Origin: Blastococcus sp. LR1
GTDB lineage: Bacteria; Actinomycetota; Actinomycetes; Mycobacteriales; Geodermatophilaceae
Length of the DNA stretch: 64,000 nt
Direction: 5' to 3'
Assembly (NCBI RefSeq): GCF_020166105.1
Contig: NZ_JAIUJY010000004.1
Location: forward strand, 186,001 to 250,000
Of this stretch, positions 1 to 64,000 are shown one piece after another. The notes under the pieces are model-generated. The model did no database searches, had not been told where the DNA came from, and saw nothing but the letters and a program-made list of their open reading frames with translations. Both the position numbers and the translations under genes were made by a program. Position 1 is the first letter of the stretch; every line of letters begins with the position of its first letter.

Positions 1-1
1 C

Positions 2-310
2 CTCGCGCTCCGCGCAGGCGTCGACGCCTCCGTCGCCAGCCGGCAGGTGGCGACGCTGGAGCGCGCCGGCTACCTGCAGCGCCGCCCCGACCCGCTCGAC
101 GGGCGCGCCAGCCTGCTCCACATCACGCCGCGCGGCCTCGAGGCGCTGACCGCCTCCCGTGCGCTCCGGTCGGAGTGGACCGGCACCGCGCTCGCCGGCT
201 GGGACGACGACGACGCGGTCCGCCTGGCCGACCTGGTCGACCGGCTGCTCGCCGACGTCGAGGCCGCCGCGCAGACCGCGGAACCCACCCGCCAGGGCGT
301 CGCCGGATGA
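2..310 (+). CDS. MarR-family transcriptional regulator, C-terminal part
   Basis: The gene is cut by the window edge; the reading frame is open from base 2 and about 102 residues are visible. The visible part carries the end of a winged helix (recognition helix around 'ASVASRQVATLERAGYLQR', then the wing 'DPLDGRASLLHITPRG') and a C-terminal dimerisation helix, as in MarR proteins. Its stop codon overlaps a possible ATG of the next gene (ATGA at 307-310), so the two are probably co-transcribed. The partner is a 14-TM drug exporter, so this protein most likely represses that exporter and is released by a small lipophilic ligand. The ligand cannot be inferred. Confidence 0.8.
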   Translation, partial: LALRAGVDASVASRQVATLERAGYLQRRPDPLDGRASLLHITPRGLEALTASRALRSEWTGTALAGWDDDDAVRLADLVDRLLADVEAAAQTAEPTRQGVAG

Positions 311-357
311 CCGCCCACTCTTCAGCCCCCTCCGCCGCACCATCCGTCAGGAGTTCC

Positions 358-2028
358 ATGAGCACCACCGCCGCCCCCGAGGCGCCCGTCGAGCAGCAGG
401 GGAAGATGACGCACCGCCAGGTGCTCGAGGCCCTCTCTGGCATGTTGCTGGCGATGTTCGTCGCGTTCCTGTCCGGAACCGTCGTCTCCAACGCCCTGCC
501 GACGATCATCACCGACCTGCGCGGGACCCAGAACCAGTACACCTGGATCGTCACCGCGACCCTGCTGGCGTCGACGGCGACCACGCCCATCTGGGGCAAG
601 CTCGCCGACCTGTTCAGCAAGAAGCTGCTCATCCAGCTGTCGATCGTCATCTTCATCATCGGTTCGATGGCCGCCGGGCTCGCCCAGTCCGTCGAGACCC
701 TCATCGCCTGGCGGGCGGTCCAGGGCCTCGGCCTCGGTGGGCTCCAGGCCCTCGTGCAGATCGCGATCGCCGCGATGATCAGCCCTCGTGAGCGCGGCCG
801 GTACGCGGGCCTCATGGGTGCGGTCATGGCCGTGGCCACCGTCGGCGGGCCGCTGCTCGGCGGCGTGCTGGTGGACACCAGCTGGCTCGGCTGGCGCTGG
901 TGCTTCTACGTGGGCGTGCCGTTCGCCGTCATCGCGCTCGTCCTCCTGCAGCGCACGCTGCACCTGCCGGTGACCAAGCGCCGGGTGCGCATCGACTACC
1001 TGGGTGCCACGTTCCTGACCGCGGCCGTCACCTCGCTGCTGATCTGGGTCACCCTGGCCGGCACCCGTTTCGACTGGGCCTCCACCGAGACGGCGATCTT
1101 CCTGACCGGTGCCGCCGCGGCGATCATCGCCTTCCTGATCACCGAGACGCGTGCGGCCGAGCCGATCGTCCCGCTGCGTCTCTTCCGCGACCGCACCACG
1201 ACCCTGGCGGTCATCGCGAGCATCGCCGTCGGCATCGCGATGTTCGGGTCGTCGGTGTTCCTGGGCCAGTACCTGCAGATCTCCCGCGGCTACTCGCCGA
1301 CCGAGGCCGGCCTGCTCACCATCCCGATGGTCGGCGGCCTGCTCGTCTCCTCGACCGTCTCGGGCCTGCTGATCACCAAGTACGGCCGGTGGAAGGGCTT
1401 CCTGGTGGGCGGTTCTGCGCTCGTCCTGGTCGGGTTCGCCCTGCTGTCGACGATCGACCACGAGACGAACATGGTCCTGCTCTGCGGCTTCCTGTTCGTG
1501 CTCGGCACCGGCATCGGCATGACCATGCAGAACCTGGTGCTCGCCGTGCAGAACACCGTGGCAGCCACGGACCTCGGCGCGGCCAGCTCCGCGGTCGCCT
1601 TCTTCCGCAGCCTCGGCGGCACCATCGGCGTCTCGGTGCTCGGTGCGGTGCTGAGCAACCACGTCGCGGAGCTGATCCGCAGCGGCCTGGCGAAGATCCC
1701 GGGTGCGGTCGAGGCGGCTGCCGCGGGCGGCGGCGACGTCGGGCTGGCGGACTTCGCCGACGCCCCCGCGCCGATCCGCGTGCTGATCGCCGCCTCCTAC
1801 GGCGACGCCACCGGGCGGATCTTCCTGATCTCCGCGGTGCTCGCCGTCATCGCCCTCGTGGCGGTCGTGTTCATCAAGGAGATCGCGCTGAGCACCGACA
1901 CCGGTGACGAGCGCGAGGCGGCGGAGCGTGCGGTGGCAGAGCGCGCGGCGGACCGGCGGGTCGTCGATGCGCAGGCCGGGGCCCCGGTGGTCGCCGAAGG
2001 GACGGTCACGCCGGTCGGCTCGCGCTGA
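358..2028 (+). CDS. MFS drug exporter, DHA2 (EmrB/QacA) family, 14 TM
   Basis: Proton-driven efflux pump of the inner membrane, about 556 aa. The MFS signature loop after TM2 is clear ('GKLADLFSKK'), and motif C of antiporters follows in TM5 ('AVATVGGPLLGG'). The total hydrophobic segment count fits the 14-helix DHA2 group, and the C-terminal tail is charged and cytoplasmic. I chose ATG 358 because AGGAG lies just upstream at 349-353. An in-frame ATG at 307 overlaps the stop of the MarR gene and would add 17 residues of Ser/Ala-rich sequence; it is a real alternative. Operon with the MarR gene. Substrate unknown. Confidence 0.88.
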   Translation: MSTTAAPEAPVEQQGKMTHRQVLEALSGMLLAMFVAFLSGTVVSNALPTIITDLRGTQNQYTWIVTATLLASTATTPIWGKLADLFSKKLLIQLSIVIFIIGSMAAGLAQSVETLIAWRAVQGLGLGGLQALVQIAIAAMISPRERGRYAGLMGAVMAVATVGGPLLGGVLVDTSWLGWRWCFYVGVPFAVIALVLLQRTLHLPVTKRRVRIDYLGATFLTAAVTSLLIWVTLAGTRFDWASTETAIFLTGAAAAIIAFLITETRAAEPIVPLRLFRDRTTTLAVIASIAVGIAMFGSSVFLGQYLQISRGYSPTEAGLLTIPMVGGLLVSSTVSGLLITKYGRWKGFLVGGSALVLVGFALLSTIDHETNMVLLCGFLFVLGTGIGMTMQNLVLAVQNTVAATDLGAASSAVAFFRSLGGTIGVSVLGAVLSNHVAELIRSGLAKIPGAVEAAAAGGGDVGLADFADAPAPIRVLIAASYGDATGRIFLISAVLAVIALVAVVFIKEIALSTDTGDEREAAERAVAERAADRRVVDAQAGAPVVAEGTVTPVGSR

Positions 2029-2044
2029 CCTCCCCGCACAGGCC

Positions 2045-2078
2045 GACGGCCCGCTTCCCCTCGGGGAGGCGGGCCGTC
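2045..2078. terminator. Hairpin terminator between exporter and osmC
   Basis: A perfect 10-bp inverted repeat (2045-2054 with 2069-2078) encloses a 14-nt loop. It sits between two convergent genes, so it could act in both directions. There is no U-tract, as is common in actinobacteria. Confidence 0.7.
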
Positions 2079-2098
2079 GTCGTCGTGGCGGGGCCTCT

Positions 2099-2536
2099 TC
2101 AGCCCTCGAGCGCGGCGTCCAGGGTGATCTCCGTGCCGGTGAGCGCCTTGCTGACCGGGCACCCGGCCTTGGCGGCCTGGGCCGCCTTCTCGAACCCGGC
2201 CGCGTCGAGGCCGTCGACCTCGCCGCGGACCGTGAGCGTGATGCCGGTGATCGCCGGGGCGCCGTCCTTCTGGCCGAGCGTGACGTCGGCGGAGACCTCG
2301 AGCGACTGGGGCGTGCCGCCCGCCTTGCCGATCTCGCTGGAGAGGGCCATCGCGAAGCAGGCCGAGTGGGCCGCCGCGATCAGCTCCTCGGGGCTGGTCG
2401 TCCCGCCTGCCTCGTCGGCCGTCCGCTTCGGGAAGGACACCTCGTAGGTGCCGATCTTGGAGCTGGAGAGCTCGACCTGGCCGGAGCCCTCCTGGAGGGT
2501 GCCGTTCCAGGCGGTACGTGCGGTGCGAGTAGGCAT
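2099..2536 (-). CDS. osmC: OsmC-family peroxiredoxin
   Basis: Thiol peroxidase that reduces organic hydroperoxides in the cytoplasm. At 145 aa it has the normal length. Both catalytic cysteines are present: Cys60 in 'AAAHSACFAM' and Cys126 in 'AGCPVSKAL'. The N-terminal pattern and the 'SPEELIAAAHSACF' block fit OsmC better than the Ohr subgroup. A purine-rich GGAAGAGG lies ahead of the ATG. The gene follows an OhrR-like regulator on the same strand after 99 bp, so it is probably its target. That pairing is slightly unusual because OhrR normally controls ohr. Confidence 0.88.
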   Translation of the reverse strand: MPTRTARTAWNGTLQEGSGQVELSSSKIGTYEVSFPKRTADEAGGTTSPEELIAAAHSACFAMALSSEIGKAGGTPQSLEVSADVTLGQKDGAPAITGITLTVRGEVDGLDAAGFEKAAQAAKAGCPVSKALTGTEITLDAALEG

Positions 2537-2635
2537 GCTGCCTCTTCCGGAGCCGTGGCCGCCTCCTGCTCGGGCGGCACTGTGACCAGCTCCTACCCGG
2601 ACCGGTTGCGCACTACCGTCGTGCGCGGAAGCAGG

Positions 2636-3088
2636 TCAGGCCTGTGCGGCGCCGTTGACCCGCTCGGTGAGCAGCCGCAGCCGGCTCTTGAGGTCGTCGA
2701 ACTCGGCGGCGTCGAAGCCGATGGCACCGATCATCTCCTCCGAGATGGCGACCGACTTCTCGCGCAGCGCGCGGCCGGCGTCGGTCAGCGCGATGGAGAC
2801 CGAGCGCTCGTCCTCGACCCGGCGGTGCCGGCTGACCAGGCCGGCGGCGGTGAGCCGCTTGAGCAGCGGGGACAGCGTGCCGCTGTCCAGCGCCAGCCGG
2901 TTGCCGAGCTGGCCCACGGTCTGGTTGTCGGTCTCCCAGAGCAGCATCATCACCAGATACTGGGGATAGGTCAGCCCCAGCTCGTCGAGCATCGGGCGGT
3001 ACCGCGCGGTCACTGCCCGGGAAGCGGCGTAGAGGGCGAAGCACAGCTGGTCGTCGAGCGCCACGCTCGGCGCCGGCAGAGCGGTCAT
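2636..3088 (-). CDS. OhrR-like peroxide-sensing MarR regulator
   Basis: Transcriptional repressor of 150 aa with a winged helix (residues about 30-100) and flanking dimerisation helices. Near the N-terminus it has 'QLCFALYAASRA', the hallmark of OhrR; Cys16 would be the reactive thiol that is oxidised by organic peroxides to release DNA. The recognition helix region 'DSGTLSPLLKRLTAAGL' also matches OhrR. The downstream gene on the same strand is an OsmC peroxidase, consistent with a peroxide-inducible unit. The ATG start is supported by a TAGACT hexamer 6 nt upstream, suggesting a leaderless message. Confidence 0.85.
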   Translation of the reverse strand: MTALPAPSVALDDQLCFALYAASRAVTARYRPMLDELGLTYPQYLVMMLLWETDNQTVGQLGNRLALDSGTLSPLLKRLTAAGLVSRHRRVEDERSVSIALTDAGRALREKSVAISEEMIGAIGFDAAEFDDLKSRLRLLTERVNGAAQA

Positions 3089-3094
3089 TCCCGC

Positions 3095-3100
3095 AGTCTA
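3095..3100 (-). promoter_or_regulatory. -10 element of ohrR-like gene (leaderless)
   Basis: TAGACT on the minus strand with 6 nt to the ATG at 3088; transcription would begin at or next to the start codon. Confidence 0.55.
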
Positions 3101-3204
3101 GAGCCCTTCGGCCCCTTGACCAGGATCATCGGGCCTCTTTCTCACCTCGCGGGATCCCGGAAGCCGGCCCGGCCCCACCTGTTGCCGGCGGCGAGGTACT
3201 GGCA

Positions 3205-3229
3205 GAGTTGAGCGGAACAGACTCAACTC
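3205..3229 (+). promoter_or_regulatory. HAIR-type inverted repeat (HspR operator) upstream of clpB
   Basis: GAGTTGAG and CTCAACTC form a perfect inverted repeat. Read as TTGAGC-N7-ACTCAA it matches the HspR-associated inverted repeat (CTTGAGT-N7-ACTCAAG) in half-site sequence and in the 7-nt spacing. It lies about 75 bp before the clpB ATG. Known family biology: the MerR-like repressor HspR binds HAIR at dnaK and clpB operons in actinobacteria. hspR itself is not in the window. Confidence 0.8.
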
Positions 3230-3305
3230 GACCGTCGTTGCACAGGTCGATGCGCCGCCCAGGACGGACGGCGATCCGGAACGACGAAAGGACGTGCGTC
3301 CGAGC

Positions 3306-5888
<2,583 letters not shown>

Positions 5889-5891
5889 GAG

Positions 5892-5918
5892 GGGCGCCCT
5901 GTCATGTGCAGGGCGCCC
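5892..5918 (+). terminator. Terminator hairpin after clpB
   Basis: A 10-bp perfect stem (5892-5901 / 5909-5918) with a 7-nt loop lies 3 nt after the clpB stop. Confidence 0.75.
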
Positions 5919-5993
5919 GACGCGGGCCGTGCGGGAGGGGCGACGGCGCGTCGGAGAGAATCGCGGGCACGGGGGACGACGAGCGGAGGCGGC

Positions 5994-6677
5994 ATGACGG
6001 CGGGTCCGGGCGACCAGCACGACCAGGAGCAGGGCGGGCAGCCGCCGGCGTGGCCGTCGCCAGCTCAGCCGCCGCCTGCTCAGCCGCCATCGGCTCAGCC
6101 GCCGGCGTGGCCGTCACCGCCATCCGCCCAGCCGGGCCCGAACCCGCACGCGTTCCAGGGCGGCTCGAAGTGGACGGGGGAGGTGCCGAAGCCCGTGGAG
6201 CGGCCGGTGACGGTCCGCGCCGGGCTGGGCGCCCTGCTCGGCGCCTACTTCCTCGGTGTCGTGGCGTCGGTCGCGATGCTGGTCCGGTTCGACGACGTCC
6301 TCGCCTGGACCGCGGACCAGGACATGCCTCCGCTGGAGACGCCCGGCCTGGAGCTCGACGCCGACCAGCTGGCCGAGCTGCTGCTGCGGGCGACCATCGT
6401 GGTCGGGATCGTGGTCGTCGCGCTCCAGCTGCTGTTCGTCTGGTTCGCCTGGCGCGGCCACAACTGGGCCCGGATCACCCTCTGGGTGTTCGCCGGGCTC
6501 ACGCTGTTCTCCGCGCCGGTGGGCGCGGCCGGTGACGGCGGCCCGCTGCCGTTCGTGACCTCGCTGGGCTGGTTCGAGACGGCGCTCCTCGTGGTCGGCG
6601 TCGTCCTGCTCACGCTCTCGCCGTCCAACGACTGGTACCGCTACCGGAGCTGGCAGCGGGCGACCGGTCAGGGCTGA
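5994..6677 (+). CDS. Proline-rich membrane protein, function unknown
   Basis: A 227-aa protein. The first ~55 residues are low-complexity Pro/Ala/Gln/Ser ('QPPAWPSPAQPPPAQPP'-type repeats), followed by about four membrane segments (near residues 75-95, 133-155, 160-175 and 190-210) and a short cytosolic tail 'SPSNDWYRYRS'. This architecture of disordered Pro tail plus small TM bundle is common in actinobacterial proteins of unknown function. ATG 5994 has GGAGG 5-9 nt upstream; an in-frame open stretch continues further 5' without a better start. The end overlaps the convergent neighbour by 10 bp. Confidence 0.7.
   Translation: MTAGPGDQHDQEQGGQPPAWPSPAQPPPAQPPSAQPPAWPSPPSAQPGPNPHAFQGGSKWTGEVPKPVERPVTVRAGLGALLGAYFLGVVASVAMLVRFDDVLAWTADQDMPPLETPGLELDADQLAELLLRATIVVGIVVVALQLLFVWFAWRGHNWARITLWVFAGLTLFSAPVGAAGDGGPLPFVTSLGWFETALLVVGVVLLTLSPSNDWYRYRSWQRATGQG
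6039..6115 (+). repeat. Direct repeat in the Pro-rich coding region
   Basis: A 20-nt identical word occurs at 6039-6058 and 6096-6115, with partial copies of the CAGCCGCC unit between. It encodes repeated QPPAWPS. This type of repeat can vary in copy number by slippage. Confidence 0.6.
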
Positions 6678-7132
6678 GCCGGGCGTCCGAGCCACTCCCG
6701 GGTCGTGCGGGCCAGCAGGCTCGCGGCGGCCGAGACCGACAGCACGAGCTGCAGCAGCGAGACGACGGTGACGCCACCAGCGGCCACCATCGACGAGAGC
6801 ATCAGCAGGGCCAGGACCGTCGCGGCCAGCAGCCCGGTCCACCTGCCCCACGCACGGCGGCGTTCGACGGCGATCGCCGACACCGCGCAGGTCACGCCGA
6901 GCGCGAGGGACGACGCGAGGTTGATGGTGACGAACTGCTCGGACTCCGCGCGGGTGAGCCCCGCGGTCTCGAGTGCCTGGATCACCCCGTCGCGCCCGAC
7001 GAACGTGATCGCCGCGTAGAGCAGGAGCAGCGCCGCGAGGGCCGCCAGGAGGCCGATGGCGACACGGACCGACGGGGGCTTCTGGGCGGGGCTCGTCGCG
7101 TCCGCGGGACGGGAGGCTGGGGTGGCCGGCAC
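6668..7132 (-). CDS. Small membrane protein, function unknown
   Basis: About 154 aa beginning at GTG 7132. After a short Pro/Ala-rich N-terminus there are about four hydrophobic segments ('VAIGLLAALAALLLLYA', 'NLASSLALGVTCAVSAI', 'TGLLAATVLALLMLSSMVA', 'TVVSLLQLVLSVSAAASLL'). No catalytic motif is visible. It is convergent with the preceding Pro-rich membrane protein and overlaps it by 10 bp. The reading frame is open far upstream, so the start is a guess based on where the sequence becomes protein-like. Confidence 0.55.
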   Translation of the reverse strand: MPATPASRPADATSPAQKPPSVRVAIGLLAALAALLLLYAAITFVGRDGVIQALETAGLTRAESEQFVTINLASSLALGVTCAVSAIAVERRRAWGRWTGLLAATVLALLMLSSMVAAGGVTVVSLLQLVLSVSAAASLLARTTREWLGRPAQP

Positions 7133-7244
7133 CCGCGCAGCCTGGCAGACGGCGGTCCGCCTTCGCCGGCACCGGCGAGGATTTGTCGGCTGAGGCGCAG
7201 AAAAATTGTGCGCGAGATGAATCCGGATCCCGTCCGGCGCGCGA

Positions 7245-8927
7245 ATGCCTGTCGTGACCATGACCGAGCAGGACCCGCGCACCACCTCCGGTGGGAAGGG
7301 CCAGAGCTTCGGCGTCCGCCGGCTCCTGGCCGCGCTGGCCGGGTTGCTCGCCGCGGCCGTCGCGCTCGGTGTCGCCGAACTCGTCGCGGCGCTCGTCGGG
7401 CCCGCCTCCTCGCCGGTCGTGGCCGTCGGGGACGCCGCGATCACGCTCACCCCCGAGCCGGTCAAGGCCTTCGCCATCCGGACGTTCGGCGAGAACGACA
7501 AGATCGCGCTGATCATCGGCACGCTGATCGTCATCGCGCTGTACGCGCTGGTCATCGGACTCGTGGGGCTGCGCAGCCGGCGCCTGGGTGTCCTCGGCAT
7601 CCTGGTCTTCGGGCTGGTCGGCGTCGTCGCCGCCGTGACCCGCCCGGCCGGCGGCATCCTCTACGGCCTGCCCGCCCTGATCGGTGCGCTGGTCGGCGCG
7701 GTCGCCCTGCTGGCCCTGCTCTCCCCGCTGCAGACGCCGCTCGCCGACGAGGACGCCGATCCCGCCGAGCATGCCGTCCGGTCCCCGGCGCAGCACGGTC
7801 TGGCCGGCCGCCTCCGGGACGCGCTCGGCGCCGGTGACCGCAAGGGCGCCGGCATGGACCGTCGCCGGTTCTTCCTCACCAGCGGCGCGGCCGTGGGCGT
7901 CGCCGCGGTCGCCGGTGGCGGTGGCCGCCTGCTCCAGCAGCGCTTCGACGTCGCCGGTGAGCGCAGCGACCTCGCCCTGCCGTCGCCCGCCTCGCCTGCC
8001 CCGGCGCTTCCTGCCGGCGCCGACCTGGCCCCGGGCATCGACGGACTGACCCCGCTCGTCACCCGGAACCGCGACTTCTACCGGGTCGACACCGCCATCT
8101 CGGTGCCGCAGATCCGCCCGTCGGACTACAAGCTGACGCTCACCGGCAAGTTCGACTCCCCGAACACGTACACGCTGCAGGACCTCTTCGACCGCGACGA
8201 CATCATCGAGCGCGACATCACCCTCACCTGCGTCTCCAACGAGGTGGGCGGCCGGCTCGCCGGCACCGCCCGGTGGCTGGGCGTGCCCCTGGGCGCGTTC
8301 CTCCGCGAGAACGGCATCGGGGACGACAGCGACCAGCTTGTCTGCACGTCGCAGGACGGGATGACCATCGGCGCCCCGACGCGCTCAGCCCTCGAGGTCG
8401 ACGACGCGATGCTCGCCTTCGGCATGAACGGCGAGCCGCTGCCGGTGGAGCACGGCTTCCCGGTGCGGATGCTGATCCCGGGCCTCTACGGCTACGTCTC
8501 GGCGTGCAAGTGGCTGACGACGATCGACGCCACGACGTTCAGCGCCTTCGACCCCTACTGGGTCGAGCGCGACTGGGCCGCTCAGGCGGAGATCAAGGTC
8601 TTCAGCCGCATCGACACCCCGGCCCCGCTGCGGGCGTTCCCCGCCGGCCGCAAGCCGATCGCCGGCGTCGCCTGGGCACAGACCCGCGGCATCGCCCGGG
8701 TCGAGGTCAAGGTGGACGACGAGGACTGGGCCGAGGCCGAGCTCTCGCCCGAGGTCGACGCCGACCTGTGGCGCCAGTGGGTGCTGCCCTACGACTTCGC
8801 CGCCGGCCAGCACGACGTCACCGTGCGCGCTACGAGCTCCGACGGCGAGACCCAGACCGAGGAGCGGGCCGCCCCGTTCCCGAACGGTGCCAGCGGCTGG
8901 CACTCCGTCCGGGTGGTCGTCCGCTGA
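7245..8927 (+). CDS. Membrane-anchored molybdopterin-dependent oxidoreductase (sulfite oxidase family)
   Basis: A 560-aa fusion of a membrane module and an extracytoplasmic molybdenum enzyme. Residues about 20-165 hold four TM segments. Around residue 204 there is a second, TAT-like start, 'MDRRRFFLTSGAAVGVAAV', which gives a further TM or export segment. After a Pro/Ala linker comes the Mo-cofactor domain (about 265-450); Cys329 in 'LTCVSNEVGG' is the expected Mo ligand. A dimerisation/Ig-like domain (about 455-560) follows. The family oxidises small substrates on the cell surface; the substrate is unknown. The start could also be ATG 7260. The next gene is a fasciclin lipoprotein, a recurring actinobacterial pairing. 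Confidence 0.88.
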   Translation: MPVVTMTEQDPRTTSGGKGQSFGVRRLLAALAGLLAAAVALGVAELVAALVGPASSPVVAVGDAAITLTPEPVKAFAIRTFGENDKIALIIGTLIVIALYALVIGLVGLRSRRLGVLGILVFGLVGVVAAVTRPAGGILYGLPALIGALVGAVALLALLSPLQTPLADEDADPAEHAVRSPAQHGLAGRLRDALGAGDRKGAGMDRRRFFLTSGAAVGVAAVAGGGGRLLQQRFDVAGERSDLALPSPASPAPALPAGADLAPGIDGLTPLVTRNRDFYRVDTAISVPQIRPSDYKLTLTGKFDSPNTYTLQDLFDRDDIIERDITLTCVSNEVGGRLAGTARWLGVPLGAFLRENGIGDDSDQLVCTSQDGMTIGAPTRSALEVDDAMLAFGMNGEPLPVEHGFPVRMLIPGLYGYVSACKWLTTIDATTFSAFDPYWVERDWAAQAEIKVFSRIDTPAPLRAFPAGRKPIAGVAWAQTRGIARVEVKVDDEDWAEAELSPEVDADLWRQWVLPYDFAAGQHDVTVRATSSDGETQTEERAAPFPNGASGWHSVRVVVR

Positions 8928-8993
8928 ACCCCGGTCCGGCCGCCCGCACCGGACCCACCAGACCCGTCCCGGCCCCCGCCGACGACGAACCCC

Positions 8994-9013
8994 CCGGCCA
9001 CTCCCGTGGCCGG
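8994..9013 (+). terminator. Hairpin between Mo oxidoreductase and fasciclin gene
   Basis: An 8-bp perfect stem with a 4-nt loop (8994-9001 / 9006-9013). It may attenuate rather than end the transcript, since the fasciclin gene follows on the same strand. Confidence 0.5.
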
Positions 9014-9070
9014 TGCACCACCTGAACCGCGACACCGACGTCGCACGGAACTGGACAGGAGCACCACACC

Positions 9071-9733
9071 ATGAAGCGCACCCTTTCCCGCGGCATCCTG
9101 GTCACCGCCGTCTCCACGCTCGCCATCACGCTGAGCGCCTGTGGCGGCTCCGACGAGGGCTCCGAGAGCACGTCGTCGGGCTCCGCCGGCAGCTCCTCCT
9201 CCTCCGCCGAGGAGAGCGAGGCCATGCCGATGTCCGACGCGCCGTTCGGTGCTGCCTGCTCCCAGGTCCCCACCGAGGGCGAGGGCAGCGTCGAGGGCAT
9301 GTCCGACGACCCGGTCGCCACCGCCGCCAGCAACAACCCGATCCTCTCCACCCTGGTCACCGCCGTGACCGAGGCCGAGCTCGGCGACACGCTGAACAGC
9401 ACCGACGACATCACCGTGCTGGCCCCGGCCAACCCGGCGTTCGAGGCCGTCCCGGCCGACGCGCTGAACGGTCTGCTCGCCGACAAGGCTGCCCTGACCA
9501 CGGTGCTCACCCACCACGTCATCCCGGGTCGCCTGACCCCGGAGGAGCTGGCCGGCACGCACACCACGCTGAACAACGACGAGGTCACCATCGAGGGCTC
9601 CGGTGAGGACTTCACCATCGCCATGGACGGCACCGTCGTCGGCATGGAGGCCTCGGTGATCTGCGGGAACGTGCAGACCGCCAACGCCACCGTCTACGTC
9701 ATCGACCAGGTCCTCAAGCCTGCCGGTATGTGA
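9071..9733 (+). CDS. Fasciclin-domain lipoprotein
   Basis: A 220-aa exported protein. The signal peptide ends in a lipobox 'ITLSAC', with Cys24 as the lipidation site. A Ser/Glu-rich linker follows, then one fasciclin (FAS1) domain from about residue 80 to the end, with the typical 'ITVLAPANPAFEAVP' and the histidine-containing 'LTHHVIPGRL' motif. It resembles the mycobacterial MPT70/MPT83 type. It is anchored on the outer face of the membrane beside the Mo oxidoreductase; a role as partner or adhesion protein is inference. ACAGGAG lies 11 nt before the ATG. Confidence 0.9.
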   Translation: MKRTLSRGILVTAVSTLAITLSACGGSDEGSESTSSGSAGSSSSSAEESEAMPMSDAPFGAACSQVPTEGEGSVEGMSDDPVATAASNNPILSTLVTAVTEAELGDTLNSTDDITVLAPANPAFEAVPADALNGLLADKAALTTVLTHHVIPGRLTPEELAGTHTTLNNDEVTIEGSGEDFTIAMDGTVVGMEASVICGNVQTANATVYVIDQVLKPAGM

Positions 9734-9740
9734 TCCATGA

Positions 9741-9809
9741 CCTCCTCCTGATCGCTGGGAGGAGGCACTGCGGGGCCCCCGCCGGACTTCGGTCCGACGG
9801 GGGCCCTGC
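9741..9809 (+). terminator. Double hairpin terminator after fasciclin gene
   Basis: The first stem is CCTCCTCC/GGAGGAGG (9741-9748 / 9758-9765). Directly after it an 18-bp stem (9770-9787 / 9792-9809) closes on a TTCG tetraloop, with only two G-U type positions. A very stable end for the oxidoreductase-fasciclin transcript. Confidence 0.85.
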
Positions 9810-9816
9810 GCGTGTC

Positions 9817-9822
9817 TAGGGT
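9817..9822 (+). promoter_or_regulatory. -10 element of pyrE (leaderless)
   Basis: TAGGGT with 7 nt to ATG 9830. Confidence 0.55.
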
Positions 9823-9829
9823 TCCTCGT

Positions 9830-10384
9830 ATGACGGCACCCACCGCCCTGCCCGACCGCGACCGGCTGCTGCAGCTGATCCTCGACCTCGCCGTGGTGCA
9901 CGGGAAGGTCACGCTCTCCTCGGGCACGGAGGCGGACTGGTACATCGACCTGCGCCGCCTGACGCTGCACCACGAGGGCGCCCCGCTGGTCGGCCGCGTG
10001 ATGCGCCAGCTGACCGGCGACCTGCGCTACGACGTCGTCGGCGGGCTCACCCTGGGCGCGGACCCGGTGGCGACGGCGATGCTGCACGCGGCGTCGGCGG
10101 GGGAGGGCTTCCTGGACGCCTGCGTCGTCCGGAAGGCCGGCAAGGCGCACGGCCTGCAGCGGCGGATCGAGGGCCCGGACGTCGACGGCCGCGCGGTGCT
10201 CGTCGTCGAGGACGTCTCGACCACCGGCGGCAGTCCGCTGACCGCGGCCGAGGCGCTGCAGGAGGCCGGCGCCGAGGTGGTTGCGATCGCCGTCATCGTG
10301 GACCGCGGGGGGCGCCAGGCGGTCGAGGAGGCCGGCTTCGAGTACCGCGCCGCCTTCACCCTCGCCGACCTCGGCCTGGACTGA
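9830..10384 (+). CDS. pyrE: Orotate phosphoribosyltransferase
   Basis: Fifth step of UMP synthesis: orotate plus PRPP to OMP. At 184 aa it has the short actinobacterial length. The PRPP-binding signature is 'AVLVVEDVSTTGGS' (about residues 119-132), preceded by 'VVGGLTLGADPVATAM' and the 'VVRKAGKAHGLQRRIEG' loop that carries the catalytic lysines. The start at ATG 9830 is supported by a TAGGGT hexamer 7 nt upstream. It stands alone here between two terminator-like hairpin regions; other pyr genes are not in the window. Confidence 0.93.
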   Translation: MTAPTALPDRDRLLQLILDLAVVHGKVTLSSGTEADWYIDLRRLTLHHEGAPLVGRVMRQLTGDLRYDVVGGLTLGADPVATAMLHAASAGEGFLDACVVRKAGKAHGLQRRIEGPDVDGRAVLVVEDVSTTGGSPLTAAEALQEAGAEVVAIAVIVDRGGRQAVEEAGFEYRAAFTLADLGLD

Positions 10385-10392
10385 AGTCCAGG

Positions 10393-10413
10393 ATGATCAG
10401 CTGACCTGATCAT
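10393..10413. promoter_or_regulatory. Palindrome with CTGATC half-sites
   Basis: ATGATCAG-N5-CTGATCAT, a perfect 8-bp inverted repeat 9 nt after the pyrE stop. Its half-site recurs at 10458-10474. Confidence 0.5.
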
Positions 10414-10418
10414 TCTGC

Positions 10419-10450
10419 GTCCTGGCTCACCACCGGTGCTGAGCCAGGAC
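10419..10450 (+). terminator. Terminator hairpin after pyrE
   Basis: An 11-bp perfect stem (10419-10429 / 10440-10450) with a 10-nt loop. Confidence 0.7.
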
Positions 10451-10457
10451 GACTGAC

Positions 10458-10474
10458 GATCAGGTCTCCTGATC
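10458..10474. promoter_or_regulatory. Operator-like palindrome before the FAD-linked oxidase
   Basis: GATCAGG-TCT-CCTGATC, a perfect 7-bp inverted repeat centred about 27 bp before the predicted -10 hexamer (10493-10498). It shares the GATCAG/CTGATC half-site with 10393-10413. The position fits a repressor site. Confidence 0.5.
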
Positions 10475-10492
10475 ACCGACGCAGGGACGCCG

Positions 10493-10498
10493 TACGGT
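10493..10498 (+). promoter_or_regulatory. -10 element of FAD-linked oxidase (leaderless)
   Basis: TACGGT with 6 nt to GTG 10505. Confidence 0.55.
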
Positions 10499-10504
10499 GT
10501 GACG

Positions 10505-11926
10505 GTGACCACAGTCGCTACCTCGTGGCTCGCGGAGCTCACCGACGTGCTGGGCGCCGACGCCGTCCTGACCGACCCCGACGTCACGGCCTCCTACGCC
10601 CGTGACCAGGCCATGCTCGCCGAGGCCGGCACGCCCGCGGCCGTCGTCTTCCCGCGGTGCACCGACGACGTCGTCGCGGTGATGCGGGTGGCCGCGCGGC
10701 ACGGCGTCCCGGTCATTCCGCGGGGCGCGGGCTCGGGGCTGTCCGGTGGCAGCAACGCCGTCGACGGCGCGATCACCCTGGTGATGACCCGGATGGACGC
10801 GGTCCTGGAGATCTCCCCGGCCGACCGGCTGGTGGTCGTGCAGCCCGGCGTGGTGAACAAGTCCCTGCGCGACGCCGTCGCCGGGTCCGGGCTCTTCTAT
10901 CCACCGGACCCCTCCAGCTACGACTGGTGCACGATCGGCGGCAACCTCGCCACCAACTCCGGCGGCCTGTGCTGCGTGAAGTACGGCGTCACCACCGACT
11001 ACGTGCTCGGCCTGGAGGTCGTGCTCGCCGACGGCCGGGTGCTGCGGACCGGACGGCGCACCGTCAAGGGCGTCGCGGGCTACGACCTGGCGCGGCTGTT
11101 CGTCGGCTCCGAGGGGACCCTCGGCGTGATCACCGAGGCCACGCTGGCGCTGCGGCCCGCCCCGCAGCGGCCGGTCACCCTCGCCGCCACCTTCGCGACG
11201 ACGGCGCAGACCGGTCAGGTCGTCGAGCGCGTGGTCACCACCGGTCTGGTGCCCAGCCTGCTCGAGGTCATGGACAACACCTGTATCCGCGCCGTCGACG
11301 ACCTGCTCAAGGCCGACCTCGACCGCGACGCGCACGCCCTGCTGGTCGCCCAGTCCGACACCGGCGGTGAGGCCGCCGCCCGCGAGATCGAGGCGCTCGC
11401 GCAGCTGTGCCGGGAGGCGGGTGCGCAGTTCGTGCACACCACCGAGGACCCGGCCGAGGGCGATCTGCTCCTCCAGGCCCGGCGGATGGCGCTGCCCGCA
11501 CTGGCCCAGGTGGGCAGCACGCTGATCGACGACGTCGCCGTGCCGCGGTCCCGGATCGCCGCGTTCCTCGACGGCTGTGACGCGATCGCGGCGACCCGGG
11601 CGCTGACGATCGGCGTCGTCGGGCACGCCGGTGACGGCAACATGCACCCGACCATCGTGTTCGACCCGGCCGACGCCGATCAGCGCGAGCGGGCGTTCGC
11701 CGCCTTCGACGACATCCTCGAGCTCGGCCTCGCACTCGGCGGCACCATCACCGGCGAGCACGGGGTGGGCACCATCAAGCTGGACTGGCTGGAGCGGGAG
11801 ATCGGGCCGGTGTCCCTGGCGGTGCACCGCTCGATCAAGTCGGCGCTGGACCCCGCGGGGCTGCTCAGCCCCGGCTCGGTGTTCCGCTTCTCGGCTCCAC
11901 GCGATCTGCCGCCGACGCCGGCCTGA
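10505..11926 (+). CDS. FAD-linked oxidase, GlcD/D-lactate dehydrogenase family
   Basis: A 473-aa cytoplasmic flavoenzyme of the VAO/PCMH type that oxidises 2-hydroxy acids such as glycolate or D-lactate. The FAD-binding PCMH domain (about 40-220) shows 'PRGAGSGLSGG' and 'KGVAGYDLARLFVGSEGTLG'. The C-terminal FAD-oxidase domain (about 225-460) ends with the conserved 'GTITGEHGVGTIK'. Exact substrate unknown. Start at GTG 10505 from the -10 spacing; GTG 10499 would add two residues. Paired palindromes upstream suggest a dedicated, probably substrate-responsive repressor that is not adjacent. Confidence 0.9.
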   Translation: MTTVATSWLAELTDVLGADAVLTDPDVTASYARDQAMLAEAGTPAAVVFPRCTDDVVAVMRVAARHGVPVIPRGAGSGLSGGSNAVDGAITLVMTRMDAVLEISPADRLVVVQPGVVNKSLRDAVAGSGLFYPPDPSSYDWCTIGGNLATNSGGLCCVKYGVTTDYVLGLEVVLADGRVLRTGRRTVKGVAGYDLARLFVGSEGTLGVITEATLALRPAPQRPVTLAATFATTAQTGQVVERVVTTGLVPSLLEVMDNTCIRAVDDLLKADLDRDAHALLVAQSDTGGEAAAREIEALAQLCREAGAQFVHTTEDPAEGDLLLQARRMALPALAQVGSTLIDDVAVPRSRIAAFLDGCDAIAATRALTIGVVGHAGDGNMHPTIVFDPADADQRERAFAAFDDILELGLALGGTITGEHGVGTIKLDWLEREIGPVSLAVHRSIKSALDPAGLLSPGSVFRFSAPRDLPPTPA

Positions 11927-11939
11927 GGGACGCCGGGGA

Positions 11940-12449
11940 TCAGGCGGGATGGCGGACGGAGAGCCGGACCGCGTCGATCCACATCGCCTGGGCCGGCCAG
12001 AGCGCATCTGCGGCGTCGTCGAGAGAGATCCAGCGGAACGCGAACCGGTGCTCCACGGCGTCGCCGCCGGAGCGCTCCTCCCAGATCCACCGCTCCTGCC
12101 GCGGACCTTCGGGGAGCCCGAGGTGGAAGGCGTGGCAGACCTGTTCCTCCAGCCCGGCCGGCACGCGCCCCGTCTCCGACCGGTTCCAGGCCTCGCCCAG
12201 CTTCCGCACGATCGCGGGGGTGACGAGCCCGGACTCCTCGGCGAGCTCGCGGACGACGGCGGCCTCGGCGGACTCGCCCACGTGGATTCCGCCGGCCGGC
12301 ACCTGGGTCCCCGCATCCACGTCGAGGTGGTCGAAGACGAGGAGCCGCCCGTCCGGATCGGTCACGTAGGCCATGGCGCGCTGGTAGACGTCGGGGTGCC
12401 AGGCGGCCATCGCCGCCCGACGCTTCGTGGGGCCCTCCTCCGGATGCAT
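11940..12449 (-). CDS. NUDIX hydrolase
   Basis: A 169-aa pyrophosphohydrolase. The Nudix box is complete: 'GGIHVGESAEAAVVRELAEE' followed by SGL, fitting Gx5Ex7REUxEExGU (about residues 53-75). The rest of the fold is seen as 'DAGTQVPAGGIH' before it and a C-terminal strand/helix region with 'WISLDDAADALW'. Substrate not predictable. ATG 12449 has a GATGAT hexamer 6 nt upstream; an ATG 13 codons later (12410) is possible. Convergent with the FAD oxidase, divergent from the flavoprotein gene. Confidence 0.88.
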   Translation of the reverse strand: MHPEEGPTKRRAAMAAWHPDVYQRAMAYVTDPDGRLLVFDHLDVDAGTQVPAGGIHVGESAEAAVVRELAEESGLVTPAIVRKLGEAWNRSETGRVPAGLEEQVCHAFHLGLPEGPRQERWIWEERSGGDAVEHRFAFRWISLDDAADALWPAQAMWIDAVRLSVRHPA

Positions 12450-12455
12450 CGTCCG

Positions 12456-12461
12456 ATCATC
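12456..12461 (-). promoter_or_regulatory. -10-like element of NUDIX gene
   Basis: GATGAT on the minus strand, 6 nt from ATG 12449; weaker match than the others. Confidence 0.35.
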
Positions 12462-12497
12462 GCGGGGTGCACGGGCTGCGCACAGACGGTCCGTGGT

Positions 12498-12503
12498 GAC
12501 ACT
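12498..12503 (+). promoter_or_regulatory. -10-like element of CoA-disulfide-reductase-like gene
   Basis: GACACT, 8 nt before GTG 12512; the 62-bp divergent gap leaves room for little else. Confidence 0.4.
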
Positions 12504-12511
12504 CTGACCGC

Positions 12512-13864
12512 GTGAGCACTGATCGGTTGGTCGTCATCGGCGGGGACGCCGCCGGGCTGTCGGCCGCCGCCCAGGCCCGGCGGCTGCGCGGGCCGGAGGA
12601 CCTGGAGATCGTCGTCCTGGAGCAGGGGCCGGAGATCTCCTACTCCGCCTGCGGCATCCCCTACTGGATCGGCGACCTGGTCAGCGACCGCGACCGCCTG
12701 CTGGCCCGCACGGCCGGGCAGTTCGAGGCCGACGGCATCGACATCCGCATCCAGACCCGCGCCGAGGAGATCGACCTCGAGGCGGGCCGGGTGCGCACGA
12801 GCACCGGCGAGCAGCTCGGCTACGACAACCTCGTCGTCGCCACCGGCGGGCGTCCCGCGCGGCCGCCGATCCCCGGGCTGGACGCCGAGGGCGTGTACGG
12901 CGTGCACCGGCTCGCCGACGGCGCGGACATCCGCGCGGCCATCGCCGCCGGCGCCGAGCGGGCGATCGTCCTCGGCGGTGGCTACATCGGCCTGGAGATG
13001 GCCGAGGTGCTGCGGGGACGCGGGCTGTCGGTGACCGTCGTCCTGGCCGATCCGCTGCCGATGGCCCAGCTGGACGACGACATGGGCGAGCGGGTCTGCA
13101 AGGCGATGGGCGACATGGGCATCGAGGTGCAGTCCGAGCAGCCGGTCCGCGCGATCGAGACCGACGCCGACGGCGTGGTCCGGGCGGTGCGCACCGACGC
13201 GGGCAGCTACGAGACCGACGTCGTCGTCATGGGCCTGGGCATGGGCCCGGAGACGGCGCTGGCCCGGGAGGCGGGGCTGCAGCTCGGCGTCACCGGCGGG
13301 ATCGACGTCGCGCACACCCAGCGCAGCCGCTCGCACCCCGAGGTCTTCGCGGCCGGCGACTGCGTGCAGACCTACCACCGGATCACCGGCGAGGCGATCC
13401 ACATCGCGCTGGGCACGCACGCCAACAAGCAGGGCCGGGTGGCGGGCTCGGTCATCGGCGGCCGCCCCGCGCGGTTCTCCGGCGTCCTCGGGACGGCGGT
13501 GACCAAGGTGGGCGAGCTGGAGGTGGGCCGGACCGGGCTGTGCACCACGCAGGCGGAGCAGGCCGGCTTCGACCACCGCTCCGACCTGATCGAGGCCACC
13601 ACGCGCGCCGGCTACTACCCGGGAGCGGAGCCGATCGCGATCAAGCTGATCAGCGAGCGCGGCTCGGGCCTGCTGCTGGGCGCGCAGGTGGTCGGCGGCC
13701 CGGGTAGCGCCAAGCGGATCGACGTGCTGGCCACCGCCATCTGGGCCGGGATGACCGCCGAGGACCTGGCCGGCTCCGACCTCTCCTACGCGCCGCCGTT
13801 CTCGCCCACCTACGACCCGGTGGTGGTGGCGGCCCGCGTGGCGAGCCGCATCGAGCAGGGATGA
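12512..13864 (+). CDS. FAD/NAD-dependent disulfide oxidoreductase (CoA-disulfide reductase / NADH oxidase type)
   Basis: A 450-aa flavoprotein. The N-terminal FAD Rossmann motif is 'VVIGGDAAGLSAA'; the single redox cysteine Cys47 lies in 'SYSACGIPYWIGD', as in CoA-disulfide reductases and NADH oxidases that use one cysteine. The NAD-binding motif 'LGGGYIGLEMAEVL' is near residue 155, the second FAD contact 'VFAAGDCVQ' near 287, and the C-terminal dimerisation domain follows about 325-445. It may reduce CoA-, mycothiol- or persulfide-type disulfides; the substrate is not decided by sequence. The stop overlaps the start of the next gene (ATGA, 13861-13864). Confidence 0.88.
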   Translation: MSTDRLVVIGGDAAGLSAAAQARRLRGPEDLEIVVLEQGPEISYSACGIPYWIGDLVSDRDRLLARTAGQFEADGIDIRIQTRAEEIDLEAGRVRTSTGEQLGYDNLVVATGGRPARPPIPGLDAEGVYGVHRLADGADIRAAIAAGAERAIVLGGGYIGLEMAEVLRGRGLSVTVVLADPLPMAQLDDDMGERVCKAMGDMGIEVQSEQPVRAIETDADGVVRAVRTDAGSYETDVVVMGLGMGPETALAREAGLQLGVTGGIDVAHTQRSRSHPEVFAAGDCVQTYHRITGEAIHIALGTHANKQGRVAGSVIGGRPARFSGVLGTAVTKVGELEVGRTGLCTTQAEQAGFDHRSDLIEATTRAGYYPGAEPIAIKLISERGSGLLLGAQVVGGPGSAKRIDVLATAIWAGMTAEDLAGSDLSYAPPFSPTYDPVVVAARVASRIEQG

Positions 13865-14457
13865 CCGAGGCCGACGTCCGGGACGCCGACTGGTACGGCG
13901 AGGACCTGTCCGGTCACGAGCACACCGGCGTCCGGTTCGCCGGCGTCGACCTGTCGGAGACGACCGGGGACGGCGCCGTCTTCACCGACTGCACGTTCAC
14001 GGACTGCCGGTTCACCGGCGCGAAGTACACCGACGCCGCTTTCGTGAACTGCACCTTCACCGGCTGCTCGTTCTTCCAGGCGGAGTTCGACGAGTGCAAG
14101 TTCGTGGGCAGCCGGTTCGCGCGCTGCACCTTCGACCTGATGACCGTCGCCGGCGGGGACTGGTCGTTCGTCGTCCTGGCCGGCGCGGACCTGCACCGGG
14201 CGACCCTGGGCGCGGTGCGGATGCGCGAGGCGGACCTGACGAAGGTCCAGGCGGCCGGGGCGACGCTGCGCGGCCTGGACCTCTCCGCCGCGGAGCTCGA
14301 CGGCGCCGATCTCACCGGCGCGGACCTGCGCGGCAGCGACCTCACCGCGGTCGATCCGCGTCGCACCGAGCTCGCCGGTGCGCGGATCGACGTCACCCAG
14401 GCGGTGGTACTCGTGACCGCTCTGGGGCTGGACGTCCGCCCCGACGCCCCGGAGTGA
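13861..14457 (+). CDS. Pentapeptide-repeat protein
   Basis: A 198-aa protein built of A(D/N)LxX-like pentapeptides that should fold as a right-handed quadrilateral beta-helix. A first block (about 25-90) uses Phe/Cys-rich repeats such as 'FTDCTFTDCRFTGAKYTDAAF', not written further; a second block (about 105-175) uses Leu-rich repeats such as 'ADLTGADLRGSDL'. The size and C-terminal 'LVTALGLDV' helix are like MfpA/Qnr-related proteins, some of which mimic DNA and bind gyrase; that role is not shown here. Translationally coupled to the flavoprotein gene by a 4-bp overlap. Confidence 0.88.
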   Translation: MTEADVRDADWYGEDLSGHEHTGVRFAGVDLSETTGDGAVFTDCTFTDCRFTGAKYTDAAFVNCTFTGCSFFQAEFDECKFVGSRFARCTFDLMTVAGGDWSFVVLAGADLHRATLGAVRMREADLTKVQAAGATLRGLDLSAAELDGADLTGADLRGSDLTAVDPRRTELAGARIDVTQAVVLVTALGLDVRPDAPE

Positions 14458-14526
14458 GCCCGGCGGCGCGATACTGATCGACGACGTACAGCGCCGTACA
14501 CGCCGCTCACCGGAGGAGTGCCCCGC

Positions 14527-15558
14527 ATGCCCATCGCGACCCCTGAGGTCTACGCCGACATGATCAGTCGGGCCAAGGAGGGCGGTTTCGCCTACCCGGC
14601 GATCAACTGCACCTCGTCCGAGACGATCAACGCGGCGCTCCGCGGGTTCGCCGACGCGGGCAGCGACGGCATCATCCAGTTCTCCACCGGCGGCGCGGAG
14701 TTCGGCTCCGGCACCAAGGTGAAGGACATGGTCACCGGCGCGGTGGCCCTGGCCGAGTTCGCCCACGTCGTCGCCGAGCGGTACCCGGTCAACGTGGCGC
14801 TGCACACCGACCACTGCCCCAAGGACAAGCTGGACTCCTACGTCCGGCCGCTGATCGCGCTGTCCAAGGACCGCGTCGACGCCGGCCAGGCGCCGCTGTT
14901 CCAGTCGCACATGTGGGACGGATCGGCGATCGACCTGGACGAGAACCTCGACATCGCCGAGGAGCTGCTGGAGCGCGCCGCCGCGGCGAAGATCGTGCTC
15001 GAGGTGGAGATCGGCGTCGTCGGCGGCGAGGAGGACGGCGTCGCGCACGACATCAACGAGAAGCTCTACACGGCCGAGGGCGACTTCGTGGCCACCGCCC
15101 GGAAGCTGGGCCTGGGCGAGCGGGGCGTGTACCTGCTGGCCGCCACCTTCGGCAACGTGCACGGCGTCTACAAGCCGGGCAACGTCAAGCTGCGCCCGGA
15201 GATCCTCAAGCTGGGTCAGGACGTCGTCGCCAAGGAGTTCGGCACCGCCGACCCCAAGCCGTTCAACCTGGTCTTCCACGGCGGCTCCGGCTCCGCGCAG
15301 TCGGAGATCCGCGAGGCGCTGTCCTACGGCGTCATCAAGATGAACGTCGACACCGACACCCAGTACGCCTTCACCCGGCCCATCGTCGGGCACATGTTCG
15401 GCAACTACGACGGCGTGCTGAAGGTCGACGGCGAGGTCGGCAACAAGAAGGTCTACGACCCGCGCAGCTACCTCAAGGCCGCCGAGACCGGCATGGCCGC
15501 CCGCGTCGTCGAGGCGTGCGAGGACCTGCTGTCGGCCGGTCAGTCGCAGGGGGCGTGA
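14527..15558 (+). CDS. fbaA: Class II fructose-bisphosphate aldolase
   Basis: Glycolytic and gluconeogenic aldolase, 343 aa, zinc-dependent, cytoplasmic. Zinc-ligand and active-site regions are visible: 'ALHTDHCPKDKL' (about residue 95), 'VVGGEEDGV' (about 167), 'ATFGNVHGVYKPG' (about 208) and 'LVFHGGSGS' (about 250). The length and the 'GIIQFSTGGAEF' segment fit the class IIA group. GGAGGAG lies 8 nt before ATG 14527; a GTG at 14518 is inside that ribosome-binding site. The stop overlaps the start of the DUF3151 gene. Confidence 0.96.
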   Translation: MPIATPEVYADMISRAKEGGFAYPAINCTSSETINAALRGFADAGSDGIIQFSTGGAEFGSGTKVKDMVTGAVALAEFAHVVAERYPVNVALHTDHCPKDKLDSYVRPLIALSKDRVDAGQAPLFQSHMWDGSAIDLDENLDIAEELLERAAAAKIVLEVEIGVVGGEEDGVAHDINEKLYTAEGDFVATARKLGLGERGVYLLAATFGNVHGVYKPGNVKLRPEILKLGQDVVAKEFGTADPKPFNLVFHGGSGSAQSEIREALSYGVIKMNVDTDTQYAFTRPIVGHMFGNYDGVLKVDGEVGNKKVYDPRSYLKAAETGMAARVVEACEDLLSAGQSQGA

Positions 15559-15965
15559 CGGTGACGCACTCCCACAACCTGCTGGGCGAGCCCGCCCCCA
15601 CGCTGCTGCCGGCGAACCCCGAGGCCGACGCCGCCCTCGCTGCCGGCACCCCCGCGGCCGAGGTCGCGGCGAACCACCCGACGGTGAGCGCCGCCTGGGG
15701 CGCGCTCGCCGAGGCGGCGCTGGCTGACGGCCGCACGATCGAGGCCTACGCTTACGCCCGCACCGGCTACCACCGCGGGCTCGACGCGCTGCGCCGCAAC
15801 GGCTGGAAGGGCTACGGCCCGGCGCCGTGGTCGCACGAGCCCAACCGCGGCTTCCTTCGCTGCGTCACGGTGCTGGCGAAGGCCGCCGAGGCGATCGGCG
15901 AGACGGACGAGCAGGAGCGCTGCACCCAGCTGCTGCGCGACTGCGACCCGACGCTCGCTCCGTAG
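15555..15965 (+). CDS. DUF3151 family protein
   Basis: A 136-aa actinobacterial protein of unknown function that commonly sits after fba. Recognisable parts are 'NLLGEPAPTLLP' at the N-terminus, then 'YAYARTGYHRGLDALRRNGW' and 'GYGPAPWSHEPNRGFLRC', which form a compact helical domain. GTG 15555 overlaps the fbaA stop (GTGA); GTG 15561 is an alternative two codons later. Probably co-translated with the aldolase. Confidence 0.88.
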   Translation: MTVTHSHNLLGEPAPTLLPANPEADAALAAGTPAAEVAANHPTVSAAWGALAEAALADGRTIEAYAYARTGYHRGLDALRRNGWKGYGPAPWSHEPNRGFLRCVTVLAKAAEAIGETDEQERCTQLLRDCDPTLAP

Positions 15966-15976
15966 CGTTCGGCCAC

Positions 15977-16024
15977 TGTGCGCCGAGGGCGCGTTCCCGA
16001 CCCGGGAACGCGCCCTCGCTGCAC
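15977..16024. repeat. 48-nt palindromic intergenic element, copy A
   Basis: The core 15985-15999 / 16003-16017 is a 15-bp perfect stem with a 3-nt loop, flanked by GTGC...GCAC. A second intergenic copy at 27074-27121 is identical at 38 of 48 aligned positions with no gaps. It probably also serves as the fbaA-DUF3151 terminator. Confidence 0.75.
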
Positions 16025-16199
16025 TCTGCGGACAACCGCCGAGCTACCCGTGACGCGGAGTTACGAGGATCCGCGGTCCGCATCGAGCTCGCCCTTCTGA
16101 GCTGCACGTTCGCGGGCGGTGTTTGCCAGTTGATCGTGATCGGGCATCACTGTGCGTGCACGGCGCCTACCGGGCGCCCGCAGAGATGAGGGATGAGCA

Positions 16200-16346
16200 A
16201 TGGTGACCCTGTTGTGGATCCTCGCCGTGATCCTGGTGGTTTCCGGGATCTTCGCGATCGTTCGTGGGCAGATGCTGTGGGGCATCGTGCTGATCGTCGT
16301 CGGGCTGCTGGTCGGCCCGGGCGGGGTCAGCGTCTTCAGCCCCTGA
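16200..16346 (+). CDS. Small membrane protein with C-terminal GPGG motif
   Basis: A 48-aa protein with two hydrophobic segments ('LLWILAVILVVSGIFAIV' and 'MLWGIVLIVVGLLVG') separated by a short 'RGQ' turn, ending 'GPGGVSVF' plus SP. Tiny proteins of this form, with a GPGG motif at the C-terminus, recur in actinobacteria; no function is known to me. GAGGGATGAG lies just before ATG 16200. A GTG one codon later is possible. It is flanked by a strong terminator and convergent to the ABC genes. Confidence 0.75.
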   Translation: MVTLLWILAVILVVSGIFAIVRGQMLWGIVLIVVGLLVGPGGVSVFSP

Positions 16347-16380
16347 CCGCGCCTGACCACCCTGACCGCCCTCCCCGGGC

Positions 16381-17213
16381 TCAGCGTTCGCCGAGCTCCG
16401 GGTGCAGGGCGGTCAGTGCGTCGGTCAGGGTGCTCAGCTGCTCGCCGCCGGCCATGAGCGCCGTCAGGTCGTCGGCGTCGATGTCGTCCCGGGTCAGGGT
16501 CGCCGCCACCTGGCCGTGGGCCAGCAGCAGGAACCGGTCACCGATCAGGTGGGCGTAGCGCGGGTTGTTCGTCACGACGACGACGGCCAGGCCCTGGGCC
16601 CGCGCGGCCAGGATCGCCTGCCCGAACAGTGTCTGCCGCGCCACGGTCATCGGGGTGACGGGCTCGTCGATGACCAGCGCCCGTGCCCCGAAGTGGAGCG
16701 CGCGGGCGACAGCCAGGCTCTGCCGCTCGCCGGCCTGGAGCGCGCTCGCCGGCTGGTCCGGGTCCAGGGCCGTGACGCCGACCCGCGCCATCGCGCGGAC
16801 GGTGGTCTCCCGGGCGCCGGCGACGTCCAGCCGGCGCAGTGGCCAGACCCCGCGGGTCGGCTCGACGCCCAGGAAGAAGTTCCGCCAGATCGAGAGCAGC
16901 GGAGCGACGGCGAGGTCCTGCCAGACGGTGGCGATCCCGAGCGCGCGGGAGTGGCGCGGGGAGCGGAACCGCACCGGCATCCCCGCCACCAGCAGCTCGC
17001 CCTCGTCGTGCCGGCCCAGCCCGGAGAGCACCGACACCAGCGTCGACTTGCCGGAGCCGTTCTCGCCCAGCACGCAGGTGATCTCACCGGACCGCAGGAC
17101 GGCGTTCACCCGGTTCAGTGCCGGGACGTTGCCGTACCGCACGGTCAGCCCGCGCAGCTCGATCACCGGGCGCGGAGGGCGCGTCGGGGCGTCGTGCTCG
17201 GAGGAGGCGGTGC

Positions 17214-17217
<4 letters not shown>
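16381..17217 (-). CDS. ABC transporter ATP-binding protein (sugar type) with degenerate motifs
   Basis: A 278-aa single-domain ATPase related to FrcA-type sugar importers. Walker A 'GENGSGKST' (51-59), the Q-loop Gln100 and Walker B 'ALVIDEP' (180-186) are intact. The signature is 'LQAGERQ' instead of LSGGERQ (about 160-166), the D-loop region is 'PVTPM' instead of PTSAL, and the switch histidine is Asn217 ('VVTNNPR', where the paralogue at 44378-45184 has 'LITHNPH'). Such changes usually cut ATPase activity. Start ATG 17217 overlaps the permease stop. No binding protein is adjacent. It may be a regulatory or decaying copy. Confidence 0.85.
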
Positions 17218-20379
<3,162 letters not shown>

Positions 20380-20384
20380 GCAGG

Positions 20385-20426
20385 GCGTTCCGCGTCGCGG
20401 GGCCGGAGGCTCCCGACGCGGAACGC
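20385..20426. terminator. Terminator hairpin after purA
   Basis: A 13-bp perfect inverted repeat (20385-20397 / 20414-20426) between convergent purA and the GDPD gene; could serve both. Confidence 0.8.
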
Positions 20427-20439
20427 GGACGCGCTCGGC

Positions 20440-21468
20440 TCAGCGGCGGGACGACACCAGTGTCATCGCGGTGCGGGCCCGGACGGCGTGGTCCGGCGAG
20501 TCGGTGATCAGGCCGTCGACGCCGAGCGCCAGCAGCTCCTGGGCGTCGCCGACGGCGTCGCCGAGTCCCTCGGGGGCGTCCCCGCGGCGCAGGTGCGCGG
20601 GGAGGAAGGCGTTCTCCGCCCGCAGGGTCCAGACGAACACCGACAGCTGGGCGGCGTGCGCCTGGCCGACGAGGTGTGCCCGTCCCGCCCGGGTGCCGGC
20701 GGCGCTGGTGAGCACGCGCTCCCGGCTGGGGGCGATGGCCTGCGCGTAGGTGGAGATCTCGCGCAGACCGGACGGCGTCACCATGGCGTCGCCGGTCGGG
20801 GCGTCGGGGATCAGCTGGGCCATCTGCGGGCCGCCGTCACCGAGGCGGGCGCGCAGATCGCGCAGCAGGGCTGGGTCGAACGACTGAATCAGCACGGTTC
20901 CGTCGGCCCGGTCGGTGCCCAGGCGGCGCAGTTCCTCGGCCACGAGGGCGCCCATGTGCACGCCGGCGTCGCCGTCGACGTCGGGGTTCTTCAGCTCGGC
21001 GAGCACCCGGATCCTGCGGTCGGCGGTCGACCGGCAGCGGGCCAGCTCGATCACCTCGGCCAGGGTGAGGATTCCGTACCGGCCGTCGTAGGCGGTGTTG
21101 AGCGGGCGCATGGCCGGCATCCGCTCGACGGCCCGCAGGGTCCGCAGCTCGGCGTAGGTGAAGTCCTCGGTGAACCAGCCGGTGCAGAGCGAGCCGTCGA
21201 CGACCTTGGTGGTGTGGCGGTCGGCGAACTCCGGGTGCTCGGCCACGTCGGTGGAGAGCGAGAGCTCGCTCTCGTGACGGACGACGAGCACGCCGTCGCG
21301 GCTGACCACGACGTCGGGCTCGATCAGGTCGGCTCCGAGGTCGATGGCCAGCTCGAAGCTCGCCGTGGTGTGCTCCGGCCGGTAGGCCGGGGCACCACGG
21401 TGTCCGATGACGACGGGCCGGGGAAGGCGTGTCGCTGGTCGTCGTGCCAGCAACTCGGTCGCGCGCAT
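20440..21468 (-). CDS. Glycerophosphodiester phosphodiesterase
   Basis: A 342-aa GDPD-family TIM barrel that hydrolyses deacylated phospholipids to glycerol-3-phosphate and an alcohol. The family start 'VVIGHRGAPAYRPEHT' (about residues 19-34) provides catalytic His/Arg/Glu. 'LIEPDVVVSRDGVLVVRHE' supplies the metal-binding Glu/Asp and the second catalytic His. 'VLAELKNPD' and the C-terminal 'WTLRAENAFLP' and 'GVDGLITDSPD' complete the barrel. No signal peptide is obvious. ATG 21468 chosen; GTG 21477 is three codons upstream. A CRP-like site lies in the upstream gap. Confidence 0.92.
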   Translation of the reverse strand: MRATELLARRPATRLPRPVVIGHRGAPAYRPEHTTASFELAIDLGADLIEPDVVVSRDGVLVVRHESELSLSTDVAEHPEFADRHTTKVVDGSLCTGWFTEDFTYAELRTLRAVERMPAMRPLNTAYDGRYGILTLAEVIELARCRSTADRRIRVLAELKNPDVDGDAGVHMGALVAEELRRLGTDRADGTVLIQSFDPALLRDLRARLGDGGPQMAQLIPDAPTGDAMVTPSGLREISTYAQAIAPSRERVLTSAAGTRAGRAHLVGQAHAAQLSVFVWTLRAENAFLPAHLRRGDAPEGLGDAVGDAQELLALGVDGLITDSPDHAVRARTAMTLVSSRR

Positions 21469-21572
21469 GGCGTCCACAACACAGGAATCGGGTGAATGAG
21501 GGGGGAACTGAAGAAGACTCGTTGCGCACAACCGGGCGGACAGTTCGCTGACCAGCGGAACTGGAGGGTGTT

Positions 21573-21588
21573 TGTGACCCAGATCACC
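21573..21588. promoter_or_regulatory. CRP/GlxR-like site
   Basis: TGTGA-CCCAGA-TCACC, one mismatch from the TGTGA-N6-TCACA palindrome. It is about 105 bp upstream of the GDPD start and about 98 bp upstream of purD. The core CCCAGATCAC is shared with 35273-35288 (other strand). Confidence 0.55.
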
Positions 21589-21671
21589 TGGTGTGTCTGG
21601 GGTTTCTGAGGTTTGAACGCCTGTCGGACTGGTCAGGGACTGCGCCCGCACAGCTCCCTCGGAAGGGTCGG

Positions 21672-21677
21672 TAGGGT
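21672..21677 (+). promoter_or_regulatory. -10 element of purD (leaderless)
   Basis: TAGGGT with 8 nt to GTG 21686. Confidence 0.55.
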
Positions 21678-21685
21678 CGCCGATC

Positions 21686-22966
21686 GTGCGCGTGCTGGTG
21701 ATCGGCTCCGGTGCCCGGGAGCACGCCCTGTGCGTGGCTCTCCAGTCCGACCCCTCGGTGAGCGCGGTCTCCTGCGCCCCCGGGAACGCCGGAACCCGGC
21801 GGCTCGCCCCACCCCCGCCGGGCGGTGAGTCGCTGGCGGTCGCGGACCCGGTCGCCGTCGCGAGCCTGGCCCGGGAGTGGCGCGCCGACCTCGTCGTGAT
21901 CGGCCCCGAGGTGCCCCTGGTGGCCGGTGCCGCCGACGCGGTGCGCGAGGCGGGGATCGCCTGCTTCGGCCCGTCGGCGCAGGCCGCGCAGCTCGAGGGC
22001 AGCAAGTCCTTCGCCAAGCACGTGATGACCTCGGCCGGTGTGCCCACTGCCCGGTCCTGGGCGGTCGGCGGTCCGGCGGAGCTGGAGACGGCGCTCGACG
22101 AGGTCGCCGAACTGACCGGTGGCGCGCCCTACGTGGTCAAGGACGACGGTCTCGCCGCCGGCAAGGGCGTCGTCGTCACCTCCGATCGCGAGGCCGCCGT
22201 GGCGCACGGCCGCGGGGTGCTGGAGGTCGGCGGCGCGGTGCTGATCGAGGAGTACCTCGACGGGCCGGAGGTCTCGCTGTTCGCCGTCACCGACGGGACG
22301 ACGGTGCTGCCGCTGGTGCCCGCGCAGGACCACAAGCGGCGCGACGACGGCGACGGCGGCCCGAACACCGGCGGCATGGGCGCTTACGCGCCGCTGCCCT
22401 GGGCGCCGGCCGGTCTGGTCGAGGAGGTGCTCGCCACCGTGCTGCAGCCGACCGTCGACGAGATGGTGCGGCGCGGCGAGACGTTCAGCGGCCTGCTCTA
22501 CGCCGGGCTCGCGCTCACCTCGCGTGGCGTCCGGGTGGTGGAGTTCAACGCCCGCTTCGGCGATCCGGAGACCCAGGTCGTCCTGCCGCTGCTGGAGACG
22601 CCGCTCGGCGGGCTGCTGCACGCCGCGGCCACCGGCACGCTGGCCGAGCACCCGCCGCTGCGCTGGCGGGACGGCGCCGCCGTCACCGTCGTCGTCGCCG
22701 CCCCGGGCTATCCGGAGCGCCCGCGGACCGGCGATCCGATCACCGGAGCCGACGGCGAGGGCGTCCTGCACGCCGGAACGACGCTGGGCGCCGACGGCAC
22801 CGTCGTCTCCGCCGGTGGCCGGGTGCTGGCGGTGACGGGCATGGGTGCCGACCTCGCCGCCGCCCGGCAAGCCGCGTACGAACGCGTCGCGGGCGTGCGG
22901 CTGGCCGACGCGCACTGGCGCACCGACATCGCGCTGGCCGCTGTGGAGGGCAGGATCGTCCTGTGA
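21686..22966 (+). CDS. purD: Phosphoribosylamine-glycine ligase
   Basis: ATP-grasp enzyme of 426 aa that joins phosphoribosylamine and glycine to GAR, step 2 of purine synthesis. The N-domain shows '[13 protein letters not shown]', the A/B domains '[18 protein letters not shown]' and '[14 protein letters not shown]', and the C-domain '[11 protein letters not shown]' and '[13 protein letters not shown]'. All are typical. GTG 21686 is supported by the -10 spacing. The stop codon overlaps the next start (GTGA), so the small downstream gene is co-translated. Confidence 0.96.
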
Positions 22967-23352
22967 CCGGCGCCACCGAGATCTGGAACCGCGCCTGCGA
23001 CCCGTATGCCCCCTTCACCCACTCCGGAGACGCCGCCCTGGCCGCGGTGCTGCTCTGCCACGGGATGGCGATGAACGGCGGCCTGCTGCACGCCGTCGAG
23101 GGGCTGGAGCCGGACCAGCTGGCCGCGGCGACCGACGGCTACAGCTCCCTCGGCCTGGGTGGGGTGGCGGAGCTGATCACCGACGTCTCCGGGCGGGCGG
23201 CGGCGCTGGATCCCGACGACGCCGACGCGGCCGAACAGCTGGAGATCGAGGCGAACCGGCGCTTCGGCGAACTGGTCCCCGACGACGAGACCGTGTCGAC
23301 GGCCTTCGAGGCCCACCTCCGCGCGCACCCGGAGGCCTACGCGCCGGTCTGA
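22963..23352 (+). CDS. Small protein coupled to purD, possibly DUF4375/DMP19-like
   Basis: A 129-aa acidic soluble protein whose GTG overlaps the purD stop by 4 bp. The segment '[14 protein letters not shown]' followed by '[17 protein letters not shown]' and the C-terminal '[20 protein letters not shown]' resembles the layout of DUF4375 (DMP19-like) proteins ('NGG..' then a Tyr/Gly-Leu helix then an acidic tail). That match is from memory of the family pattern and is weak. No catalytic motif is visible. Convergent with the AI-2E gene. Confidence 0.65.
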
Positions 23353-23353
23353 G

Positions 23354-24781
23354 CTAGGTGGTGGACACCACCGGGCGGGCCTGGTCGGGGCGTGGCTCGG
23401 GCGGCCGCGGGCCCTCGTGCCGCCGGCTCAGGTAGGTACCGGCGACGTTCACGCAGGCCACCGTCGGCACGGCGATCAGCGCGCCGAAGATGCCGCCGAC
23501 CAGGAGCCCCGCGGCGATCGCCAGCACGACGGCGAGCGGGTGCACGTGCACCGCGCGGCCCAGCAGCAGCGGCTGCAGGACGTGTCCCTCCAGCTGCATC
23601 ACCGCGATGACGACCGCCAGCGCGATCAGCGCCTTGATCGGGCCGACGGCGACCAGCGCCACCAGCACCGCGACCGTGCCGGCGAGGAACGAGCCGATGA
23701 TCGGGATGAAGGCGCCCAGGAAGACGAGGGCAGCCAGCGGGATGACCAGCGGCACCCCGAGGATCGCCAGGCCGATCCCGATGCCGATGGCGTCGACCAT
23801 CGCCACGGCCACCGTGGCGCGGACGTAGGAGATCAGCGTCCGCCAGGCCCGCCGCGCGGCCTCGTCGAGGAACGCCTGCGACTCCCGCGGGAACAGGCCC
23901 ACCAGCCACAGCCAGATGGACCGGCCGTCCTTCAGGAAGAAGAAGAGCGTGAACAGCGCCAGGACGATGCCGGTGAAGACCTCGCCGACGGTCGCCGCGG
24001 TCGTGATGGCGCCCGACGCCAGCGTCTCCTGGTTGTCGACCAGCGTCTCCTGCGCCTGGGTGACGGCGTCCTCGAGCTGTCCGCGGGTGATCGGGAAGCT
24101 CCGCACGACGAAGTTCTGCACCTGCACGATGCCCTCGCCGACCTGCTCGGCGAGGTCGCTGAAGCCGGCGCTGATCTGCTGGACGACCAGCGTGATGATC
24201 CCGGAGACGACGCCGAGACCGACCACGAGCATGGTGAGCGCGGACAGGGACCGCGGCCAGCCGTGCCGCACCAGCGCAGCGGCTCCCGGCTGAAGGAGGG
24301 CCGCCAGCAGCAGCGCGACGATCACCGGGACGACGACGACGGCGACGGAGGCCATCCCGACCAGCAGCGCGTAGAGCCCGGCGACGACCACCAGCAGCCG
24401 CCACGACCAGGCCGCCGCCGTGCGGAGCGTCGTCGGCACGAACTCCTCGGCGTGGATGCGCGGACCCGGGTCGCCGAGGAGCGGGGTGTCGAGGTCCTCG
24501 CCCCGTTGCGGGCGGCCGTTCTCGGGAGGGCCGCTCACCGGGCCGGGAGCGAGGACGCCGTCGAGATCGGGGGCGTCGGGTGCGGGGCTGCCGAGCGGGG
24601 GTGCGCCCTCGTCCTCGCCGGGCGGCTCGACCCGCTCCGTCGGCGGCGCCACCGCCTCCGTCGGCGGAGCGACCTTCGTCGTCGGCGGGGCCTCGGGCCA
24701 GCCGTGGGGATCGTGCTCGCGGGCGGCCCGGATGCGCTCCCGGGCTCGGCCGACGACGTCGCCGGCGCGTCCCAGCATCAA
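23354..24781 (-). CDS. AI-2E family transporter
   Basis: A 475-aa membrane protein. The first ~115 residues are a cytosolic Pro/Asp/Glu-rich tail, then about eight TM segments with a central soluble region (about 190-270). The family block is clear: 'LFTLFFFLKDGRSIW', 'LGVPLVIPLAALVFLGAFIP', 'EGHVLQPLLLGRAVHVHPL' and 'GGIFGALIAVPTVA'. Despite the name, members export varied substrates and some act as Na+/H+ antiporters; the role here is unknown. GGAGGA lies 7 nt before ATG 24781. Divergent from purB. Confidence 0.9.
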   Translation of the reverse strand: MMLGRAGDVVGRARERIRAAREHDPHGWPEAPPTTKVAPPTEAVAPPTERVEPPGEDEGAPPLGSPAPDAPDLDGVLAPGPVSGPPENGRPQRGEDLDTPLLGDPGPRIHAEEFVPTTLRTAAAWSWRLLVVVAGLYALLVGMASVAVVVVPVIVALLLAALLQPGAAALVRHGWPRSLSALTMLVVGLGVVSGIITLVVQQISAGFSDLAEQVGEGIVQVQNFVVRSFPITRGQLEDAVTQAQETLVDNQETLASGAITTAATVGEVFTGIVLALFTLFFFLKDGRSIWLWLVGLFPRESQAFLDEAARRAWRTLISYVRATVAVAMVDAIGIGIGLAILGVPLVIPLAALVFLGAFIPIIGSFLAGTVAVLVALVAVGPIKALIALAVVIAVMQLEGHVLQPLLLGRAVHVHPLAVVLAIAAGLLVGGIFGALIAVPTVACVNVAGTYLSRRHEGPRPPEPRPDQARPVVSTT

Positions 24782-24881
24782 CGTTCCTCCGCAGGAAATA
24801 GGGGGCGTTCGTGATCACGCCAGTGCTGCGGGAGACTGTCCCCGTGGCGCGACGAGCTGAGCAGTGGCAGGCGGTACCCGC

Positions 24882-26189
24882 ATGATCGAGCGCTACACGC
24901 TCCCCGACATGGGCCGGGTCTGGAGCGACGCCCACAAGTACGCACTGTGGTGCCGCGTCGAGACCCTGGTGCTCGAGGCGCACGCAGCCGCCGGCCGCGT
25001 TCCGGCCGACGTCGTGGAGCCGGTGCGCAACGCGCCGCCGCCGACCGCCGAGCGGGTCGCGGAGATCGAGGAGACGACGCAGCACGACGTCATCGCCTTC
25101 CTCACCGCTTGGGCCGACAACACCGAGCCCCGCTCGGCCGCCGCCTACGTGCACCACGGCATGACGTCGTCGGACCTGCTCGACACCGCGCTCGCGGTCC
25201 AGCTCACCGACGCCACCGACGTGCTGCTGGCCAAGGCCGACCGGCTGGTCGCCGCGCTGCGCGACCACGGGCTGGCGCACCGGGCCACGATCAAGGTCGG
25301 GCGCACGCACGGCGTGCACGCCGAGCCCGTCGTCTGGGGCCACCGGGTCGCCGACCTCGCCTTCGCCGCTGCCCGCTCCCGCGACCGGCTGCGCGCGGCC
25401 CGCGACGCCGTCGGCGTGGTCGCCATCTCCGGCGCCGTCGGCACGTACTCGCTGATCGACCCGTCGGTCGAGCGCACCGTCGCCGACGCGCTGGGCCTGC
25501 GGCCGGCCGACGCCTCCACCCAGGTGGTGCTGCGCGACGGCATCAGCGAGTGGGTCTCGGCGCTGGCGATCATCGCGACGGTCTGCGAGGCGATCGCGCT
25601 GGAGGTCCGGCACGGCCAGCGGACCGAGGTGCGCGAGCTGTCGGAGGCGTTCGGGTCGGGCCAGAAGGGCTCGAGCGCGATGCCGCACAAGAAGAACCCG
25701 ATCCGCTCCGAGCGCATCGCGGGCCTGGCGCGCGTGGTGCGGGCCGCGATCGTGCCGGTGATGGAGGGCATCCCGCTCTGGCACGAGCGCGACATCTCGC
25801 ACTCCTCCACCGAGCGGGTCTTCCTGCCCGACGCCGCGATCACCACCGACTACCTGCTGAACCTCACCGCGGGCCTGGTCGAGAACCTGGTGGTCGACGC
25901 CGACCGCATGCGGGCCAACCTGGAGTCCACCGGCGGGCTCATCTACACCTCGTCGGTGCTGCTGGAGCTGGTCGAGGGCGGGCTGTCCCGCGAGGACGCC
26001 TACGCGCTGGTGCAGGGCGCGGCCATGGAGACCTGGAACTCCGGGACGCCGTTCCGCGAGACGCTGCGCGCCCGGGCGGCCGCGTCGTCGGTGACGCTGG
26101 ACGAGGCGCGGCTGGACGAGATCTGCCGGCCTGAGCAGTACGTCGCCAACCTCGGTCCGCTGTTCGACCGGCTGGCTGAGTTGTCCTGA
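24882..26189 (+). CDS. purB: Adenylosuccinate lyase
   Basis: A 435-aa homotetrameric lyase of the fumarase superfamily. It releases fumarate from SAICAR (step 8) and from adenylosuccinate. The superfamily signature 'GSSAMPHKKNPIRSERI' (about residue 265) includes the flexible catalytic loop; 'YVHHGMTSSDLLDTA' and 'VGRTHGVHAEPVVWG' supply active-site His residues. ATG 24882 gives the usual 'MIERYTLPDM' start. The last base of the stop is shared with the purC ATG (TGATG), so purB and purC are coupled. Confidence 0.96.
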   Translation: MIERYTLPDMGRVWSDAHKYALWCRVETLVLEAHAAAGRVPADVVEPVRNAPPPTAERVAEIEETTQHDVIAFLTAWADNTEPRSAAAYVHHGMTSSDLLDTALAVQLTDATDVLLAKADRLVAALRDHGLAHRATIKVGRTHGVHAEPVVWGHRVADLAFAAARSRDRLRAARDAVGVVAISGAVGTYSLIDPSVERTVADALGLRPADASTQVVLRDGISEWVSALAIIATVCEAIALEVRHGQRTEVRELSEAFGSGQKGSSAMPHKKNPIRSERIAGLARVVRAAIVPVMEGIPLWHERDISHSSTERVFLPDAAITTDYLLNLTAGLVENLVVDADRMRANLESTGGLIYTSSVLLELVEGGLSREDAYALVQGAAMETWNSGTPFRETLRARAAASSVTLDEARLDEICRPEQYVANLGPLFDRLAELS

Positions 26190-27058
26190 TGGCCGGCCCG
26201 ACCGTCGATCTCCCGCTGATCGCCCGCGGCAAGGTGCGGGAGATCTACGACGCCGGTTCCGAGCAGCTGCTGCTGGTCGCGTCGGACCGCATCTCGGCCT
26301 ACGACTGGGTGCTGCCGACGCCGATCCCCGACAAGGGGAAGGTGCTCACGCAGCTCTCGGTCTGGTGGTTCGAGCAGCTCACGCCGGTGCTGGCGCAGTT
26401 CGGGGCCACGCACCACCTGGTGAGCGCCACGGACGTCCCCGCCGAGGTCGCCGGACGTTCCATGCTGGTGCGCCGGCTGGAGATGCTCCCGGTGGAGTGC
26501 GTGGCCCGCGGCTATCTCTCCGGCGGTGGCACCAAGGAGTACGAGCGCACCGGCTCGATCCGCGACGTCGTCCTGCCGGCCGGGCTGGTCGAGGGCTCGC
26601 AGCTGCCGGAGCCGGTGTTCACGCCGTCGACGAAGGCGGAGATCGGCGAGCACGACGAGCCGATCGACTTCCCTGCCGTCGTCGGTCTGGTGGGAGCCGA
26701 CCGCGCCGAGGAGCTGCGCGCGCTGACGCTGGCGCTGTACCGACGCGGCGCGGAGATCGCCCGCGACGCCGGGATCGTGCTGGCCGACACCAAGTTCGAG
26801 TTCGGGACCGCCGACGGTGGCGTGGTGCTCGGCGACGAGGTGCTCACGCCGGACTCCTCGCGCTTCTGGCCGGCGTCGTCCTGGTCGCCCGGGTCGGTGC
26901 AGCCCTCGTACGACAAGCAGTTCGTGCGCGACTGGCTGACGTCGTCGGGCTGGGACCGCGTCTCCGAGCCACCCGAGCTGCCCGCCGACGTCGTCGCGGC
27001 CACCCGCGAGCGCTACGTCACCGCCTACGAGCAGCTCACCGGCACGACCTTCGCCTGA
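26189..27058 (+). CDS. purC: SAICAR synthetase
   Basis: Phosphoribosylaminoimidazole-succinocarboxamide synthase, 289 aa, step 7 of purine synthesis. Motifs: 'RGKVREIYDAG' near the N-terminus, 'VASDRISAYDWV', 'LPVECVARGYLSGG' (about residue 100), 'LADTKFEFG' and the C-terminal 'SYDKQFVRDWL'. Overlaps purB by one base; the substrate flows from PurC to PurB. Confidence 0.96.
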   Translation: MAGPTVDLPLIARGKVREIYDAGSEQLLLVASDRISAYDWVLPTPIPDKGKVLTQLSVWWFEQLTPVLAQFGATHHLVSATDVPAEVAGRSMLVRRLEMLPVECVARGYLSGGGTKEYERTGSIRDVVLPAGLVEGSQLPEPVFTPSTKAEIGEHDEPIDFPAVVGLVGADRAEELRALTLALYRRGAEIARDAGIVLADTKFEFGTADGGVVLGDEVLTPDSSRFWPASSWSPGSVQPSYDKQFVRDWLTSSGWDRVSEPPELPADVVAATRERYVTAYEQLTGTTFA

Positions 27059-27061
27059 TCG

Positions 27062-27088
27062 CGCCCCGGGCAATGTGCGCCCGGGGCG
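27062..27088 (+). terminator. Terminator hairpin after purC
   Basis: A 10-bp stem (27062-27071 / 27079-27088) that overlaps the start of palindromic element copy B; a second small stem follows at 27090-27106. Confidence 0.7.
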
Positions 27089-27121
27089 GGTTCCCGTGCT
27101 GGGAACGCGCCGCTGCCGCAC
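27074..27121. repeat. 48-nt palindromic intergenic element, copy B
   Basis: Same length as copy A (15977-16024), 38 of 48 positions identical, with the central GTTCCC...GGGAAC stem and outer GTGC...GCAC conserved. Convergent purC / LGFP intergenic. Confidence 0.75.
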
Positions 27122-27133
27122 ATCGCGTGGACC

Positions 27134-29584
27134 TCAGCGGTAGCTGACTGTCCGTCGTCCGGTGGGGACGTCGAACGTGATCGACCCGCCCTGGAACGTC
27201 TGCCGGATGGTCGAGCCGGCGCGCAGTTCGCCGGACGTCGGGTAGCCCAGCCGGCCGTTCTCCCAGCCCTGTCCGGCCCACGCGTCGCGGATCGCACCGC
27301 GGACCGCGTGCGCACCGGTCGACGGCGACCAGTAGATGCTCCCGGACTGGAAGATCTGGCCGCGGCCACCGCGCAGCGCGATCTCCTCGGAGACCGGGTA
27401 GCCCAGGGGGCCGGTCTCCCAGCCGGTGCGGCCCCAGGCGTCGCGGATCGCGCCGCGCACGGTGTTCGCCCCGGTCGACGGCGTCCAATAGACGGCGCCG
27501 CCCTGGAACGGCTGCCAACGCCCGCCCCGGAGCGTCATGTCCCCGGAGGTCGGGTATCCCAGCGGGCCGTTCTCGAAGCCCGAGCGGCCCCAGGCGGCAT
27601 AGATCGCGCCGAGGACGGCGTGCGCGCCGCTGCCGGGCGACCAGAACATGGTCCCGCCGGAGAAGAACTGCCCGCGTCCACCGCGGAGCAGCAGCTCCTC
27701 GGAGGTGGGCCGGCCCACGGGTGCCTTCTCGTAACCCGCCTTCCCCCAGGCCTTTTCGATGGCGCCCACAACCAGGCGGGCACCGCCGGACGGCGACCAC
27801 CAGATGGTGCCGCCCTGGAACGACTGCCGGGCGCCGCCGGGGACGGCGACCTCGCCGGACGTCGGGTAGCCGAGCGGGCCGTTCTCCCAGCCCGACCGAG
27901 CCCAGGCATCGCGGACCGCGCCCCGGACCGCCTGCGCCCCTGTCGCGGGTGACCAGTAGACGGATCCGCCGGTGAACAGCTGGAAGCGCCCGCCGCGCAG
28001 CGCCTTCTCGGCGCCGGTCGGCTCGCCGAGCGGTCCGGCGTCCCACCCCGACCGCTCCCAGGCGGGCTGCAGGGCGGCGCTGACCACGAGCCCGTCGTTG
28101 GACGGCGACCACCAGATGGTGCCGCCCTGGAACGACTGCCGGAGGCCCCGGTCGGACTCGACCTCGTCGGCCACCGGGTAGCCCAGAGCTCCCTTCTCGA
28201 CGCCGGACGCGGCATAGCGGTCCCAGATCGGGCTGCTCACGCCGTGCGAGCCGGTCCTCGCGCTCCAGTAGACGTCCCCGCCCTCGAACTCCTGCATGAC
28301 CCCGTCGCGCAGGGCCACCTGCTCGCTGACCGGGTAGCCCAGAGGGCCTTCCTCCCAGCCGCTCGCGGCCCACCCGTCTTCCATGACCTGTCGGACGACC
28401 AGTACGGGCGTGGAGGAGGAGTCCCAGATGCTGCCGCCCTCGAAGAGCTGCCCGCAGCCGGAGTCTCGGTACCCGCACTCGTGCTCGCCGAGCGGGAAGC
28501 CGAGGTCACCGGCTGGTCCCGCCACGCGCGAGTAGGCGGCGGCGAAGGGCGCCCGGATCGAGAAAGGGTCTGCGCCGTCCTGCTGCGTGATGAGGCCGTG
28601 CGCGTGGTCCTGCTGCCGCCCGCCCGGCACCGCGCGCTCCGGCACGGCCACCGGTCCGAGCGGGCCCCAGGTCCAGCCCGACTCGCGGAAGTACCGGCCG
28701 ATGGTGCTGATCTGCACGGGAGTCTCGGCGACGGCCGCGGACATCGCGCTCTCGGGGGTCGCCGAGGTGCCGGTCTCGACCGCCAGGTGCTGCACCTGGT
28801 AGCTGTACTGGCGCCCCGTGACCAGGCCGCTCTCGTCGAACCGGGGCACGTCCGTCGTGGCCAGCGGGGAGCCGTCCCGGTAGACCTGCCACGGACCGGT
28901 CGCACCATCGTTGTCCCAGCTGAGGTGCAAGGACGTCGGGTCGTCCGCCGGCACCACGTTCAGATCCGCGGGCGCCGACGGCCGGCGCCCGCGCGTCACC
29001 GACTCCGAGTTCCGCCCGCCGACGGCAGCGCCGTTGACAGCGGAGATCGAGTAGGTGTGGGTCGCCTCGTCCGGGATGCCGGTGTCGGTCCACGTCAGCT
29101 CGGTCGTGGTGTGGAACAGCACCCCGGAGCGGAAAATCCGGTACTCGACGGCGTGCTCCGTGGCGGACCAGGTCAGCGTCGCCGTGTCCGCGGTCTGGGT
29201 GATGCCCACACCGGTGACCTGGCGGGGCTGCACGTAGAGGTGCGCGGTCACGGTGGCGGTAGCCGTGTTCCCGTGGCCGTCAGAGACGGTGTACGTGAAC
29301 GAGTCGACGCCCGACTCGTACGGGCGCGGCTTGTAGTAGAGCTTGTCGTACTGGAGGTAGGCATCGCCCTTCGACGCCGGGGTCACGGCGGTGTAGACGA
29401 GCGCGTCGCCATCGGGGTCCCAGTCGTTCCGCAGGGCGCCGACCAGGAAGATGACGGCGCCCGTGTGGCCGACCGTGATGGTGTCGTCCCTTGCCACAGG
29501 CGGCCGGTTCTCCCCCTCGGCCGAGGCCGGCGTGGCGCTCGCGAGCACGAGACCAGCGGACAGAACAGTGATCAGGCGTCGCAC
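27134..29584 (-). CDS. Secreted LGFP-repeat protein with Ig-like and Fn3 domains
   Basis: An 816-aa exported protein starting at GTG 29584 (GAGGAGGG just upstream). The signal peptide is 'VRRLITVLSAGLVLASATPASA'-like, given in part. Next come a bacterial Ig-like domain (about 30-115; 'NRPPVARDDTITVG', 'NDWDPDGDALVY'), two fibronectin-III-like domains (about 120-300), and nine LGFP repeats of about 54 aa with 'SGWENGPLGYP', 'FQGGTIWWSP' and 'AIRDAW' blocks. LGFP modules bind or anchor to the actinobacterial envelope (as in PS1/Csp1). No catalytic domain is seen, so an envelope-bound adhesin or structural protein is likely. Confidence 0.85.
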   Translation of the reverse strand: MRRLITVLSAGLVLASATPASAEGENRPPVARDDTITVGHTGAVIFLVGALRNDWDPDGDALVYTAVTPASKGDAYLQYDKLYYKPRPYESGVDSFTYTVSDGHGNTATATVTAHLYVQPRQVTGVGITQTADTATLTWSATEHAVEYRIFRSGVLFHTTTELTWTDTGIPDEATHTYSISAVNGAAVGGRNSESVTRGRRPSAPADLNVVPADDPTSLHLSWDNDGATGPWQVYRDGSPLATTDVPRFDESGLVTGRQYSYQVQHLAVETGTSATPESAMSAAVAETPVQISTIGRYFRESGWTWGPLGPVAVPERAVPGGRQQDHAHGLITQQDGADPFSIRAPFAAAYSRVAGPAGDLGFPLGEHECGYRDSGCGQLFEGGSIWDSSSTPVLVVRQVMEDGWAASGWEEGPLGYPVSEQVALRDGVMQEFEGGDVYWSARTGSHGVSSPIWDRYAASGVEKGALGYPVADEVESDRGLRQSFQGGTIWWSPSNDGLVVSAALQPAWERSGWDAGPLGEPTGAEKALRGGRFQLFTGGSVYWSPATGAQAVRGAVRDAWARSGWENGPLGYPTSGEVAVPGGARQSFQGGTIWWSPSGGARLVVGAIEKAWGKAGYEKAPVGRPTSEELLLRGGRGQFFSGGTMFWSPGSGAHAVLGAIYAAWGRSGFENGPLGYPTSGDMTLRGGRWQPFQGGAVYWTPSTGANTVRGAIRDAWGRTGWETGPLGYPVSEEIALRGGRGQIFQSGSIYWSPSTGAHAVRGAIRDAWAGQGWENGRLGYPTSGELRAGSTIRQTFQGGSITFDVPTGRRTVSYR
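27150..28520 (-). repeat. Nine tandem LGFP repeats (about 160 bp unit)
   Basis: The coding repeats recur at nucleotide level, for example blocks encoding 'FQGGTIWWSPS' at about 28105 and 27800. Repeats 4-9 are most alike; the first contains two cysteines ('CGYRDSGCGQLF') that none of the others have. Confidence 0.75.
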
Positions 29585-29809
29585 GTGCCCTCCTCGGCAG
29601 ATGCGCGAAGTCTGCAGCCGGAATGCGTGCGCGCCCTCCGATCGCGGGGCGGTCGCGACGGGTGGGACGGGCGGGGGAGATGAGGGTTCCCGACGGCGTC
29701 GGGCGCGGACGGTGTGCGCGGATGTGCCGTTCTGAGCCGGTAACCGGCGCATCGGCGCACACAGTCGGCAGCGAGACCAGGGTCACGGGGGTGGTCGCAG
29801 CGGTCCCGG

Positions 29810-29815
29810 TAGGCT
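29810..29815 (+). promoter_or_regulatory. -10 element of purSQL operon (leaderless)
   Basis: TAGGCT with 7 nt to GTG 29823. Confidence 0.55.
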
Positions 29816-29822
29816 CGTCGGC

Positions 29823-30062
29823 GTGTCCCGGGTGGTCGTCGACGTCGTGCTCAAGCCGGAGATCTCCGACCCCCAGGGGCAGGCGGTGCTCGGCGCCCTG
29901 GGGCGGCTCGGCCACGACAGCGTGACGAGCGTCCGCCAGGGCAAGCACTTCGTGCTCGAGGTCGCCGGGACGCCCGACGAGGCAGAGCTCAAGCAGATCG
30001 CAGAGACGCTGCTGGCCAACCCGGTCATCGAGGACGTCGAACTGCACCTCTCCACCGACTGA
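29823..30062 (+). CDS. purS: FGAM synthetase subunit PurS
   Basis: A 79-aa small subunit of the three-part FGAM synthetase (step 4); it bridges PurL and PurQ and helps pass ammonia. '[20 protein letters not shown]', '[11 protein letters not shown]' and '[15 protein letters not shown]'-like text are standard (here '[15 protein letters not shown]'). First gene of purS-purQ-purL-SCP; 13 bp to purQ. Start by -10 spacing. Confidence 0.95.
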
Positions 30063-30075
30063 CGAGGGACCGCAC

Positions 30076-30747
30076 GTGCGCATCGGTGTCATCACCTTCC
30101 CGGGCTCCCTGGACGACGTCGACGCCGCCCGCGCGGTGCGCCTGGCCGGCGGGGACCCCGTCGCGCTCTGGCACGGCGACCACGACCTCAAGGACGTCGA
30201 CGCCGTCGTCCTGCCCGGCGGCTTCTCGTACGGCGACTACCTGCGCGCCGGCGCCATCGCCGCCCGCTCGCCGCTGATGCAGGACGTCGTCGCCGCCGCG
30301 AAGCAGGGCCTGCCCGTGCTCGGCATCTGCAACGGCTTCCAGGTGCTGTGCGAGGCGGGCCTGCTGCCCGGCGCGCTGACCCGCAACAGCCACCTGCACT
30401 TCCGCAACCGCGACCAGGTGCTCGTCGTGGAGCGCGCCGACACCACCTGGACCCAGGACTTCACCGAGGGCCAGCGGATCCTCATCCCGGTCAAGAACGG
30501 TGAGGGCCGCTACGTGGGCTCCGACGCCGACCTCGACCGGCTCGAGGGCGAGGGGCGGGTCGTCTTCCGCTACGCCGACGGCAACCCGAACGGCTCCAGC
30601 CGCGAGATCGCCGGCGTCGCCAGCGAGAACGGGCGGGTGGTCGGCCTCATGCCGCACCCCGAGCACGCGATCGAGGACCTCACCGGCCCGTCGACCGACG
30701 GCCTCGGCTTCTTCACCAGCGTCCTGAAGGCGGTCGTGAGCGCATGA
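30076..30747 (+). CDS. purQ: FGAM synthetase glutaminase subunit PurQ
   Basis: A 223-aa class I glutamine amidotransferase that supplies ammonia to PurL. The nucleophile Cys is in '[11 protein letters not shown]' (about residue 86), and the His-Glu pair is in '[11 protein letters not shown]' near residue 195. '[13 protein letters not shown]' is the oxyanion region. GAGGGA lies before GTG 30076. The purL ATG overlaps the stop (ATGA, 30744-30747). Confidence 0.96.
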
Positions 30748-33113
30748 GCGCGGACGGAACGGCGGGTCAGGCCAGCGCCACCGCAGGGCTCTCCGACCTC
30801 GACACCGGCCCGGGGCGGCTGCAGCACCGCCTCGACACCGTCGACCTGGCGGCGAGCACGCCGGACGACGAGCAGCCCTACGCCGAGCTCGGCCTGAAGA
30901 GCGACGAGTACGCGCGGATCAAGGACATCCTGGGCCGCCGCCCCACCACCGCCGAGCTCGCGATGTACTCGGTCATGTGGAGCGAGCACTGCTCCTACAA
31001 GTCCTCCAAGGTGCACCTGCGCCAGTTCGGGGACCTGCCGCCCAGCGAGGCGCTGCTCGTCGGGATCGGCGAGAACGCCGGTGTGGTTGACGTCGGCGAC
31101 GGCTACGCGGTCACCTTCAAGGTCGAGTCGCACAACCACCCGAGCTACGTCGAGCCCTACCAGGGCGCGGCGACCGGCGTCGGCGGCATCGTCCGCGACA
31201 TCCTGACCATGGGCGCGCGCCCGATCGCGGTCATGGACTCCCTGCGGTTCGGCCGCGCGGATGCCCCCGACACCGCCCGGGTGCTGCCCGGCGTCGTCGC
31301 CGGCGTCGGCGGCTACGGCAACTGCCTGGGCCTGCCCAACATCGGCGGCGAGCTGCTCTTCGACGACTGCTACGCCGGCAACCCGCTGGTCAACGCGCTC
31401 TGCGTCGGCGTCATGAAGCACGAGGACGTCCGGCTGGCCAAGGCCGAGGGCCTCGGCAACAAGGTCATCCTGTTCGGCGCCCGCACCGGCGGTGACGGCA
31501 TCGGCGGCGTCAGCGTCCTGGCATCGGAGACCTTCGACGCCGAGGGCCCGGCCAAGCGCCCCGCCGTGCAGGTGGGCGACCCGTTCACCGAGAAGCTGCT
31601 CATCGAGGCCTGCCTGGAGATCTTCGCCCAGGACCTCGTGACCGGGATCCAGGACCTCGGCGGTGCCGGGCTCTCCTGCGCCACCAGCGAGCTGGCCAGC
31701 GCCGGCACCGGCGGTATGCACGTCGACCTGGACGCCGTTCCGCTGCGCGACTCCACCCTGACGCCCGCCGAGATCCTGATGAGCGAGTCGCAGGAGCGCA
31801 TGTGCGCCATCGTGGAGCCGGACAAGGTCGAGGCGTTCCTCGCCGTCTGCCGCAAATGGGAGGTCCGCGCCGCGGTCATCGGTGAGGTCACCGACGGCGA
31901 CCGGCTCACCGTCGACTGGCACGGCGAGCGGATCGTCGACGTGCCGCCGCGCACCGTCGCGCACGAGGGCCCGGTCTACGAGCGCCCGATGCAGCGCCCG
32001 GCCGACCTCGACGCCCTGCAGGCCGACGCCGCCGCCCGGCTGCCCCGCCCGAGCACCCCGGCAGAGCTCCAGGCGCACTGGCTCGCCGTCGTCAGCAGCC
32101 CCGACGGCGCCGACAAGACCTGGGTGACCGAGCAGTACGACCGCTACGTGCGCGGCAACACCGTCCTGGCCCAGCCCGACGACGCCGGTGTGGTGCGCAT
32201 CGACGAGGAGTCGCACCGCGGCATCTCGCTGTCGCTGGACGGCAACGGCCGCTACGCCCGGCTGGACCCCTACACCGGCACCCAGCTGAACCTCGCCGAG
32301 GCCTACCGCAACGTCGCCGTCTCCGGCGCGAAGCCGCTGGCGGTCACCAACTGCCTGAACTTCGGCTCCCCGGAGAACCCCGAGGTCATGTGGCAGTTCG
32401 CCGAGGCCGTGCGTGGCCTGGCCGACGGCTGCCGCGAGCTGGGTCTGCCGGTTACCGGTGGCAACGTCAGCCTCTACAACCAGACCGGCGACGTCGCGAT
32501 CAACCCGACGCCGGTCATCGGCGTCCTGGGCGTGCACGACGACGTCCGGAAGCGCATCCCCGCGGGCTGGCGGACCCCGGGCGAGACCGTCCTGCTGCTG
32601 GGCGCGACGAAGGCCGAGTTCGGCGGGTCCGCGTGGGCGAGCGTCGTCCACGGCCACCTCGGCGGGCAGCCGCCGGCGGTCGACCTGGCCGCGGAGCGCG
32701 CCCTGGGCGAGCTGCTGGCCGACCTCGCCGACTCCGGGCTCGCCGGCTCCGCGCACGACCTGGCCGACGGCGGGCTGGCGCAGGCGCTGGCCGAGTCGGC
32801 ACTGCGCTACGGAACGGGTGCCCGCATCAGCCTGGACGGCGACGCGTTCACCGCGCTGTTCAGCGAGTCCACCGCCCGCGTCGTCGTCACGACATCGGAC
32901 GTGGACGCGGTGCGGACCGCCGCGCAGCAGGCGGGCGTGCAGGTCACCGAGCTCGGCACGACCGGCGGCGAGGCCCTGGTGGTCGACGGGCTGCTGGAGA
33001 TGCCGCTCGCCGAGCTCCGGGCCGCGTGGAGCGCCACGATTCCGGCGCTCTTCGGCGGTCCGGAGCACACGCCGCCGTTCACGGTTCCGACGGGCGCCGT
33101 CCCCACCGCCTGA
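30744..33113 (+). CDS. purL: FGAM synthetase subunit PurL
   Basis: Synthetase subunit of 789 aa that uses ATP and PurQ-derived ammonia to convert FGAR to FGAM. It is the small-type PurL, without a fused glutaminase. Motifs: '[15 protein letters not shown]' near residue 75, '[20 protein letters not shown]' (about 125), '[15 protein letters not shown]' (about 305), '[15 protein letters not shown]' and '[13 protein letters not shown]'. A 60-residue Ser/Ala/Asp N-terminal extension precedes the core. Overlaps purQ by 4 bp and the next gene by 1 bp. Confidence 0.96.
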
Positions 33114-33526
33114 TGCCGGCACCCATCCCGGCCGAGGACCTGCGGGCGGCCATCGATCCGGCGCGGGCCTGGCTGGCCGGCGAGGCCGAGCAGCCGCCGC
33201 GCGCCGTCCTCGGCGCCGCGGTGAAGACCAGCGCCCGCTGGCTGGCCCAGCAGGTGCCGGGCCGGTCGGTCGAGCTGCGGGTGCCCCCGCACGTCGCCGT
33301 CCAGTTCGTGGAGGGCCCGCGGCACACCCGGGGGACGCCGCCCAACGTCGTCGAGACCGACGCCGCGACCTGGCTGCGGCTGGCCACCGGCGAGCTCTCC
33401 TGGGCCGACGCCGTCGCCGAGGGCAAGGTCAGCGCCAGCGGCAACCGCGCCGACCTCTCGCGGCTGCTCCCATTGTCGCCGCTCCGCGGCGACACCGCGG
33501 CCAAGGGTCGTCCCCGGCAGAGCTGA
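33113..33526 (+). CDS. Sterol carrier family protein
   Basis: A 137-aa small protein of the SCP2-like/maleylpyruvate-isomerase C-domain kind that regularly follows purL in actinobacteria. '[19 protein letters not shown]', '[19 protein letters not shown]' and '[20 protein letters not shown]' form the lipid-binding-type fold; '[13 protein letters not shown]' is the terminal family motif. Its biochemical role is unknown. The ATG uses the last base of the purL stop, so it is co-translated with purL. Confidence 0.88.
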
Positions 33527-33590
33527 GCCGCTGCGCTGCGCCTGCGCGGACCCCTCCGGGGCCCACTCGGCGCAACAGGGCACAGACCAG

Positions 33591-33630
33591 CACTGAGCCC
33601 CGCCCGCTGGACAGCGGACGGGGCTCAGTG
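33591..33630. terminator. Bidirectional terminator between purSQL operon and MFS genes
   Basis: A 12-bp outer stem (33591-33602 / 33619-33630) and an inner 6-bp stem (33604-33609 / 33612-33617) make one long hairpin between convergent operons. Confidence 0.8.
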
Positions 33631-33644
33631 GGTGATGAAGGGGA

Positions 33645-33788
33645 TCAGCCGAACAGCGCGGTTGCCGCCTTCACGGTGTTGTAGAGGCCATAGGCCAGCG
33701 GAACTCCGACGAGCGCCCAGGCGAAGGCGATGAGCCCCACCGGGGTGGTCGTGGGCTGCTGGTCGTGCTGCGACACGGACGAACTCAT
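33645..33788 (-). CDS. MFS transporter small subunit
   Basis: A 47-aa protein with one membrane helix ('PVGLIAFAWALVGVPLAYGL') and a short 'YNTVKAATALFG' tail. Such tiny proteins accompany OFA-type (oxalate/formate antiporter-like) MFS genes in actinobacteria and are thought to be accessory subunits. Its ATG overlaps the stop of the MFS gene (33785-33788), so it is co-translated with the large subunit. That gene carries a frameshift, so this product may be orphaned if the shift is real. Confidence 0.82.
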   Translation of the reverse strand: MSSSVSQHDQQPTTTPVGLIAFAWALVGVPLAYGLYNTVKAATALFG

Positions 33789-35211
33789 CGGACGGCGCTC
33801 CGCTCTTCCTCGGTGTGGTGCTCGTGGGTGAACTCCTCGACGGCTTCCTTCGACTCGTGCCACTTGCTCGCCACCGGCTTGATCAGCAGGTTGGCGATGA
33901 AGCCCACGGCCAGGAGGCCGACCATGATGAACAGCGCGGGCCGGTAGTCGCCGGCGACGAGCTGACCCGGGGTGCCCCGCGAGTCGAGGACGCCGTTGAC
34001 GATCAGCGGGCCGGCGATGCCGGCCGCCGCCCACGCGGTCAGGAGGCGGCCGTGGATGGCGCCGACCTGGTAGGTGCCGAAGAGGTCACGCAGGTAGGCC
34101 GGGACCGTCGCGAAGCCACCGCCGTAGAAGGAGATGATGATCGCGGCGGTGATCACGAAGATCCAGGTCGCCGAGCTGCCGAGGGTAGCCAGGATGACGT
34201 ACAGGATGATCCCGACGCCGAGGTAGACCATGTAGATCGGCTTGCGCCCGATGAAGTCCGACGTGGACGACCACACGAAGCGGCCGGCCATGTTGAACAG
34301 CGAGAGCAGGCCGACGAAGCCGGCCGCCGTGGCGGCGAGGACCGTCGAGGTCTCACCGTTGCGGAAGAAGTCCTGGATCATCGGCGCGGCCTGCTCGAGG
34401 ATGCCGATGCCGGCGGTCACGTTGCAGAAGAGAACCGTCCACAGCAGCCAGAACTGCGGGGTCTTGATCGCGTTGTTGGCCGAGACGTTCTCGGTCGTGA
34501 TCATCGGCTTGGACTTGACCGACGCCGGGTCGAAGCCGGCGGGCTTCCAGTCGGCGGCCGGGACGCGGACGATGAACGCACCGAACATCATGAAGACGGC
34601 GTAGAGCGCGGCCAGGGTCAGGAACAGCCCACCGACGGCGTTGCCGCTGGGCGTGGTGCCGACGACGGCCGGGTCGTAGCCCGGGTCGTACCAGCTCATC
34701 AGCTGGCGCGAGAGCGGCGAGGCGATGAGCGCGCCACCACCGAAGCCCATGATGGCCATGCCGGTGGCCAGGCCCGGACGGTCGGGGAACCACTTGATCA
34801 GGGTGGAGACCGGCGAGATGTAGCCGATGCCCAGGCCGATGCCGCCGATGACGCCGTAGCCGAGGTAGAGCAGCCACAGCTGCTCGGTGTAGATGCCGAG
34901 GGAGCCGACGAGGAAGCCGGTCACCCAGAAGACGGCCGAGGTGAACATGGCAGCGCGGGGGCCGTTCCGGTCCACCACGTGCCGAAGACGGCGGCCGAGA
35001 GGCCGAGCATCACGATGGCGATCGAGAAGATGATGCCGATCGCGGTGAGCGTCGAGTCGAAGTGCGAGACCAGGGCGGTCTTGTAGACGCTGGTCGCGTA
35101 GGCCTGGCCGATGCACAGGTGGACGGCGAGAGCCGCCGGCGGGATCAGCCAGCGGTTGAAGCCCGGGCGCGCGATGATTCGCTCGCGCGCCAGGAAGCTG
35201 GGTACTGCCAC
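33785..35211 (-). pseudogene. OFA-family MFS transporter, interrupted by a -1 frameshift
   Basis: Oxalate/formate-antiporter-type carrier of about 475 aa if repaired. The N-terminal part is read from GTG 35211 (GGAGG upstream) as 'ARPGFNRWLIPPAALAVHLC' through 'LGLSAAVFGTW'; the rest is in another frame from 'DRNGPRAAMFTSAVFW' to the end. The frames meet at 34971-34985. One extra G in the TGG run (minus strand) would restore 'FGTWVDRNGPRAAMF', exactly the expected motif. The C-terminal half is otherwise intact, with 'WFPDRPGLATGMAIMGFGGG' and 'NMAGRFVWSSTSDFIGRKP'. So it is either a recent mutation or a base-call error. Confidence 0.85.
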
Positions 35212-35272
35212 GGGGAACAACCTCCGGGGACGGGAACCGGTAGGGCCGGACGGCCACAACCGGGACGCGCCC

Positions 35273-35288
35273 TGTGATCTGGGTCGCG
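35273..35288. promoter_or_regulatory. CRP-like half-conserved site
   Basis: TGTGA-TCTGGG-TCGCG; on the minus strand it reads CGCGACCCAGATCACA and shares the core CCCAGATCAC with 21573-21588. It lies about 65 bp upstream of the MFS start. Confidence 0.45.
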
Positions 35289-35353
35289 ATCGGGTGGCAC
35301 GCTACGTCGTCCCCCGCAAGTTGGCCCCGGCAACTCGCCATCGTGAGCAAGCA

Positions 35354-35368
35354 GTGACTCGATGTGAC
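35354..35368. promoter_or_regulatory. Direct repeat GTGAC-N5-GTGAC
   Basis: Two GTGAC words exactly 10 bp apart, about 50 bp before the mscR start. The same arrangement occurs at 45269-45283. One-turn direct repeats are typical of OmpR/PhoB-type response regulators. Confidence 0.4.
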
Positions 35369-35406
35369 TAAACCGTAGTGCCCATGCCCGGCCTCCGGCA
35401 CCCCCC

Positions 35407-35412
35407 TAGGCT
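35407..35412 (+). promoter_or_regulatory. -10 element of the mycothiol dehydrogenase gene (leaderless)
   Basis: TAGGCT with 6 nt to ATG 35419. Confidence 0.55.
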
Positions 35413-35418
35413 CGGGTC

Positions 35419-36504
35419 ATGGCTTACGAGGTACGGGGCGTCGTCGCCCGCGGCAAGGGGCAACCGGTCACCGTCGAGACGATCCTGGTGCCGGACCCGG
35501 GGCCGGGCGAGGCGGTCGTCGACATCCAGGCCTGCGGGGTGTGCCACACCGACCTGCACTACCGCGAGGGCGGCATCAACGACGACTTCCCGTTCCTGCT
35601 GGGCCACGAGGCGGCCGGCGTCGTCTCCGCCGTCGGCGAGGGCGTCACCAACGTCGTCGTGGGCGACTTCGTCGTCCTCAACTGGCGCGCGGTCTGCGGC
35701 CAGTGCCGGGCCTGCCTCAAGGGCGAGCTGCAGTACTGCTTCAACACCCACAACGCCGCGCAGAAGATGACGCTGGCCGACGGCACCGAGCTCTCGCCGG
35801 CGCTGGGCATCGGCGCCTTCGCCGAGAAGACCCTGGTCCACTCCGGCCAGTGCACCAAGGTCGACCCCGCCGCTCCCGCGACGGCTGCCGGCCTGCTGGG
35901 CTGCGGCGTCATGGCCGGCGTCGGCGCTGCGATCAACACCGGCGCCGTGCGCCGCGGCGAGACCGTCGCCGTCTTCGGCTGCGGTGGCGTGGGTGACGCC
36001 GCGGTCGCCGGCGCGAAGCTGGCCGGGGCGACGACGATCATCGCCGTCGACATCGACGACCGGAAGCTGGAGTGGGCGAAGCAGTTCGGCGCCACCCACA
36101 CGGTCAACTCCAAGGAGACCGACCCGGTCGAGGCGATCAGGGCGCTGACCGGCGGCTTCGGGGTCGACGTCGCGATCGACGCCGTCGGCCACCCCGCGGT
36201 GTTCGAGCAGGCGTTCTACGCCCGCGACCTCGCCGGCCGCGTGGTCATGGTCGGCGTTCCGACGCCGGGCATGGAGATCACCCTCCCCGCGATCGAGCTC
36301 TTCGGCCGGGGCGGGGCGATCAAGTCCTCCTGGTACGGCGACTGCCTGCCCAGCCGCGATTTCCCGATGCTGGTCGACCTGTACCTGCAGGGCCGGTTCC
36401 CGCTGGAGGAGTTCGTCAGCGAGACGATCGGCCTGGACGCCGTCGAGGAGGCGTTCACCAAGATGCACGCCGGCGACGTGCTGCGTTCGGTCGTGGTGCT
36501 CTGA
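35419..36504 (+). CDS. S-(hydroxymethyl)mycothiol dehydrogenase
   Basis: A 361-aa zinc alcohol dehydrogenase that oxidises the formaldehyde-mycothiol adduct with NAD+. The catalytic Zn Cys is in '[15 protein letters not shown]', the His-Glu in '[11 protein letters not shown]', and the structural Zn four-Cys lobe in '[16 protein letters not shown]'. The NAD fold is '[20 protein letters not shown]' followed by 'IIAVDIDD' with the Asp that selects NAD+. '[12 protein letters not shown]' and '[15 protein letters not shown]' are typical of the mycothiol-dependent group (MscR/AdhE2-like) rather than glutathione-type. One-base overlap with the next MBL gene. Confidence 0.9.
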
Positions 36505-37112
36505 TGGCCGCCCGCATCGACAAGGTCGTGATCCCGGGCGTCTTCTCCCTGGACGGGCAGGACTTCGACGTCGAGAACAACGTCTGGCTGATCGGCGACG
36601 ACGCCGAGGTGCTCGTCGTCGACGCCCCGCACGACGCCGCCCCGATCGTCGAGGCGATCGGCGGCCGGAAGGTGACGGCGATCGTGCTCACCCACGGGCA
36701 TAACGACCACATCACCGCCGCCCCCGCGCTGCGCGAGGCCACCGGCGCCCCGATCTGGTTCAACAGCGCCGACCGGATGCTCTGGGACATGACGCACGCG
36801 GATGCCCAGCCCGACTCCGACCTGCAGCCGGGCACCCGGTTCACCGTCGCCGGCACCCGCATCGTCGCGCTGCACACCCCCGGTCACTCGCCGGGCAGCA
36901 CCTGCCTGCACGCCGCGGACCTGAACACCGTCTTCACCGGTGACACGCTGTTCTGCGGCGGCCCGGGCGCGACGGGCCGGTCGTTCAGCGACCACCCGAC
37001 GATCCTGGACTCGATCCGGTCGCAGCTGTTCAGCCTGCACGGCGACACCGTCGTGAAGACCGGGCACGGCGACGACACCACGATCGCCGCGGAGCTCCGC
37101 ACGATCGGCTGA
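36504..37112 (+). CDS. MBL-fold hydrolase, probable S-formylmycothiol partner
   Basis: A 202-aa metallo-beta-lactamase-fold protein. Metal ligands: 'THGHNDHITAAPAL' (HxHxDH, about residue 60), 'HTPGHSPGSTC' (His about 130), 'FTGDTLFCGGPG' (Asp about 148) and 'VKTGHGDDTTI' (final His). It begins on the last base of the mycothiol dehydrogenase stop. The conserved pairing suggests that it hydrolyses S-formylmycothiol to formate, completing formaldehyde detoxification; this is inferred from context. Confidence 0.88.
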   Translation: MAARIDKVVIPGVFSLDGQDFDVENNVWLIGDDAEVLVVDAPHDAAPIVEAIGGRKVTAIVLTHGHNDHITAAPALREATGAPIWFNSADRMLWDMTHADAQPDSDLQPGTRFTVAGTRIVALHTPGHSPGSTCLHAADLNTVFTGDTLFCGGPGATGRSFSDHPTILDSIRSQLFSLHGDTVVKTGHGDDTTIAAELRTIG

Positions 37113-37154
37113 AGAAGGACCCCGATGCCCCCCACGCCTCGCATGCTCGGCGTG

Positions 37155-37172
37155 GGCCCCTGCACCGGGGCC
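37155..37172. terminator. Short hairpin between MBL and DUF5701 genes
   Basis: GGCCCC (37155-37160) and GGGGCC (37167-37172) with a 6-nt loop, between convergent genes. Confidence 0.4.
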
Positions 37173-37183
37173 GTTCCATCACC

Positions 37184-37816
37184 TCACCGCCGGGTCGCGG
37201 CTGAAGCGAAGCCCAGCCAGGTGTGCCGGTTGCCCGCCCAGCACCAGCCGACCTTGGGGGCGCCCCGGCGGTCCTTGCCGTCGCGCCCGGTGCCGTTGCT
37301 GATCCACAGCGCCGGCGTGCGGGAGTCCAGCCCGCCCTTCGGCTTGCGCAGCCGCGAGCCGATCGTCATGAAGCAGACGTTGCGGGCCAGGACGTCGGGG
37401 CACTGCAGCAGCCAGTGCACGCCCTCGCCGAGGGTGAGCGGGGTGCGCCCCGCGCCGGTGATCGCCGGGAGCGCCTCGTCGGGGCTCCAGTTCAGCATCT
37501 CGTCGCCGCGGTCCAGGTCGGTCACCGCGTAGACCGGGGAGTCGGGCAGCTCGACCGACTCGACGGGGGAGAACGCGTCGACGTCGGTCATGTCGGTGAC
37601 GACGAACCCGGGCTTCCCGTCCAGCGTGAGCAGCGGGGCGAGCGCGGAGACCGGCGCCCGGTCGGGGTGGATCACCAGCAGGTCGCCGGGCGCGAGCGCG
37701 TCCGCGGCGTCGCACAGCTCGCGCGGGCCGAGCCCCGCGATCTCGTGCACGCCGAGGGCGATCAGCCGGTCGGCCTGGGCGCGGGCGGGGGGAAGGGACG
37801 TGGTGAGCGTGGGCAC
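37184..37816 (-). CDS. DUF5701 family protein
   Basis: A 210-aa soluble protein of unknown function. Typical blocks: 'RAQADRLIALGVHEIAGL' near the start, 'GKPGFVVTDM', 'YAVTDLDRGDEMLNWSPDEA', 'AGRTPLTLGEGVHWLLQ', 'NVCFMTIGSR', 'ALWISNGTG' and the C-terminal 'GWCWAGNRHTWLGFASA', which I recognise as the DUF5701 hallmark. Starts at GTG 37816 with GGAGG 8 nt upstream. It is divergent from purF, separated by 150 bp. Confidence 0.8.
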   Translation of the reverse strand: MPTLTTSLPPARAQADRLIALGVHEIAGLGPRELCDAADALAPGDLLVIHPDRAPVSALAPLLTLDGKPGFVVTDMTDVDAFSPVESVELPDSPVYAVTDLDRGDEMLNWSPDEALPAITGAGRTPLTLGEGVHWLLQCPDVLARNVCFMTIGSRLRKPKGGLDSRTPALWISNGTGRDGKDRRGAPKVGWCWAGNRHTWLGFASAATRR

Positions 37817-37953
37817 GGGCGGACCTCCGGGGCCGGTGGGGACCGAGGCCCAACGCGCCAGGGTGCGGTCCGGTTCCCCTCCGACCAGCGACGAAGCGCC
37901 TCCGGGGTGACCGGTGACACCCCTTCGCCTCTGGGCAGCGCCGCCGGCCCCGG

Positions 37954-37959
37954 TACTCT
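37954..37959 (+). promoter_or_regulatory. -10 element of purF-purM (leaderless)
   Basis: TACTCT with 7 nt to GTG 37967. Confidence 0.55.
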
Positions 37960-37966
37960 CGACCCC

Positions 37967-39505
37967 GTGCCTCGCGGTGATGGACGGCTGACGCACGACC
38001 TCGACCCCCAGAATCCTGGACCCCAGGACGCCTGTGGCGTCTTCGGCGTCTGGGCGCCCGGGGAAGAGGTCGCGAAGCTGACCTATTTCGGTCTGTACGC
38101 CCTCCAGCACCGAGGGCAGGAGGCGGCCGGCATCGCGGTCTCCGACGGCGCCTCGGTCGTCGTCTACAAGGACCTGGGGCTGGTCAGCCAGGTCTTCGAC
38201 GAACCGACCCTCGGCAGCCTGCGCGGCCACATCGCCGTCGGCCACGCGCGGTACTCCACCACCGGGGCCTCCACGTGGGAGAACGCCCAGCCGACGTTCC
38301 GCACCACCGAGGCCGGCACCGGCCTGGCGCTGTGTCACAACGGGAACCTGGTCAACACCGCCGAGCTGGCGAGCGCCGCCGCGGACGAGGGCGTGGCCGG
38401 GGCGTTCGTCGCCACCAACGACTCCGACCTGGTGACGTCGCTGATCGCCGCGAAGCCGGACATGTCGGTCGAGGCCGCCGCGATGGAGGTGCTGCCCCGC
38501 CTGCGCGGCGCGTTCAGCTTCACCTTCATGGACGAGCACACCCTCTACGCCGCCCGCGACCCGCAGGGTGTGCGCCCGCTGGTGCTGGGCCGGCTGGAGC
38601 GGGGCTGGGTGGTCGCCAGCGAGACCGCCGCCCTGGACATCTGCGGCGCCTCCTTCGTGCGCGAGGTCGAGCCGGGCGAGCTCATCGCGATCGACGAGGA
38701 CGGCCTGCGCAGCCAGCACTTCGCCGTCGCCGACCCCAAGGGCTGCGTCTTCGAGTACGTCTACCTGGCCCGCCCGGACACCTCGATCTCCGGGCGCAGC
38801 GTGCACGCCGCGCGCGTCGAGATCGGCCGCCGGCTGGCCAAGGAGCACCCGACCGAGGCCGACCTCGTCATCCCGGTGCCCGAGTCGGGCACCCCGGCCG
38901 CGGTCGGCTACGCCGAGGCCTCGGGCATCCCGTACGGCCTGGGCCTGGTCAAGAACTCCTACGTCGGCCGCACGTTCATCCAGCCGTCGCAGACGATCCG
39001 CCAGCTGGGCATCCGCCTGAAGCTCAACCCGCTGCGCGACGTCATCCGTGGCAAGCGGCTGGTCGTCGTGGACGACTCGATCGTGCGCGGCAACACCCAG
39101 CGCGCGCTCATCCGGATGCTGCGCGAGGCCGGAGCGCTGGAGGTGCACGTCCGCATCTCCTCGCCGCCGGTGAAGTGGCCGTGCTTCTACGGCATCGACT
39201 TCGCCAGCCGAGCCGAGCTGATCGCCAACGGCCTGGACATCGACGGCATCCGCGCCTCGATCAACGCCGACTCGCTGGCCTACGTCTCCGAGCAGGAGCT
39301 CATCGCGGCGACCGAGCAGCCCCGCAACCGGCTGTGCACCGCCTGCTTCACCGGCGAGTACCCGATCGACCTGGGCATCCCCGACGTGCTGGGCAAGCAC
39401 GTGCTCGAGGGCATCGGTCAGCGGGCCATCAACGGGTGGACCGGCCAGCAGGCCGGCAGCGCGTCGGTCCCGGGTGGCGCCGAGGACGCTCTGAAGCGGC
39501 CGTGA
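37967..39505 (+). CDS. purF: Amidophosphoribosyltransferase
   Basis: First enzyme of purine synthesis: PRPP plus glutamine to phosphoribosylamine. It has 512 aa as a precursor; about 22 residues precede the N-terminal nucleophile Cys23 ('DACGVFGVWAPG') and should be removed, as in the Bacillus-type enzyme. The glutaminase domain (about 23-255) has 'HRGQEAAGI' and 'LCHNGNLVN'; the PRT domain shows the PRPP motif 'LVVVDDSIVRGNT' (about 364). Cysteines for a 4Fe-4S cluster are seen in 'WPCFYGIDF' and 'NRLCTACFTG'. GTG 37967 by -10 spacing. Overlaps purM by 4 bp. Confidence 0.96.
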   Translation: MPRGDGRLTHDLDPQNPGPQDACGVFGVWAPGEEVAKLTYFGLYALQHRGQEAAGIAVSDGASVVVYKDLGLVSQVFDEPTLGSLRGHIAVGHARYSTTGASTWENAQPTFRTTEAGTGLALCHNGNLVNTAELASAAADEGVAGAFVATNDSDLVTSLIAAKPDMSVEAAAMEVLPRLRGAFSFTFMDEHTLYAARDPQGVRPLVLGRLERGWVVASETAALDICGASFVREVEPGELIAIDEDGLRSQHFAVADPKGCVFEYVYLARPDTSISGRSVHAARVEIGRRLAKEHPTEADLVIPVPESGTPAAVGYAEASGIPYGLGLVKNSYVGRTFIQPSQTIRQLGIRLKLNPLRDVIRGKRLVVVDDSIVRGNTQRALIRMLREAGALEVHVRISSPPVKWPCFYGIDFASRAELIANGLDIDGIRASINADSLAYVSEQELIAATEQPRNRLCTACFTGEYPIDLGIPDVLGKHVLEGIGQRAINGWTGQQAGSASVPGGAEDALKRP

Positions 39506-40566
39506 GCACCGAGTTCACCTACGCCGCGTCCGGCGTCGACATCGACGCCGGCGAGCGCGCCGTCACGCTGATGAAGGCCGCCGTCGAGCGGACCAACCGG
39601 CCGGAGGTCGTGGGTGGGCTCGGCGGGTTCGCCGGCCTGTTCGCGCTCGACGTGCAGAAGTACCGCAAGCCGCTGCTCGCCTCCTCCACCGACGGGGTCG
39701 GCACGAAGATCGCGCTGGCCCGCCTGCTCGACCGGCACGACACGGTCGGCATCGACCTGGTGGCCATGGTCGTCGACGACCTGGTCGCCTGCGGCGCGGA
39801 GCCGCTCTTCCTGCAGGACTACGTCGCCTGCGGCACGGTCGTCCCGGAGCGGATCGCCTCGATCGTCACCGGCATCGCCACCGGGTGCACGCTGGCCGGG
39901 GCCTCGCTGGTCGGCGGGGAGACCGCCGAGCACGGCGACCTGATGGACGCCGACGAGTACGACCTGGCCGCCACGGCCGTCGGCGTCGTCGAGGCGGACG
40001 CCGTCCTGGGGCCGGAGCGGGTGCGCGACGGCGACGTCGTGATCGCCATGGCGTCGTCCGGCTTCCACTCCAACGGCTACTCGCTGGTGCGGCGGGTGGT
40101 GAGCGCCGCCGGCCTGGACCTGCACGCGACGCCGGCCGGCCTGGACCGCCCGCTGGGCGAGGAGCTGCTCGAGCCCACCCGGATCTACGCCCTCGACTGC
40201 CTCGCGCTGGTCGAGGAGCTCGGGGTGGAGACCGTGCACGCCTTCGCCCACATCACCGGAGGCGGGCTGGCCGGCAACACCGCGCGCGTCGTCCCCGAGG
40301 GCCTGCAGGCGGTCCTGGACCGCGGCACCTGGGCACTGCCCGCCGCGGTCCGGCTGATGGAGGAGCACGGCGTGCCCCGCACGGAGTCCGAGCGGGCCTT
40401 CAACTGCGGCGTCGGCATGGTGGCGGCGGTCTCGGCCGACCGGGCCGACGACGCCGTGCGGCTGCTGACCGCCCGTGGTGTGCCGGCCTGGGTCGCCGGC
40501 ACCATCGGCGCGCGATCCGACCAGGACGCCGCGCCCGCCGAGCTCATCGGCTCCTACCGCTCCTGA
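39502..40566 (+). CDS. purM: AIR synthetase
   Basis: Phosphoribosylformylglycinamidine cyclo-ligase, 354 aa, step 5 of purine synthesis. 'YAASGVDIDAGERAV', the ATP/substrate loop 'LLASSTDGVGTKIALA', 'GIDLVAMVVDDLVACGAEPL', 'VGGETAEHGDL' and 'ASSGFHSNGYSLVRRVV' are all canonical. GTG 39502 overlaps the purF stop (GTGA). The unit ends in a 15-bp hairpin. Confidence 0.96.
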   Translation: MSTEFTYAASGVDIDAGERAVTLMKAAVERTNRPEVVGGLGGFAGLFALDVQKYRKPLLASSTDGVGTKIALARLLDRHDTVGIDLVAMVVDDLVACGAEPLFLQDYVACGTVVPERIASIVTGIATGCTLAGASLVGGETAEHGDLMDADEYDLAATAVGVVEADAVLGPERVRDGDVVIAMASSGFHSNGYSLVRRVVSAAGLDLHATPAGLDRPLGEELLEPTRIYALDCLALVEELGVETVHAFAHITGGGLAGNTARVVPEGLQAVLDRGTWALPAAVRLMEEHGVPRTESERAFNCGVGMVAAVSADRADDAVRLLTARGVPAWVAGTIGARSDQDAAPAELIGSYRS

Positions 40567-40624
40567 GGGCCGCTGCGGGGACGTGCTCCCCGGGGCGGGC
40601 CCGAACGCGACGACACCTCAACAA

Positions 40625-40668
40625 CACGACGACACCGCTGCCCCGAGGGGCCGCGGTGTCGTCGTGTG
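40625..40668. terminator. Terminator hairpin after purM
   Basis: A 15-bp perfect stem (40625-40639 / 40654-40668), convergent position between purM and the DUF3073 gene. Confidence 0.8.
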
Positions 40669-40693
40669 TGACGTCGATCGGGTCGTCGCCGCG

Positions 40694-40918
40694 TCAGCGG
40701 CTGGCGGTCCAGTCGTCGTCGGTGTCGTCGTCCGCCCAGCGGTCGGCGTACGTGTCGTCCTCTTCTTCGTCGTCGTCCGGCGCGCTGGGAGGCGCGGAGT
40801 ACGACGACGGAGATCCGGCCAGCTCGCGCTGAAGCGCGGTGAGGTCGGTGTTCGGTGAGCTGTACTTGAGCTCACGGGCCACGCGTGTCTGCTTGGCCTT
40901 CGCTCGGCCGCGCCCCAT
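40694..40918 (-). CDS. DUF3073 family protein
   Basis: A 74-aa actinobacterial protein with the invariant N-terminus 'MGRGRAKAKQTRVARELKYS' and a very acidic tail of Asp/Glu runs ('DDDEEEDDTYADRWADDD'). The charge split suggests a nucleic-acid or protein-binding adaptor; no function is established. Usually found beside purM, as here. Confidence 0.92.
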   Translation of the reverse strand: MGRGRAKAKQTRVARELKYSSPNTDLTALQRELAGSPSSYSAPPSAPDDDEEEDDTYADRWADDDTDDDWTASR

Positions 40919-41041
40919 CGGCTCGACCCCCTCGTTACCGGAGTACGGCGGCCCAGCCCGCGGCTGGACGGCCCGCGTGGCGACCCCGACTGAAGTGACT
41001 ATGTCTTGGCCAACCTTACGACACGGATCCGCGGCGGGCAC

Positions 41042-41076
41042 ACGTCCCTCCCCGGGGAGGCCATACGTCCCTCCCC
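41042..41076. repeat. Tandem 23-bp repeat with GC palindrome
   Basis: The 12-nt word starting at 41042 recurs at 41065. The first copy contains a 14-bp perfect palindrome (41047-41060). It lies in the gap between the leucine-dehydrogenase-like and DUF3073 genes, both on the minus strand, and may end the former or precede the latter's promoter. Confidence 0.45.
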
Positions 41077-41114
41077 CAGGGGCCCGGCGTCGCCCGTCCG
41101 AGCGACCCGGAACC

Positions 41115-42179
41115 TCAGCGGGGAAGCCGGATCGTGGCCAGTCGGCCCACCGACGAGATGCGCTCCTCGGCCAGGCGATCGGCGGCGACGGCGGGGGAGA
41201 TGCCATCGGATTCCGCGAGTGCGAACACCCGCAGCGCGACGTCGTAGATGCCTGAGGCCTTGGACTGGGCGCGGGGGAAGGAGAACCCGTGCCGCTCGTC
41301 CTCCACCTGGATGACGCCGCCGGCGTTCACCAGGAAGTCCGGGGCGTAGAGGATGCCGCGCTCGCGCAGCCGGTCGGCGATCTCCGGCGTCGCCAGCTGG
41401 TTGTTGGCGCCGCCGCAGACGATCCGGCCGGGCAGCTCCGAGACGGTCTCCTCGTCGAGCGCCCCGCCCAGCGCGCAGGGCGCGTAGACGTCGTGCGGTG
41501 TGCGCACGAGCGCCGCCGTGTCGGCCACGGCCCGGACGCCGGGGTGACGGGCCTGCAGCCGTTCCACGGCCGCGGGGTCGACGTCGGTGACGACGACGTC
41601 CGCGCCGTCGTCCACGAGGTGCCCCGCCAGCCAGGAGCCCACCTTGCCGACGCCGGCGATCGCGACGGTGCGCCCCGCGAGGGAGGGGGAGCCCCAGCAC
41701 TGCTGCGCGGCGGCGCGCATGCCCTGGAAGACCCCGTAGGCCGTCAGCACCGACGAGTCGCCGCAGCCGCCGTAGGCCTCGGAGCGGCCGTGCGCGTACC
41801 GGGTCTCCCGGGCGACGACGTCGAGATCGGCGTTGTACGTGCCCACGTCGCAGGCGGTCAGGTAGCGCCCACCCAGGGACTCCACGAACCGGCCGTAGGC
41901 GCGCAGCAGCGCCTCGGTCTTGTCGGTCTGCGGATCGCCGATGATCACCGCCTTGCCGCCGCCGAGATCCAGCCCGGCGAGGCTGTTCTTGTACGACATC
42001 GCCCGGGACAGCCGCAGCGCGTCGGCGACCGCGGCGTCCTCGCTGGCGTAGGGGTAGAAGCGCGTGCCGCCGAGCGCCGGGCCGAGCGCCGTCGAGTGGA
42101 TGGCGATCACGGCTCGCAGCCCCGATCCGGGATCGGTGCAGAACACGACCTGCTCGTGACCGGAGGTGAGGACGTCCAC
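41115..42179 (-). CDS. Glu/Leu/Phe/Val dehydrogenase (leucine dehydrogenase-like)
   Basis: A 354-aa NAD-dependent amino-acid dehydrogenase that reversibly deaminates branched-chain or aromatic amino acids. The substrate domain has '[19 protein letters not shown]' with the two active-site lysines (about residues 62 and 74) and '[12 protein letters not shown]' with the catalytic Asp. The NAD fold shows '[17 protein letters not shown]', then 'CGGANNQL' and '[12 protein letters not shown]'. The length matches leucine dehydrogenases (about 350) rather than glutamate ones. Start GTG 42179 has TAGGCT 6 nt upstream. Confidence 0.9.
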
Positions 42180-42185
42180 GCAGCC

Positions 42186-42191
42186 AGCCTA
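42186..42191 (-). promoter_or_regulatory. -10 element of the leucine-dehydrogenase-like gene (leaderless)
   Basis: TAGGCT on the minus strand with 6 nt to GTG 42179. Confidence 0.55.
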
Positions 42192-42345
42192 GAACGCCTG
42201 CGGCTGTACCCCGGACGGAGGAGACGTCGCCGCGTCGGGCCCCTCCTGAGCGCCTTCCGGCACCGAGGTGGAGCATGATCCTGGGTCGGACCGAGAACAC
42301 GGTCGGCTCCGCGGGCACGGCCCGTGACCACAGGAGGACTTCCCG

Positions 42346-43326
42346 ATGCCCGCACCGAAGCGACTGCTGGCGCTCGCCGTGGCCGCACCCCTGCTGCTCT
42401 CCGCCTGCACCACCGACGGTGGCGGCGACTCGGGCGGGGAGGGCTCCGCCGGCTCTCCGGCTGGTGGCGACCTGACCTTCTCGGTCATCACGCACGGCTC
42501 GGCCGGTGACGCGTTCTGGGACGTCGTGCAGAACGGCACCGAGCAGGCCGGCGAGGACCTGGGCATCGACGTCGACTACCAGAGCGACGGCGACCCCCAG
42601 CGCCAGGCGCAGCTGATCGACGCCGCGGTGAACTCCGACGTCGACGGCATCGTCGTATCGATGGCGAACCCGGACGCTCTGGAGGACTCGATCTCCGCGG
42701 CGGTCGAGGCCGGCATCCCGGTCGTCACCATCAACTCCGGCGGCGACCGCTCCGACGAGTTCGGCGCGATCGGGCACGTCGGCCAGGACGAGGCGATCGC
42801 GGGCCGCGGCGCCGGCGAGGAGCTCGCGGCCGGGGGCGCGCGGAAGGTCCTGTGCGTCGTGCACGAGGCGGGCAACATCGGCCACCAGCAGCGCTGCGAC
42901 GGCGCCTCGGAGGGCCTGGGCGCCCCGGTGACGCCGCTGCAGGTGGACATCAACGACCTGCAGGGTGCGCAGTCGGCCATCGCCTCCCAGCTGCAGGGCG
43001 ACGCCACCATCGACGCCGTCCTCACGCTCAACTCCGCCGTGGCCGCGGTCGCCGTCGAGGCGGCCGCCGACGCCGGCTCCGAGGCGCGGGTCGCCACCTT
43101 CGACCTCAACGAGGACGTCATCGCCGGCATTCAGGCCGGCGACATCGCCTTCGCCGTGGACCAGCAGCAGTACGAGCAGGGGTACCTGCCGATCGTGATG
43201 CTCAAGCTCTACGCCGAGAACCTGAACACCGTCGGCGGGGGGCAGCCGGTCCTGACCGGCCCGGGCATCGTGGACGCCGAGAACGTCGACGAGATCGCCG
43301 ACCTGGCCTCGGCCGGCACGCGCTGA
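42346..43326 (+). CDS. Sugar ABC transporter substrate-binding lipoprotein
   Basis: A 326-aa periplasmic-binding protein of the ribose/fructose class (peripla_BP_4). The signal peptide ends with lipobox 'LLLSAC', Cys21 lipidated. Sugar-binding landmarks: 'HGSAGDAFWDVVQNG', 'VDGIVVSMANPDALE', 'NSGGDRSDEFGAIGHVGQDE' and 'DQQQYEQGYLPIVM'. AGGAGG lies upstream of ATG 42346. First gene of a complete three-gene importer; overlaps the permease frame. Confidence 0.92.
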   Translation: MPAPKRLLALAVAAPLLLSACTTDGGGDSGGEGSAGSPAGGDLTFSVITHGSAGDAFWDVVQNGTEQAGEDLGIDVDYQSDGDPQRQAQLIDAAVNSDVDGIVVSMANPDALEDSISAAVEAGIPVVTINSGGDRSDEFGAIGHVGQDEAIAGRGAGEELAAGGARKVLCVVHEAGNIGHQQRCDGASEGLGAPVTPLQVDINDLQGAQSAIASQLQGDATIDAVLTLNSAVAAVAVEAAADAGSEARVATFDLNEDVIAGIQAGDIAFAVDQQQYEQGYLPIVMLKLYAENLNTVGGGQPVLTGPGIVDAENVDEIADLASAGTR

Positions 43327-44381
43327 GCGCCCCGCAGGTCACCGCTCCGGCCGAGCGGCGGGCCGACGAGCGGCTGTCCGCTCCCGGCCCGCTCCGCCGG
43401 TTGTTGGTCAAGCCCGAGCTGGGTGCCCTCGTCGGGGCGATCGCCGTCTTCGCCTTCTTCGCGGTGCAGTCGGAGACGTTCCGGTCGACGCGCGGGATCG
43501 CCAACTGGCTGGACCCGGCGTCGACGCTGGGGATCATGGCGGTCGCGGTCGCCCTGCTGATGATCGGCGGGCACTTCGACCTGTCCGCCGGCGTGCTGGT
43601 CGGCACGACCGCGCTGACCGTCGGCATCGTGGCCACGGAGTTCGGTCAGAACCTGTGGGTCGCCATCGGCGTCTCGCTGGTGCTGGCGCTGCTGATCGGC
43701 TTCGTCAACGGCTGGCTGGTCACGCGCACCGGGCTGCCGAGCTTCATCATCACGCTGGGCACGTTCCTGATGCTCCAGGGGCTGAACCTCGGCCTGACGA
43801 AACTCTTCACGAGCACGGTCACCGTCACCGGCATCGACGACGTCCCCGGCTACGCGGCCGCGGAGTGGGTCTTCGCCTCACGGGTCGAGATCCTGGGCGC
43901 CGAGGTGCGCATCGCCGTCCTGTGGTGGCTGCTGTTCACCGCGCTGGCCACCTGGGTGCTGCTGCGCACCCGGTTCGGCAACTGGGTGTTCGCCACCGGC
44001 GGTGACGACGCCGCGGCCCGCAACGTCGGGGTCCCGGCCCGCCGCACCTCCATCGTCCTGTTCATGACGACGGCCGGCGCGGCCTGGTTCGTCGGGACGA
44101 CGCTGGCCGTGCGGCTCACCTCGGTGCAGGCCAACACCGGCATCGGGCAGGAGCTGATCTACATCGTCGCGGCGGTGATCGGTGGCTGCCTGCTGACCGG
44201 TGGCTTCGGCTCGGCGATCGGCGCCTCGCTGGGTGCGCTGATCTTCGGCATGACGCAGCTCGGCATCCCGTACCTGCGCTGGGACGCCGACTGGTTCTAC
44301 TTCTTCCTGGGCGCGATGCTGCTGCTCGCCGTGCTGGGCAACCGGCTGGTCCGGCGCTACGCCGAGGCGGCCCGGCGATGA
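43323..44381 (+). CDS. Sugar ABC transporter permease
   Basis: A membrane subunit of about 352 aa with roughly nine TM segments: '[15 protein letters not shown]', '[19 protein letters not shown]' and '[20 protein letters not shown]' place it in the ribose/fructose-type permeases. There is no ATG, GTG or TTG near the gene junction; CTG 43323 overlaps the preceding TGA (CTGA) and would preserve the usual coupling. The next in-frame candidates are TTG 43401/43404, which would remove 26 residues before TM1. Stop overlaps the ATPase ATG by 4 bp. Confidence 0.88.
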
Positions 44382-45184
44382 CGCGCCCGCTGATGACCCG
44401 GGACGACGCGCCGCTGCTCGAGCTGCGCGACCTGGGCAAGGACTACGGCTCGGTCATCGCGCTCGACGGCATCAGCGCCACGGTGCGCGCCGGCGAGGTG
44501 ACCTGCGTGCTCGGGGACAACGGCGCGGGCAAGTCCACGCTGATCAAGATCCTGTCCGGGGTGCACCGGGCGGACCGGGGAGAGCTCCTCCTCGACGGCG
44601 CCCCGGTGGCGTTCGGCGCACCGCGCGAGGCGCTCGACGCCGGGATCGCGACCGTCTACCAGGACCTCGCGATGATCCCGCTGATGGCGATCTGGCGGAA
44701 CTTCTTCCTGGGCGCGGAGCCGACGAAGGGATGGGGTCCGTTCCGCCGGTTCGACGGGGCGCAGGCCCGGGACGTCACCCGCCGCGAGCTGGCCGCGATG
44801 GGCATCGACATCCGCGACCCCGACCAGCCCGTGGGCACGCTCTCGGGCGGCGAGCGCCAGTCGGTGGCCATCGCCCGTGCGGTGTACTTCGGCGCCCGGG
44901 TGCTGATCCTGGACGAGCCGACGTCGGCCCTCGGCGTGAAGCAGGCCGGCGTCGTCCTGCGCTACGTGGCCCAGGCGCGCGACCGCGGGGTGGGCGTCGT
45001 GCTGATCACCCACAACCCGCACCACGCCTATCCGGTCGGGGACCGGTTCCTGCTGCTGAACCGGGGCCGCAGCCTCGGGGAGTTCGCCAAGGAGGACATC
45101 TCCCGCGAGGAGCTGACCCGGCTGATGGCCGGTGGGGCGGAGCTCGACGCGCTCGCGCACGAGCTGGAACGACCCGGCAACTGA
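44378..45184 (+). CDS. Sugar ABC transporter ATP-binding protein
   Basis: A 268-aa single-domain ATPase with all catalytic motifs: Walker A 'GDNGAGKST' (about 48), signature '[14 protein letters not shown]' (about 156), Walker B/D-loop '[10 protein letters not shown]', and switch His in '[10 protein letters not shown]'. FrcA-like. It couples to the permease by an ATGA overlap and completes the operon binding protein-permease-ATPase. It is the active counterpart of the degenerate ATPase at 16381-17217. Confidence 0.93.
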
Positions 45185-45214
45185 CCGGATTGTCGACATA
45201 CCGATAGCTACGAG

Positions 45215-45232
45215 ACGGTCACCGACCGTTTT
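45215..45232 (+). terminator. Small hairpin with T-run after the sugar importer
   Basis: ACGGTC (45215-45220) / GACCGT (45224-45229) with a 3-nt loop, followed by TTT. Weak but the only candidate before the M23 gene. Confidence 0.4.
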
Positions 45233-45268
45233 GGTTGCGGCGCCCCTCGCGTGCCGCGTGTTGTCTTT

Positions 45269-45283
45269 GTGACTAGTGGTGAC
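45269..45283. promoter_or_regulatory. Direct repeat GTGAC-N5-GTGAC upstream of M23 peptidase
   Basis: Two GTGAC words 10 bp apart, 54 bp before the ATG. Resembles tandem GTnAC sites of the response regulator MtrA, which controls cell-wall hydrolases in actinobacteria; this identification is tentative. Confidence 0.4.
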
Positions 45284-45336
45284 GGTGCGACTCTGCTGGG
45301 GCATCACGCCCCACCCTCTTCCCCAGGGAGCGAGTC

Positions 45337-46677
45337 ATGTCCCACCGCCGTCCGACCGGACCGGTGACACCCGGGACCGGTAGCCGCCGGTCCGTTCCGG
45401 GTCGTCCCGCCCGGTCCCTGCGCGCCGCGCTGCTCGGCGTCGTGGCCGGCGTGGCGCTGATCGGCTCCACAGTCCCTGCCGTCGCCGCCCCTCCGCCGCC
45501 CAACCCCACCGACAGCCAGCTCGGTGCCGCGCGGACCACCCAGCAGGCAGCGGCCACCGAGGTGGGAAGGCTCAGCGGACTCCTCGCCGGAGCCGAGGCC
45601 GAGCTCGAGCGGGTCGGCATCCAGGCCGAGGCGGCCGGTGTCGCCTACGAGGCGGCGCTGGAGGCGTTCCAGCTGGCGCAGGCGGCGGCCGACCAGGCGG
45701 CCGCCGAGTTGCAGGCGGCGGCCGAGGCCGTCGCCGCGGCCGAGGCCCGGATCGCGCACTTCTCCCGGGACACGTACATGAAGGGTTCGGCGCTCGCCAG
45801 CTCCGTGGCGCTGCTGGACTCCGAGGGCCCGGGCGAGCTCATCCAGCGGGCGGCGATCCTCGACTACGTCGCGGAGAACCAGATCGACGTCCTCGGTGCG
45901 CTGGAGGTGGCCCGCGCCCGCCAGGCGAACGCCGACTCGCAGGCCCGTGCCGCCCGGGACGAGAGCGCCTCCGCGGAGGACGCCGCACAGGCGGCCAAGC
46001 GGACCGCCGACTCCCAGCTCGCCGTCCAGCAGGCCTCCTACCAGCAGGTCAGCGCGCAGAAGGCGCAGTACGAGCAGCAGTTGCAGGCCGCCCAGATCCA
46101 GCTCCTCCAGCTGCAGGGGGCGCGCAACGCCTACGCCCAGTGGGAGGCGCAGAAGCGGGCCGAGGAAGCGGCGGCGATCGCCGAGGCCCAGCGCGCCGCG
46201 GCAGCCGCGGCCGCCGCCTCCCGCGGGCCGAGCAGCGGTGGTGGCGGCAGCGTCGGGCAGGTCATCTCCGGCCACGCCAAGCCGACCTCGGGCCGGGTGT
46301 CGAGCTGCTTCGGCTGGCGCTGGGGCGCGCTGCACGGGGGCGTGGACATCGCCGCCCCGATCGGCACCCCCGTGTACGCGGCCTCCTCCGGGGTGGTGCG
46401 CCGGGCCGGTGCGGCCACCGGGTTCGGGCTGGCCGTCTACCTCGAGGGCGACGACGGCGAGGTCACCGTCTACGGGCACGTGAACCGCTACTTCGTCTCG
46501 GCGGGTGAGCGCGTCTCGGCCGGTGAGCAGATCGCCGAGGTCGGCAACCGCGGGCAGTCCACGGGCCCCCACCTGCACTTCGAGGTGCACCCCGGCGGCG
46601 CGATGCACGGCGGTCAGGTCAACCCCGTTCCGTGGCTCAACGCGCGCGGCATCTACCTCGGCGGCTGCGGGGGATGA
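45337..46677 (+). CDS. Secreted M23 peptidoglycan endopeptidase with coiled coil
   Basis: A 446-aa exported protein. The long signal peptide has its hydrophobic core at 'AALLGVVAGVALIGSTVPAV'. Residues about 55-300 are a long Ala/Glu/Gln-rich coiled coil of the NlpD/EnvC or P60 type. A Ser/Gly linker leads to the LytM/M23 domain (about 315-440): 'LHGGVDIAAPIGTPVYAA' with the HxxxD zinc ligands near residue 330, 'VTVYGHVNRYFV', and 'GPHLHFEVHP' with the HxH motif near 411. All zinc ligands are intact. It should cut peptide cross-links during division or growth. AGGGAG before ATG. Confidence 0.92.
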   Translation: MSHRRPTGPVTPGTGSRRSVPGRPARSLRAALLGVVAGVALIGSTVPAVAAPPPPNPTDSQLGAARTTQQAAATEVGRLSGLLAGAEAELERVGIQAEAAGVAYEAALEAFQLAQAAADQAAAELQAAAEAVAAAEARIAHFSRDTYMKGSALASSVALLDSEGPGELIQRAAILDYVAENQIDVLGALEVARARQANADSQARAARDESASAEDAAQAAKRTADSQLAVQQASYQQVSAQKAQYEQQLQAAQIQLLQLQGARNAYAQWEAQKRAEEAAAIAEAQRAAAAAAAASRGPSSGGGGSVGQVISGHAKPTSGRVSSCFGWRWGALHGGVDIAAPIGTPVYAASSGVVRRAGAATGFGLAVYLEGDDGEVTVYGHVNRYFVSAGERVSAGEQIAEVGNRGQSTGPHLHFEVHPGGAMHGGQVNPVPWLNARGIYLGGCGG

Positions 46678-46693
46678 CGGGCGTCAGCCCGTC
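46676..46693. terminator. Hairpin at convergent gene ends
   Basis: GACGGGC / GCCCGTC with a 4-nt loop, overlapping the M23 stop and the last codons of the lipoprotein on the other strand. Confidence 0.45.
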
Positions 46694-47163
46694 GCGTCGT
46701 CCTCGATGCCGCACTCGTCCCGGAGGTAGTCGCCCACGTTCGTCGACGCCGCGCCCAGCTGCTGCTGCAGCGGGGTGAGCTGCTGGTCCAGGGTGGTCAG
46801 GGCGTCGGGATCGGTGAAGTCGATGCCGGCGATCGCGGCGGAGAACTGCTCGACGCCGCCGGCGAGGGCTGCCCAGTCGCCGGAGATCTCGTCCGGGGCC
46901 TGGATGGCCCGGATCTCGCTGGCGGCCTCGTCCAGGATCGCCGGCAGGCGAGTGGGGTCGGACTGATCGCTGACAGTCGCCTGCAGCCGCTCCTGGATGC
47001 TCGCGGCCGCGGTGCAGAACTCCGGGTCGGCGGGCTCGGCCGTCGTCGCCGAGGCGCTGGAGGTGCCCGCCTCCTCCTCGTCGGAGCCCCCGCACGCGAC
47101 GAGCAGCACGGCGGCCGCGGCCACGGCGGGTCCTGTGCGGAGAGCGGAGCGGGGACGGCCCAT
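46684..47163 (-). CDS. Lipoprotein, function unknown
   Basis: A 159-aa exported protein. Signal peptide with lipobox 'VLLVACGGS'; a Ser/Ala/Glu spacer; then a helical domain about residues 48-150 with 'FCTAAASIQERLQATV', 'EIRAIQAPDEISGDWAAL' and 'LRDECGIE', the two Cys possibly forming a disulfide. Many actinobacterial lipoproteins share this helical layout; the role is unknown. TAACCT sits 7 nt before the ATG. Confidence 0.82.
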   Translation of the reverse strand: MGRPRSALRTGPAVAAAAVLLVACGGSDEEEAGTSSASATTAEPADPEFCTAAASIQERLQATVSDQSDPTRLPAILDEAASEIRAIQAPDEISGDWAALAGGVEQFSAAIAGIDFTDPDALTTLDQQLTPLQQQLGAASTNVGDYLRDECGIEDDATG

Positions 47164-47170
47164 GGGCGGG

Positions 47171-47176
47171 AGGTTA
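47171..47176 (-). promoter_or_regulatory. -10 element of lipoprotein gene (leaderless)
   Basis: TAACCT on the minus strand with 7 nt to ATG 47163. Confidence 0.5.
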
Positions 47177-47208
47177 GCGGCCGGAAGCGGAGCGCGGTGC
47201 CGCACCGT

Positions 47209-47214
47209 TACCGT
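47209..47214 (+). promoter_or_regulatory. -10 element of the MBL/ligase/GMC operon (leaderless)
   Basis: TACCGT with 6 nt to GTG 47221. Confidence 0.5.
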
Positions 47215-47220
47215 GCGTCC

Positions 47221-48090
47221 GTGCCCGCTCCGACCGATCCCCGCGCCGGCTGGGGCCTCCCCGCTCCCGGGGAGCTGCCCCGCACCGCCGACCTGGAACC
47301 GCTGGTCACCCGCGTGCTGGCACCCAACCCCTCGCCGATGACCCTGGACGGCACGAACACCTACGTCGTCGGGGCTCCCGGCAGTGGTCAGGCGGTGCTG
47401 GTCGATCCGGGCCCGGACGACGCCGCGCACCTCGCCGCCGTCGAGGCCGCGCTCGCCGCCCGCGACGCCCGTTGCGTCGGCGTCCTCGTCACGCACCACC
47501 ACGGGGACCACGCCGAGGCCGCACTGCCCTGGGGCGCCCGCTTCGGGGCGCCGGTGGCCGCTGCGAGCGCCGACGTCGCCGGCCCCGGCGGACGCCTGCT
47601 GGAGCCGGGCGAGCGGCTGACGCTGGCCGGCACGGCGATCGACGTCGTCCCCACGCCCGGGCACACCGCGGACCACCTCGCCTTCCGGCTGGAGTCCGGC
47701 GCCGTCCTGGTGGGCGACCACGTGCTCGGCCGGGGCACCTCCGTCGTGACGCATCCCGAGGGCGACGTCGTGGCGTACCTGGAGTCGCTGCGCCGGGTGC
47801 ACGATCTCGGTCCGAGCGCGCTCTACTGCGGCCACGGCCCCGAGCTGACCGAGGATCCGGGCGCGGTGCTGACGTACTACCTGGCGCACCGGGCCTTCCG
47901 CGAACAGCAGCTGCTCGACGCACTGGCCGACGGCGCCCGCAGCGTCGACGAGCTCGTCGCGAGCATCTACGCCGAGGTGCCGCGCGAGGTCTGGCCGGCC
48001 GCGGCGCAGTCCACCCGGGCCGGCCTGGAGAAGCTGGCCGCCGAGGGGCGCGTCGCGCTCGGGACGGCGGGGGAGGTGCGGCCGGCATGA
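47221..48090 (+). CDS. MBL-fold hydrolase (LACTB2-like)
   Basis: A 289-aa metallo-beta-lactamase-fold protein. Ligands: 'LVTHHHGDHAEAAL' (HxHxDH), 'PTPGHTADHLAF', 'LVGDHVLGRG' and 'YCGHGPEL'. The C-terminal 80 residues ('YYLAHRAFREQQLLDALADG' and following) form the winged-helix-like tail of the LACTB2/RNase Z-like group, whose members act on RNA or thioesters. First gene of a tight operon; the ligase start overlaps by 4 bp. Confidence 0.9.
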   Translation: MPAPTDPRAGWGLPAPGELPRTADLEPLVTRVLAPNPSPMTLDGTNTYVVGAPGSGQAVLVDPGPDDAAHLAAVEAALAARDARCVGVLVTHHHGDHAEAALPWGARFGAPVAAASADVAGPGGRLLEPGERLTLAGTAIDVVPTPGHTADHLAFRLESGAVLVGDHVLGRGTSVVTHPEGDVVAYLESLRRVHDLGPSALYCGHGPELTEDPGAVLTYYLAHRAFREQQLLDALADGARSVDELVASIYAEVPREVWPAAAQSTRAGLEKLAAEGRVALGTAGEVRPA

Positions 48091-49397
48091 CGGTCCCGGT
48101 GGTGACGAGCGCCGGCAGCGAGCGGGACCAGCGCCGCGCGGCCGCCTCCCTCGCGGCCGCAGGGCTAGGCGCCGGGGACCGGCTGCTGGTCTCGGCCGCG
48201 GCGTCGCCCGAACTGCTGGCCGTGGTGCTCGGGGCGCTGCGCACCGGCATCGTGCCCGTCGTGCTGGACCCGGCGCTGCCGGCCGAGGAGCGTGCGGCGC
48301 TGGCGGAGGACGCCGATGCCGCTCTGGACGCCGGCGACGACCCCGGCCGGCTCCTGGGAGAGGACGAGGCTGAGCTGGCCGACGTCCCGCTGGCCCGGCC
48401 GATGCACTACACGTCCGGCACCACCGGCCGCCGCAAGGGCGTGTGGTCCGGCGTCCTGGCCGAGGACCACGCCCGCGCCCTGGCCGCGGAGGAGATCGAG
48501 CTGTGGGGCTTCGGGCCGGCCGACCGGCATCTGGTCCTCTCGCCGCTGCACCACAGCGCACCGCTGCGGTTCTCGATCCACACGCTGCTCGCCGGCGGCG
48601 AGGTGCTGCTGCCCGGCCCCTTCGACGCCGCCACGGCCGCCCGCACGATCACCGGGCTCCGGCCGACCACCACCTTCTGCGTGCCCACCCACCTGCAGCG
48701 GCTGCTGGCCCGTGACGACGTCGACTGGTCCTCGTTCCGCCGCCTCGTGCACGCGGGCGCTCCCTGCCCGGAGCCGCTCAAGCGCGCCGTCCTGGCCGCC
48801 CTGCCCGAGGGCAGCGTCTGGGAGTTCTACGGCTCCACGGAGGCCCAGTTCACCGTCTGCTCGCCCGAGGACTGGCTCGCGCATCCCGGCAGCGTCGGGC
48901 GGGCCCGCCCCGGCCGCCGGCTGGAGACCGACGAGCGCGGTCAGCTGTGGTGCGCCGTGCCCCCGTGGGCGCGTTTCGAGTACTGGCGCGCCCCGGAGAA
49001 GACGGCGGAGGCCTGGCGAGGCGACCTGGTCACCGTGGGCGACCTCGGCCGGGTCGACGACGACGGCGTCGTGTGGCTCGACGGCCGCCGCGAGGACCTG
49101 GTGATCTCCGGCGGGGTGAACGTCTACCCCGCAGAGGTGGAGGCCGTCCTGGACGCGCACCCGGGAGTGGTGGAGAGCGCTGTATTCGGCGTTCCCGATC
49201 CGGACTGGGGCCAGCGGGTGGTGGCCGCCTACGTGGGCGACGCCGAGGCCGGTGACCTCGCCGACTGGGCCCGCGAGCGGCTGGCCCCGGCCAAGCGCCC
49301 CAAGGCCCTCCACCCGCTGCCCGGCCTGCCGCGCACCTCCACCGGCAAGGTGCGCCGGCTGGACCTGCCGGGGGTGCTGGGCCTCACCGATGGCTGA
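48087..49397 (+). CDS. AMP-dependent acyl-CoA ligase, short form
   Basis: A 436-aa ANL-superfamily enzyme that activates a carboxylic acid with ATP. Core motifs: A3 'HYTSGTTGRRKGVWSG' (about 107), A5 'WEFYGSTEAQFTV' (about 249), A7/A8 'VTVGDLGRVDDDGVVW' and 'SGGVNVYPAEVE' (about 346), A10 'TSTGKVRRLDL' with the catalytic Lys (about 425). The N-terminal domain is shorter than usual (typical total 500-550 aa), as in some long-chain or benzoate-like ligases. Substrate unknown. Overlaps both neighbours, so it is co-translated with the MBL and GMC genes. Confidence 0.9.
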   Translation: MTVPVVTSAGSERDQRRAAASLAAAGLGAGDRLLVSAAASPELLAVVLGALRTGIVPVVLDPALPAEERAALAEDADAALDAGDDPGRLLGEDEAELADVPLARPMHYTSGTTGRRKGVWSGVLAEDHARALAAEEIELWGFGPADRHLVLSPLHHSAPLRFSIHTLLAGGEVLLPGPFDAATAARTITGLRPTTTFCVPTHLQRLLARDDVDWSSFRRLVHAGAPCPEPLKRAVLAALPEGSVWEFYGSTEAQFTVCSPEDWLAHPGSVGRARPGRRLETDERGQLWCAVPPWARFEYWRAPEKTAEAWRGDLVTVGDLGRVDDDGVVWLDGRREDLVISGGVNVYPAEVEAVLDAHPGVVESAVFGVPDPDWGQRVVAAYVGDAEAGDLADWARERLAPAKRPKALHPLPGLPRTSTGKVRRLDLPGVLGLTDG

Positions 49398-50892
49398 GGC
49401 CGGCGGCTGGGACGTCGTCGTCGTCGGAGCAGGGACGGCCGGCTGCGCGCTGGCCGCCCGCCTGGTGGACGCCGGCCGCCGGGTCCTGCTCCTGGAGGCC
49501 GGGGCGGACGCCGTCGGCGACGAGCTCCGGGACGCCTCCACCTTGCGGGGGGCCGTCGCCGGGCACCCCGCCAACTGGGACCTGCCCGGACTGCTGGCCG
49601 ACGGCCGGAGCATCCGCGTGCCGCGCGGCCGGGTCGTCGGCGGCTCGAGCGCCATCAACGCGGGCTACTTCCTCCGCCCCACGCGGGCCGACGCCGCCGG
49701 CTGGGCCGCCGCGGGCGGGGACCGCTGGGCCTGGGAGCGGCTCCTCCCGGTCCTGAAGCGCCTGGAGAGCGACCGGGACCTCGGCGACCGCCCGGAGCAC
49801 GGCGCCGACGGCCCCATGCCGGTGAGCCGGCCCTCCGGGGGTCCGCCGCTCGCGGCGGCCTTCGCCGAGGCGGTCGACGAGCTGGGCCTGCCGGCCGAGC
49901 CGGACAAGAACGGCGGCGGGCCGCCCGGCTACGGGGCGGTTCCGCGGAACGTGCTCGACGGGGTGCGGGTGAGCACCGCCGACGCCTATCTCGGCCCGCG
50001 CCGGGGCGACCCGCTGCTGACGGTGCGCGGCGGCGCCCAGGTGCTGCGGGTGCTGGTCCAACGGGGTCGGGCGGTGGGGGTCCGCACGACGGCCGGCGAC
50101 ATCCGGGCCACCGAGGTGGTGCTCTGCGCGGGCGCCGTGGGCTCGGCGCACCTGCTGCTGCTCTCCGGGATCGGCCCGGCCGCCCAGCTGCGGGCCGCGG
50201 GGATCGAGGTGCTCGTCGACGCCCCGGGCGTGGGGGAGGACGGCACCGACCACCCGATCGTCTACCTGCCGTTCCGTCCCCGGGGCGGGGTCGCCGCCGC
50301 GCTGGGGCAGGCGCCGCTGCACGGCGTCCTGCACGCCACCTCCGACGGCGCGGGCGTGCCCGGCGACCTGGAGCTGCTGCCCTGGCTCGCGCCGTTCGCG
50401 CAGGTGATGACCGGGCTGCCGGCCCCGGGTTCGCCGGTGGAGGTGGGGATCTCCCTGCAGCGGACGGAGGGCCGGTGCCGCCTGTCGCTGGTCGACGCCG
50501 ATCCCGCGCGGCCTCCGCGGGTGGAGTACCGGCACCTCGTCGAGGCCGCCGATGCGCAGCGGATGCGCCAGGGGGTGCGGCTGGCCGCGGAGCTGCTGGA
50601 CAGGCGCGCGATGCGCCGGGTCGGCGAGCCCGAGGGCCTACCGGACGACGACGCGGACCTGGACCGGTGGATCGGGTCGCGGCTGACCACCGCCGTGCAC
50701 CTCTCCGGGACCGCGCGCATGGGCCCCGACGGCGACGGCGGGGCCGTCGTCGACCCGCAGCTGCGGGTGCGCGGTGTCGAGGGGCTGCGGATCGCGGACA
50801 CCTCGGTCCTTCCCCGGGTGCCTGGGCGCGGACCGGCCCTCACGGCGGTGCTGATCGGCGAGCTGGCCGCGGAGACGATGACCGGCCGCTGA
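49390..50892 (+). CDS. GMC-family FAD oxidoreductase
   Basis: A 500-aa flavoprotein of the glucose-methanol-choline family, oxidising an alcohol to aldehyde. 'VVVVGAGTAGCALAARL' binds FAD; 'RGRVVGGSSAINAGYF' is GMC signature 1; 'LCAGAVGSAHLLLLSGIGP' is signature 2; the catalytic His is in 'TAVHLSGTARMGP'; the end 'LPRVPGRGPALTAVLIGELA' is family-typical. It is compact compared with choline dehydrogenases. Some such actinobacterial proteins are the mycofactocin dehydrogenase MftG, but no mft genes are in the window. Overlaps the ligase by 8 bp. Confidence 0.88.
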   Translation: MAEAGGWDVVVVGAGTAGCALAARLVDAGRRVLLLEAGADAVGDELRDASTLRGAVAGHPANWDLPGLLADGRSIRVPRGRVVGGSSAINAGYFLRPTRADAAGWAAAGGDRWAWERLLPVLKRLESDRDLGDRPEHGADGPMPVSRPSGGPPLAAAFAEAVDELGLPAEPDKNGGGPPGYGAVPRNVLDGVRVSTADAYLGPRRGDPLLTVRGGAQVLRVLVQRGRAVGVRTTAGDIRATEVVLCAGAVGSAHLLLLSGIGPAAQLRAAGIEVLVDAPGVGEDGTDHPIVYLPFRPRGGVAAALGQAPLHGVLHATSDGAGVPGDLELLPWLAPFAQVMTGLPAPGSPVEVGISLQRTEGRCRLSLVDADPARPPRVEYRHLVEAADAQRMRQGVRLAAELLDRRAMRRVGEPEGLPDDDADLDRWIGSRLTTAVHLSGTARMGPDGDGGAVVDPQLRVRGVEGLRIADTSVLPRVPGRGPALTAVLIGELAAETMTGR

Positions 50893-50901
50893 TCGGCCGG
50901 A

Positions 50902-50939
50902 GCGTCCCGGCGGCGCGGCCGGGGCAGCCGCCGGGACGC
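50902..50939. terminator. Terminator hairpin after the GMC gene
   Basis: A 13-bp perfect inverted repeat (50902-50914 / 50927-50939), loop 12 nt, convergent position. Confidence 0.8.
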
Positions 50940-50948
50940 CGGACGAGG

Positions 50949-51164
50949 TCAGCGGACGGCGGGCATCTCGCTGGTGGCGCCCGTGGAGAGCGGGGACCAG
51001 GCGTCGGGGTGCGGGCGGCCGACGTCGCCGGCCCAGGAGGGGGTGCGGGGGCCTGCGGTCGGGCGCGTCGTCGTCGCCGGACGGGCACTGAGGCTCACGA
51101 TGACGGCGAGCAGTACGAGGAGACCGACCAGCACACCGCCGATGACCAGAAGCGTCGAGAGCAT
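50949..51164 (-). CDS. Small single-TM membrane protein
   Basis: 71 aa: one N-terminal helix ('STLLVIGGVLVGLLVLLAVI') and a 45-residue polar, Pro/Ser/Thr-rich tail. The ATG 51164 has only a weak GAGAAG before it. Function unknown; similar one-helix proteins with a disordered tail are common. Moderate confidence that it is expressed; it fills the gap between two plus-strand genes. Confidence 0.55.
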   Translation of the reverse strand: MLSTLLVIGGVLVGLLVLLAVIVSLSARPATTTRPTAGPRTPSWAGDVGRPHPDAWSPLSTGATSEMPAVR

Positions 51165-51347
51165 CTTCTCAACGTAGGGCCGGGACCGGTGGGTGTCATC
51201 GGGCAGATCTCCCCATATGTGCGGCCTGATCTGCGCAGACTTCACTGCTCGTCAGCAGTCCGGGCACTTCCGTCACAGCAGACTTCGACAACCCTCGCCG
51301 AGTGCCCTCCGGCCGGGGTTGACCGCGGCCCGGAGGGGCAGAACCCG

Positions 51348-52037
51348 GTGGTGACGGATCTGGCGGCGCTGGCCGGCAAGGCGGTGGCCGTGCCCCTGGG
51401 CGCGGTGGCCCGGTACCGCCGGGGGAGGGCCATGCACCCGCGAGGTGCGGTCTTCGACGCGGTGCTGGAGCGGCACGGAGCTGTGCCGCCGTTCGGGGTG
51501 CCGTGGCTCGACGAGGCGCGGAGGGATCCCGTCGTCGTCCGGCTCTCGCGGGGAGCCGGGCTGCCCGCTCCGCTTCCCGACGTGCTGGGTCTGGCCTTCA
51601 GGCTCGGCGACGACAGCGATCCGGTCGACGTCCTGCTGTCGAGCACCGGACGAGGGCCGTGGAGCCGGTTGGTGCCCGTGCCCCGCGTGGACGCCGAGGG
51701 CGTCTACAGCTCGATCATGGGCTTCCGGTCGGCGGCCGGGTCCGTCCGGCTCGCGGCCCTTCCGCGCACCACCGGGATCTCCTCCGATCCCGAGCCGGTG
51801 CGGAACGCCGCCGACGACGGCGCGATCGACTTCACCCTCGCCGCGGCCGTCGGCCAGGAGGAGTGGCGCCCGTTCGCCCGGCTGCGGAGCACCTCCGCGC
51901 GCGGGCCGCTGGACACCGCGCTGCGCTTCGACGCGATCCGGAACGCGCCTCCCGGGCTAGTCGCGGACGGTCCGATGGCCAGGTTCCGGGAGCCGGCGTA
52001 CGCCACGGCACGTGCGGTGGGCCGGCTGGGTCGGTGA
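51348..52037 (+). CDS. Catalase-like family protein (often annotated phosphodiesterase)
   Basis: A 229-aa protein. 'RRGRAMHPRGAVFDAVLERH', 'VVVRLSRGAGLPAPLPDVLG' and 'YSSIMGFRSAAGSVRLAAL' match a family of small actinobacterial proteins related in fold to heme catalases but lacking clear catalytic residues; databases often call them 'phosphodiesterase'. No enzyme activity can be predicted. GGAGGGG is 9 nt before GTG 51348; a GTG follows directly at 51351. The open frame extends further upstream but over the terminator and small-gene region, so I reject that part. Confidence 0.7.
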   Translation: MVTDLAALAGKAVAVPLGAVARYRRGRAMHPRGAVFDAVLERHGAVPPFGVPWLDEARRDPVVVRLSRGAGLPAPLPDVLGLAFRLGDDSDPVDVLLSSTGRGPWSRLVPVPRVDAEGVYSSIMGFRSAAGSVRLAALPRTTGISSDPEPVRNAADDGAIDFTLAAAVGQEEWRPFARLRSTSARGPLDTALRFDAIRNAPPGLVADGPMARFREPAYATARAVGRLGR

Positions 52038-52196
52038 CCGCCGGCTCACTCGATGGAGTCGGTCACAGGTTGGGCGCGGAACGGCCGGGGTAGGCGACAC
52101 CGGACCGGCTCGAACCCCGAGGCTGGGTCCTGAGATCGTCGAGCAGCACCCTCGTGCTGTCGGAATGCTCGACCGCACGAGGAGACGCACCGTCGC

Positions 52197-53234
52197 GTGA
52201 CCCATGCTCAACCCCCGGACCCCGGGCTTCCCGAACTGCTCGGATCCGGTATCCGGGTGGCTCCCATCCCGCACCGCGATCCCTACGTGGACGCGGTGCT
52301 CCCCGCCGGGGTCACCCGGGTCGGGGACGCCGTCGAGCCCAGTCCGTGGTTCGACCTCGAGCACCTGGCCGACCACGGCGGCGACGTCGACGTCGTCCAC
52401 CTGCACGTCGGGTACGGGCGGCTGGACGCTGCCGCGATGGAGGCCTGGAGCGAGGCGCTGCAGCGCCAGGGCGTGCCGCTCGTCGTGACCGTTCACCAGC
52501 TGCACGTCCCGGGGGCCGGCTCGCCGGGGCCGGACGACGCCTCCCTGGCCGCAGTGCTGAGCACCGCGGAGGTGGTGCTGACGCTCACCCCTGGCGCCGC
52601 CGACGACATCGCCGAGCGTTACGGGCGCACGGCGATCGTCGTCGCCCATCCGTCGGTCGCCGTCGCCGATCCGGAGCTCGGCTCCGAGCGCGGCCTGGTC
52701 GGGCTGCGCGTGGGTGCGCCGTCGAGCGTGGTCCCCGAGCCCGGTGCCCTGGTGCGGGCGGCCCTCTCGGGTGCGGTTTCCGGAGGTGGCCGCCTTCGCG
52801 TCCTGGTCGAGGAGGCCGAGCTCCCGGCCCTGGACGGCGAGATCGTCGACCTGGCGGATGCCGGCCGGCTGGAGCTGGTGACCTTTCCGGCGGCCACGTG
52901 GACGGCGCAGCTCCAGCAGCTGCACGTCGCGGTCCTGCCGGAGCGGTGCGGGACGCACTCCCGGAACGTGGAGGTCTGCCGCGACGTCGGCACGCGAGTG
53001 GTGGCGCCGAGCTGCGGGTGGTTCTCCGACCAGTGGTCGGAGGTCGTGCCCTACTCCCACGACGAGCAGGGTGGGGTGGATCTGGTGTCGCTGACCGCGG
53101 CGATCGGCGCGGCGCTGACCCGCCCCATGCCCCGGCCGGCGGACCGGGTCTGGCGGGACGGTCAGCGCGACGCGGTCCGGCAGGTGCACGCCGACGTCTA
53201 CGCGCAGGTGGCCGGCGACCGCAGCTGGAGCTGA
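52197..53234 (+). CDS. Glycosyltransferase-like protein (GT-B fold)
   Basis: A 345-aa protein. The N-half resembles GT4-type donors: 'VDVVHLHVGYGRLD', 'PLVVTVHQLHVPG' and 'VLTLTPGAADDIAERYG' followed by 'AIVVAHPSV'. The C-half has 'HVAVLPERCGTHSRNVEVC' where glycosyltransferases have the EX7E-like donor site; one Glu is present. This suggests either a true glycosyltransferase with an unusual donor site or an inactive relative. GTG 52197, GGAG 12 nt upstream. It stands alone before a tRNA cluster. Confidence 0.7.
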   Translation: MTHAQPPDPGLPELLGSGIRVAPIPHRDPYVDAVLPAGVTRVGDAVEPSPWFDLEHLADHGGDVDVVHLHVGYGRLDAAAMEAWSEALQRQGVPLVVTVHQLHVPGAGSPGPDDASLAAVLSTAEVVLTLTPGAADDIAERYGRTAIVVAHPSVAVADPELGSERGLVGLRVGAPSSVVPEPGALVRAALSGAVSGGGRLRVLVEEAELPALDGEIVDLADAGRLELVTFPAATWTAQLQQLHVAVLPERCGTHSRNVEVCRDVGTRVVAPSCGWFSDQWSEVVPYSHDEQGGVDLVSLTAAIGAALTRPMPRPADRVWRDGQRDAVRQVHADVYAQVAGDRSWS

Positions 53235-53251
53235 GAACGGGCAGGGAAACG

Positions 53252-53284
53252 GAACGGGCCCGGCGCGATGCGCCGAGCCCGTTC
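53252..53284. terminator. Terminator hairpin, glycosyltransferase-like gene / tRNA cluster
   Basis: A 15-bp stem with one mismatch (53252-53266 / 53270-53284); serves either the upstream CDS or the tRNA operon coming from the right. Confidence 0.7.
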
Positions 53285-53293
53285 GCGTGAGGG

Positions 53294-53367
53294 TGGGCAG
53301 GGGCGGGGTCGAACCGCCGACCTCTCACTTTTCAGGCGAGCGCTCGTACCGACTGAGCTACCTGCCC
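53294..53367 (-). tRNA. tRNA-Phe (GAA)
   Basis: Cloverleaf on the minus strand: acceptor GGGCAGG/CCTGCCC, D-loop 'TAGCTCAGTCGGTA', anticodon stem CTCGC/GTGAG with loop CTGAAAA, and T-loop GGTTCGACC. 74 nt, CCA not encoded. Confidence 0.95.
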
Positions 53368-53389
53368 CTCCCGGTGTCTCACCGGAGAG

Positions 53390-53463
53390 CGACCCTGACG
53401 GGACTCGAACCCGCGACCTCCGCCGTGACAGGGCGGCGCGCTAACCAACTGCGCTACAGGGCC
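53390..53463 (-). tRNA. tRNA-Asp (GTC)
   Basis: Minus strand; acceptor GGCCCTG/CAGGGTC with one G-U, anticodon stem CCGCC/GGCGG with loop CTGTCAC, T-loop GGTTCGAGTCC. 74 nt, CCA not encoded. Lies 22 nt upstream of tRNA-Phe in transcription order. Confidence 0.95.
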
Positions 53464-53480
53464 TTGCTTGTGGTGCTGCG

Positions 53481-53553
53481 TGCCCCCAACGGGGTTCGAA
53501 CCCGTGCTACCGCCTTGAAAGGGCGGCGTCCTGGACCACTAGACGATGAGGGC
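53481..53553 (-). tRNA. tRNA-Glu (TTC)
   Basis: Minus strand; acceptor GCCCTCA/TGGGGGC, anticodon stem CCGCC/GGCGG with loop CTTTCAA, T-loop GGTTCGAACCC. 73 nt. First of the Glu-Asp-Phe cluster. Confidence 0.95.
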
Positions 53554-53623
53554 TCGTTCGCCGGGGGGCAGCGAGAACAATACATGCCCCTCGCGCCTCC
53601 TCGGACCGGGGGTCCCCGGGTGC

Positions 53624-53629
53624 GAGGCT
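53624..53629 (+). promoter_or_regulatory. -10-like element of AMIN-like lipoprotein gene
   Basis: GAGGCT with 6 nt to GTG 53636. Confidence 0.4.
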
Positions 53630-53635
53630 GTCCTC

Positions 53636-54259
53636 GTGCGCGCTCCTCTCCGTCTGGCCGTTCCCGCCCTCGCCGTCTCGCTGGCCCTCGTCTCCGGCTG
53701 CGCCGAGAAGGGCGACGTCGACGCGGCATCGTCCTCGGAGGGGTCGACCGCTGCCGAGACCTCCGCCGCGGAGACCTCGGCCGTGCCGTCCACCGCCGAG
53801 ACGCCGGCGGCCGACTTCCCCGGCGACACCGAGCCGGACACCGAGAACGCGTCGGGCGATGCGCGGGTCACCGTCAGCGACGTGCGTCTCGCCGCGCAGG
53901 ACGGCTTCGACCGGATCGTCTTCGACCTCGGCGGCGCCGGCACCCCGGGCTGGAACGTGCAGTACGTCGAGGACCCGATCGAGCCGGGTCGGGGCGAGCC
54001 GGTGCAGCTCGAGGGCGGCGCCGTGCTCCAGGTGGAGATCACCGGCGCCGGCTACCCGTTCGAGACCGGCATCGACGAGTTCAGCTCCGCGGGCACGGTC
54101 ACCGCCGCGGGCACCGGCAGCGTCACCGAGATCGAGTTCCTGGCGACCTTCGAGGGGGTCACGACCGCCTTCGTCGGCACGCAGGCCGAGGCACCGTTCC
54201 GGGTGTACCTGCTGGAGAACCCGATGCGCGTCGTCGTCGAGGTCGCGCACGCCGGCTGA
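53636..54259 (+). CDS. AMIN-like domain lipoprotein
   Basis: A 207-aa exported protein. Lipobox 'ALVSGCAEK' (Cys about 22), a long Ser/Ala/Glu/Thr linker, then a beta-rich domain about residues 75-205 with 'VRLAAQDGFDRIVFDL', 'PGWNVQYVEDPI', 'ITGAGYPFET' and 'FRVYLLENPMRVVVEVAH'. This last block is typical of AMIN-like domains that target proteins to the envelope. Convergent with the next lipoprotein. Confidence 0.85.
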   Translation: MRAPLRLAVPALAVSLALVSGCAEKGDVDAASSSEGSTAAETSAAETSAVPSTAETPAADFPGDTEPDTENASGDARVTVSDVRLAAQDGFDRIVFDLGGAGTPGWNVQYVEDPIEPGRGEPVQLEGGAVLQVEITGAGYPFETGIDEFSSAGTVTAAGTGSVTEIEFLATFEGVTTAFVGTQAEAPFRVYLLENPMRVVVEVAHAG

Positions 54260-54274
54260 GCCGGGCGGGCCGGC

Positions 54275-54598
54275 TCAGTTCAGCCGGGCGGTCAGCTCCA
54301 CCGAGTCGTCGGTGACGCCGGAGCAGGAGAGCTCCAGGGGGCCGGCGGCGACACTCTCGCCCTCCCCGCAGGACACGCTGGCCCCGCCCACGCTCAGCGA
54401 CGCACGACCGTCCTGGACGCCGCCGAAGGTCACGGTCTGGTTCAGGATCTCGGCCTCGGCGCCCTCCCCGGTCAGCGTGGCGGTGCAGGTCGTGCCCGAG
54501 CACGAGACGTTCTCGGAGGTGAACGAGCAGGCGGTGAGGAGCAGTCCTCCGGCCAGCAGTCCACCGGCCAACCGGGCGGTGCGGGTCGTCGTCGACAT
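54275..54598 (-). CDS. Small lipoprotein with four-cysteine beta domain
   Basis: 107 aa: signal peptide and lipobox 'GLLLTACSF' (Cys24), then a short domain with Cys pairs 'VSCSGTTCTATLTG' and 'ASVSCGEGES...LELSCSG' that may form two disulfides. Function unknown. TAGGCT lies 6 nt before the ATG. Downstream of, and on the same strand as, the metallophosphoesterase. Confidence 0.8.
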   Translation of the reverse strand: MSTTTRTARLAGGLLAGGLLLTACSFTSENVSCSGTTCTATLTGEGAEAEILNQTVTFGGVQDGRASLSVGGASVSCGEGESVAAGPLELSCSGVTDDSVELTARLN

Positions 54599-54604
54599 GG
54601 CTGC

Positions 54605-54610
54605 AGCCTA
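54605..54610 (-). promoter_or_regulatory. -10 element of small lipoprotein gene (leaderless)
   Basis: TAGGCT on the minus strand with 6 nt to ATG 54598. Confidence 0.5.
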
Positions 54611-54621
54611 GGGCGGCGGGC

Positions 54622-56115
54622 TCACCCGGGCGGGGACGCCGGGGCTGCGGGGGTCTCCGGTCCTGAGTCCACGGGCGCGACATCCTCCGCGGAGCGCGGG
54701 ACCACGATGCGCTGCACCGTCACCTCCGTCTCGCCGAGGCCGCCCAGCCGGATCTCGTCGTAGGCCCGCAGCGCCCCCGTCGTCCGGTCGAGGTAGAGGA
54801 CCGTGCAGGTCAACGGCTCGGGGTACTCGCCCTCCAGCGCGCGCAGCCCGGCGCCGCCGGTGGAGCCCTGGACCATCAGCAGGGTGCCGTCCTCGAGCTC
54901 GGAGATCTTGCGGCTGTGGGTGTGACCCGCCAGCACGAGCGGCACGCCGCCGTCGAGCGGAGGGGCCTGCTTCGGGTCGTGCACCATGGCGATCGCGGGC
55001 GGCTCGGGCAGGTCGGCCACCACGTCGGCGAGCTCCTCGCCGGACTCCTCGAGCACGTCGTCACCGGCGTCGTCGTCCCCGGTGCTCTTGTCCGGGGTGA
55101 ACCGGGGGTCGGGCGTGCCGACGACCTGCAGGCCGGCCACGGTCACCGCCGAGTCGTCCAGCACCGTCACGTTCGGCTGAAGCGCCAGCAGGCCCGCCGT
55201 CGTCGCGGAGTCGTGGTTGCCCCGGATGTAGACGTAGGGGACGTCGAGGTCGCCCACAGAGGTGATCAGCCGGTTCTCCGGCTGGCTGCCCCAGTCGGTG
55301 ATGTCGCCGGTGTCCAGGATCGCCTCCACCCCGAACTGCTGGCTGACCTGCTGCATCAGGTCGAATCCCGCGGGGTTCAGGTGGATGTCCGAGACGTGCA
55401 GGATCGCCACCGTGTCGTCGCCGGCCGCCGGGGCGGGCAGGGCGGAGAGCGTGGCGTACAGGGTGCCGACGTTCGCCACGAGGTCCTCCAGGGAGGCCCG
55501 GTAGGCGTCGAAGCGGGCGACGATGTCCTCGGCGCTGCCGATGAGGCTGCCGGCGTTGGTCAGCAGCCCGGTGTAGGTGGGCTGGGAGAGCGCCTCGGGG
55601 CGCCAGGTGGCGACGCCGATGCCGCCGGTGGCCGCCAGCACGGCGGTGGTGAGGCCCAGCGCGATCAGCGGTTCCCGGCGCCGGCGGAGCACCGCCCAGG
55701 AGGTGAGGGCGCCGCCGGCCAGGGCCGCGAGGGCGGTCAGCCAGATCAGGCGGACGACGGCGGACCGGAGGTCCTCGGTGACCTGGTCGACCACCCCTGC
55801 CAGCCGCACGGGGTCCGTGGCCAGTGCCTGGGCCCGCTCCTGGTCGACCCGCTGCAGGTCGACGTCCAGACGCAACGGACCGTCGTACACGTCGACGGCG
55901 AGCTCGCCCAGCGGCGCCACGGAGACCTGCGCCCCGCCGCTGGCCGGTCGGAAGGCCAGCGTGGCGTCGAACGGGCCGATGGGCGCATCCACCCGGGCGA
56001 ACAGGAGGACGGCGGCCAGCGCGCCGCACAGGGCGAGGGCGGCGCGGGCGGCCCACCACCCGGCGACCCGGGCACGGCGGTGCCAAGGGGACGGGCTCGA
56101 ACCGGGCTCGCTCAC
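54622..56115 (-). CDS. Membrane-anchored metallophosphoesterase
   Basis: About 497 aa. TM1 near residues 15-38; an extracytoplasmic beta region to about 110; TM2 and TM3 about 118-140 and 150-172; then a linker and the calcineurin-like domain from about 235. Dimetal motifs are complete: 'LHVSDIHLNP' (DxH), 'DTGDITDWGS' (GDxxD), 'RGNHDS' (GNHD), 'VHDPKQ' and 'AGHTHSRKI' (GHTH). An Asp/Glu-rich insert (about 355-375) interrupts the domain. Depending on topology the enzyme acts outside the cell. Start GTG 56115 is supported by TAGCCT 7 nt upstream. Confidence 0.9.
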   Translation of the reverse strand: MSEPGSSPSPWHRRARVAGWWAARAALALCGALAAVLLFARVDAPIGPFDATLAFRPASGGAQVSVAPLGELAVDVYDGPLRLDVDLQRVDQERAQALATDPVRLAGVVDQVTEDLRSAVVRLIWLTALAALAGGALTSWAVLRRRREPLIALGLTTAVLAATGGIGVATWRPEALSQPTYTGLLTNAGSLIGSAEDIVARFDAYRASLEDLVANVGTLYATLSALPAPAAGDDTVAILHVSDIHLNPAGFDLMQQVSQQFGVEAILDTGDITDWGSQPENRLITSVGDLDVPYVYIRGNHDSATTAGLLALQPNVTVLDDSAVTVAGLQVVGTPDPRFTPDKSTGDDDAGDDVLEESGEELADVVADLPEPPAIAMVHDPKQAPPLDGGVPLVLAGHTHSRKISELEDGTLLMVQGSTGGAGLRALEGEYPEPLTCTVLYLDRTTGALRAYDEIRLGGLGETEVTVQRIVVPRSAEDVAPVDSGPETPAAPASPPG

Positions 56116-56122
56116 CCCGACG

Positions 56123-56128
56123 AGGCTA
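56123..56128 (-). promoter_or_regulatory. -10 element of metallophosphoesterase gene (leaderless)
   Basis: TAGCCT on the minus strand with 7 nt to GTG 56115. Confidence 0.5.
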
Positions 56129-56161
56129 ACCACGACGCGGGTCGACCTCAGCCCGAACCGC

Positions 56162-56737
56162 TCAGGAGGCGGCCGGCTCCGGCTCCGGGCGGAAGATCCA
56201 GCGCAGGGCCAGGAAGCGCATCAGCCCGATGAAGGCGGTCACCGCGGCGACGACGGCGATCTGCAGCCCGGTGTTCGTGCCGTCGGTGACGGCGTCCAGC
56301 CAGCCCAGGGCCGAGCTGGTCGCCAGCAGGCCCAGGACCGTGACGCCGCCGGCCTCCCACTGGGCGGTGAACCAGTGCACGCGCTCGTCGGCGTGGAAGG
56401 TCAGCCGGCGGTGCAGCTCGTTGGCCAGCACCGTGGAGACCGCCGTGCCGACGAGGTGCGCGACGAGGTAGCCGCTGCCGGACAGCGTGATGAAGAAGGC
56501 CGCGTACACGGCAGTGGTGACGGCGCCGACCAGGACGAACCGGGCGAACTGCGCGGGGGTGTCGTCACGCCGCAGCCGGGTGACGAGCTGTGCTGCCACG
56601 CCCGCGTCCGGGCGTGCCGTCGTCCGCGGCGGGTCGCCGAAGGACTCGGTGGCATCGCCACGGTGCAGCAGGGACGCGCAGGTCACGGGGTTCCGATCGG
56701 CAGGCGGGCGGGTCAGCAAGAGGTCGAGCAGGGTCAA
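56162..56737 (-). CDS. GtrA-family membrane protein
   Basis: Up to 191 aa; the last ~125 residues form the four-TM GtrA domain: 'RFVLVGAVTTAVYAAFFI', 'AHLVGTAVSTVLANELHRRL' with the conserved N-(x)n-R-x-T/F 'LTFHADERVH', and 'FLALRWIFRPEP' at the end. The family flips lipid-linked sugars for cell-wall or O-antigen glucosylation. The first 60 residues are polar and unconserved. The start TTG 56737 (GAGGAG close by) is doubtful; a downstream GTG is possible. Confidence 0.82.
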   Translation of the reverse strand: MTLLDLLLTRPPADRNPVTCASLLHRGDATESFGDPPRTTARPDAGVAAQLVTRLRRDDTPAQFARFVLVGAVTTAVYAAFFITLSGSGYLVAHLVGTAVSTVLANELHRRLTFHADERVHWFTAQWEAGGVTVLGLLATSSALGWLDAVTDGTNTGLQIAVVAAVTAFIGLMRFLALRWIFRPEPEPAAS

Positions 56738-56876
56738 GGCTCCTCTTCGGCATAACCGTTGTCACCCCTGAACATGCCGGTCGTGACTGTGATGCACCCG
56801 TGTCCTTGCTCACGGTTGCCTGTGAGTCCGTCGAGGACGGGGTATCGGGCGCTGACCTCGGGGGTAGTGGTCGGCC

Positions 56877-57758
56877 ATGAGCCTCATGGGGATCCTGGAC
56901 CGGGTCGCGGACGTGTCGGCCTTCGACAAGGTGATCGAGCCGGCCCGCAAGGCCGTCCAGGGCGCCCTCAAGCCGGGCGCTTTCAAGGACTTCCTGCACG
57001 GGACCTGGCTGGGACACCCGCTGCACCCGGTGATGGTCCAGGTACCCGTCGGCAGCTGGGTCTCCGCCGGACTGCTCGACGCGATCCCGCCGATGCGGCC
57101 GGCGGCCACCCTGTTGATCGGCACCGGCGTCGCCGCGGCCGTGCCGGCCGCGCTCTCGGGAGCCGCTGACTGGTCGGAGCAGGGAACGGGCGTCCGGCGC
57201 CTGGGTGCCCTGCACGCGGTGCTCAACACCGCCGCGCTCGGGTTCTACGTGGGCTCGCTCGTGGCGCGCAGTCGCGGACGGGGCGGACTGGGCCGGGTGC
57301 TCTCCTACTCCGGCCTCGGCCTCGCCGGTGGCTCGGCGGCGATCGGCGGCCACATGTCCTACGCACAGTCCTCCGGCGCCTCCCACGCGGCGACGGCGGT
57401 GCGCGGTCTGACGACGGACTGGATCGACCTCGGCCCGCTGGACGACCTGGCGGAGGGTCGGCCGACGATGCGCACCGGAAAGGGCGGCAGCATGGCCGTC
57501 CCGCTGGCCGTGGTGCGCCGCGGAGCGCGGGTCGACGTCTTCGTCTCCGCCTGCTCGCACCTCTCCGGGCCGCTCGACGAGGGCACGGTCGAGACCGTGC
57601 GCGGCTCGGAGTGCCTGGTCTGCCCGTGGCACGGCTCCGCGTTCGACCTGGACAACGGCGAGCCCCGGTGCGGGCCGGCCGCCAATCCGCAGGAGAAGCT
57701 CGAGGTGCGCATGGAGGCCGGCCACGTCATGGCGCGGGTGCCCAGCCGCCACCGCTGA
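56877..57758 (+). CDS. DUF2231-Rieske fusion membrane protein
   Basis: A 293-aa protein. Residues about 40-165 are a DUF2231 membrane domain of four TMs beginning 'WLGHPLHPVMVQVPVGSW'. After a short linker a Rieske domain (about 190-290) has both cluster motifs: 'ACSHLSGPL' (CxH) and 'VCPWHGSAFDL' (CxxH), so a 2Fe-2S centre is expected. This order suggests a membrane-bound electron carrier; partner unknown. ATG 56877 has a TAGTGG hexamer 6 nt upstream, close to the -10 pattern. Confidence 0.9.
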   Translation: MSLMGILDRVADVSAFDKVIEPARKAVQGALKPGAFKDFLHGTWLGHPLHPVMVQVPVGSWVSAGLLDAIPPMRPAATLLIGTGVAAAVPAALSGAADWSEQGTGVRRLGALHAVLNTAALGFYVGSLVARSRGRGGLGRVLSYSGLGLAGGSAAIGGHMSYAQSSGASHAATAVRGLTTDWIDLGPLDDLAEGRPTMRTGKGGSMAVPLAVVRRGARVDVFVSACSHLSGPLDEGTVETVRGSECLVCPWHGSAFDLDNGEPRCGPAANPQEKLEVRMEAGHVMARVPSRHR

Positions 57759-57789
57759 GCGCCGCCGGACCGTCCTGGGCTGCGGCGGC

Positions 57790-58620
57790 ATGAGGCGGGC
57801 TGTCGCGCTGGGCGCCGCCGTCCTGGTGATGGCCGGCTGCGCTCCGCAGGTGGATCGGGAGGGCACCCGCCCGTCTGCCGCGCCGGGCCTGCCCGCGGTC
57901 TCGGGCGTCACGGCCGAGGCGGTCCGGCTGCGCACCGACGCCGCCGTCGGTAACCGGTTCCACCTGCGGATCACCGCCTCCGAGGCCTTCGCGGTGACCG
58001 CCGTCGCGCTGCGCGTTCCAGGATTCGATCCCGTCCCGGCGGTACCGGTGACGGCGGAGTTCGAAGCCGGCCGGGTGATCGACCTGCCGGTGACCTACGA
58101 CGGCGTGGACTGCGCGGTGCGCCCCGGACCGGCGGCTGCGCTGCTGACGGTGCGCCGTCCCGACGGTGCGGTGGAGGAGCTCGCGGTGCCGCTCGCGGGC
58201 GACGTGCCGGCTCGGCTGCACGCCGAGGCGTGCGCCGCCGAGCGGCTCGCGGAGTCCGTCGAGGTGGTCGTGACGGCTCTGCAGCCGGGGGACGAGGAGC
58301 TCACCGGCCGGCTCACGCTCCGCCGGCGGGACAGCGCGGAGCCGGTGACCGTCGGGCGCCTGGGACGCAGCGTGCTGCTGGACGTCGATGCGGAGCTGCC
58401 GCTGGAGCTGCCCGCGGACGCACTCGACGCCGCGGCGGCCGTGGTGTTCCAGCCGGCGACCTGCGAGCCGCACGTGCTCGCGGAGACCAAGCAGCCGCAC
58501 GTCTTCCCGCTGGAGATCACCGTGGGGGAGGAGTCGCCGGTGGTGGTCGACCTGCCGGTGGACGACGCCCTGCGGACGGCGCTCGTCGATCTGGTCCGCC
58601 GCGTCTGCGATCCCGCCTGA
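57790..58620 (+). CDS. Lipoprotein, function unknown
   Basis: 276 aa; lipobox 'VLVMAGCAPQ' with Cys17, then an all-beta, two-domain exported part (about 40-150 and 155-270) with 'RFHLRITASEAFAVTAVAL' and 'FQPATCEPHVLAETKQPHVF'. It has several Cys but no known motif. Follows the Rieske gene by 31 bp on the same strand and may be co-expressed with it. Confidence 0.8.
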   Translation: MRRAVALGAAVLVMAGCAPQVDREGTRPSAAPGLPAVSGVTAEAVRLRTDAAVGNRFHLRITASEAFAVTAVALRVPGFDPVPAVPVTAEFEAGRVIDLPVTYDGVDCAVRPGPAAALLTVRRPDGAVEELAVPLAGDVPARLHAEACAAERLAESVEVVVTALQPGDEELTGRLTLRRRDSAEPVTVGRLGRSVLLDVDAELPLELPADALDAAAAVVFQPATCEPHVLAETKQPHVFPLEITVGEESPVVVDLPVDDALRTALVDLVRRVCDPA

Positions 58621-58634
58621 GGCCGGAGAAGAAG

Positions 58635-58675
58635 CCGGCCCGGCTGCCCCGGGGGGAACGGGTCAGCCGGGCCGG
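58635..58675 (+). terminator. Terminator hairpin after lipoprotein gene
   Basis: A 12-bp perfect stem (58635-58646 / 58664-58675). Confidence 0.75.
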
Positions 58676-58877
58676 GGTCTGCCCGCCGGCGTCGAGGACG
58701 CGGGCGGAAACTTTCGGCGGACGGAGGCAGGACGACCCGCCCCCGACCGGAACGAACATGACCGTACGTAACCGAGGTCGTCACCCGCGATCCCCTGAAC
58801 GGGTGGTGCGGCGCTCGCGCGGGTGACTCACCGCACATGGCGTGTGGGCTCCGCCACTCGGTGGGCACCGGAGGGCG

Positions 58878-58976
58878 ATGTTCTTCCTCTTCTCCAGCCG
58901 ACTCGGCTGCCTGGGCTCGCTCGCACTCTCGGCGCTGCTGACGCTGATCCTGCTGCTGGTCCTGGACGTGCTCTGA
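58878..58976 (+). CDS. 32-aa membrane microprotein
   Basis: A single hydrophobic peptide of 32 residues: a short 'MFFLFSSRLGCLGS' head and a Leu-rich helix 'LALSALLTLILLLVLDVL'. GGAGGG at 58870-58875 lies at near-ideal distance from ATG 58878, and a 17-bp terminator follows the stop by 4 nt, so it is a complete transcription unit. I recall similar tiny proteins ('..SNRLGCLGSL..') in other actinobacteria. Function unknown. Confidence 0.7.
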   Translation: MFFLFSSRLGCLGSLALSALLTLILLLVLDVL

Positions 58977-58980
58977 CGCA

Positions 58981-59016
58981 CGGAGGGGCCGGTCCCGGGC
59001 GGGACCGGCCCCTCCG
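58981..59016. terminator. Very strong hairpin between microprotein and mqo
   Basis: A 17-bp perfect stem (58981-58997 / 59000-59016) with a 2-nt loop; convergent genes, so probably bidirectional. Confidence 0.85.
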
Positions 59017-59033
59017 GGGCGGAGCGGCTGGGA

Positions 59034-60536
59034 TCAGCCGTTGAGTTCCAGCGTCTGCATGGTGTCGGTGCGGACCTGCTCGAGCAGCGCCTTGTCCGAG
59101 GCCAGCGAGCGGCCGTAGGAGGGGATGGCCTCCTGCAGCAGCGGACGCCAGCCGGCGACCTTCTCGGGGAAGGCGCGCTCGAGGAGCGTGAGCATCGCCG
59201 ACACGGCGGTCGAGGCGCCGGGGGAGGCCCCGAGGAGGCCGGCGATGGTGCCGTCGCCGCCGACGATCAGCTCGGTGCCGAACTGCAGCACGCCCTTGCC
59301 GGTGTTCGGGTCCTGCTTGATGACCTGCACGCGCTGGCCGGCGGTGACCATGTCCCAGTCGTCCTGGACGGCGGTCGGGACGAACCCGGTGAGGGTCTTG
59401 TGCCGGGCCGACCGGCTCTGCAGGAGCTCGCCGACGAGGTACTTCGTGAGCGACAGCTCGGTGCGGGCGACGCCGAGCATGGAGCCGAGGTTGTTGGGCT
59501 TGACGCTCAGCGGCAGGTCGAACATCGAACCGGCCTTGAGGAACTTGGGCGAGAAGCCGGCGTAGGGGCCGAAGAGCAGCGAGTACTCGCCGTCGATGAG
59601 GCGCAGGTCCAGGTGCGGCACCGACATCGGCGGGGCGCCGACGGCGGCCTGGCCGTAGACCTTGGCCTGGTGGCGGCTGACCAGCTCCGGGGAGCGGGTG
59701 CGCAGGAACAGGCCGCTGACGGGGAAGCCACCGAAGCCCTTGATCTCGGGGATGGCGGCCTTCTGCAGCAGCGGAAGCGCGCCGCCGCCGGCACCGACGA
59801 ACACGAAGCGGGCGCGGACGGTGACCTCGTCACCGGACCTGGTGTCGCGGACGGTGACCTTCCACCGGCCATCGGACTCCTTCTCCAGCTCCTGCACGCG
59901 CTGGTTGAGGTAGACGTTCACGCCCTTCGGGGCGACGTCGTCGAGCATGAGGCGGGTGAGCGCGCCGAAGTTGACGTCGGTGCCGGCGGTGGAGCGGGTC
60001 GCGGCGACGATCTCCTGAGGGTCGCGGCCCTCCATCATCAGCGGCAGCCACTGGGCCATCTGTGCGGAGTCCTCGGTGTACTCGAGGCCCTCGAACAGCG
60101 GCTGGGCGGCCAGCGCCGAGTGCCGGGCGCGCATGTAGCTGCGGCCCTTCTCGCCGGAGACGAAGCTGAGGTGCGGAACGGGGGAGATGAAGTCCTTCGG
60201 GGAGCCGGTCATCCCGCCGCGGACCAGGTGCGACCAGAACTGGCGCGAGACCTGGAACTGCTCGTTGATCGTGGTGGCCTTGGTCGGGTCGACCGTGCCG
60301 TCGGGGCCCGCGGGCGTGTAGTTGAGCTCGCAGAGGGCGGCGTGCCCGGTGCCGGCGTTGTTCCAGGGGCCGGAGCTCTCGCCCGCGACGGCGCTGCCGG
60401 ACTCGAAGACGGCGACGCTCCAGTCGGGGGCGACGATCTTCAGCATCTGGGCCAGGGTGGCGCTCATGATGCCGGCCCCGACGAGTACGACGTCGGGGTT
60501 CGCGCTGTCCGGAACTGCGCTGCGCTCGGAAGTCAC
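59034..60536 (-). CDS. mqo: Malate:quinone oxidoreductase
   Basis: A 500-aa FAD-dependent, membrane-associated TCA-cycle enzyme that passes electrons from malate to menaquinone. 'DVVLVGAGIMSATLAQML' binds FAD; 'SSGPWNNAGTGHAALCELNY' is the family signature; 'FVGAGGGALPLLQKAAIPE' and 'DWDMVTAGQRVQVIK' follow; 'LLGASPGASTAVSAMLTLLE' ends the fold. GTG 60536 gives the normal length; the frame continues 42 codons further without conserved sequence. An 18-bp palindrome lies about 77-94 bp upstream. Confidence 0.94.
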   Translation of the reverse strand: MTSERSAVPDSANPDVVLVGAGIMSATLAQMLKIVAPDWSVAVFESGSAVAGESSGPWNNAGTGHAALCELNYTPAGPDGTVDPTKATTINEQFQVSRQFWSHLVRGGMTGSPKDFISPVPHLSFVSGEKGRSYMRARHSALAAQPLFEGLEYTEDSAQMAQWLPLMMEGRDPQEIVAATRSTAGTDVNFGALTRLMLDDVAPKGVNVYLNQRVQELEKESDGRWKVTVRDTRSGDEVTVRARFVFVGAGGGALPLLQKAAIPEIKGFGGFPVSGLFLRTRSPELVSRHQAKVYGQAAVGAPPMSVPHLDLRLIDGEYSLLFGPYAGFSPKFLKAGSMFDLPLSVKPNNLGSMLGVARTELSLTKYLVGELLQSRSARHKTLTGFVPTAVQDDWDMVTAGQRVQVIKQDPNTGKGVLQFGTELIVGGDGTIAGLLGASPGASTAVSAMLTLLERAFPEKVAGWRPLLQEAIPSYGRSLASDKALLEQVRTDTMQTLELNG

Positions 60537-60612
60537 GGCTGCCTCTCTGGCTGTGCTCGGCGAGGCGCCGCGGCGCCCTTCCCCATCGGTGGTCGGCTCG
60601 GTGCCGCCGGAA

Positions 60613-60630
60613 CATGACCTATGGGTCATG
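60613..60630. promoter_or_regulatory. 18-bp palindrome upstream of mqo
   Basis: CATGACC and GGTCATG arms around the centre, one mismatched pair out of nine. It lies 77-94 bp before the mqo start, a typical operator position. Confidence 0.45.
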
Positions 60631-60746
60631 AGGTATGTCTCCCGCGGGCACGTGCTCGACACCTAAGGATGCACCGCCGTCCGGTCGGCGTGCGTCGCGG
60701 GAGGTTGTGATGTGCACCTTGCCGGTGTAGTGCCGCCCCGACGGGC

Positions 60747-61391
60747 CTACTCCTGCAGCGCCTCGATCACCCGGTTGACGTTGCTCCGTCCTCGGCCGGA
60801 GTCGAGGAGCTGACCCCGGCTGAGCGGTCGGCTGGTGACCCGGGCCTGGGGATGTGCCGCGTCCCCGCTGAGCTCGACGGTGACGCGCTCACCTGGACCG
60901 TTCCAGGTCCGGAGGGTCTCAGCGACATAGATCCCGGCGTCGGCATCGGCCCGGCGGATCTCCGCGCGCAGGCCGAGGAGGGCGACCTTGATCCGGTAGG
61001 GCAGATCGTCGCCGCCGCGCACCGGAACCGTCGCGGCCTGGCGGGGGCCGAATCCGTGGCCTTCCCCCGCACGACGCTCGCCGATCAAGCTCAGGGTGCC
61101 CGCGATCGCCGCCCCGACGAGGTGACCGATCGCTCCCCAGGTCAAGCGCATCGGCAGTCCCTCGGATCCGTCCGCAGCCCAGAAGCCGGCGAGGTTGAAG
61201 GACATGACCCCGAACAGCAGGCCGGGAAGGACCAGAGCCGCGCCGTAGACCCGCAGGACCTCCACGGACACACCCTGGACGACGGGGATGCCGGTGTCCT
61301 GCGGATCGTCGTGGTTCACCTGATGGGGGAGGCCTCCGCGGGTCGGTCCCGAGCCGGCCGTCGCCGTGCCAGCGGGATCACCGAGCTTCAC
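60747..61391 (-). CDS. Membrane protein, function unknown
   Basis: Up to 214 aa. Two TM segments ('VYGAALVLPGLLFGVMSF' and 'WGAIGHLVGAAIAGTLSLI') are followed by a soluble domain of ~110 aa with 'DLPYRIKVALLGLRAEIR', 'GIYVAETLRTWNGPGERVTV' and 'RGQLLDSGRGRSNVNRVIEAL'. The first ~40 residues are polar, so the true start may be later than GTG 61391. No known family recognised. Slightly lower GC than its neighbours. It ends the core chromosome before the tRNA-Lys integration site. Confidence 0.6.
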   Translation of the reverse strand: MKLGDPAGTATAGSGPTRGGLPHQVNHDDPQDTGIPVVQGVSVEVLRVYGAALVLPGLLFGVMSFNLAGFWAADGSEGLPMRLTWGAIGHLVGAAIAGTLSLIGERRAGEGHGFGPRQAATVPVRGGDDLPYRIKVALLGLRAEIRRADADAGIYVAETLRTWNGPGERVTVELSGDAAHPQARVTSRPLSRGQLLDSGRGRSNVNRVIEALQE

Positions 61392-61419
61392 CGACCCCGC
61401 CGGTAGCCTTCCAGCCGCC

Positions 61420-61492
61420 GGGCCTCTAGCTCAACTGGCAGAGCAGCGGACTTTTAATCCGCGGGTTGTGGGTTCGATCCCCACGGGGCCCA
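61420..61492 (+). tRNA. tRNA-Lys (TTT), integration site
   Basis: Acceptor GGGCCTC/GGGGCCC, D-loop 'TAGCTCAACTGGCA', anticodon stem CGGA with loop CTTTTAA (anticodon TTT), T-loop GGTTCGATCC. 73 nt, CCA not encoded. The integrase gene begins on the 3' side and runs antisense through this tRNA, which marks its 3' end as the probable attL site of the element. Confidence 0.95.
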
Positions 61493-62646
61493 CCGCGTTG
61501 ACCTGGGCGTTTTCCCTTCGTCGGAGTCTCGGCTGCTGGCCGCGCCCACACGGCGCCCACACGCGCGTCCGTGGCTGCCCGCGCGGCGGCGTCCATCCGG
61601 TCGGCCAAAGCGGCTAGGTCGTCGTCGAACAGGCCCGAGTACACGTCCAGCGTCATGGCCGCCGAGGCGTGCCCGAGCATCCGCTGGACGCTCTTGACGG
61701 TCGCGCCGCTGGCGACGGCGAGAGAGGCGGCGGTGTGCCGGAGGTCGTGTGGGGTGACGTCGCTCAGCCCGGCCGTCCGGACCGCCGGATCGAAGACGGC
61801 CCGACGCCAGTTCCGCAGCCGCAGCACCGTGCCGCTGGCCGTGGTCCTCAGCAGGTCGTCGCCCTGCTTGCCCTCGCAGTGGCGGGCCAGCGACTCGGCG
61901 AGGGTCGCGGGCAGGGGCACGGTCCGCTGCTGATGGGTCTTCGGTGTGCCGAACTCCAGCCGCCCGCCGACTTCGGTGACCGCCTCGGCGATGGTGAGCC
62001 GGCGCCGGAGGAAGTCGACCCGTCGGACCCGCAGGGCGGCCATCTCGCCGAAGCGCAGTCCGGTGTAGGCGAGCAGCCGTATGACGTCCCCGTCCTCACC
62101 CGCCGCGTCGGCGAGCCGCTCGACCTCGTCATGGTTGAGGAACCTCGGCTCCTGCCGCGTCACTCGGGGCAGGGGTACGCGCTCGGCCGGGTTGCGGGGG
62201 ATGCGCCCGTCGCGGACGGCGAGGCCCAGGAGGAGTGAGAAGACGCGGTGGGCCTGGCGGACCGTGCCCGGGGCGGATCCCTGCGTCAGCAGCTCAGCCA
62301 CCCAGACGGCGACGTCGGCGTGGGTGACGTCGGCGAGCCGGTACCGACTCCACGACGGCAGGACGTGGGTCCGCAGGAGGTTCTCGTACCGGTAGAGGGT
62401 GCTCGGCTTGACCCCGGTCTGCGAGGACAGCCATCGATCGGACCACTCCTCGACGGTGATCCGGCCTCGGACTGGCGCCGTCCACGTTTGCGTGACCATG
62501 GCTGACGTAGCCTCATCCAGCCAGCGCTGCGCATCTACCTTCCGCGCAAAGCGCCTCTCGTGCTGACGGCCGCCTGGGTCGCGATACCGGGCGCGATAGC
62601 GGGTTGAGCCGTCGCTGAGCGTGATGCGGGTGATCGAGCCGTCCAT
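61426..62646 (-). CDS. int: Tyrosine recombinase / integrase of an integrated element
   Basis: A 406-aa phage-type integrase from ATG 62646 (GGAGG about 6 nt upstream). AP2-like arm-binding N-terminus ('RYRARYRDPGGRQHERRF', 'DAQRWLDEATSAM'), core-binding SAM-like domain (about 65-150), catalytic domain (about 165-380) with Arg in 'AYTGLRFGEMAAL', Lys in 'FGTPKTHQQR', 'DVTPHDLRHTAASLAV', 'QRMLGHASAAMT' and the nucleophile Tyr in 'LDVYSGLF'. The last 21 residues ('THNPRIKSPLLCQLS' etc.) are translated antisense across tRNA-Lys, so the true tail depends on the attachment site. Probably catalyses integration and excision. Confidence 0.93.
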   Translation of the reverse strand: MDGSITRITLSDGSTRYRARYRDPGGRQHERRFARKVDAQRWLDEATSAMVTQTWTAPVRGRITVEEWSDRWLSSQTGVKPSTLYRYENLLRTHVLPSWSRYRLADVTHADVAVWVAELLTQGSAPGTVRQAHRVFSLLLGLAVRDGRIPRNPAERVPLPRVTRQEPRFLNHDEVERLADAAGEDGDVIRLLAYTGLRFGEMAALRVRRVDFLRRRLTIAEAVTEVGGRLEFGTPKTHQQRTVPLPATLAESLARHCEGKQGDDLLRTTASGTVLRLRNWRRAVFDPAVRTAGLSDVTPHDLRHTAASLAVASGATVKSVQRMLGHASAAMTLDVYSGLFDDDLAALADRMDAAARAATDARVGAVWARPAAETPTKGKRPGQRGGPRGDRTHNPRIKSPLLCQLS

Positions 62647-62993
62647 GAGGACCTCCGTAGCGAGGTATGCGTCTCTCAGCGTGCCGGACGCCTCTGACAA
62701 CGGGCCGCCCTCGTCATCCCGGACATGATTATGCCGCTCTCCCCTGAGCAGCATAGTTCGCGCAAACTCCCGTTCTGAGCTGCATGTATAGGCGTGAAGT
62801 GTCGTTGGTCGAGGACGGCGCGTTCTGGGTGTCTTGCGGACTTTCTGCGGACTATGTGCGGACCGAGATTGTGAGACAGTCCGCCCGTCAGCCCCGCGCC
62901 TGGTCTGGGGGGCGTGACCGCTGTGGCGCCGGGGCGGCGGCCTGGTCCACTACCGCGCAGGTCAGTCAGGAGCCCGGTGTGGGATGACTTGGG
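62647..62993. other. 347-bp gap between integrase and toxin genes
   Basis: No convincing gene. A 67-codon open frame on the plus strand (62784-62987) has no ribosome site and no protein-like pattern. The GC content is visibly lower here (for example 62730-62880) than in the core genome, and the gap holds an 11-bp-period array (62835-62884). It is a likely place for attP arm sites and the int promoter. Confidence 0.6.
62835..62884. repeat. Iteron-like array of TGCGGAC
   Basis: Three direct copies of TGCGGAC start at 62835, 62846 and 62857, exactly 11 bp apart, with an inverted GTCCGC at 62879-62884. Phased repeats of this kind suit binding by an integrase arm-domain, excisionase or replication initiator. 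Confidence 0.6.
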
Positions 62994-63551
62994 TCAGGCC
63001 TGCCTGGGCGGGACGGCGCGGAGCTGGCGTGGGTCGGCCGGCAGCGTGTTCCAGGTCTCCTCGGTGCGCACCACCGGCATCTCCCGCAGGGTGATCCGTT
63101 CCCGGAAGAGCGCGAGCGTCTCGCCCAGGCCGGTGGCCGAGGGGGCGAGGACGGCATGCAGCTCGAGCTGGTGGGCGGCGGCGGCGACGCGCTGGCAGGC
63201 GGCGTAGTCGTCGACCTCGGACCTCAGGTCGGCAGCGGAGAGTCCCACGGCGGCGACGTTGTGGGGGTTGGTGAGGTCGAGCACCGCGTCGACATCCACG
63301 GTGACGGTATAGAAGCGGCGCGGCTGCACAAGCTCGACGGGGATCCCGTAGGCCTCGACCAGGTGCCTGTAGGCCTCGGCGGTGACTGACGTCGGTGGAC
63401 GGCCGAGGTAGATGACGGGAAACGTCTCTCCCCAGCGTCCCTGGTCGCCGCCGGCGAAGGCGTCGCGGTTGACCGCCGCGTGTCGGTAGAAGGTGCCGTG
63501 CACGCTGATCGGTGGCACGGCCGCGACGCGTTCGGCGATGGAGCGCTGCAC
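62994..63551 (-). CDS. RES-domain toxin
   Basis: A 185-aa protein of the RES (COG5654) family; characterised members are toxins that degrade NAD+ (MbcT-like phosphorolysis or hydrolysis). Visible family pieces: 'HGTFYRHAAVNRDAF', 'QGRWGETFPVIYLGRPPTSV', 'TAEAYRHLVEAYGI' with the conserved Glu, and 'LAPSATGLGETLALF' at the C-terminus. The length equals MbcT. GTG 63551 starts 3 nt after the stop of the antitoxin gene, so the two are one operon. Located just inside an element integrated at tRNA-Lys. Confidence 0.82.
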   Translation of the reverse strand: MQRSIAERVAAVPPISVHGTFYRHAAVNRDAFAGGDQGRWGETFPVIYLGRPPTSVTAEAYRHLVEAYGIPVELVQPRRFYTVTVDVDAVLDLTNPHNVAAVGLSAADLRSEVDDYAACQRVAAAAHQLELHAVLAPSATGLGETLALFRERITLREMPVVRTEETWNTLPADPRQLRAVPPRQA

Positions 63552-63554
63552 GCC

Positions 63555-63953
63555 TTACCGAACCTTCGACCCGCCGGCGAGGCGCTGCACCAGTCGCAGC
63601 ACGGTCTCGAAGTCGCCTGCCTTCAGTACGTCGATCGGGCGGCGGTCGCCTAGGGCGCGTTGTCGGGCGTGCAGCCAGATGTCGATGCCTTCGGGCTTGT
63701 AGACGTCGGAGAGCTCTGCGATGACGTACTGCAGCTCCAGCAGCCGGTCGCGCTTGGTGCCCTCGGGCCGCGCGGCGCCGGCGGCCCATTTCTGCACTGC
63801 GCGCTCTCCGGCGCCGACGATCTCCCCGATCTCGGCGAGGGTGAGCGCGCGGCGCGTGTCGGCCACGACATGGCGGTAGACGGGGGAGTCTCCGGCCGGG
63901 TCGTGCGACGCAGGCTGGGACGCCGCCGCCGCGGCGGTGCGGGTCGGGCTCAT
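63555..63953 (-). CDS. Xre/MbcA-like antitoxin
   Basis: 132 aa. A disordered Ala/Ser N-terminus, an HTH (about 35-70; 'TLAEIGEIVGAGERAVQKWA'), and a DUF2384-like toxin-binding C-terminus ('GIDIWLHARQRALGDRRPID' then 'VLKAGDFETVLRLVQRL'), the signature of Xre-type antitoxins of RES toxins. AAGGAGA is 8 nt before ATG 63953. The antitoxin comes first in the operon, as usual, allowing autorepression. The promoter lies at the window edge (63954-64000). Confidence 0.82.
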   Translation of the reverse strand: MSPTRTAAAAASQPASHDPAGDSPVYRHVVADTRRALTLAEIGEIVGAGERAVQKWAAGAARPEGTKRDRLLELQYVIAELSDVYKPEGIDIWLHARQRALGDRRPIDVLKAGDFETVLRLVQRLAGGSKVR

Positions 63954-64000
63954 CTGACTGGTCTCCTTCTGAGGCAGCGCCGATCGGTCCGTTCGGCCTG

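Follow-up and report, generated by a model that had tools for sequence, protein, structure and literature searches.

Results

The RES-Xre pair

The window analysed here is a stretch of 64,000 nucleotides from the 4.02-Mb genome of Blastococcus sp. LR1, covering positions 186001-250000 of contig C4; features past its end are given in window-equivalent positions. The following features carry the argument:

61420-61494, plus strand: tRNA-Lys (TTT), found with ARAGORN, the integration site
61426-62754, minus strand: tyrosine integrase (PF00589, E=7.8e-22; also PF14659 and PF22022)
61450-61495 (C4 247450-247495), unstranded: attL, the tRNA 3' end, a 46-bp exact direct repeat
62994-63551, minus strand: RES-domain toxin, MbcT-like, 185 aa, GTG start (PF08808)
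63555-63953, minus strand: Xre/MbcA/ParS-type antitoxin, 132 aa, ATG start, first gene of the predicted operon (PF09722)
63954-64000, running on to 64114: divergent promoter region of 161 bp, its first 47 bp in the window
about 64019-64066, outside the window: 12-bp tandem direct repeats
64115-65341 (C4 250115-251341), plus strand, outside the window: third gene, 408 aa, with a predicted TGT fold
78073-81735 (C4 264073-267735), outside the window: MobF/TrwC relaxase
82039-82084 (C4 268039-268084), outside the window: attR, the second 46-bp copy

The antitoxin is read from 63953 to 63555, with AGAAGGAGA directly upstream of its ATG, and the toxin from 63551 to 62994, 3 nt separating the antitoxin stop from the toxin GTG. 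A preliminary description had given the same coordinates and the same gap, to which the strand (minus) can now be added. Both genes lie on one strand with the antitoxin first, an order and spacing from which an operon is predicted. The two-gene operon of that description holds for order and gap but is incomplete, a divergent gene for a TGT-fold protein being linked to the pair.

Profile and fold evidence supports the RES-Xre toxin-antitoxin assignment. In HMM searches, which the preliminary description had proposed as a check, the toxin scored 50.7 bits against Pfam RES (PF08808; E=2.6e-13, cut-off 23.2) and the antitoxin 30.9 bits against Xre_MbcA_ParS_C (PF09722; E=2.7e-7, cut-off 24.5), each over its Pfam cut-off. 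No RES model of NCBIfam matched the toxin, and the NCBIfam matches of the antitoxin fell below cut-off (NF049845: E=3.2e-7, 30.4 bits, cut-off 90; TIGR02293: 24.1 bits, cut-off 57). Searched by sequence against the PDB, the toxin matched MbcT (6fkg, E=9.2e-15) and nothing else at E<=1, and the best match of the antitoxin was MbcA in the same entry (E=1.1e-16). MbcT-MbcA (Rv1989c-Rv1990c, the NAD+ phosphorylase of Mycobacterium tuberculosis) is the best solved match by sequence and by fold, at 31% identity in the structural alignment. The antitoxin joins an MbcA-like N-terminal part to a C-terminal toxin-binding domain, and a RES search of the host genome gave a single place.

In a RES alignment of 29 sequences, the Arg and Glu of the Arg-Glu-Ser triad are present in all 29, while the presumed Ser column, which may be the wrong one, holds Ser in 11 (the Blastococcus toxin among them) and Ala in 18. 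The column is doubtful because MbcT itself has Ala there, at odds with the triad with which it is credited (PMC12457610). The same source describes RES-fold members of differing chemistry: a phosphorylase, a predicted glycohydrolase and ADP-ribosyltransferases, with ParT-ParS described as ADP-ribosyltransferase and VPA0770-0769 as a predicted one. Another member, NatT of the NatT-NatR pair of Pseudomonas aeruginosa, is described with a 'flap' region (PMC12204516). Given that its nearest solved relative is MbcT, the Blastococcus toxin likely destroys NAD+.

An integrative mobilisable element at tRNA-Lys

Carriage by a tRNA-Lys element next to a tyrosine integrase, as proposed in the preliminary description, is backed by the attachment sites: a pattern search locates two copies of the tRNA 3' end in the genome, spaced by 20.6 kb, and the exact repeat is 46 bp long. 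That description had also suggested looking beyond base 64000, where we found the rest of the element, with attR, the relaxase and the third gene. Integrase, tRNA-derived att repeats and MobF relaxase together define an integrative mobilisable element; among the ten element ORFs scanned, none encodes conjugation machinery of its own. The att copies enclose the integrase, the RES-Xre pair, the third gene, a 255-aa protein, an ArdC-like antirestriction protein, two TerC genes, transposases of the IS481 and IS5 types (IS5 from reading the ORFs), an ion channel, a sodium/proton antiporter divided between two frames and the relaxase.

Several details of the element are recorded in passing. The integrase frame ends within the opposite-strand tRNA-Lys (61426-61494), and the attachment site thereby supplies the codons for the end of the protein. 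The two TerC genes are very similar (C4 255737-256960 and 262506-263570, window-equivalent 69737-70960 and 76506-77570), and the transposases, the two-frame antiporter and the ion channel lie between them. The ArdC-type protein (PF08401; L002 9719-10795, window-equivalent 67719-68795) has a weak metallopeptidase-like part. The 255-aa protein (L002 7704-8471), kept in relatives, has a weak PHROGs helix-turn-helix match (E=3.8e-5) and no Pfam match. Two oversized tRNA predictions, at 27434-27524 of the window (Asn ATT, 91 nt) and at L002 11652-11752 (Ala, 101 nt, overlapping a TerC end), are probably spurious.

The element appears to be mobile and to have spread recently between species, as judged from three observations: genome G015 carries a copy 99.9% identical in nucleotides over 8463 bp from the tRNA onward, while the flank before the tRNA is 80% identical; the module occurs with near-identical proteins in G013, G014, G018, G452 and G453; and G021 has the same left gene and tRNA-Lys, with right-flank homology about 0.6 kb on and no integrase match in the stretch fetched, which looks like an empty integration site. 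The same tRNA-Lys probably hosts another element in G009, where in L044 the tRNA (5687-5761) and a copy of its 3' end (15647-15695), about 10 kb on, enclose a different integrase. Tyrosine recombinase-like ORFs were seen by eye near the module in two other genomes (L037 4239-5162; L038 5746-6726).

A pair that adjoins the integrase of a mobilisable element and has relatives on plasmids could serve mainly as an addiction module, and RES-Xre loci are reported to be enriched on plasmids (PMC2701414: 55 plasmid and 195 chromosome loci). The stabilising role suggested in the preliminary description has this position in its favour but is weakened by G022, which carries the same backbone (integrase 98% and relaxase 99% identical over the compared part) with other DNA at the slot of the module and the toxin module on another contig. 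The module is therefore cargo and not essential to the element, and we hold addiction as its main role to be possible but somewhat unlikely. The G022 slot (L045 5240-6801) contains what by eye resembles a short-chain dehydrogenase fragment, and may be a cargo exchange site.

A third protein with a predicted TGT fold

The frame of the third gene opens at window-equivalent 64055 (64055-65341, 428 aa); translation probably begins at the internal ATG at 64115, for a product of 408 aa, because many homologues have 400-415 residues. The protein belongs to no Pfam, NCBIfam or PADLOC family. A TGT was suspected from its cysteine motif before structure prediction, and the predicted structure has the TGT fold. 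The assignment rests on this prediction, since comparison by sequence and profile gave nothing: a PDB profile search returned no match at E<=10; a Pfam scan of 53 members matched seven families at E<=1, each in a single member (best PF04168, E=0.00024), and the Pfam TGT family PF01702 was absent from the seven; and hhalign against an alignment of 25 TGTs gave E=0.47, no relationship, its forced local alignment carrying no weight alone. Identity to bacterial TGT and archaeal ArcTGT is 7-10%.

The third protein differs from TGTs in detail. Its cysteine spacing is C-x4-CC-x13-H, and C311, C316, C317 and H331, present in all 53 sequences, would bind zinc. D64 is likewise present in 53/53, E249 in 49, and Glu or Gln at 249 in 52. 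By strand order, using what we take to be the TGT motif positions, D64 and E249 would correspond to Asp102 and Asp280 of the Z. mobilis TGT. The roles of both aspartates have been described (PMC6165067, PMC3660597), and the residue matched to the nucleophile is Glu in the third protein, a replacement reported for the non-catalytic QTRT2 subunit (PMC6165067); for this reason the third protein may not be an enzyme. TGT paralogues that act on DNA also exist: DpdA is one, and lies in restriction-modification clusters (PMC6884629).

These residues bear on a possible enzymatic role, in which the TGT-fold protein would work alongside the toxin as a second effector and exchange or remove a base of tRNA or DNA. 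The constancy of D64 and of the Cys3-His set, with Glu or Gln at 249 almost throughout, would suit such an activity, as would the existence of DNA-acting paralogues; yet the nucleophile is exchanged as in QTRT2 and most hosts seem to be without a substrate pathway, so that we find this reading unlikely. Canonical TGT is over cut-off in one of the 18 module genomes, with a further match below cut-off in G469. QueC was tallied over cut-off in 14 of the 18, which at face value counts against rejecting a queuosine enzyme, but its match spans the whole profile in two genomes only, G469 (256.7 bits) and G015 (79.4 bits); the others are partial, mostly confined to the opening 57-64 of the 210 profile positions within open frames 540-920 codons long. 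We therefore rejected the third gene as a plain queuosine enzyme. It represents an unnamed family of TGT-fold proteins, found mostly in genomes without canonical TGT (none over cut-off in 17 of 18).

The third gene accompanies one branch of RES toxins

The third gene stands beside the pair in relatives, including those whose toxin shares no more than about 45% identity. It was found in 6 of 396 phylum-sample genomes and 14 of 112 family genomes, 19 distinct genomes together, and a neighbourhood scan found Xre and RES adjoining it in 18 of these; the exception is a borderline match in G498 (E=8.6e-4) without RES beside it. One more trio genome, G057, came from the toxin search, and the trio is present at 9 of 9 loci in named records, seven of them genomes already counted. 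Among 72,556 plasmid records, 12 carry the third gene and the same 12 carry the toxin (Clavibacter 8, Gordonia 2, Rhodococcus 1, Mycolicibacterium 1); adjacency was inspected in four of these regions and read from coordinates in the other eight. The third gene is divergent everywhere except in G008, where it is on the same strand.

An ordinary RES-Xre pair, with the TGT-like gene a neighbour kept by chance or by shared mobility, would account for the many pairs that have no third gene: RES occurs in 21 of the 396 phylum-sample genomes and the TGT-like gene in 6, 15 of the 21 having no third-gene match genome-wide (flanks of at most about 1.5 kb were checked around these RES loci; in G438, locus L100, a remote third-gene-like ORF was seen by eye only, below profile detection). 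Against such an accident, adjacency is kept down to about 32-35% identity, and further by profile, across seven families of the genome sets, the Blastococcus element and plasmids of four genera, while in five loci the remaining neighbours, compared by eye, seem to differ. In a RES tree of 32 rows, 19 with and 13 without the third gene (near-identical copies and G207 left out), all 13 rows of the clade that contains the Blastococcus toxin (support 95/96) have the third gene, and four label changes account for its presence against a shuffled mean of 10.3. The association is clustered in the tree, though this does not imply a single origin and some rows are long branches. We consider chance company quite unlikely: the locus looks like a known two-gene system in an undescribed three-gene version, and the literature searched contained no report of a TGT-fold partner of RES-Xre.

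Losses seem to run one way. On the M. rufum plasmid an IS256 transposase gene interrupts the third gene and the toxin-antitoxin pair is open; in G191 the third gene is only partly present and the pair again open; G207 has a fragmented toxin and a third-gene match from which the first 62 positions are absent. The pair thus seems to survive a broken third gene, which was not found off the pair except in the borderline G498, a pattern that favours a toxin-dependent accessory over a second antitoxin. It also bears on a self-marking model, in which the TGT-fold protein would set a mark on tRNA or DNA of its own cell and, as with toxins linked to restriction, absence of that mark would set off the toxin. 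The predicted fold and the precedent of DpdA in restriction-modification clusters make this conceivable, but open pairs beside a split or partial TGT-like gene would then be harmful to their hosts, and we judge it very improbable.

Repeats in the divergent promoter region

The Blastococcus pair differs from MbcT-MbcA in sharing its intergenic region with a divergent TGT-fold gene, the M. tuberculosis operon not being known to have such a neighbour. The region contains 12-bp direct repeats and no sigma-70-like promoter was found in it. Over 18 module loci (one per distinct sequence, the same-strand G008 and G191 left out) the best identity at lag 12 averages 0.52, against 0.36 to 0.43 at all other lags from 7 to 24. 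By shuffling, the 12-bp repeat reaches p<=0.05 in 11 of the 18 loci, the Blastococcus locus at 0.016; the G207 row is mis-bounded and to be disregarded, which leaves 17 usable loci and still 11 at p<=0.05. Such repeats were rejected as a mark of the third gene, for they also occur upstream of some pairs without the partner (p<=0.05 in 4 of 13).

The repeats fit a predicted Xre operator. MbcA represses its own operon, which requires both a promoter motif of direct repeats and its residues Arg33 and Arg37 (PMC7291234); with an inferred two-residue chain offset, the 6fkg alignment puts these residues on R51 and K55 of the antitoxin. In contrast to the 12-bp direct repeats of many loci here, an imperfect inverted repeat is bound by the RES-Xre complex of Pseudomonas putida (PMC12204516). 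From the repeats of the locus and MbcA repression through a direct-repeat motif, it is likely that the Xre protein co-represses the toxin operon and the third gene.

Defence and viral databases

A role of the module in phage defence is plausible but found no support in these searches. In PADLOC the best match of the pair was at E=0.033 (RmrA, with the antitoxin); the toxin had no match, nor did the third protein and three relatives. No phage record matched the toxin; in viral contigs, eight stretches matched a pattern and none encodes a relative; and in PHROGs the best match of the third protein was at E=0.013, with none for the toxin.

Discussion

Computation on the DNA and its translations has yielded the gene anatomy, the predicted folds, the linkage, the repeats and the mobility of a locus for which we propose, as the reading we consider fairly probable, a mobile three-gene module: an MbcT-like NAD+ toxin, an Xre antitoxin and repressor, and a co-repressed TGT-fold accessory. 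The RES protein would consume NAD+, most likely by phosphorolysis, and the Xre protein would neutralise it by inserting its C-terminal domain into the active site while repressing the divergent promoter through the 12-bp direct repeats. The divergent TGT-fold protein, with its putative zinc site, would be held down by the same repressor and rise together with the toxin. We infer that it is most likely an accessory, because the pair persists where its gene is broken or absent and no convincing case of the gene apart from the pair turned up. Whether as sensor or as effector, its target would be a nucleic acid, either tRNA or foreign DNA, and it could trigger or extend the toxin response, with no part in neutralisation.

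A bolder version, which we advance tentatively and as rather doubtful, is that a large actinobacterial branch of RES toxins is a three-part system in which a TGT-fold protein that has left queuosine chemistry behind turns on NAD+ depletion by reading or editing tRNA or foreign DNA. RES toxins are described as having no settled physiological role, with none implicated in immunity (PMC11535050). If the bolder version were true, a base-exchange fold and a RES toxin would be coupled in one NAD-based module for immunity or stress. A companion gene that accompanies one RES branch gives a direct handle on what triggers the toxin.
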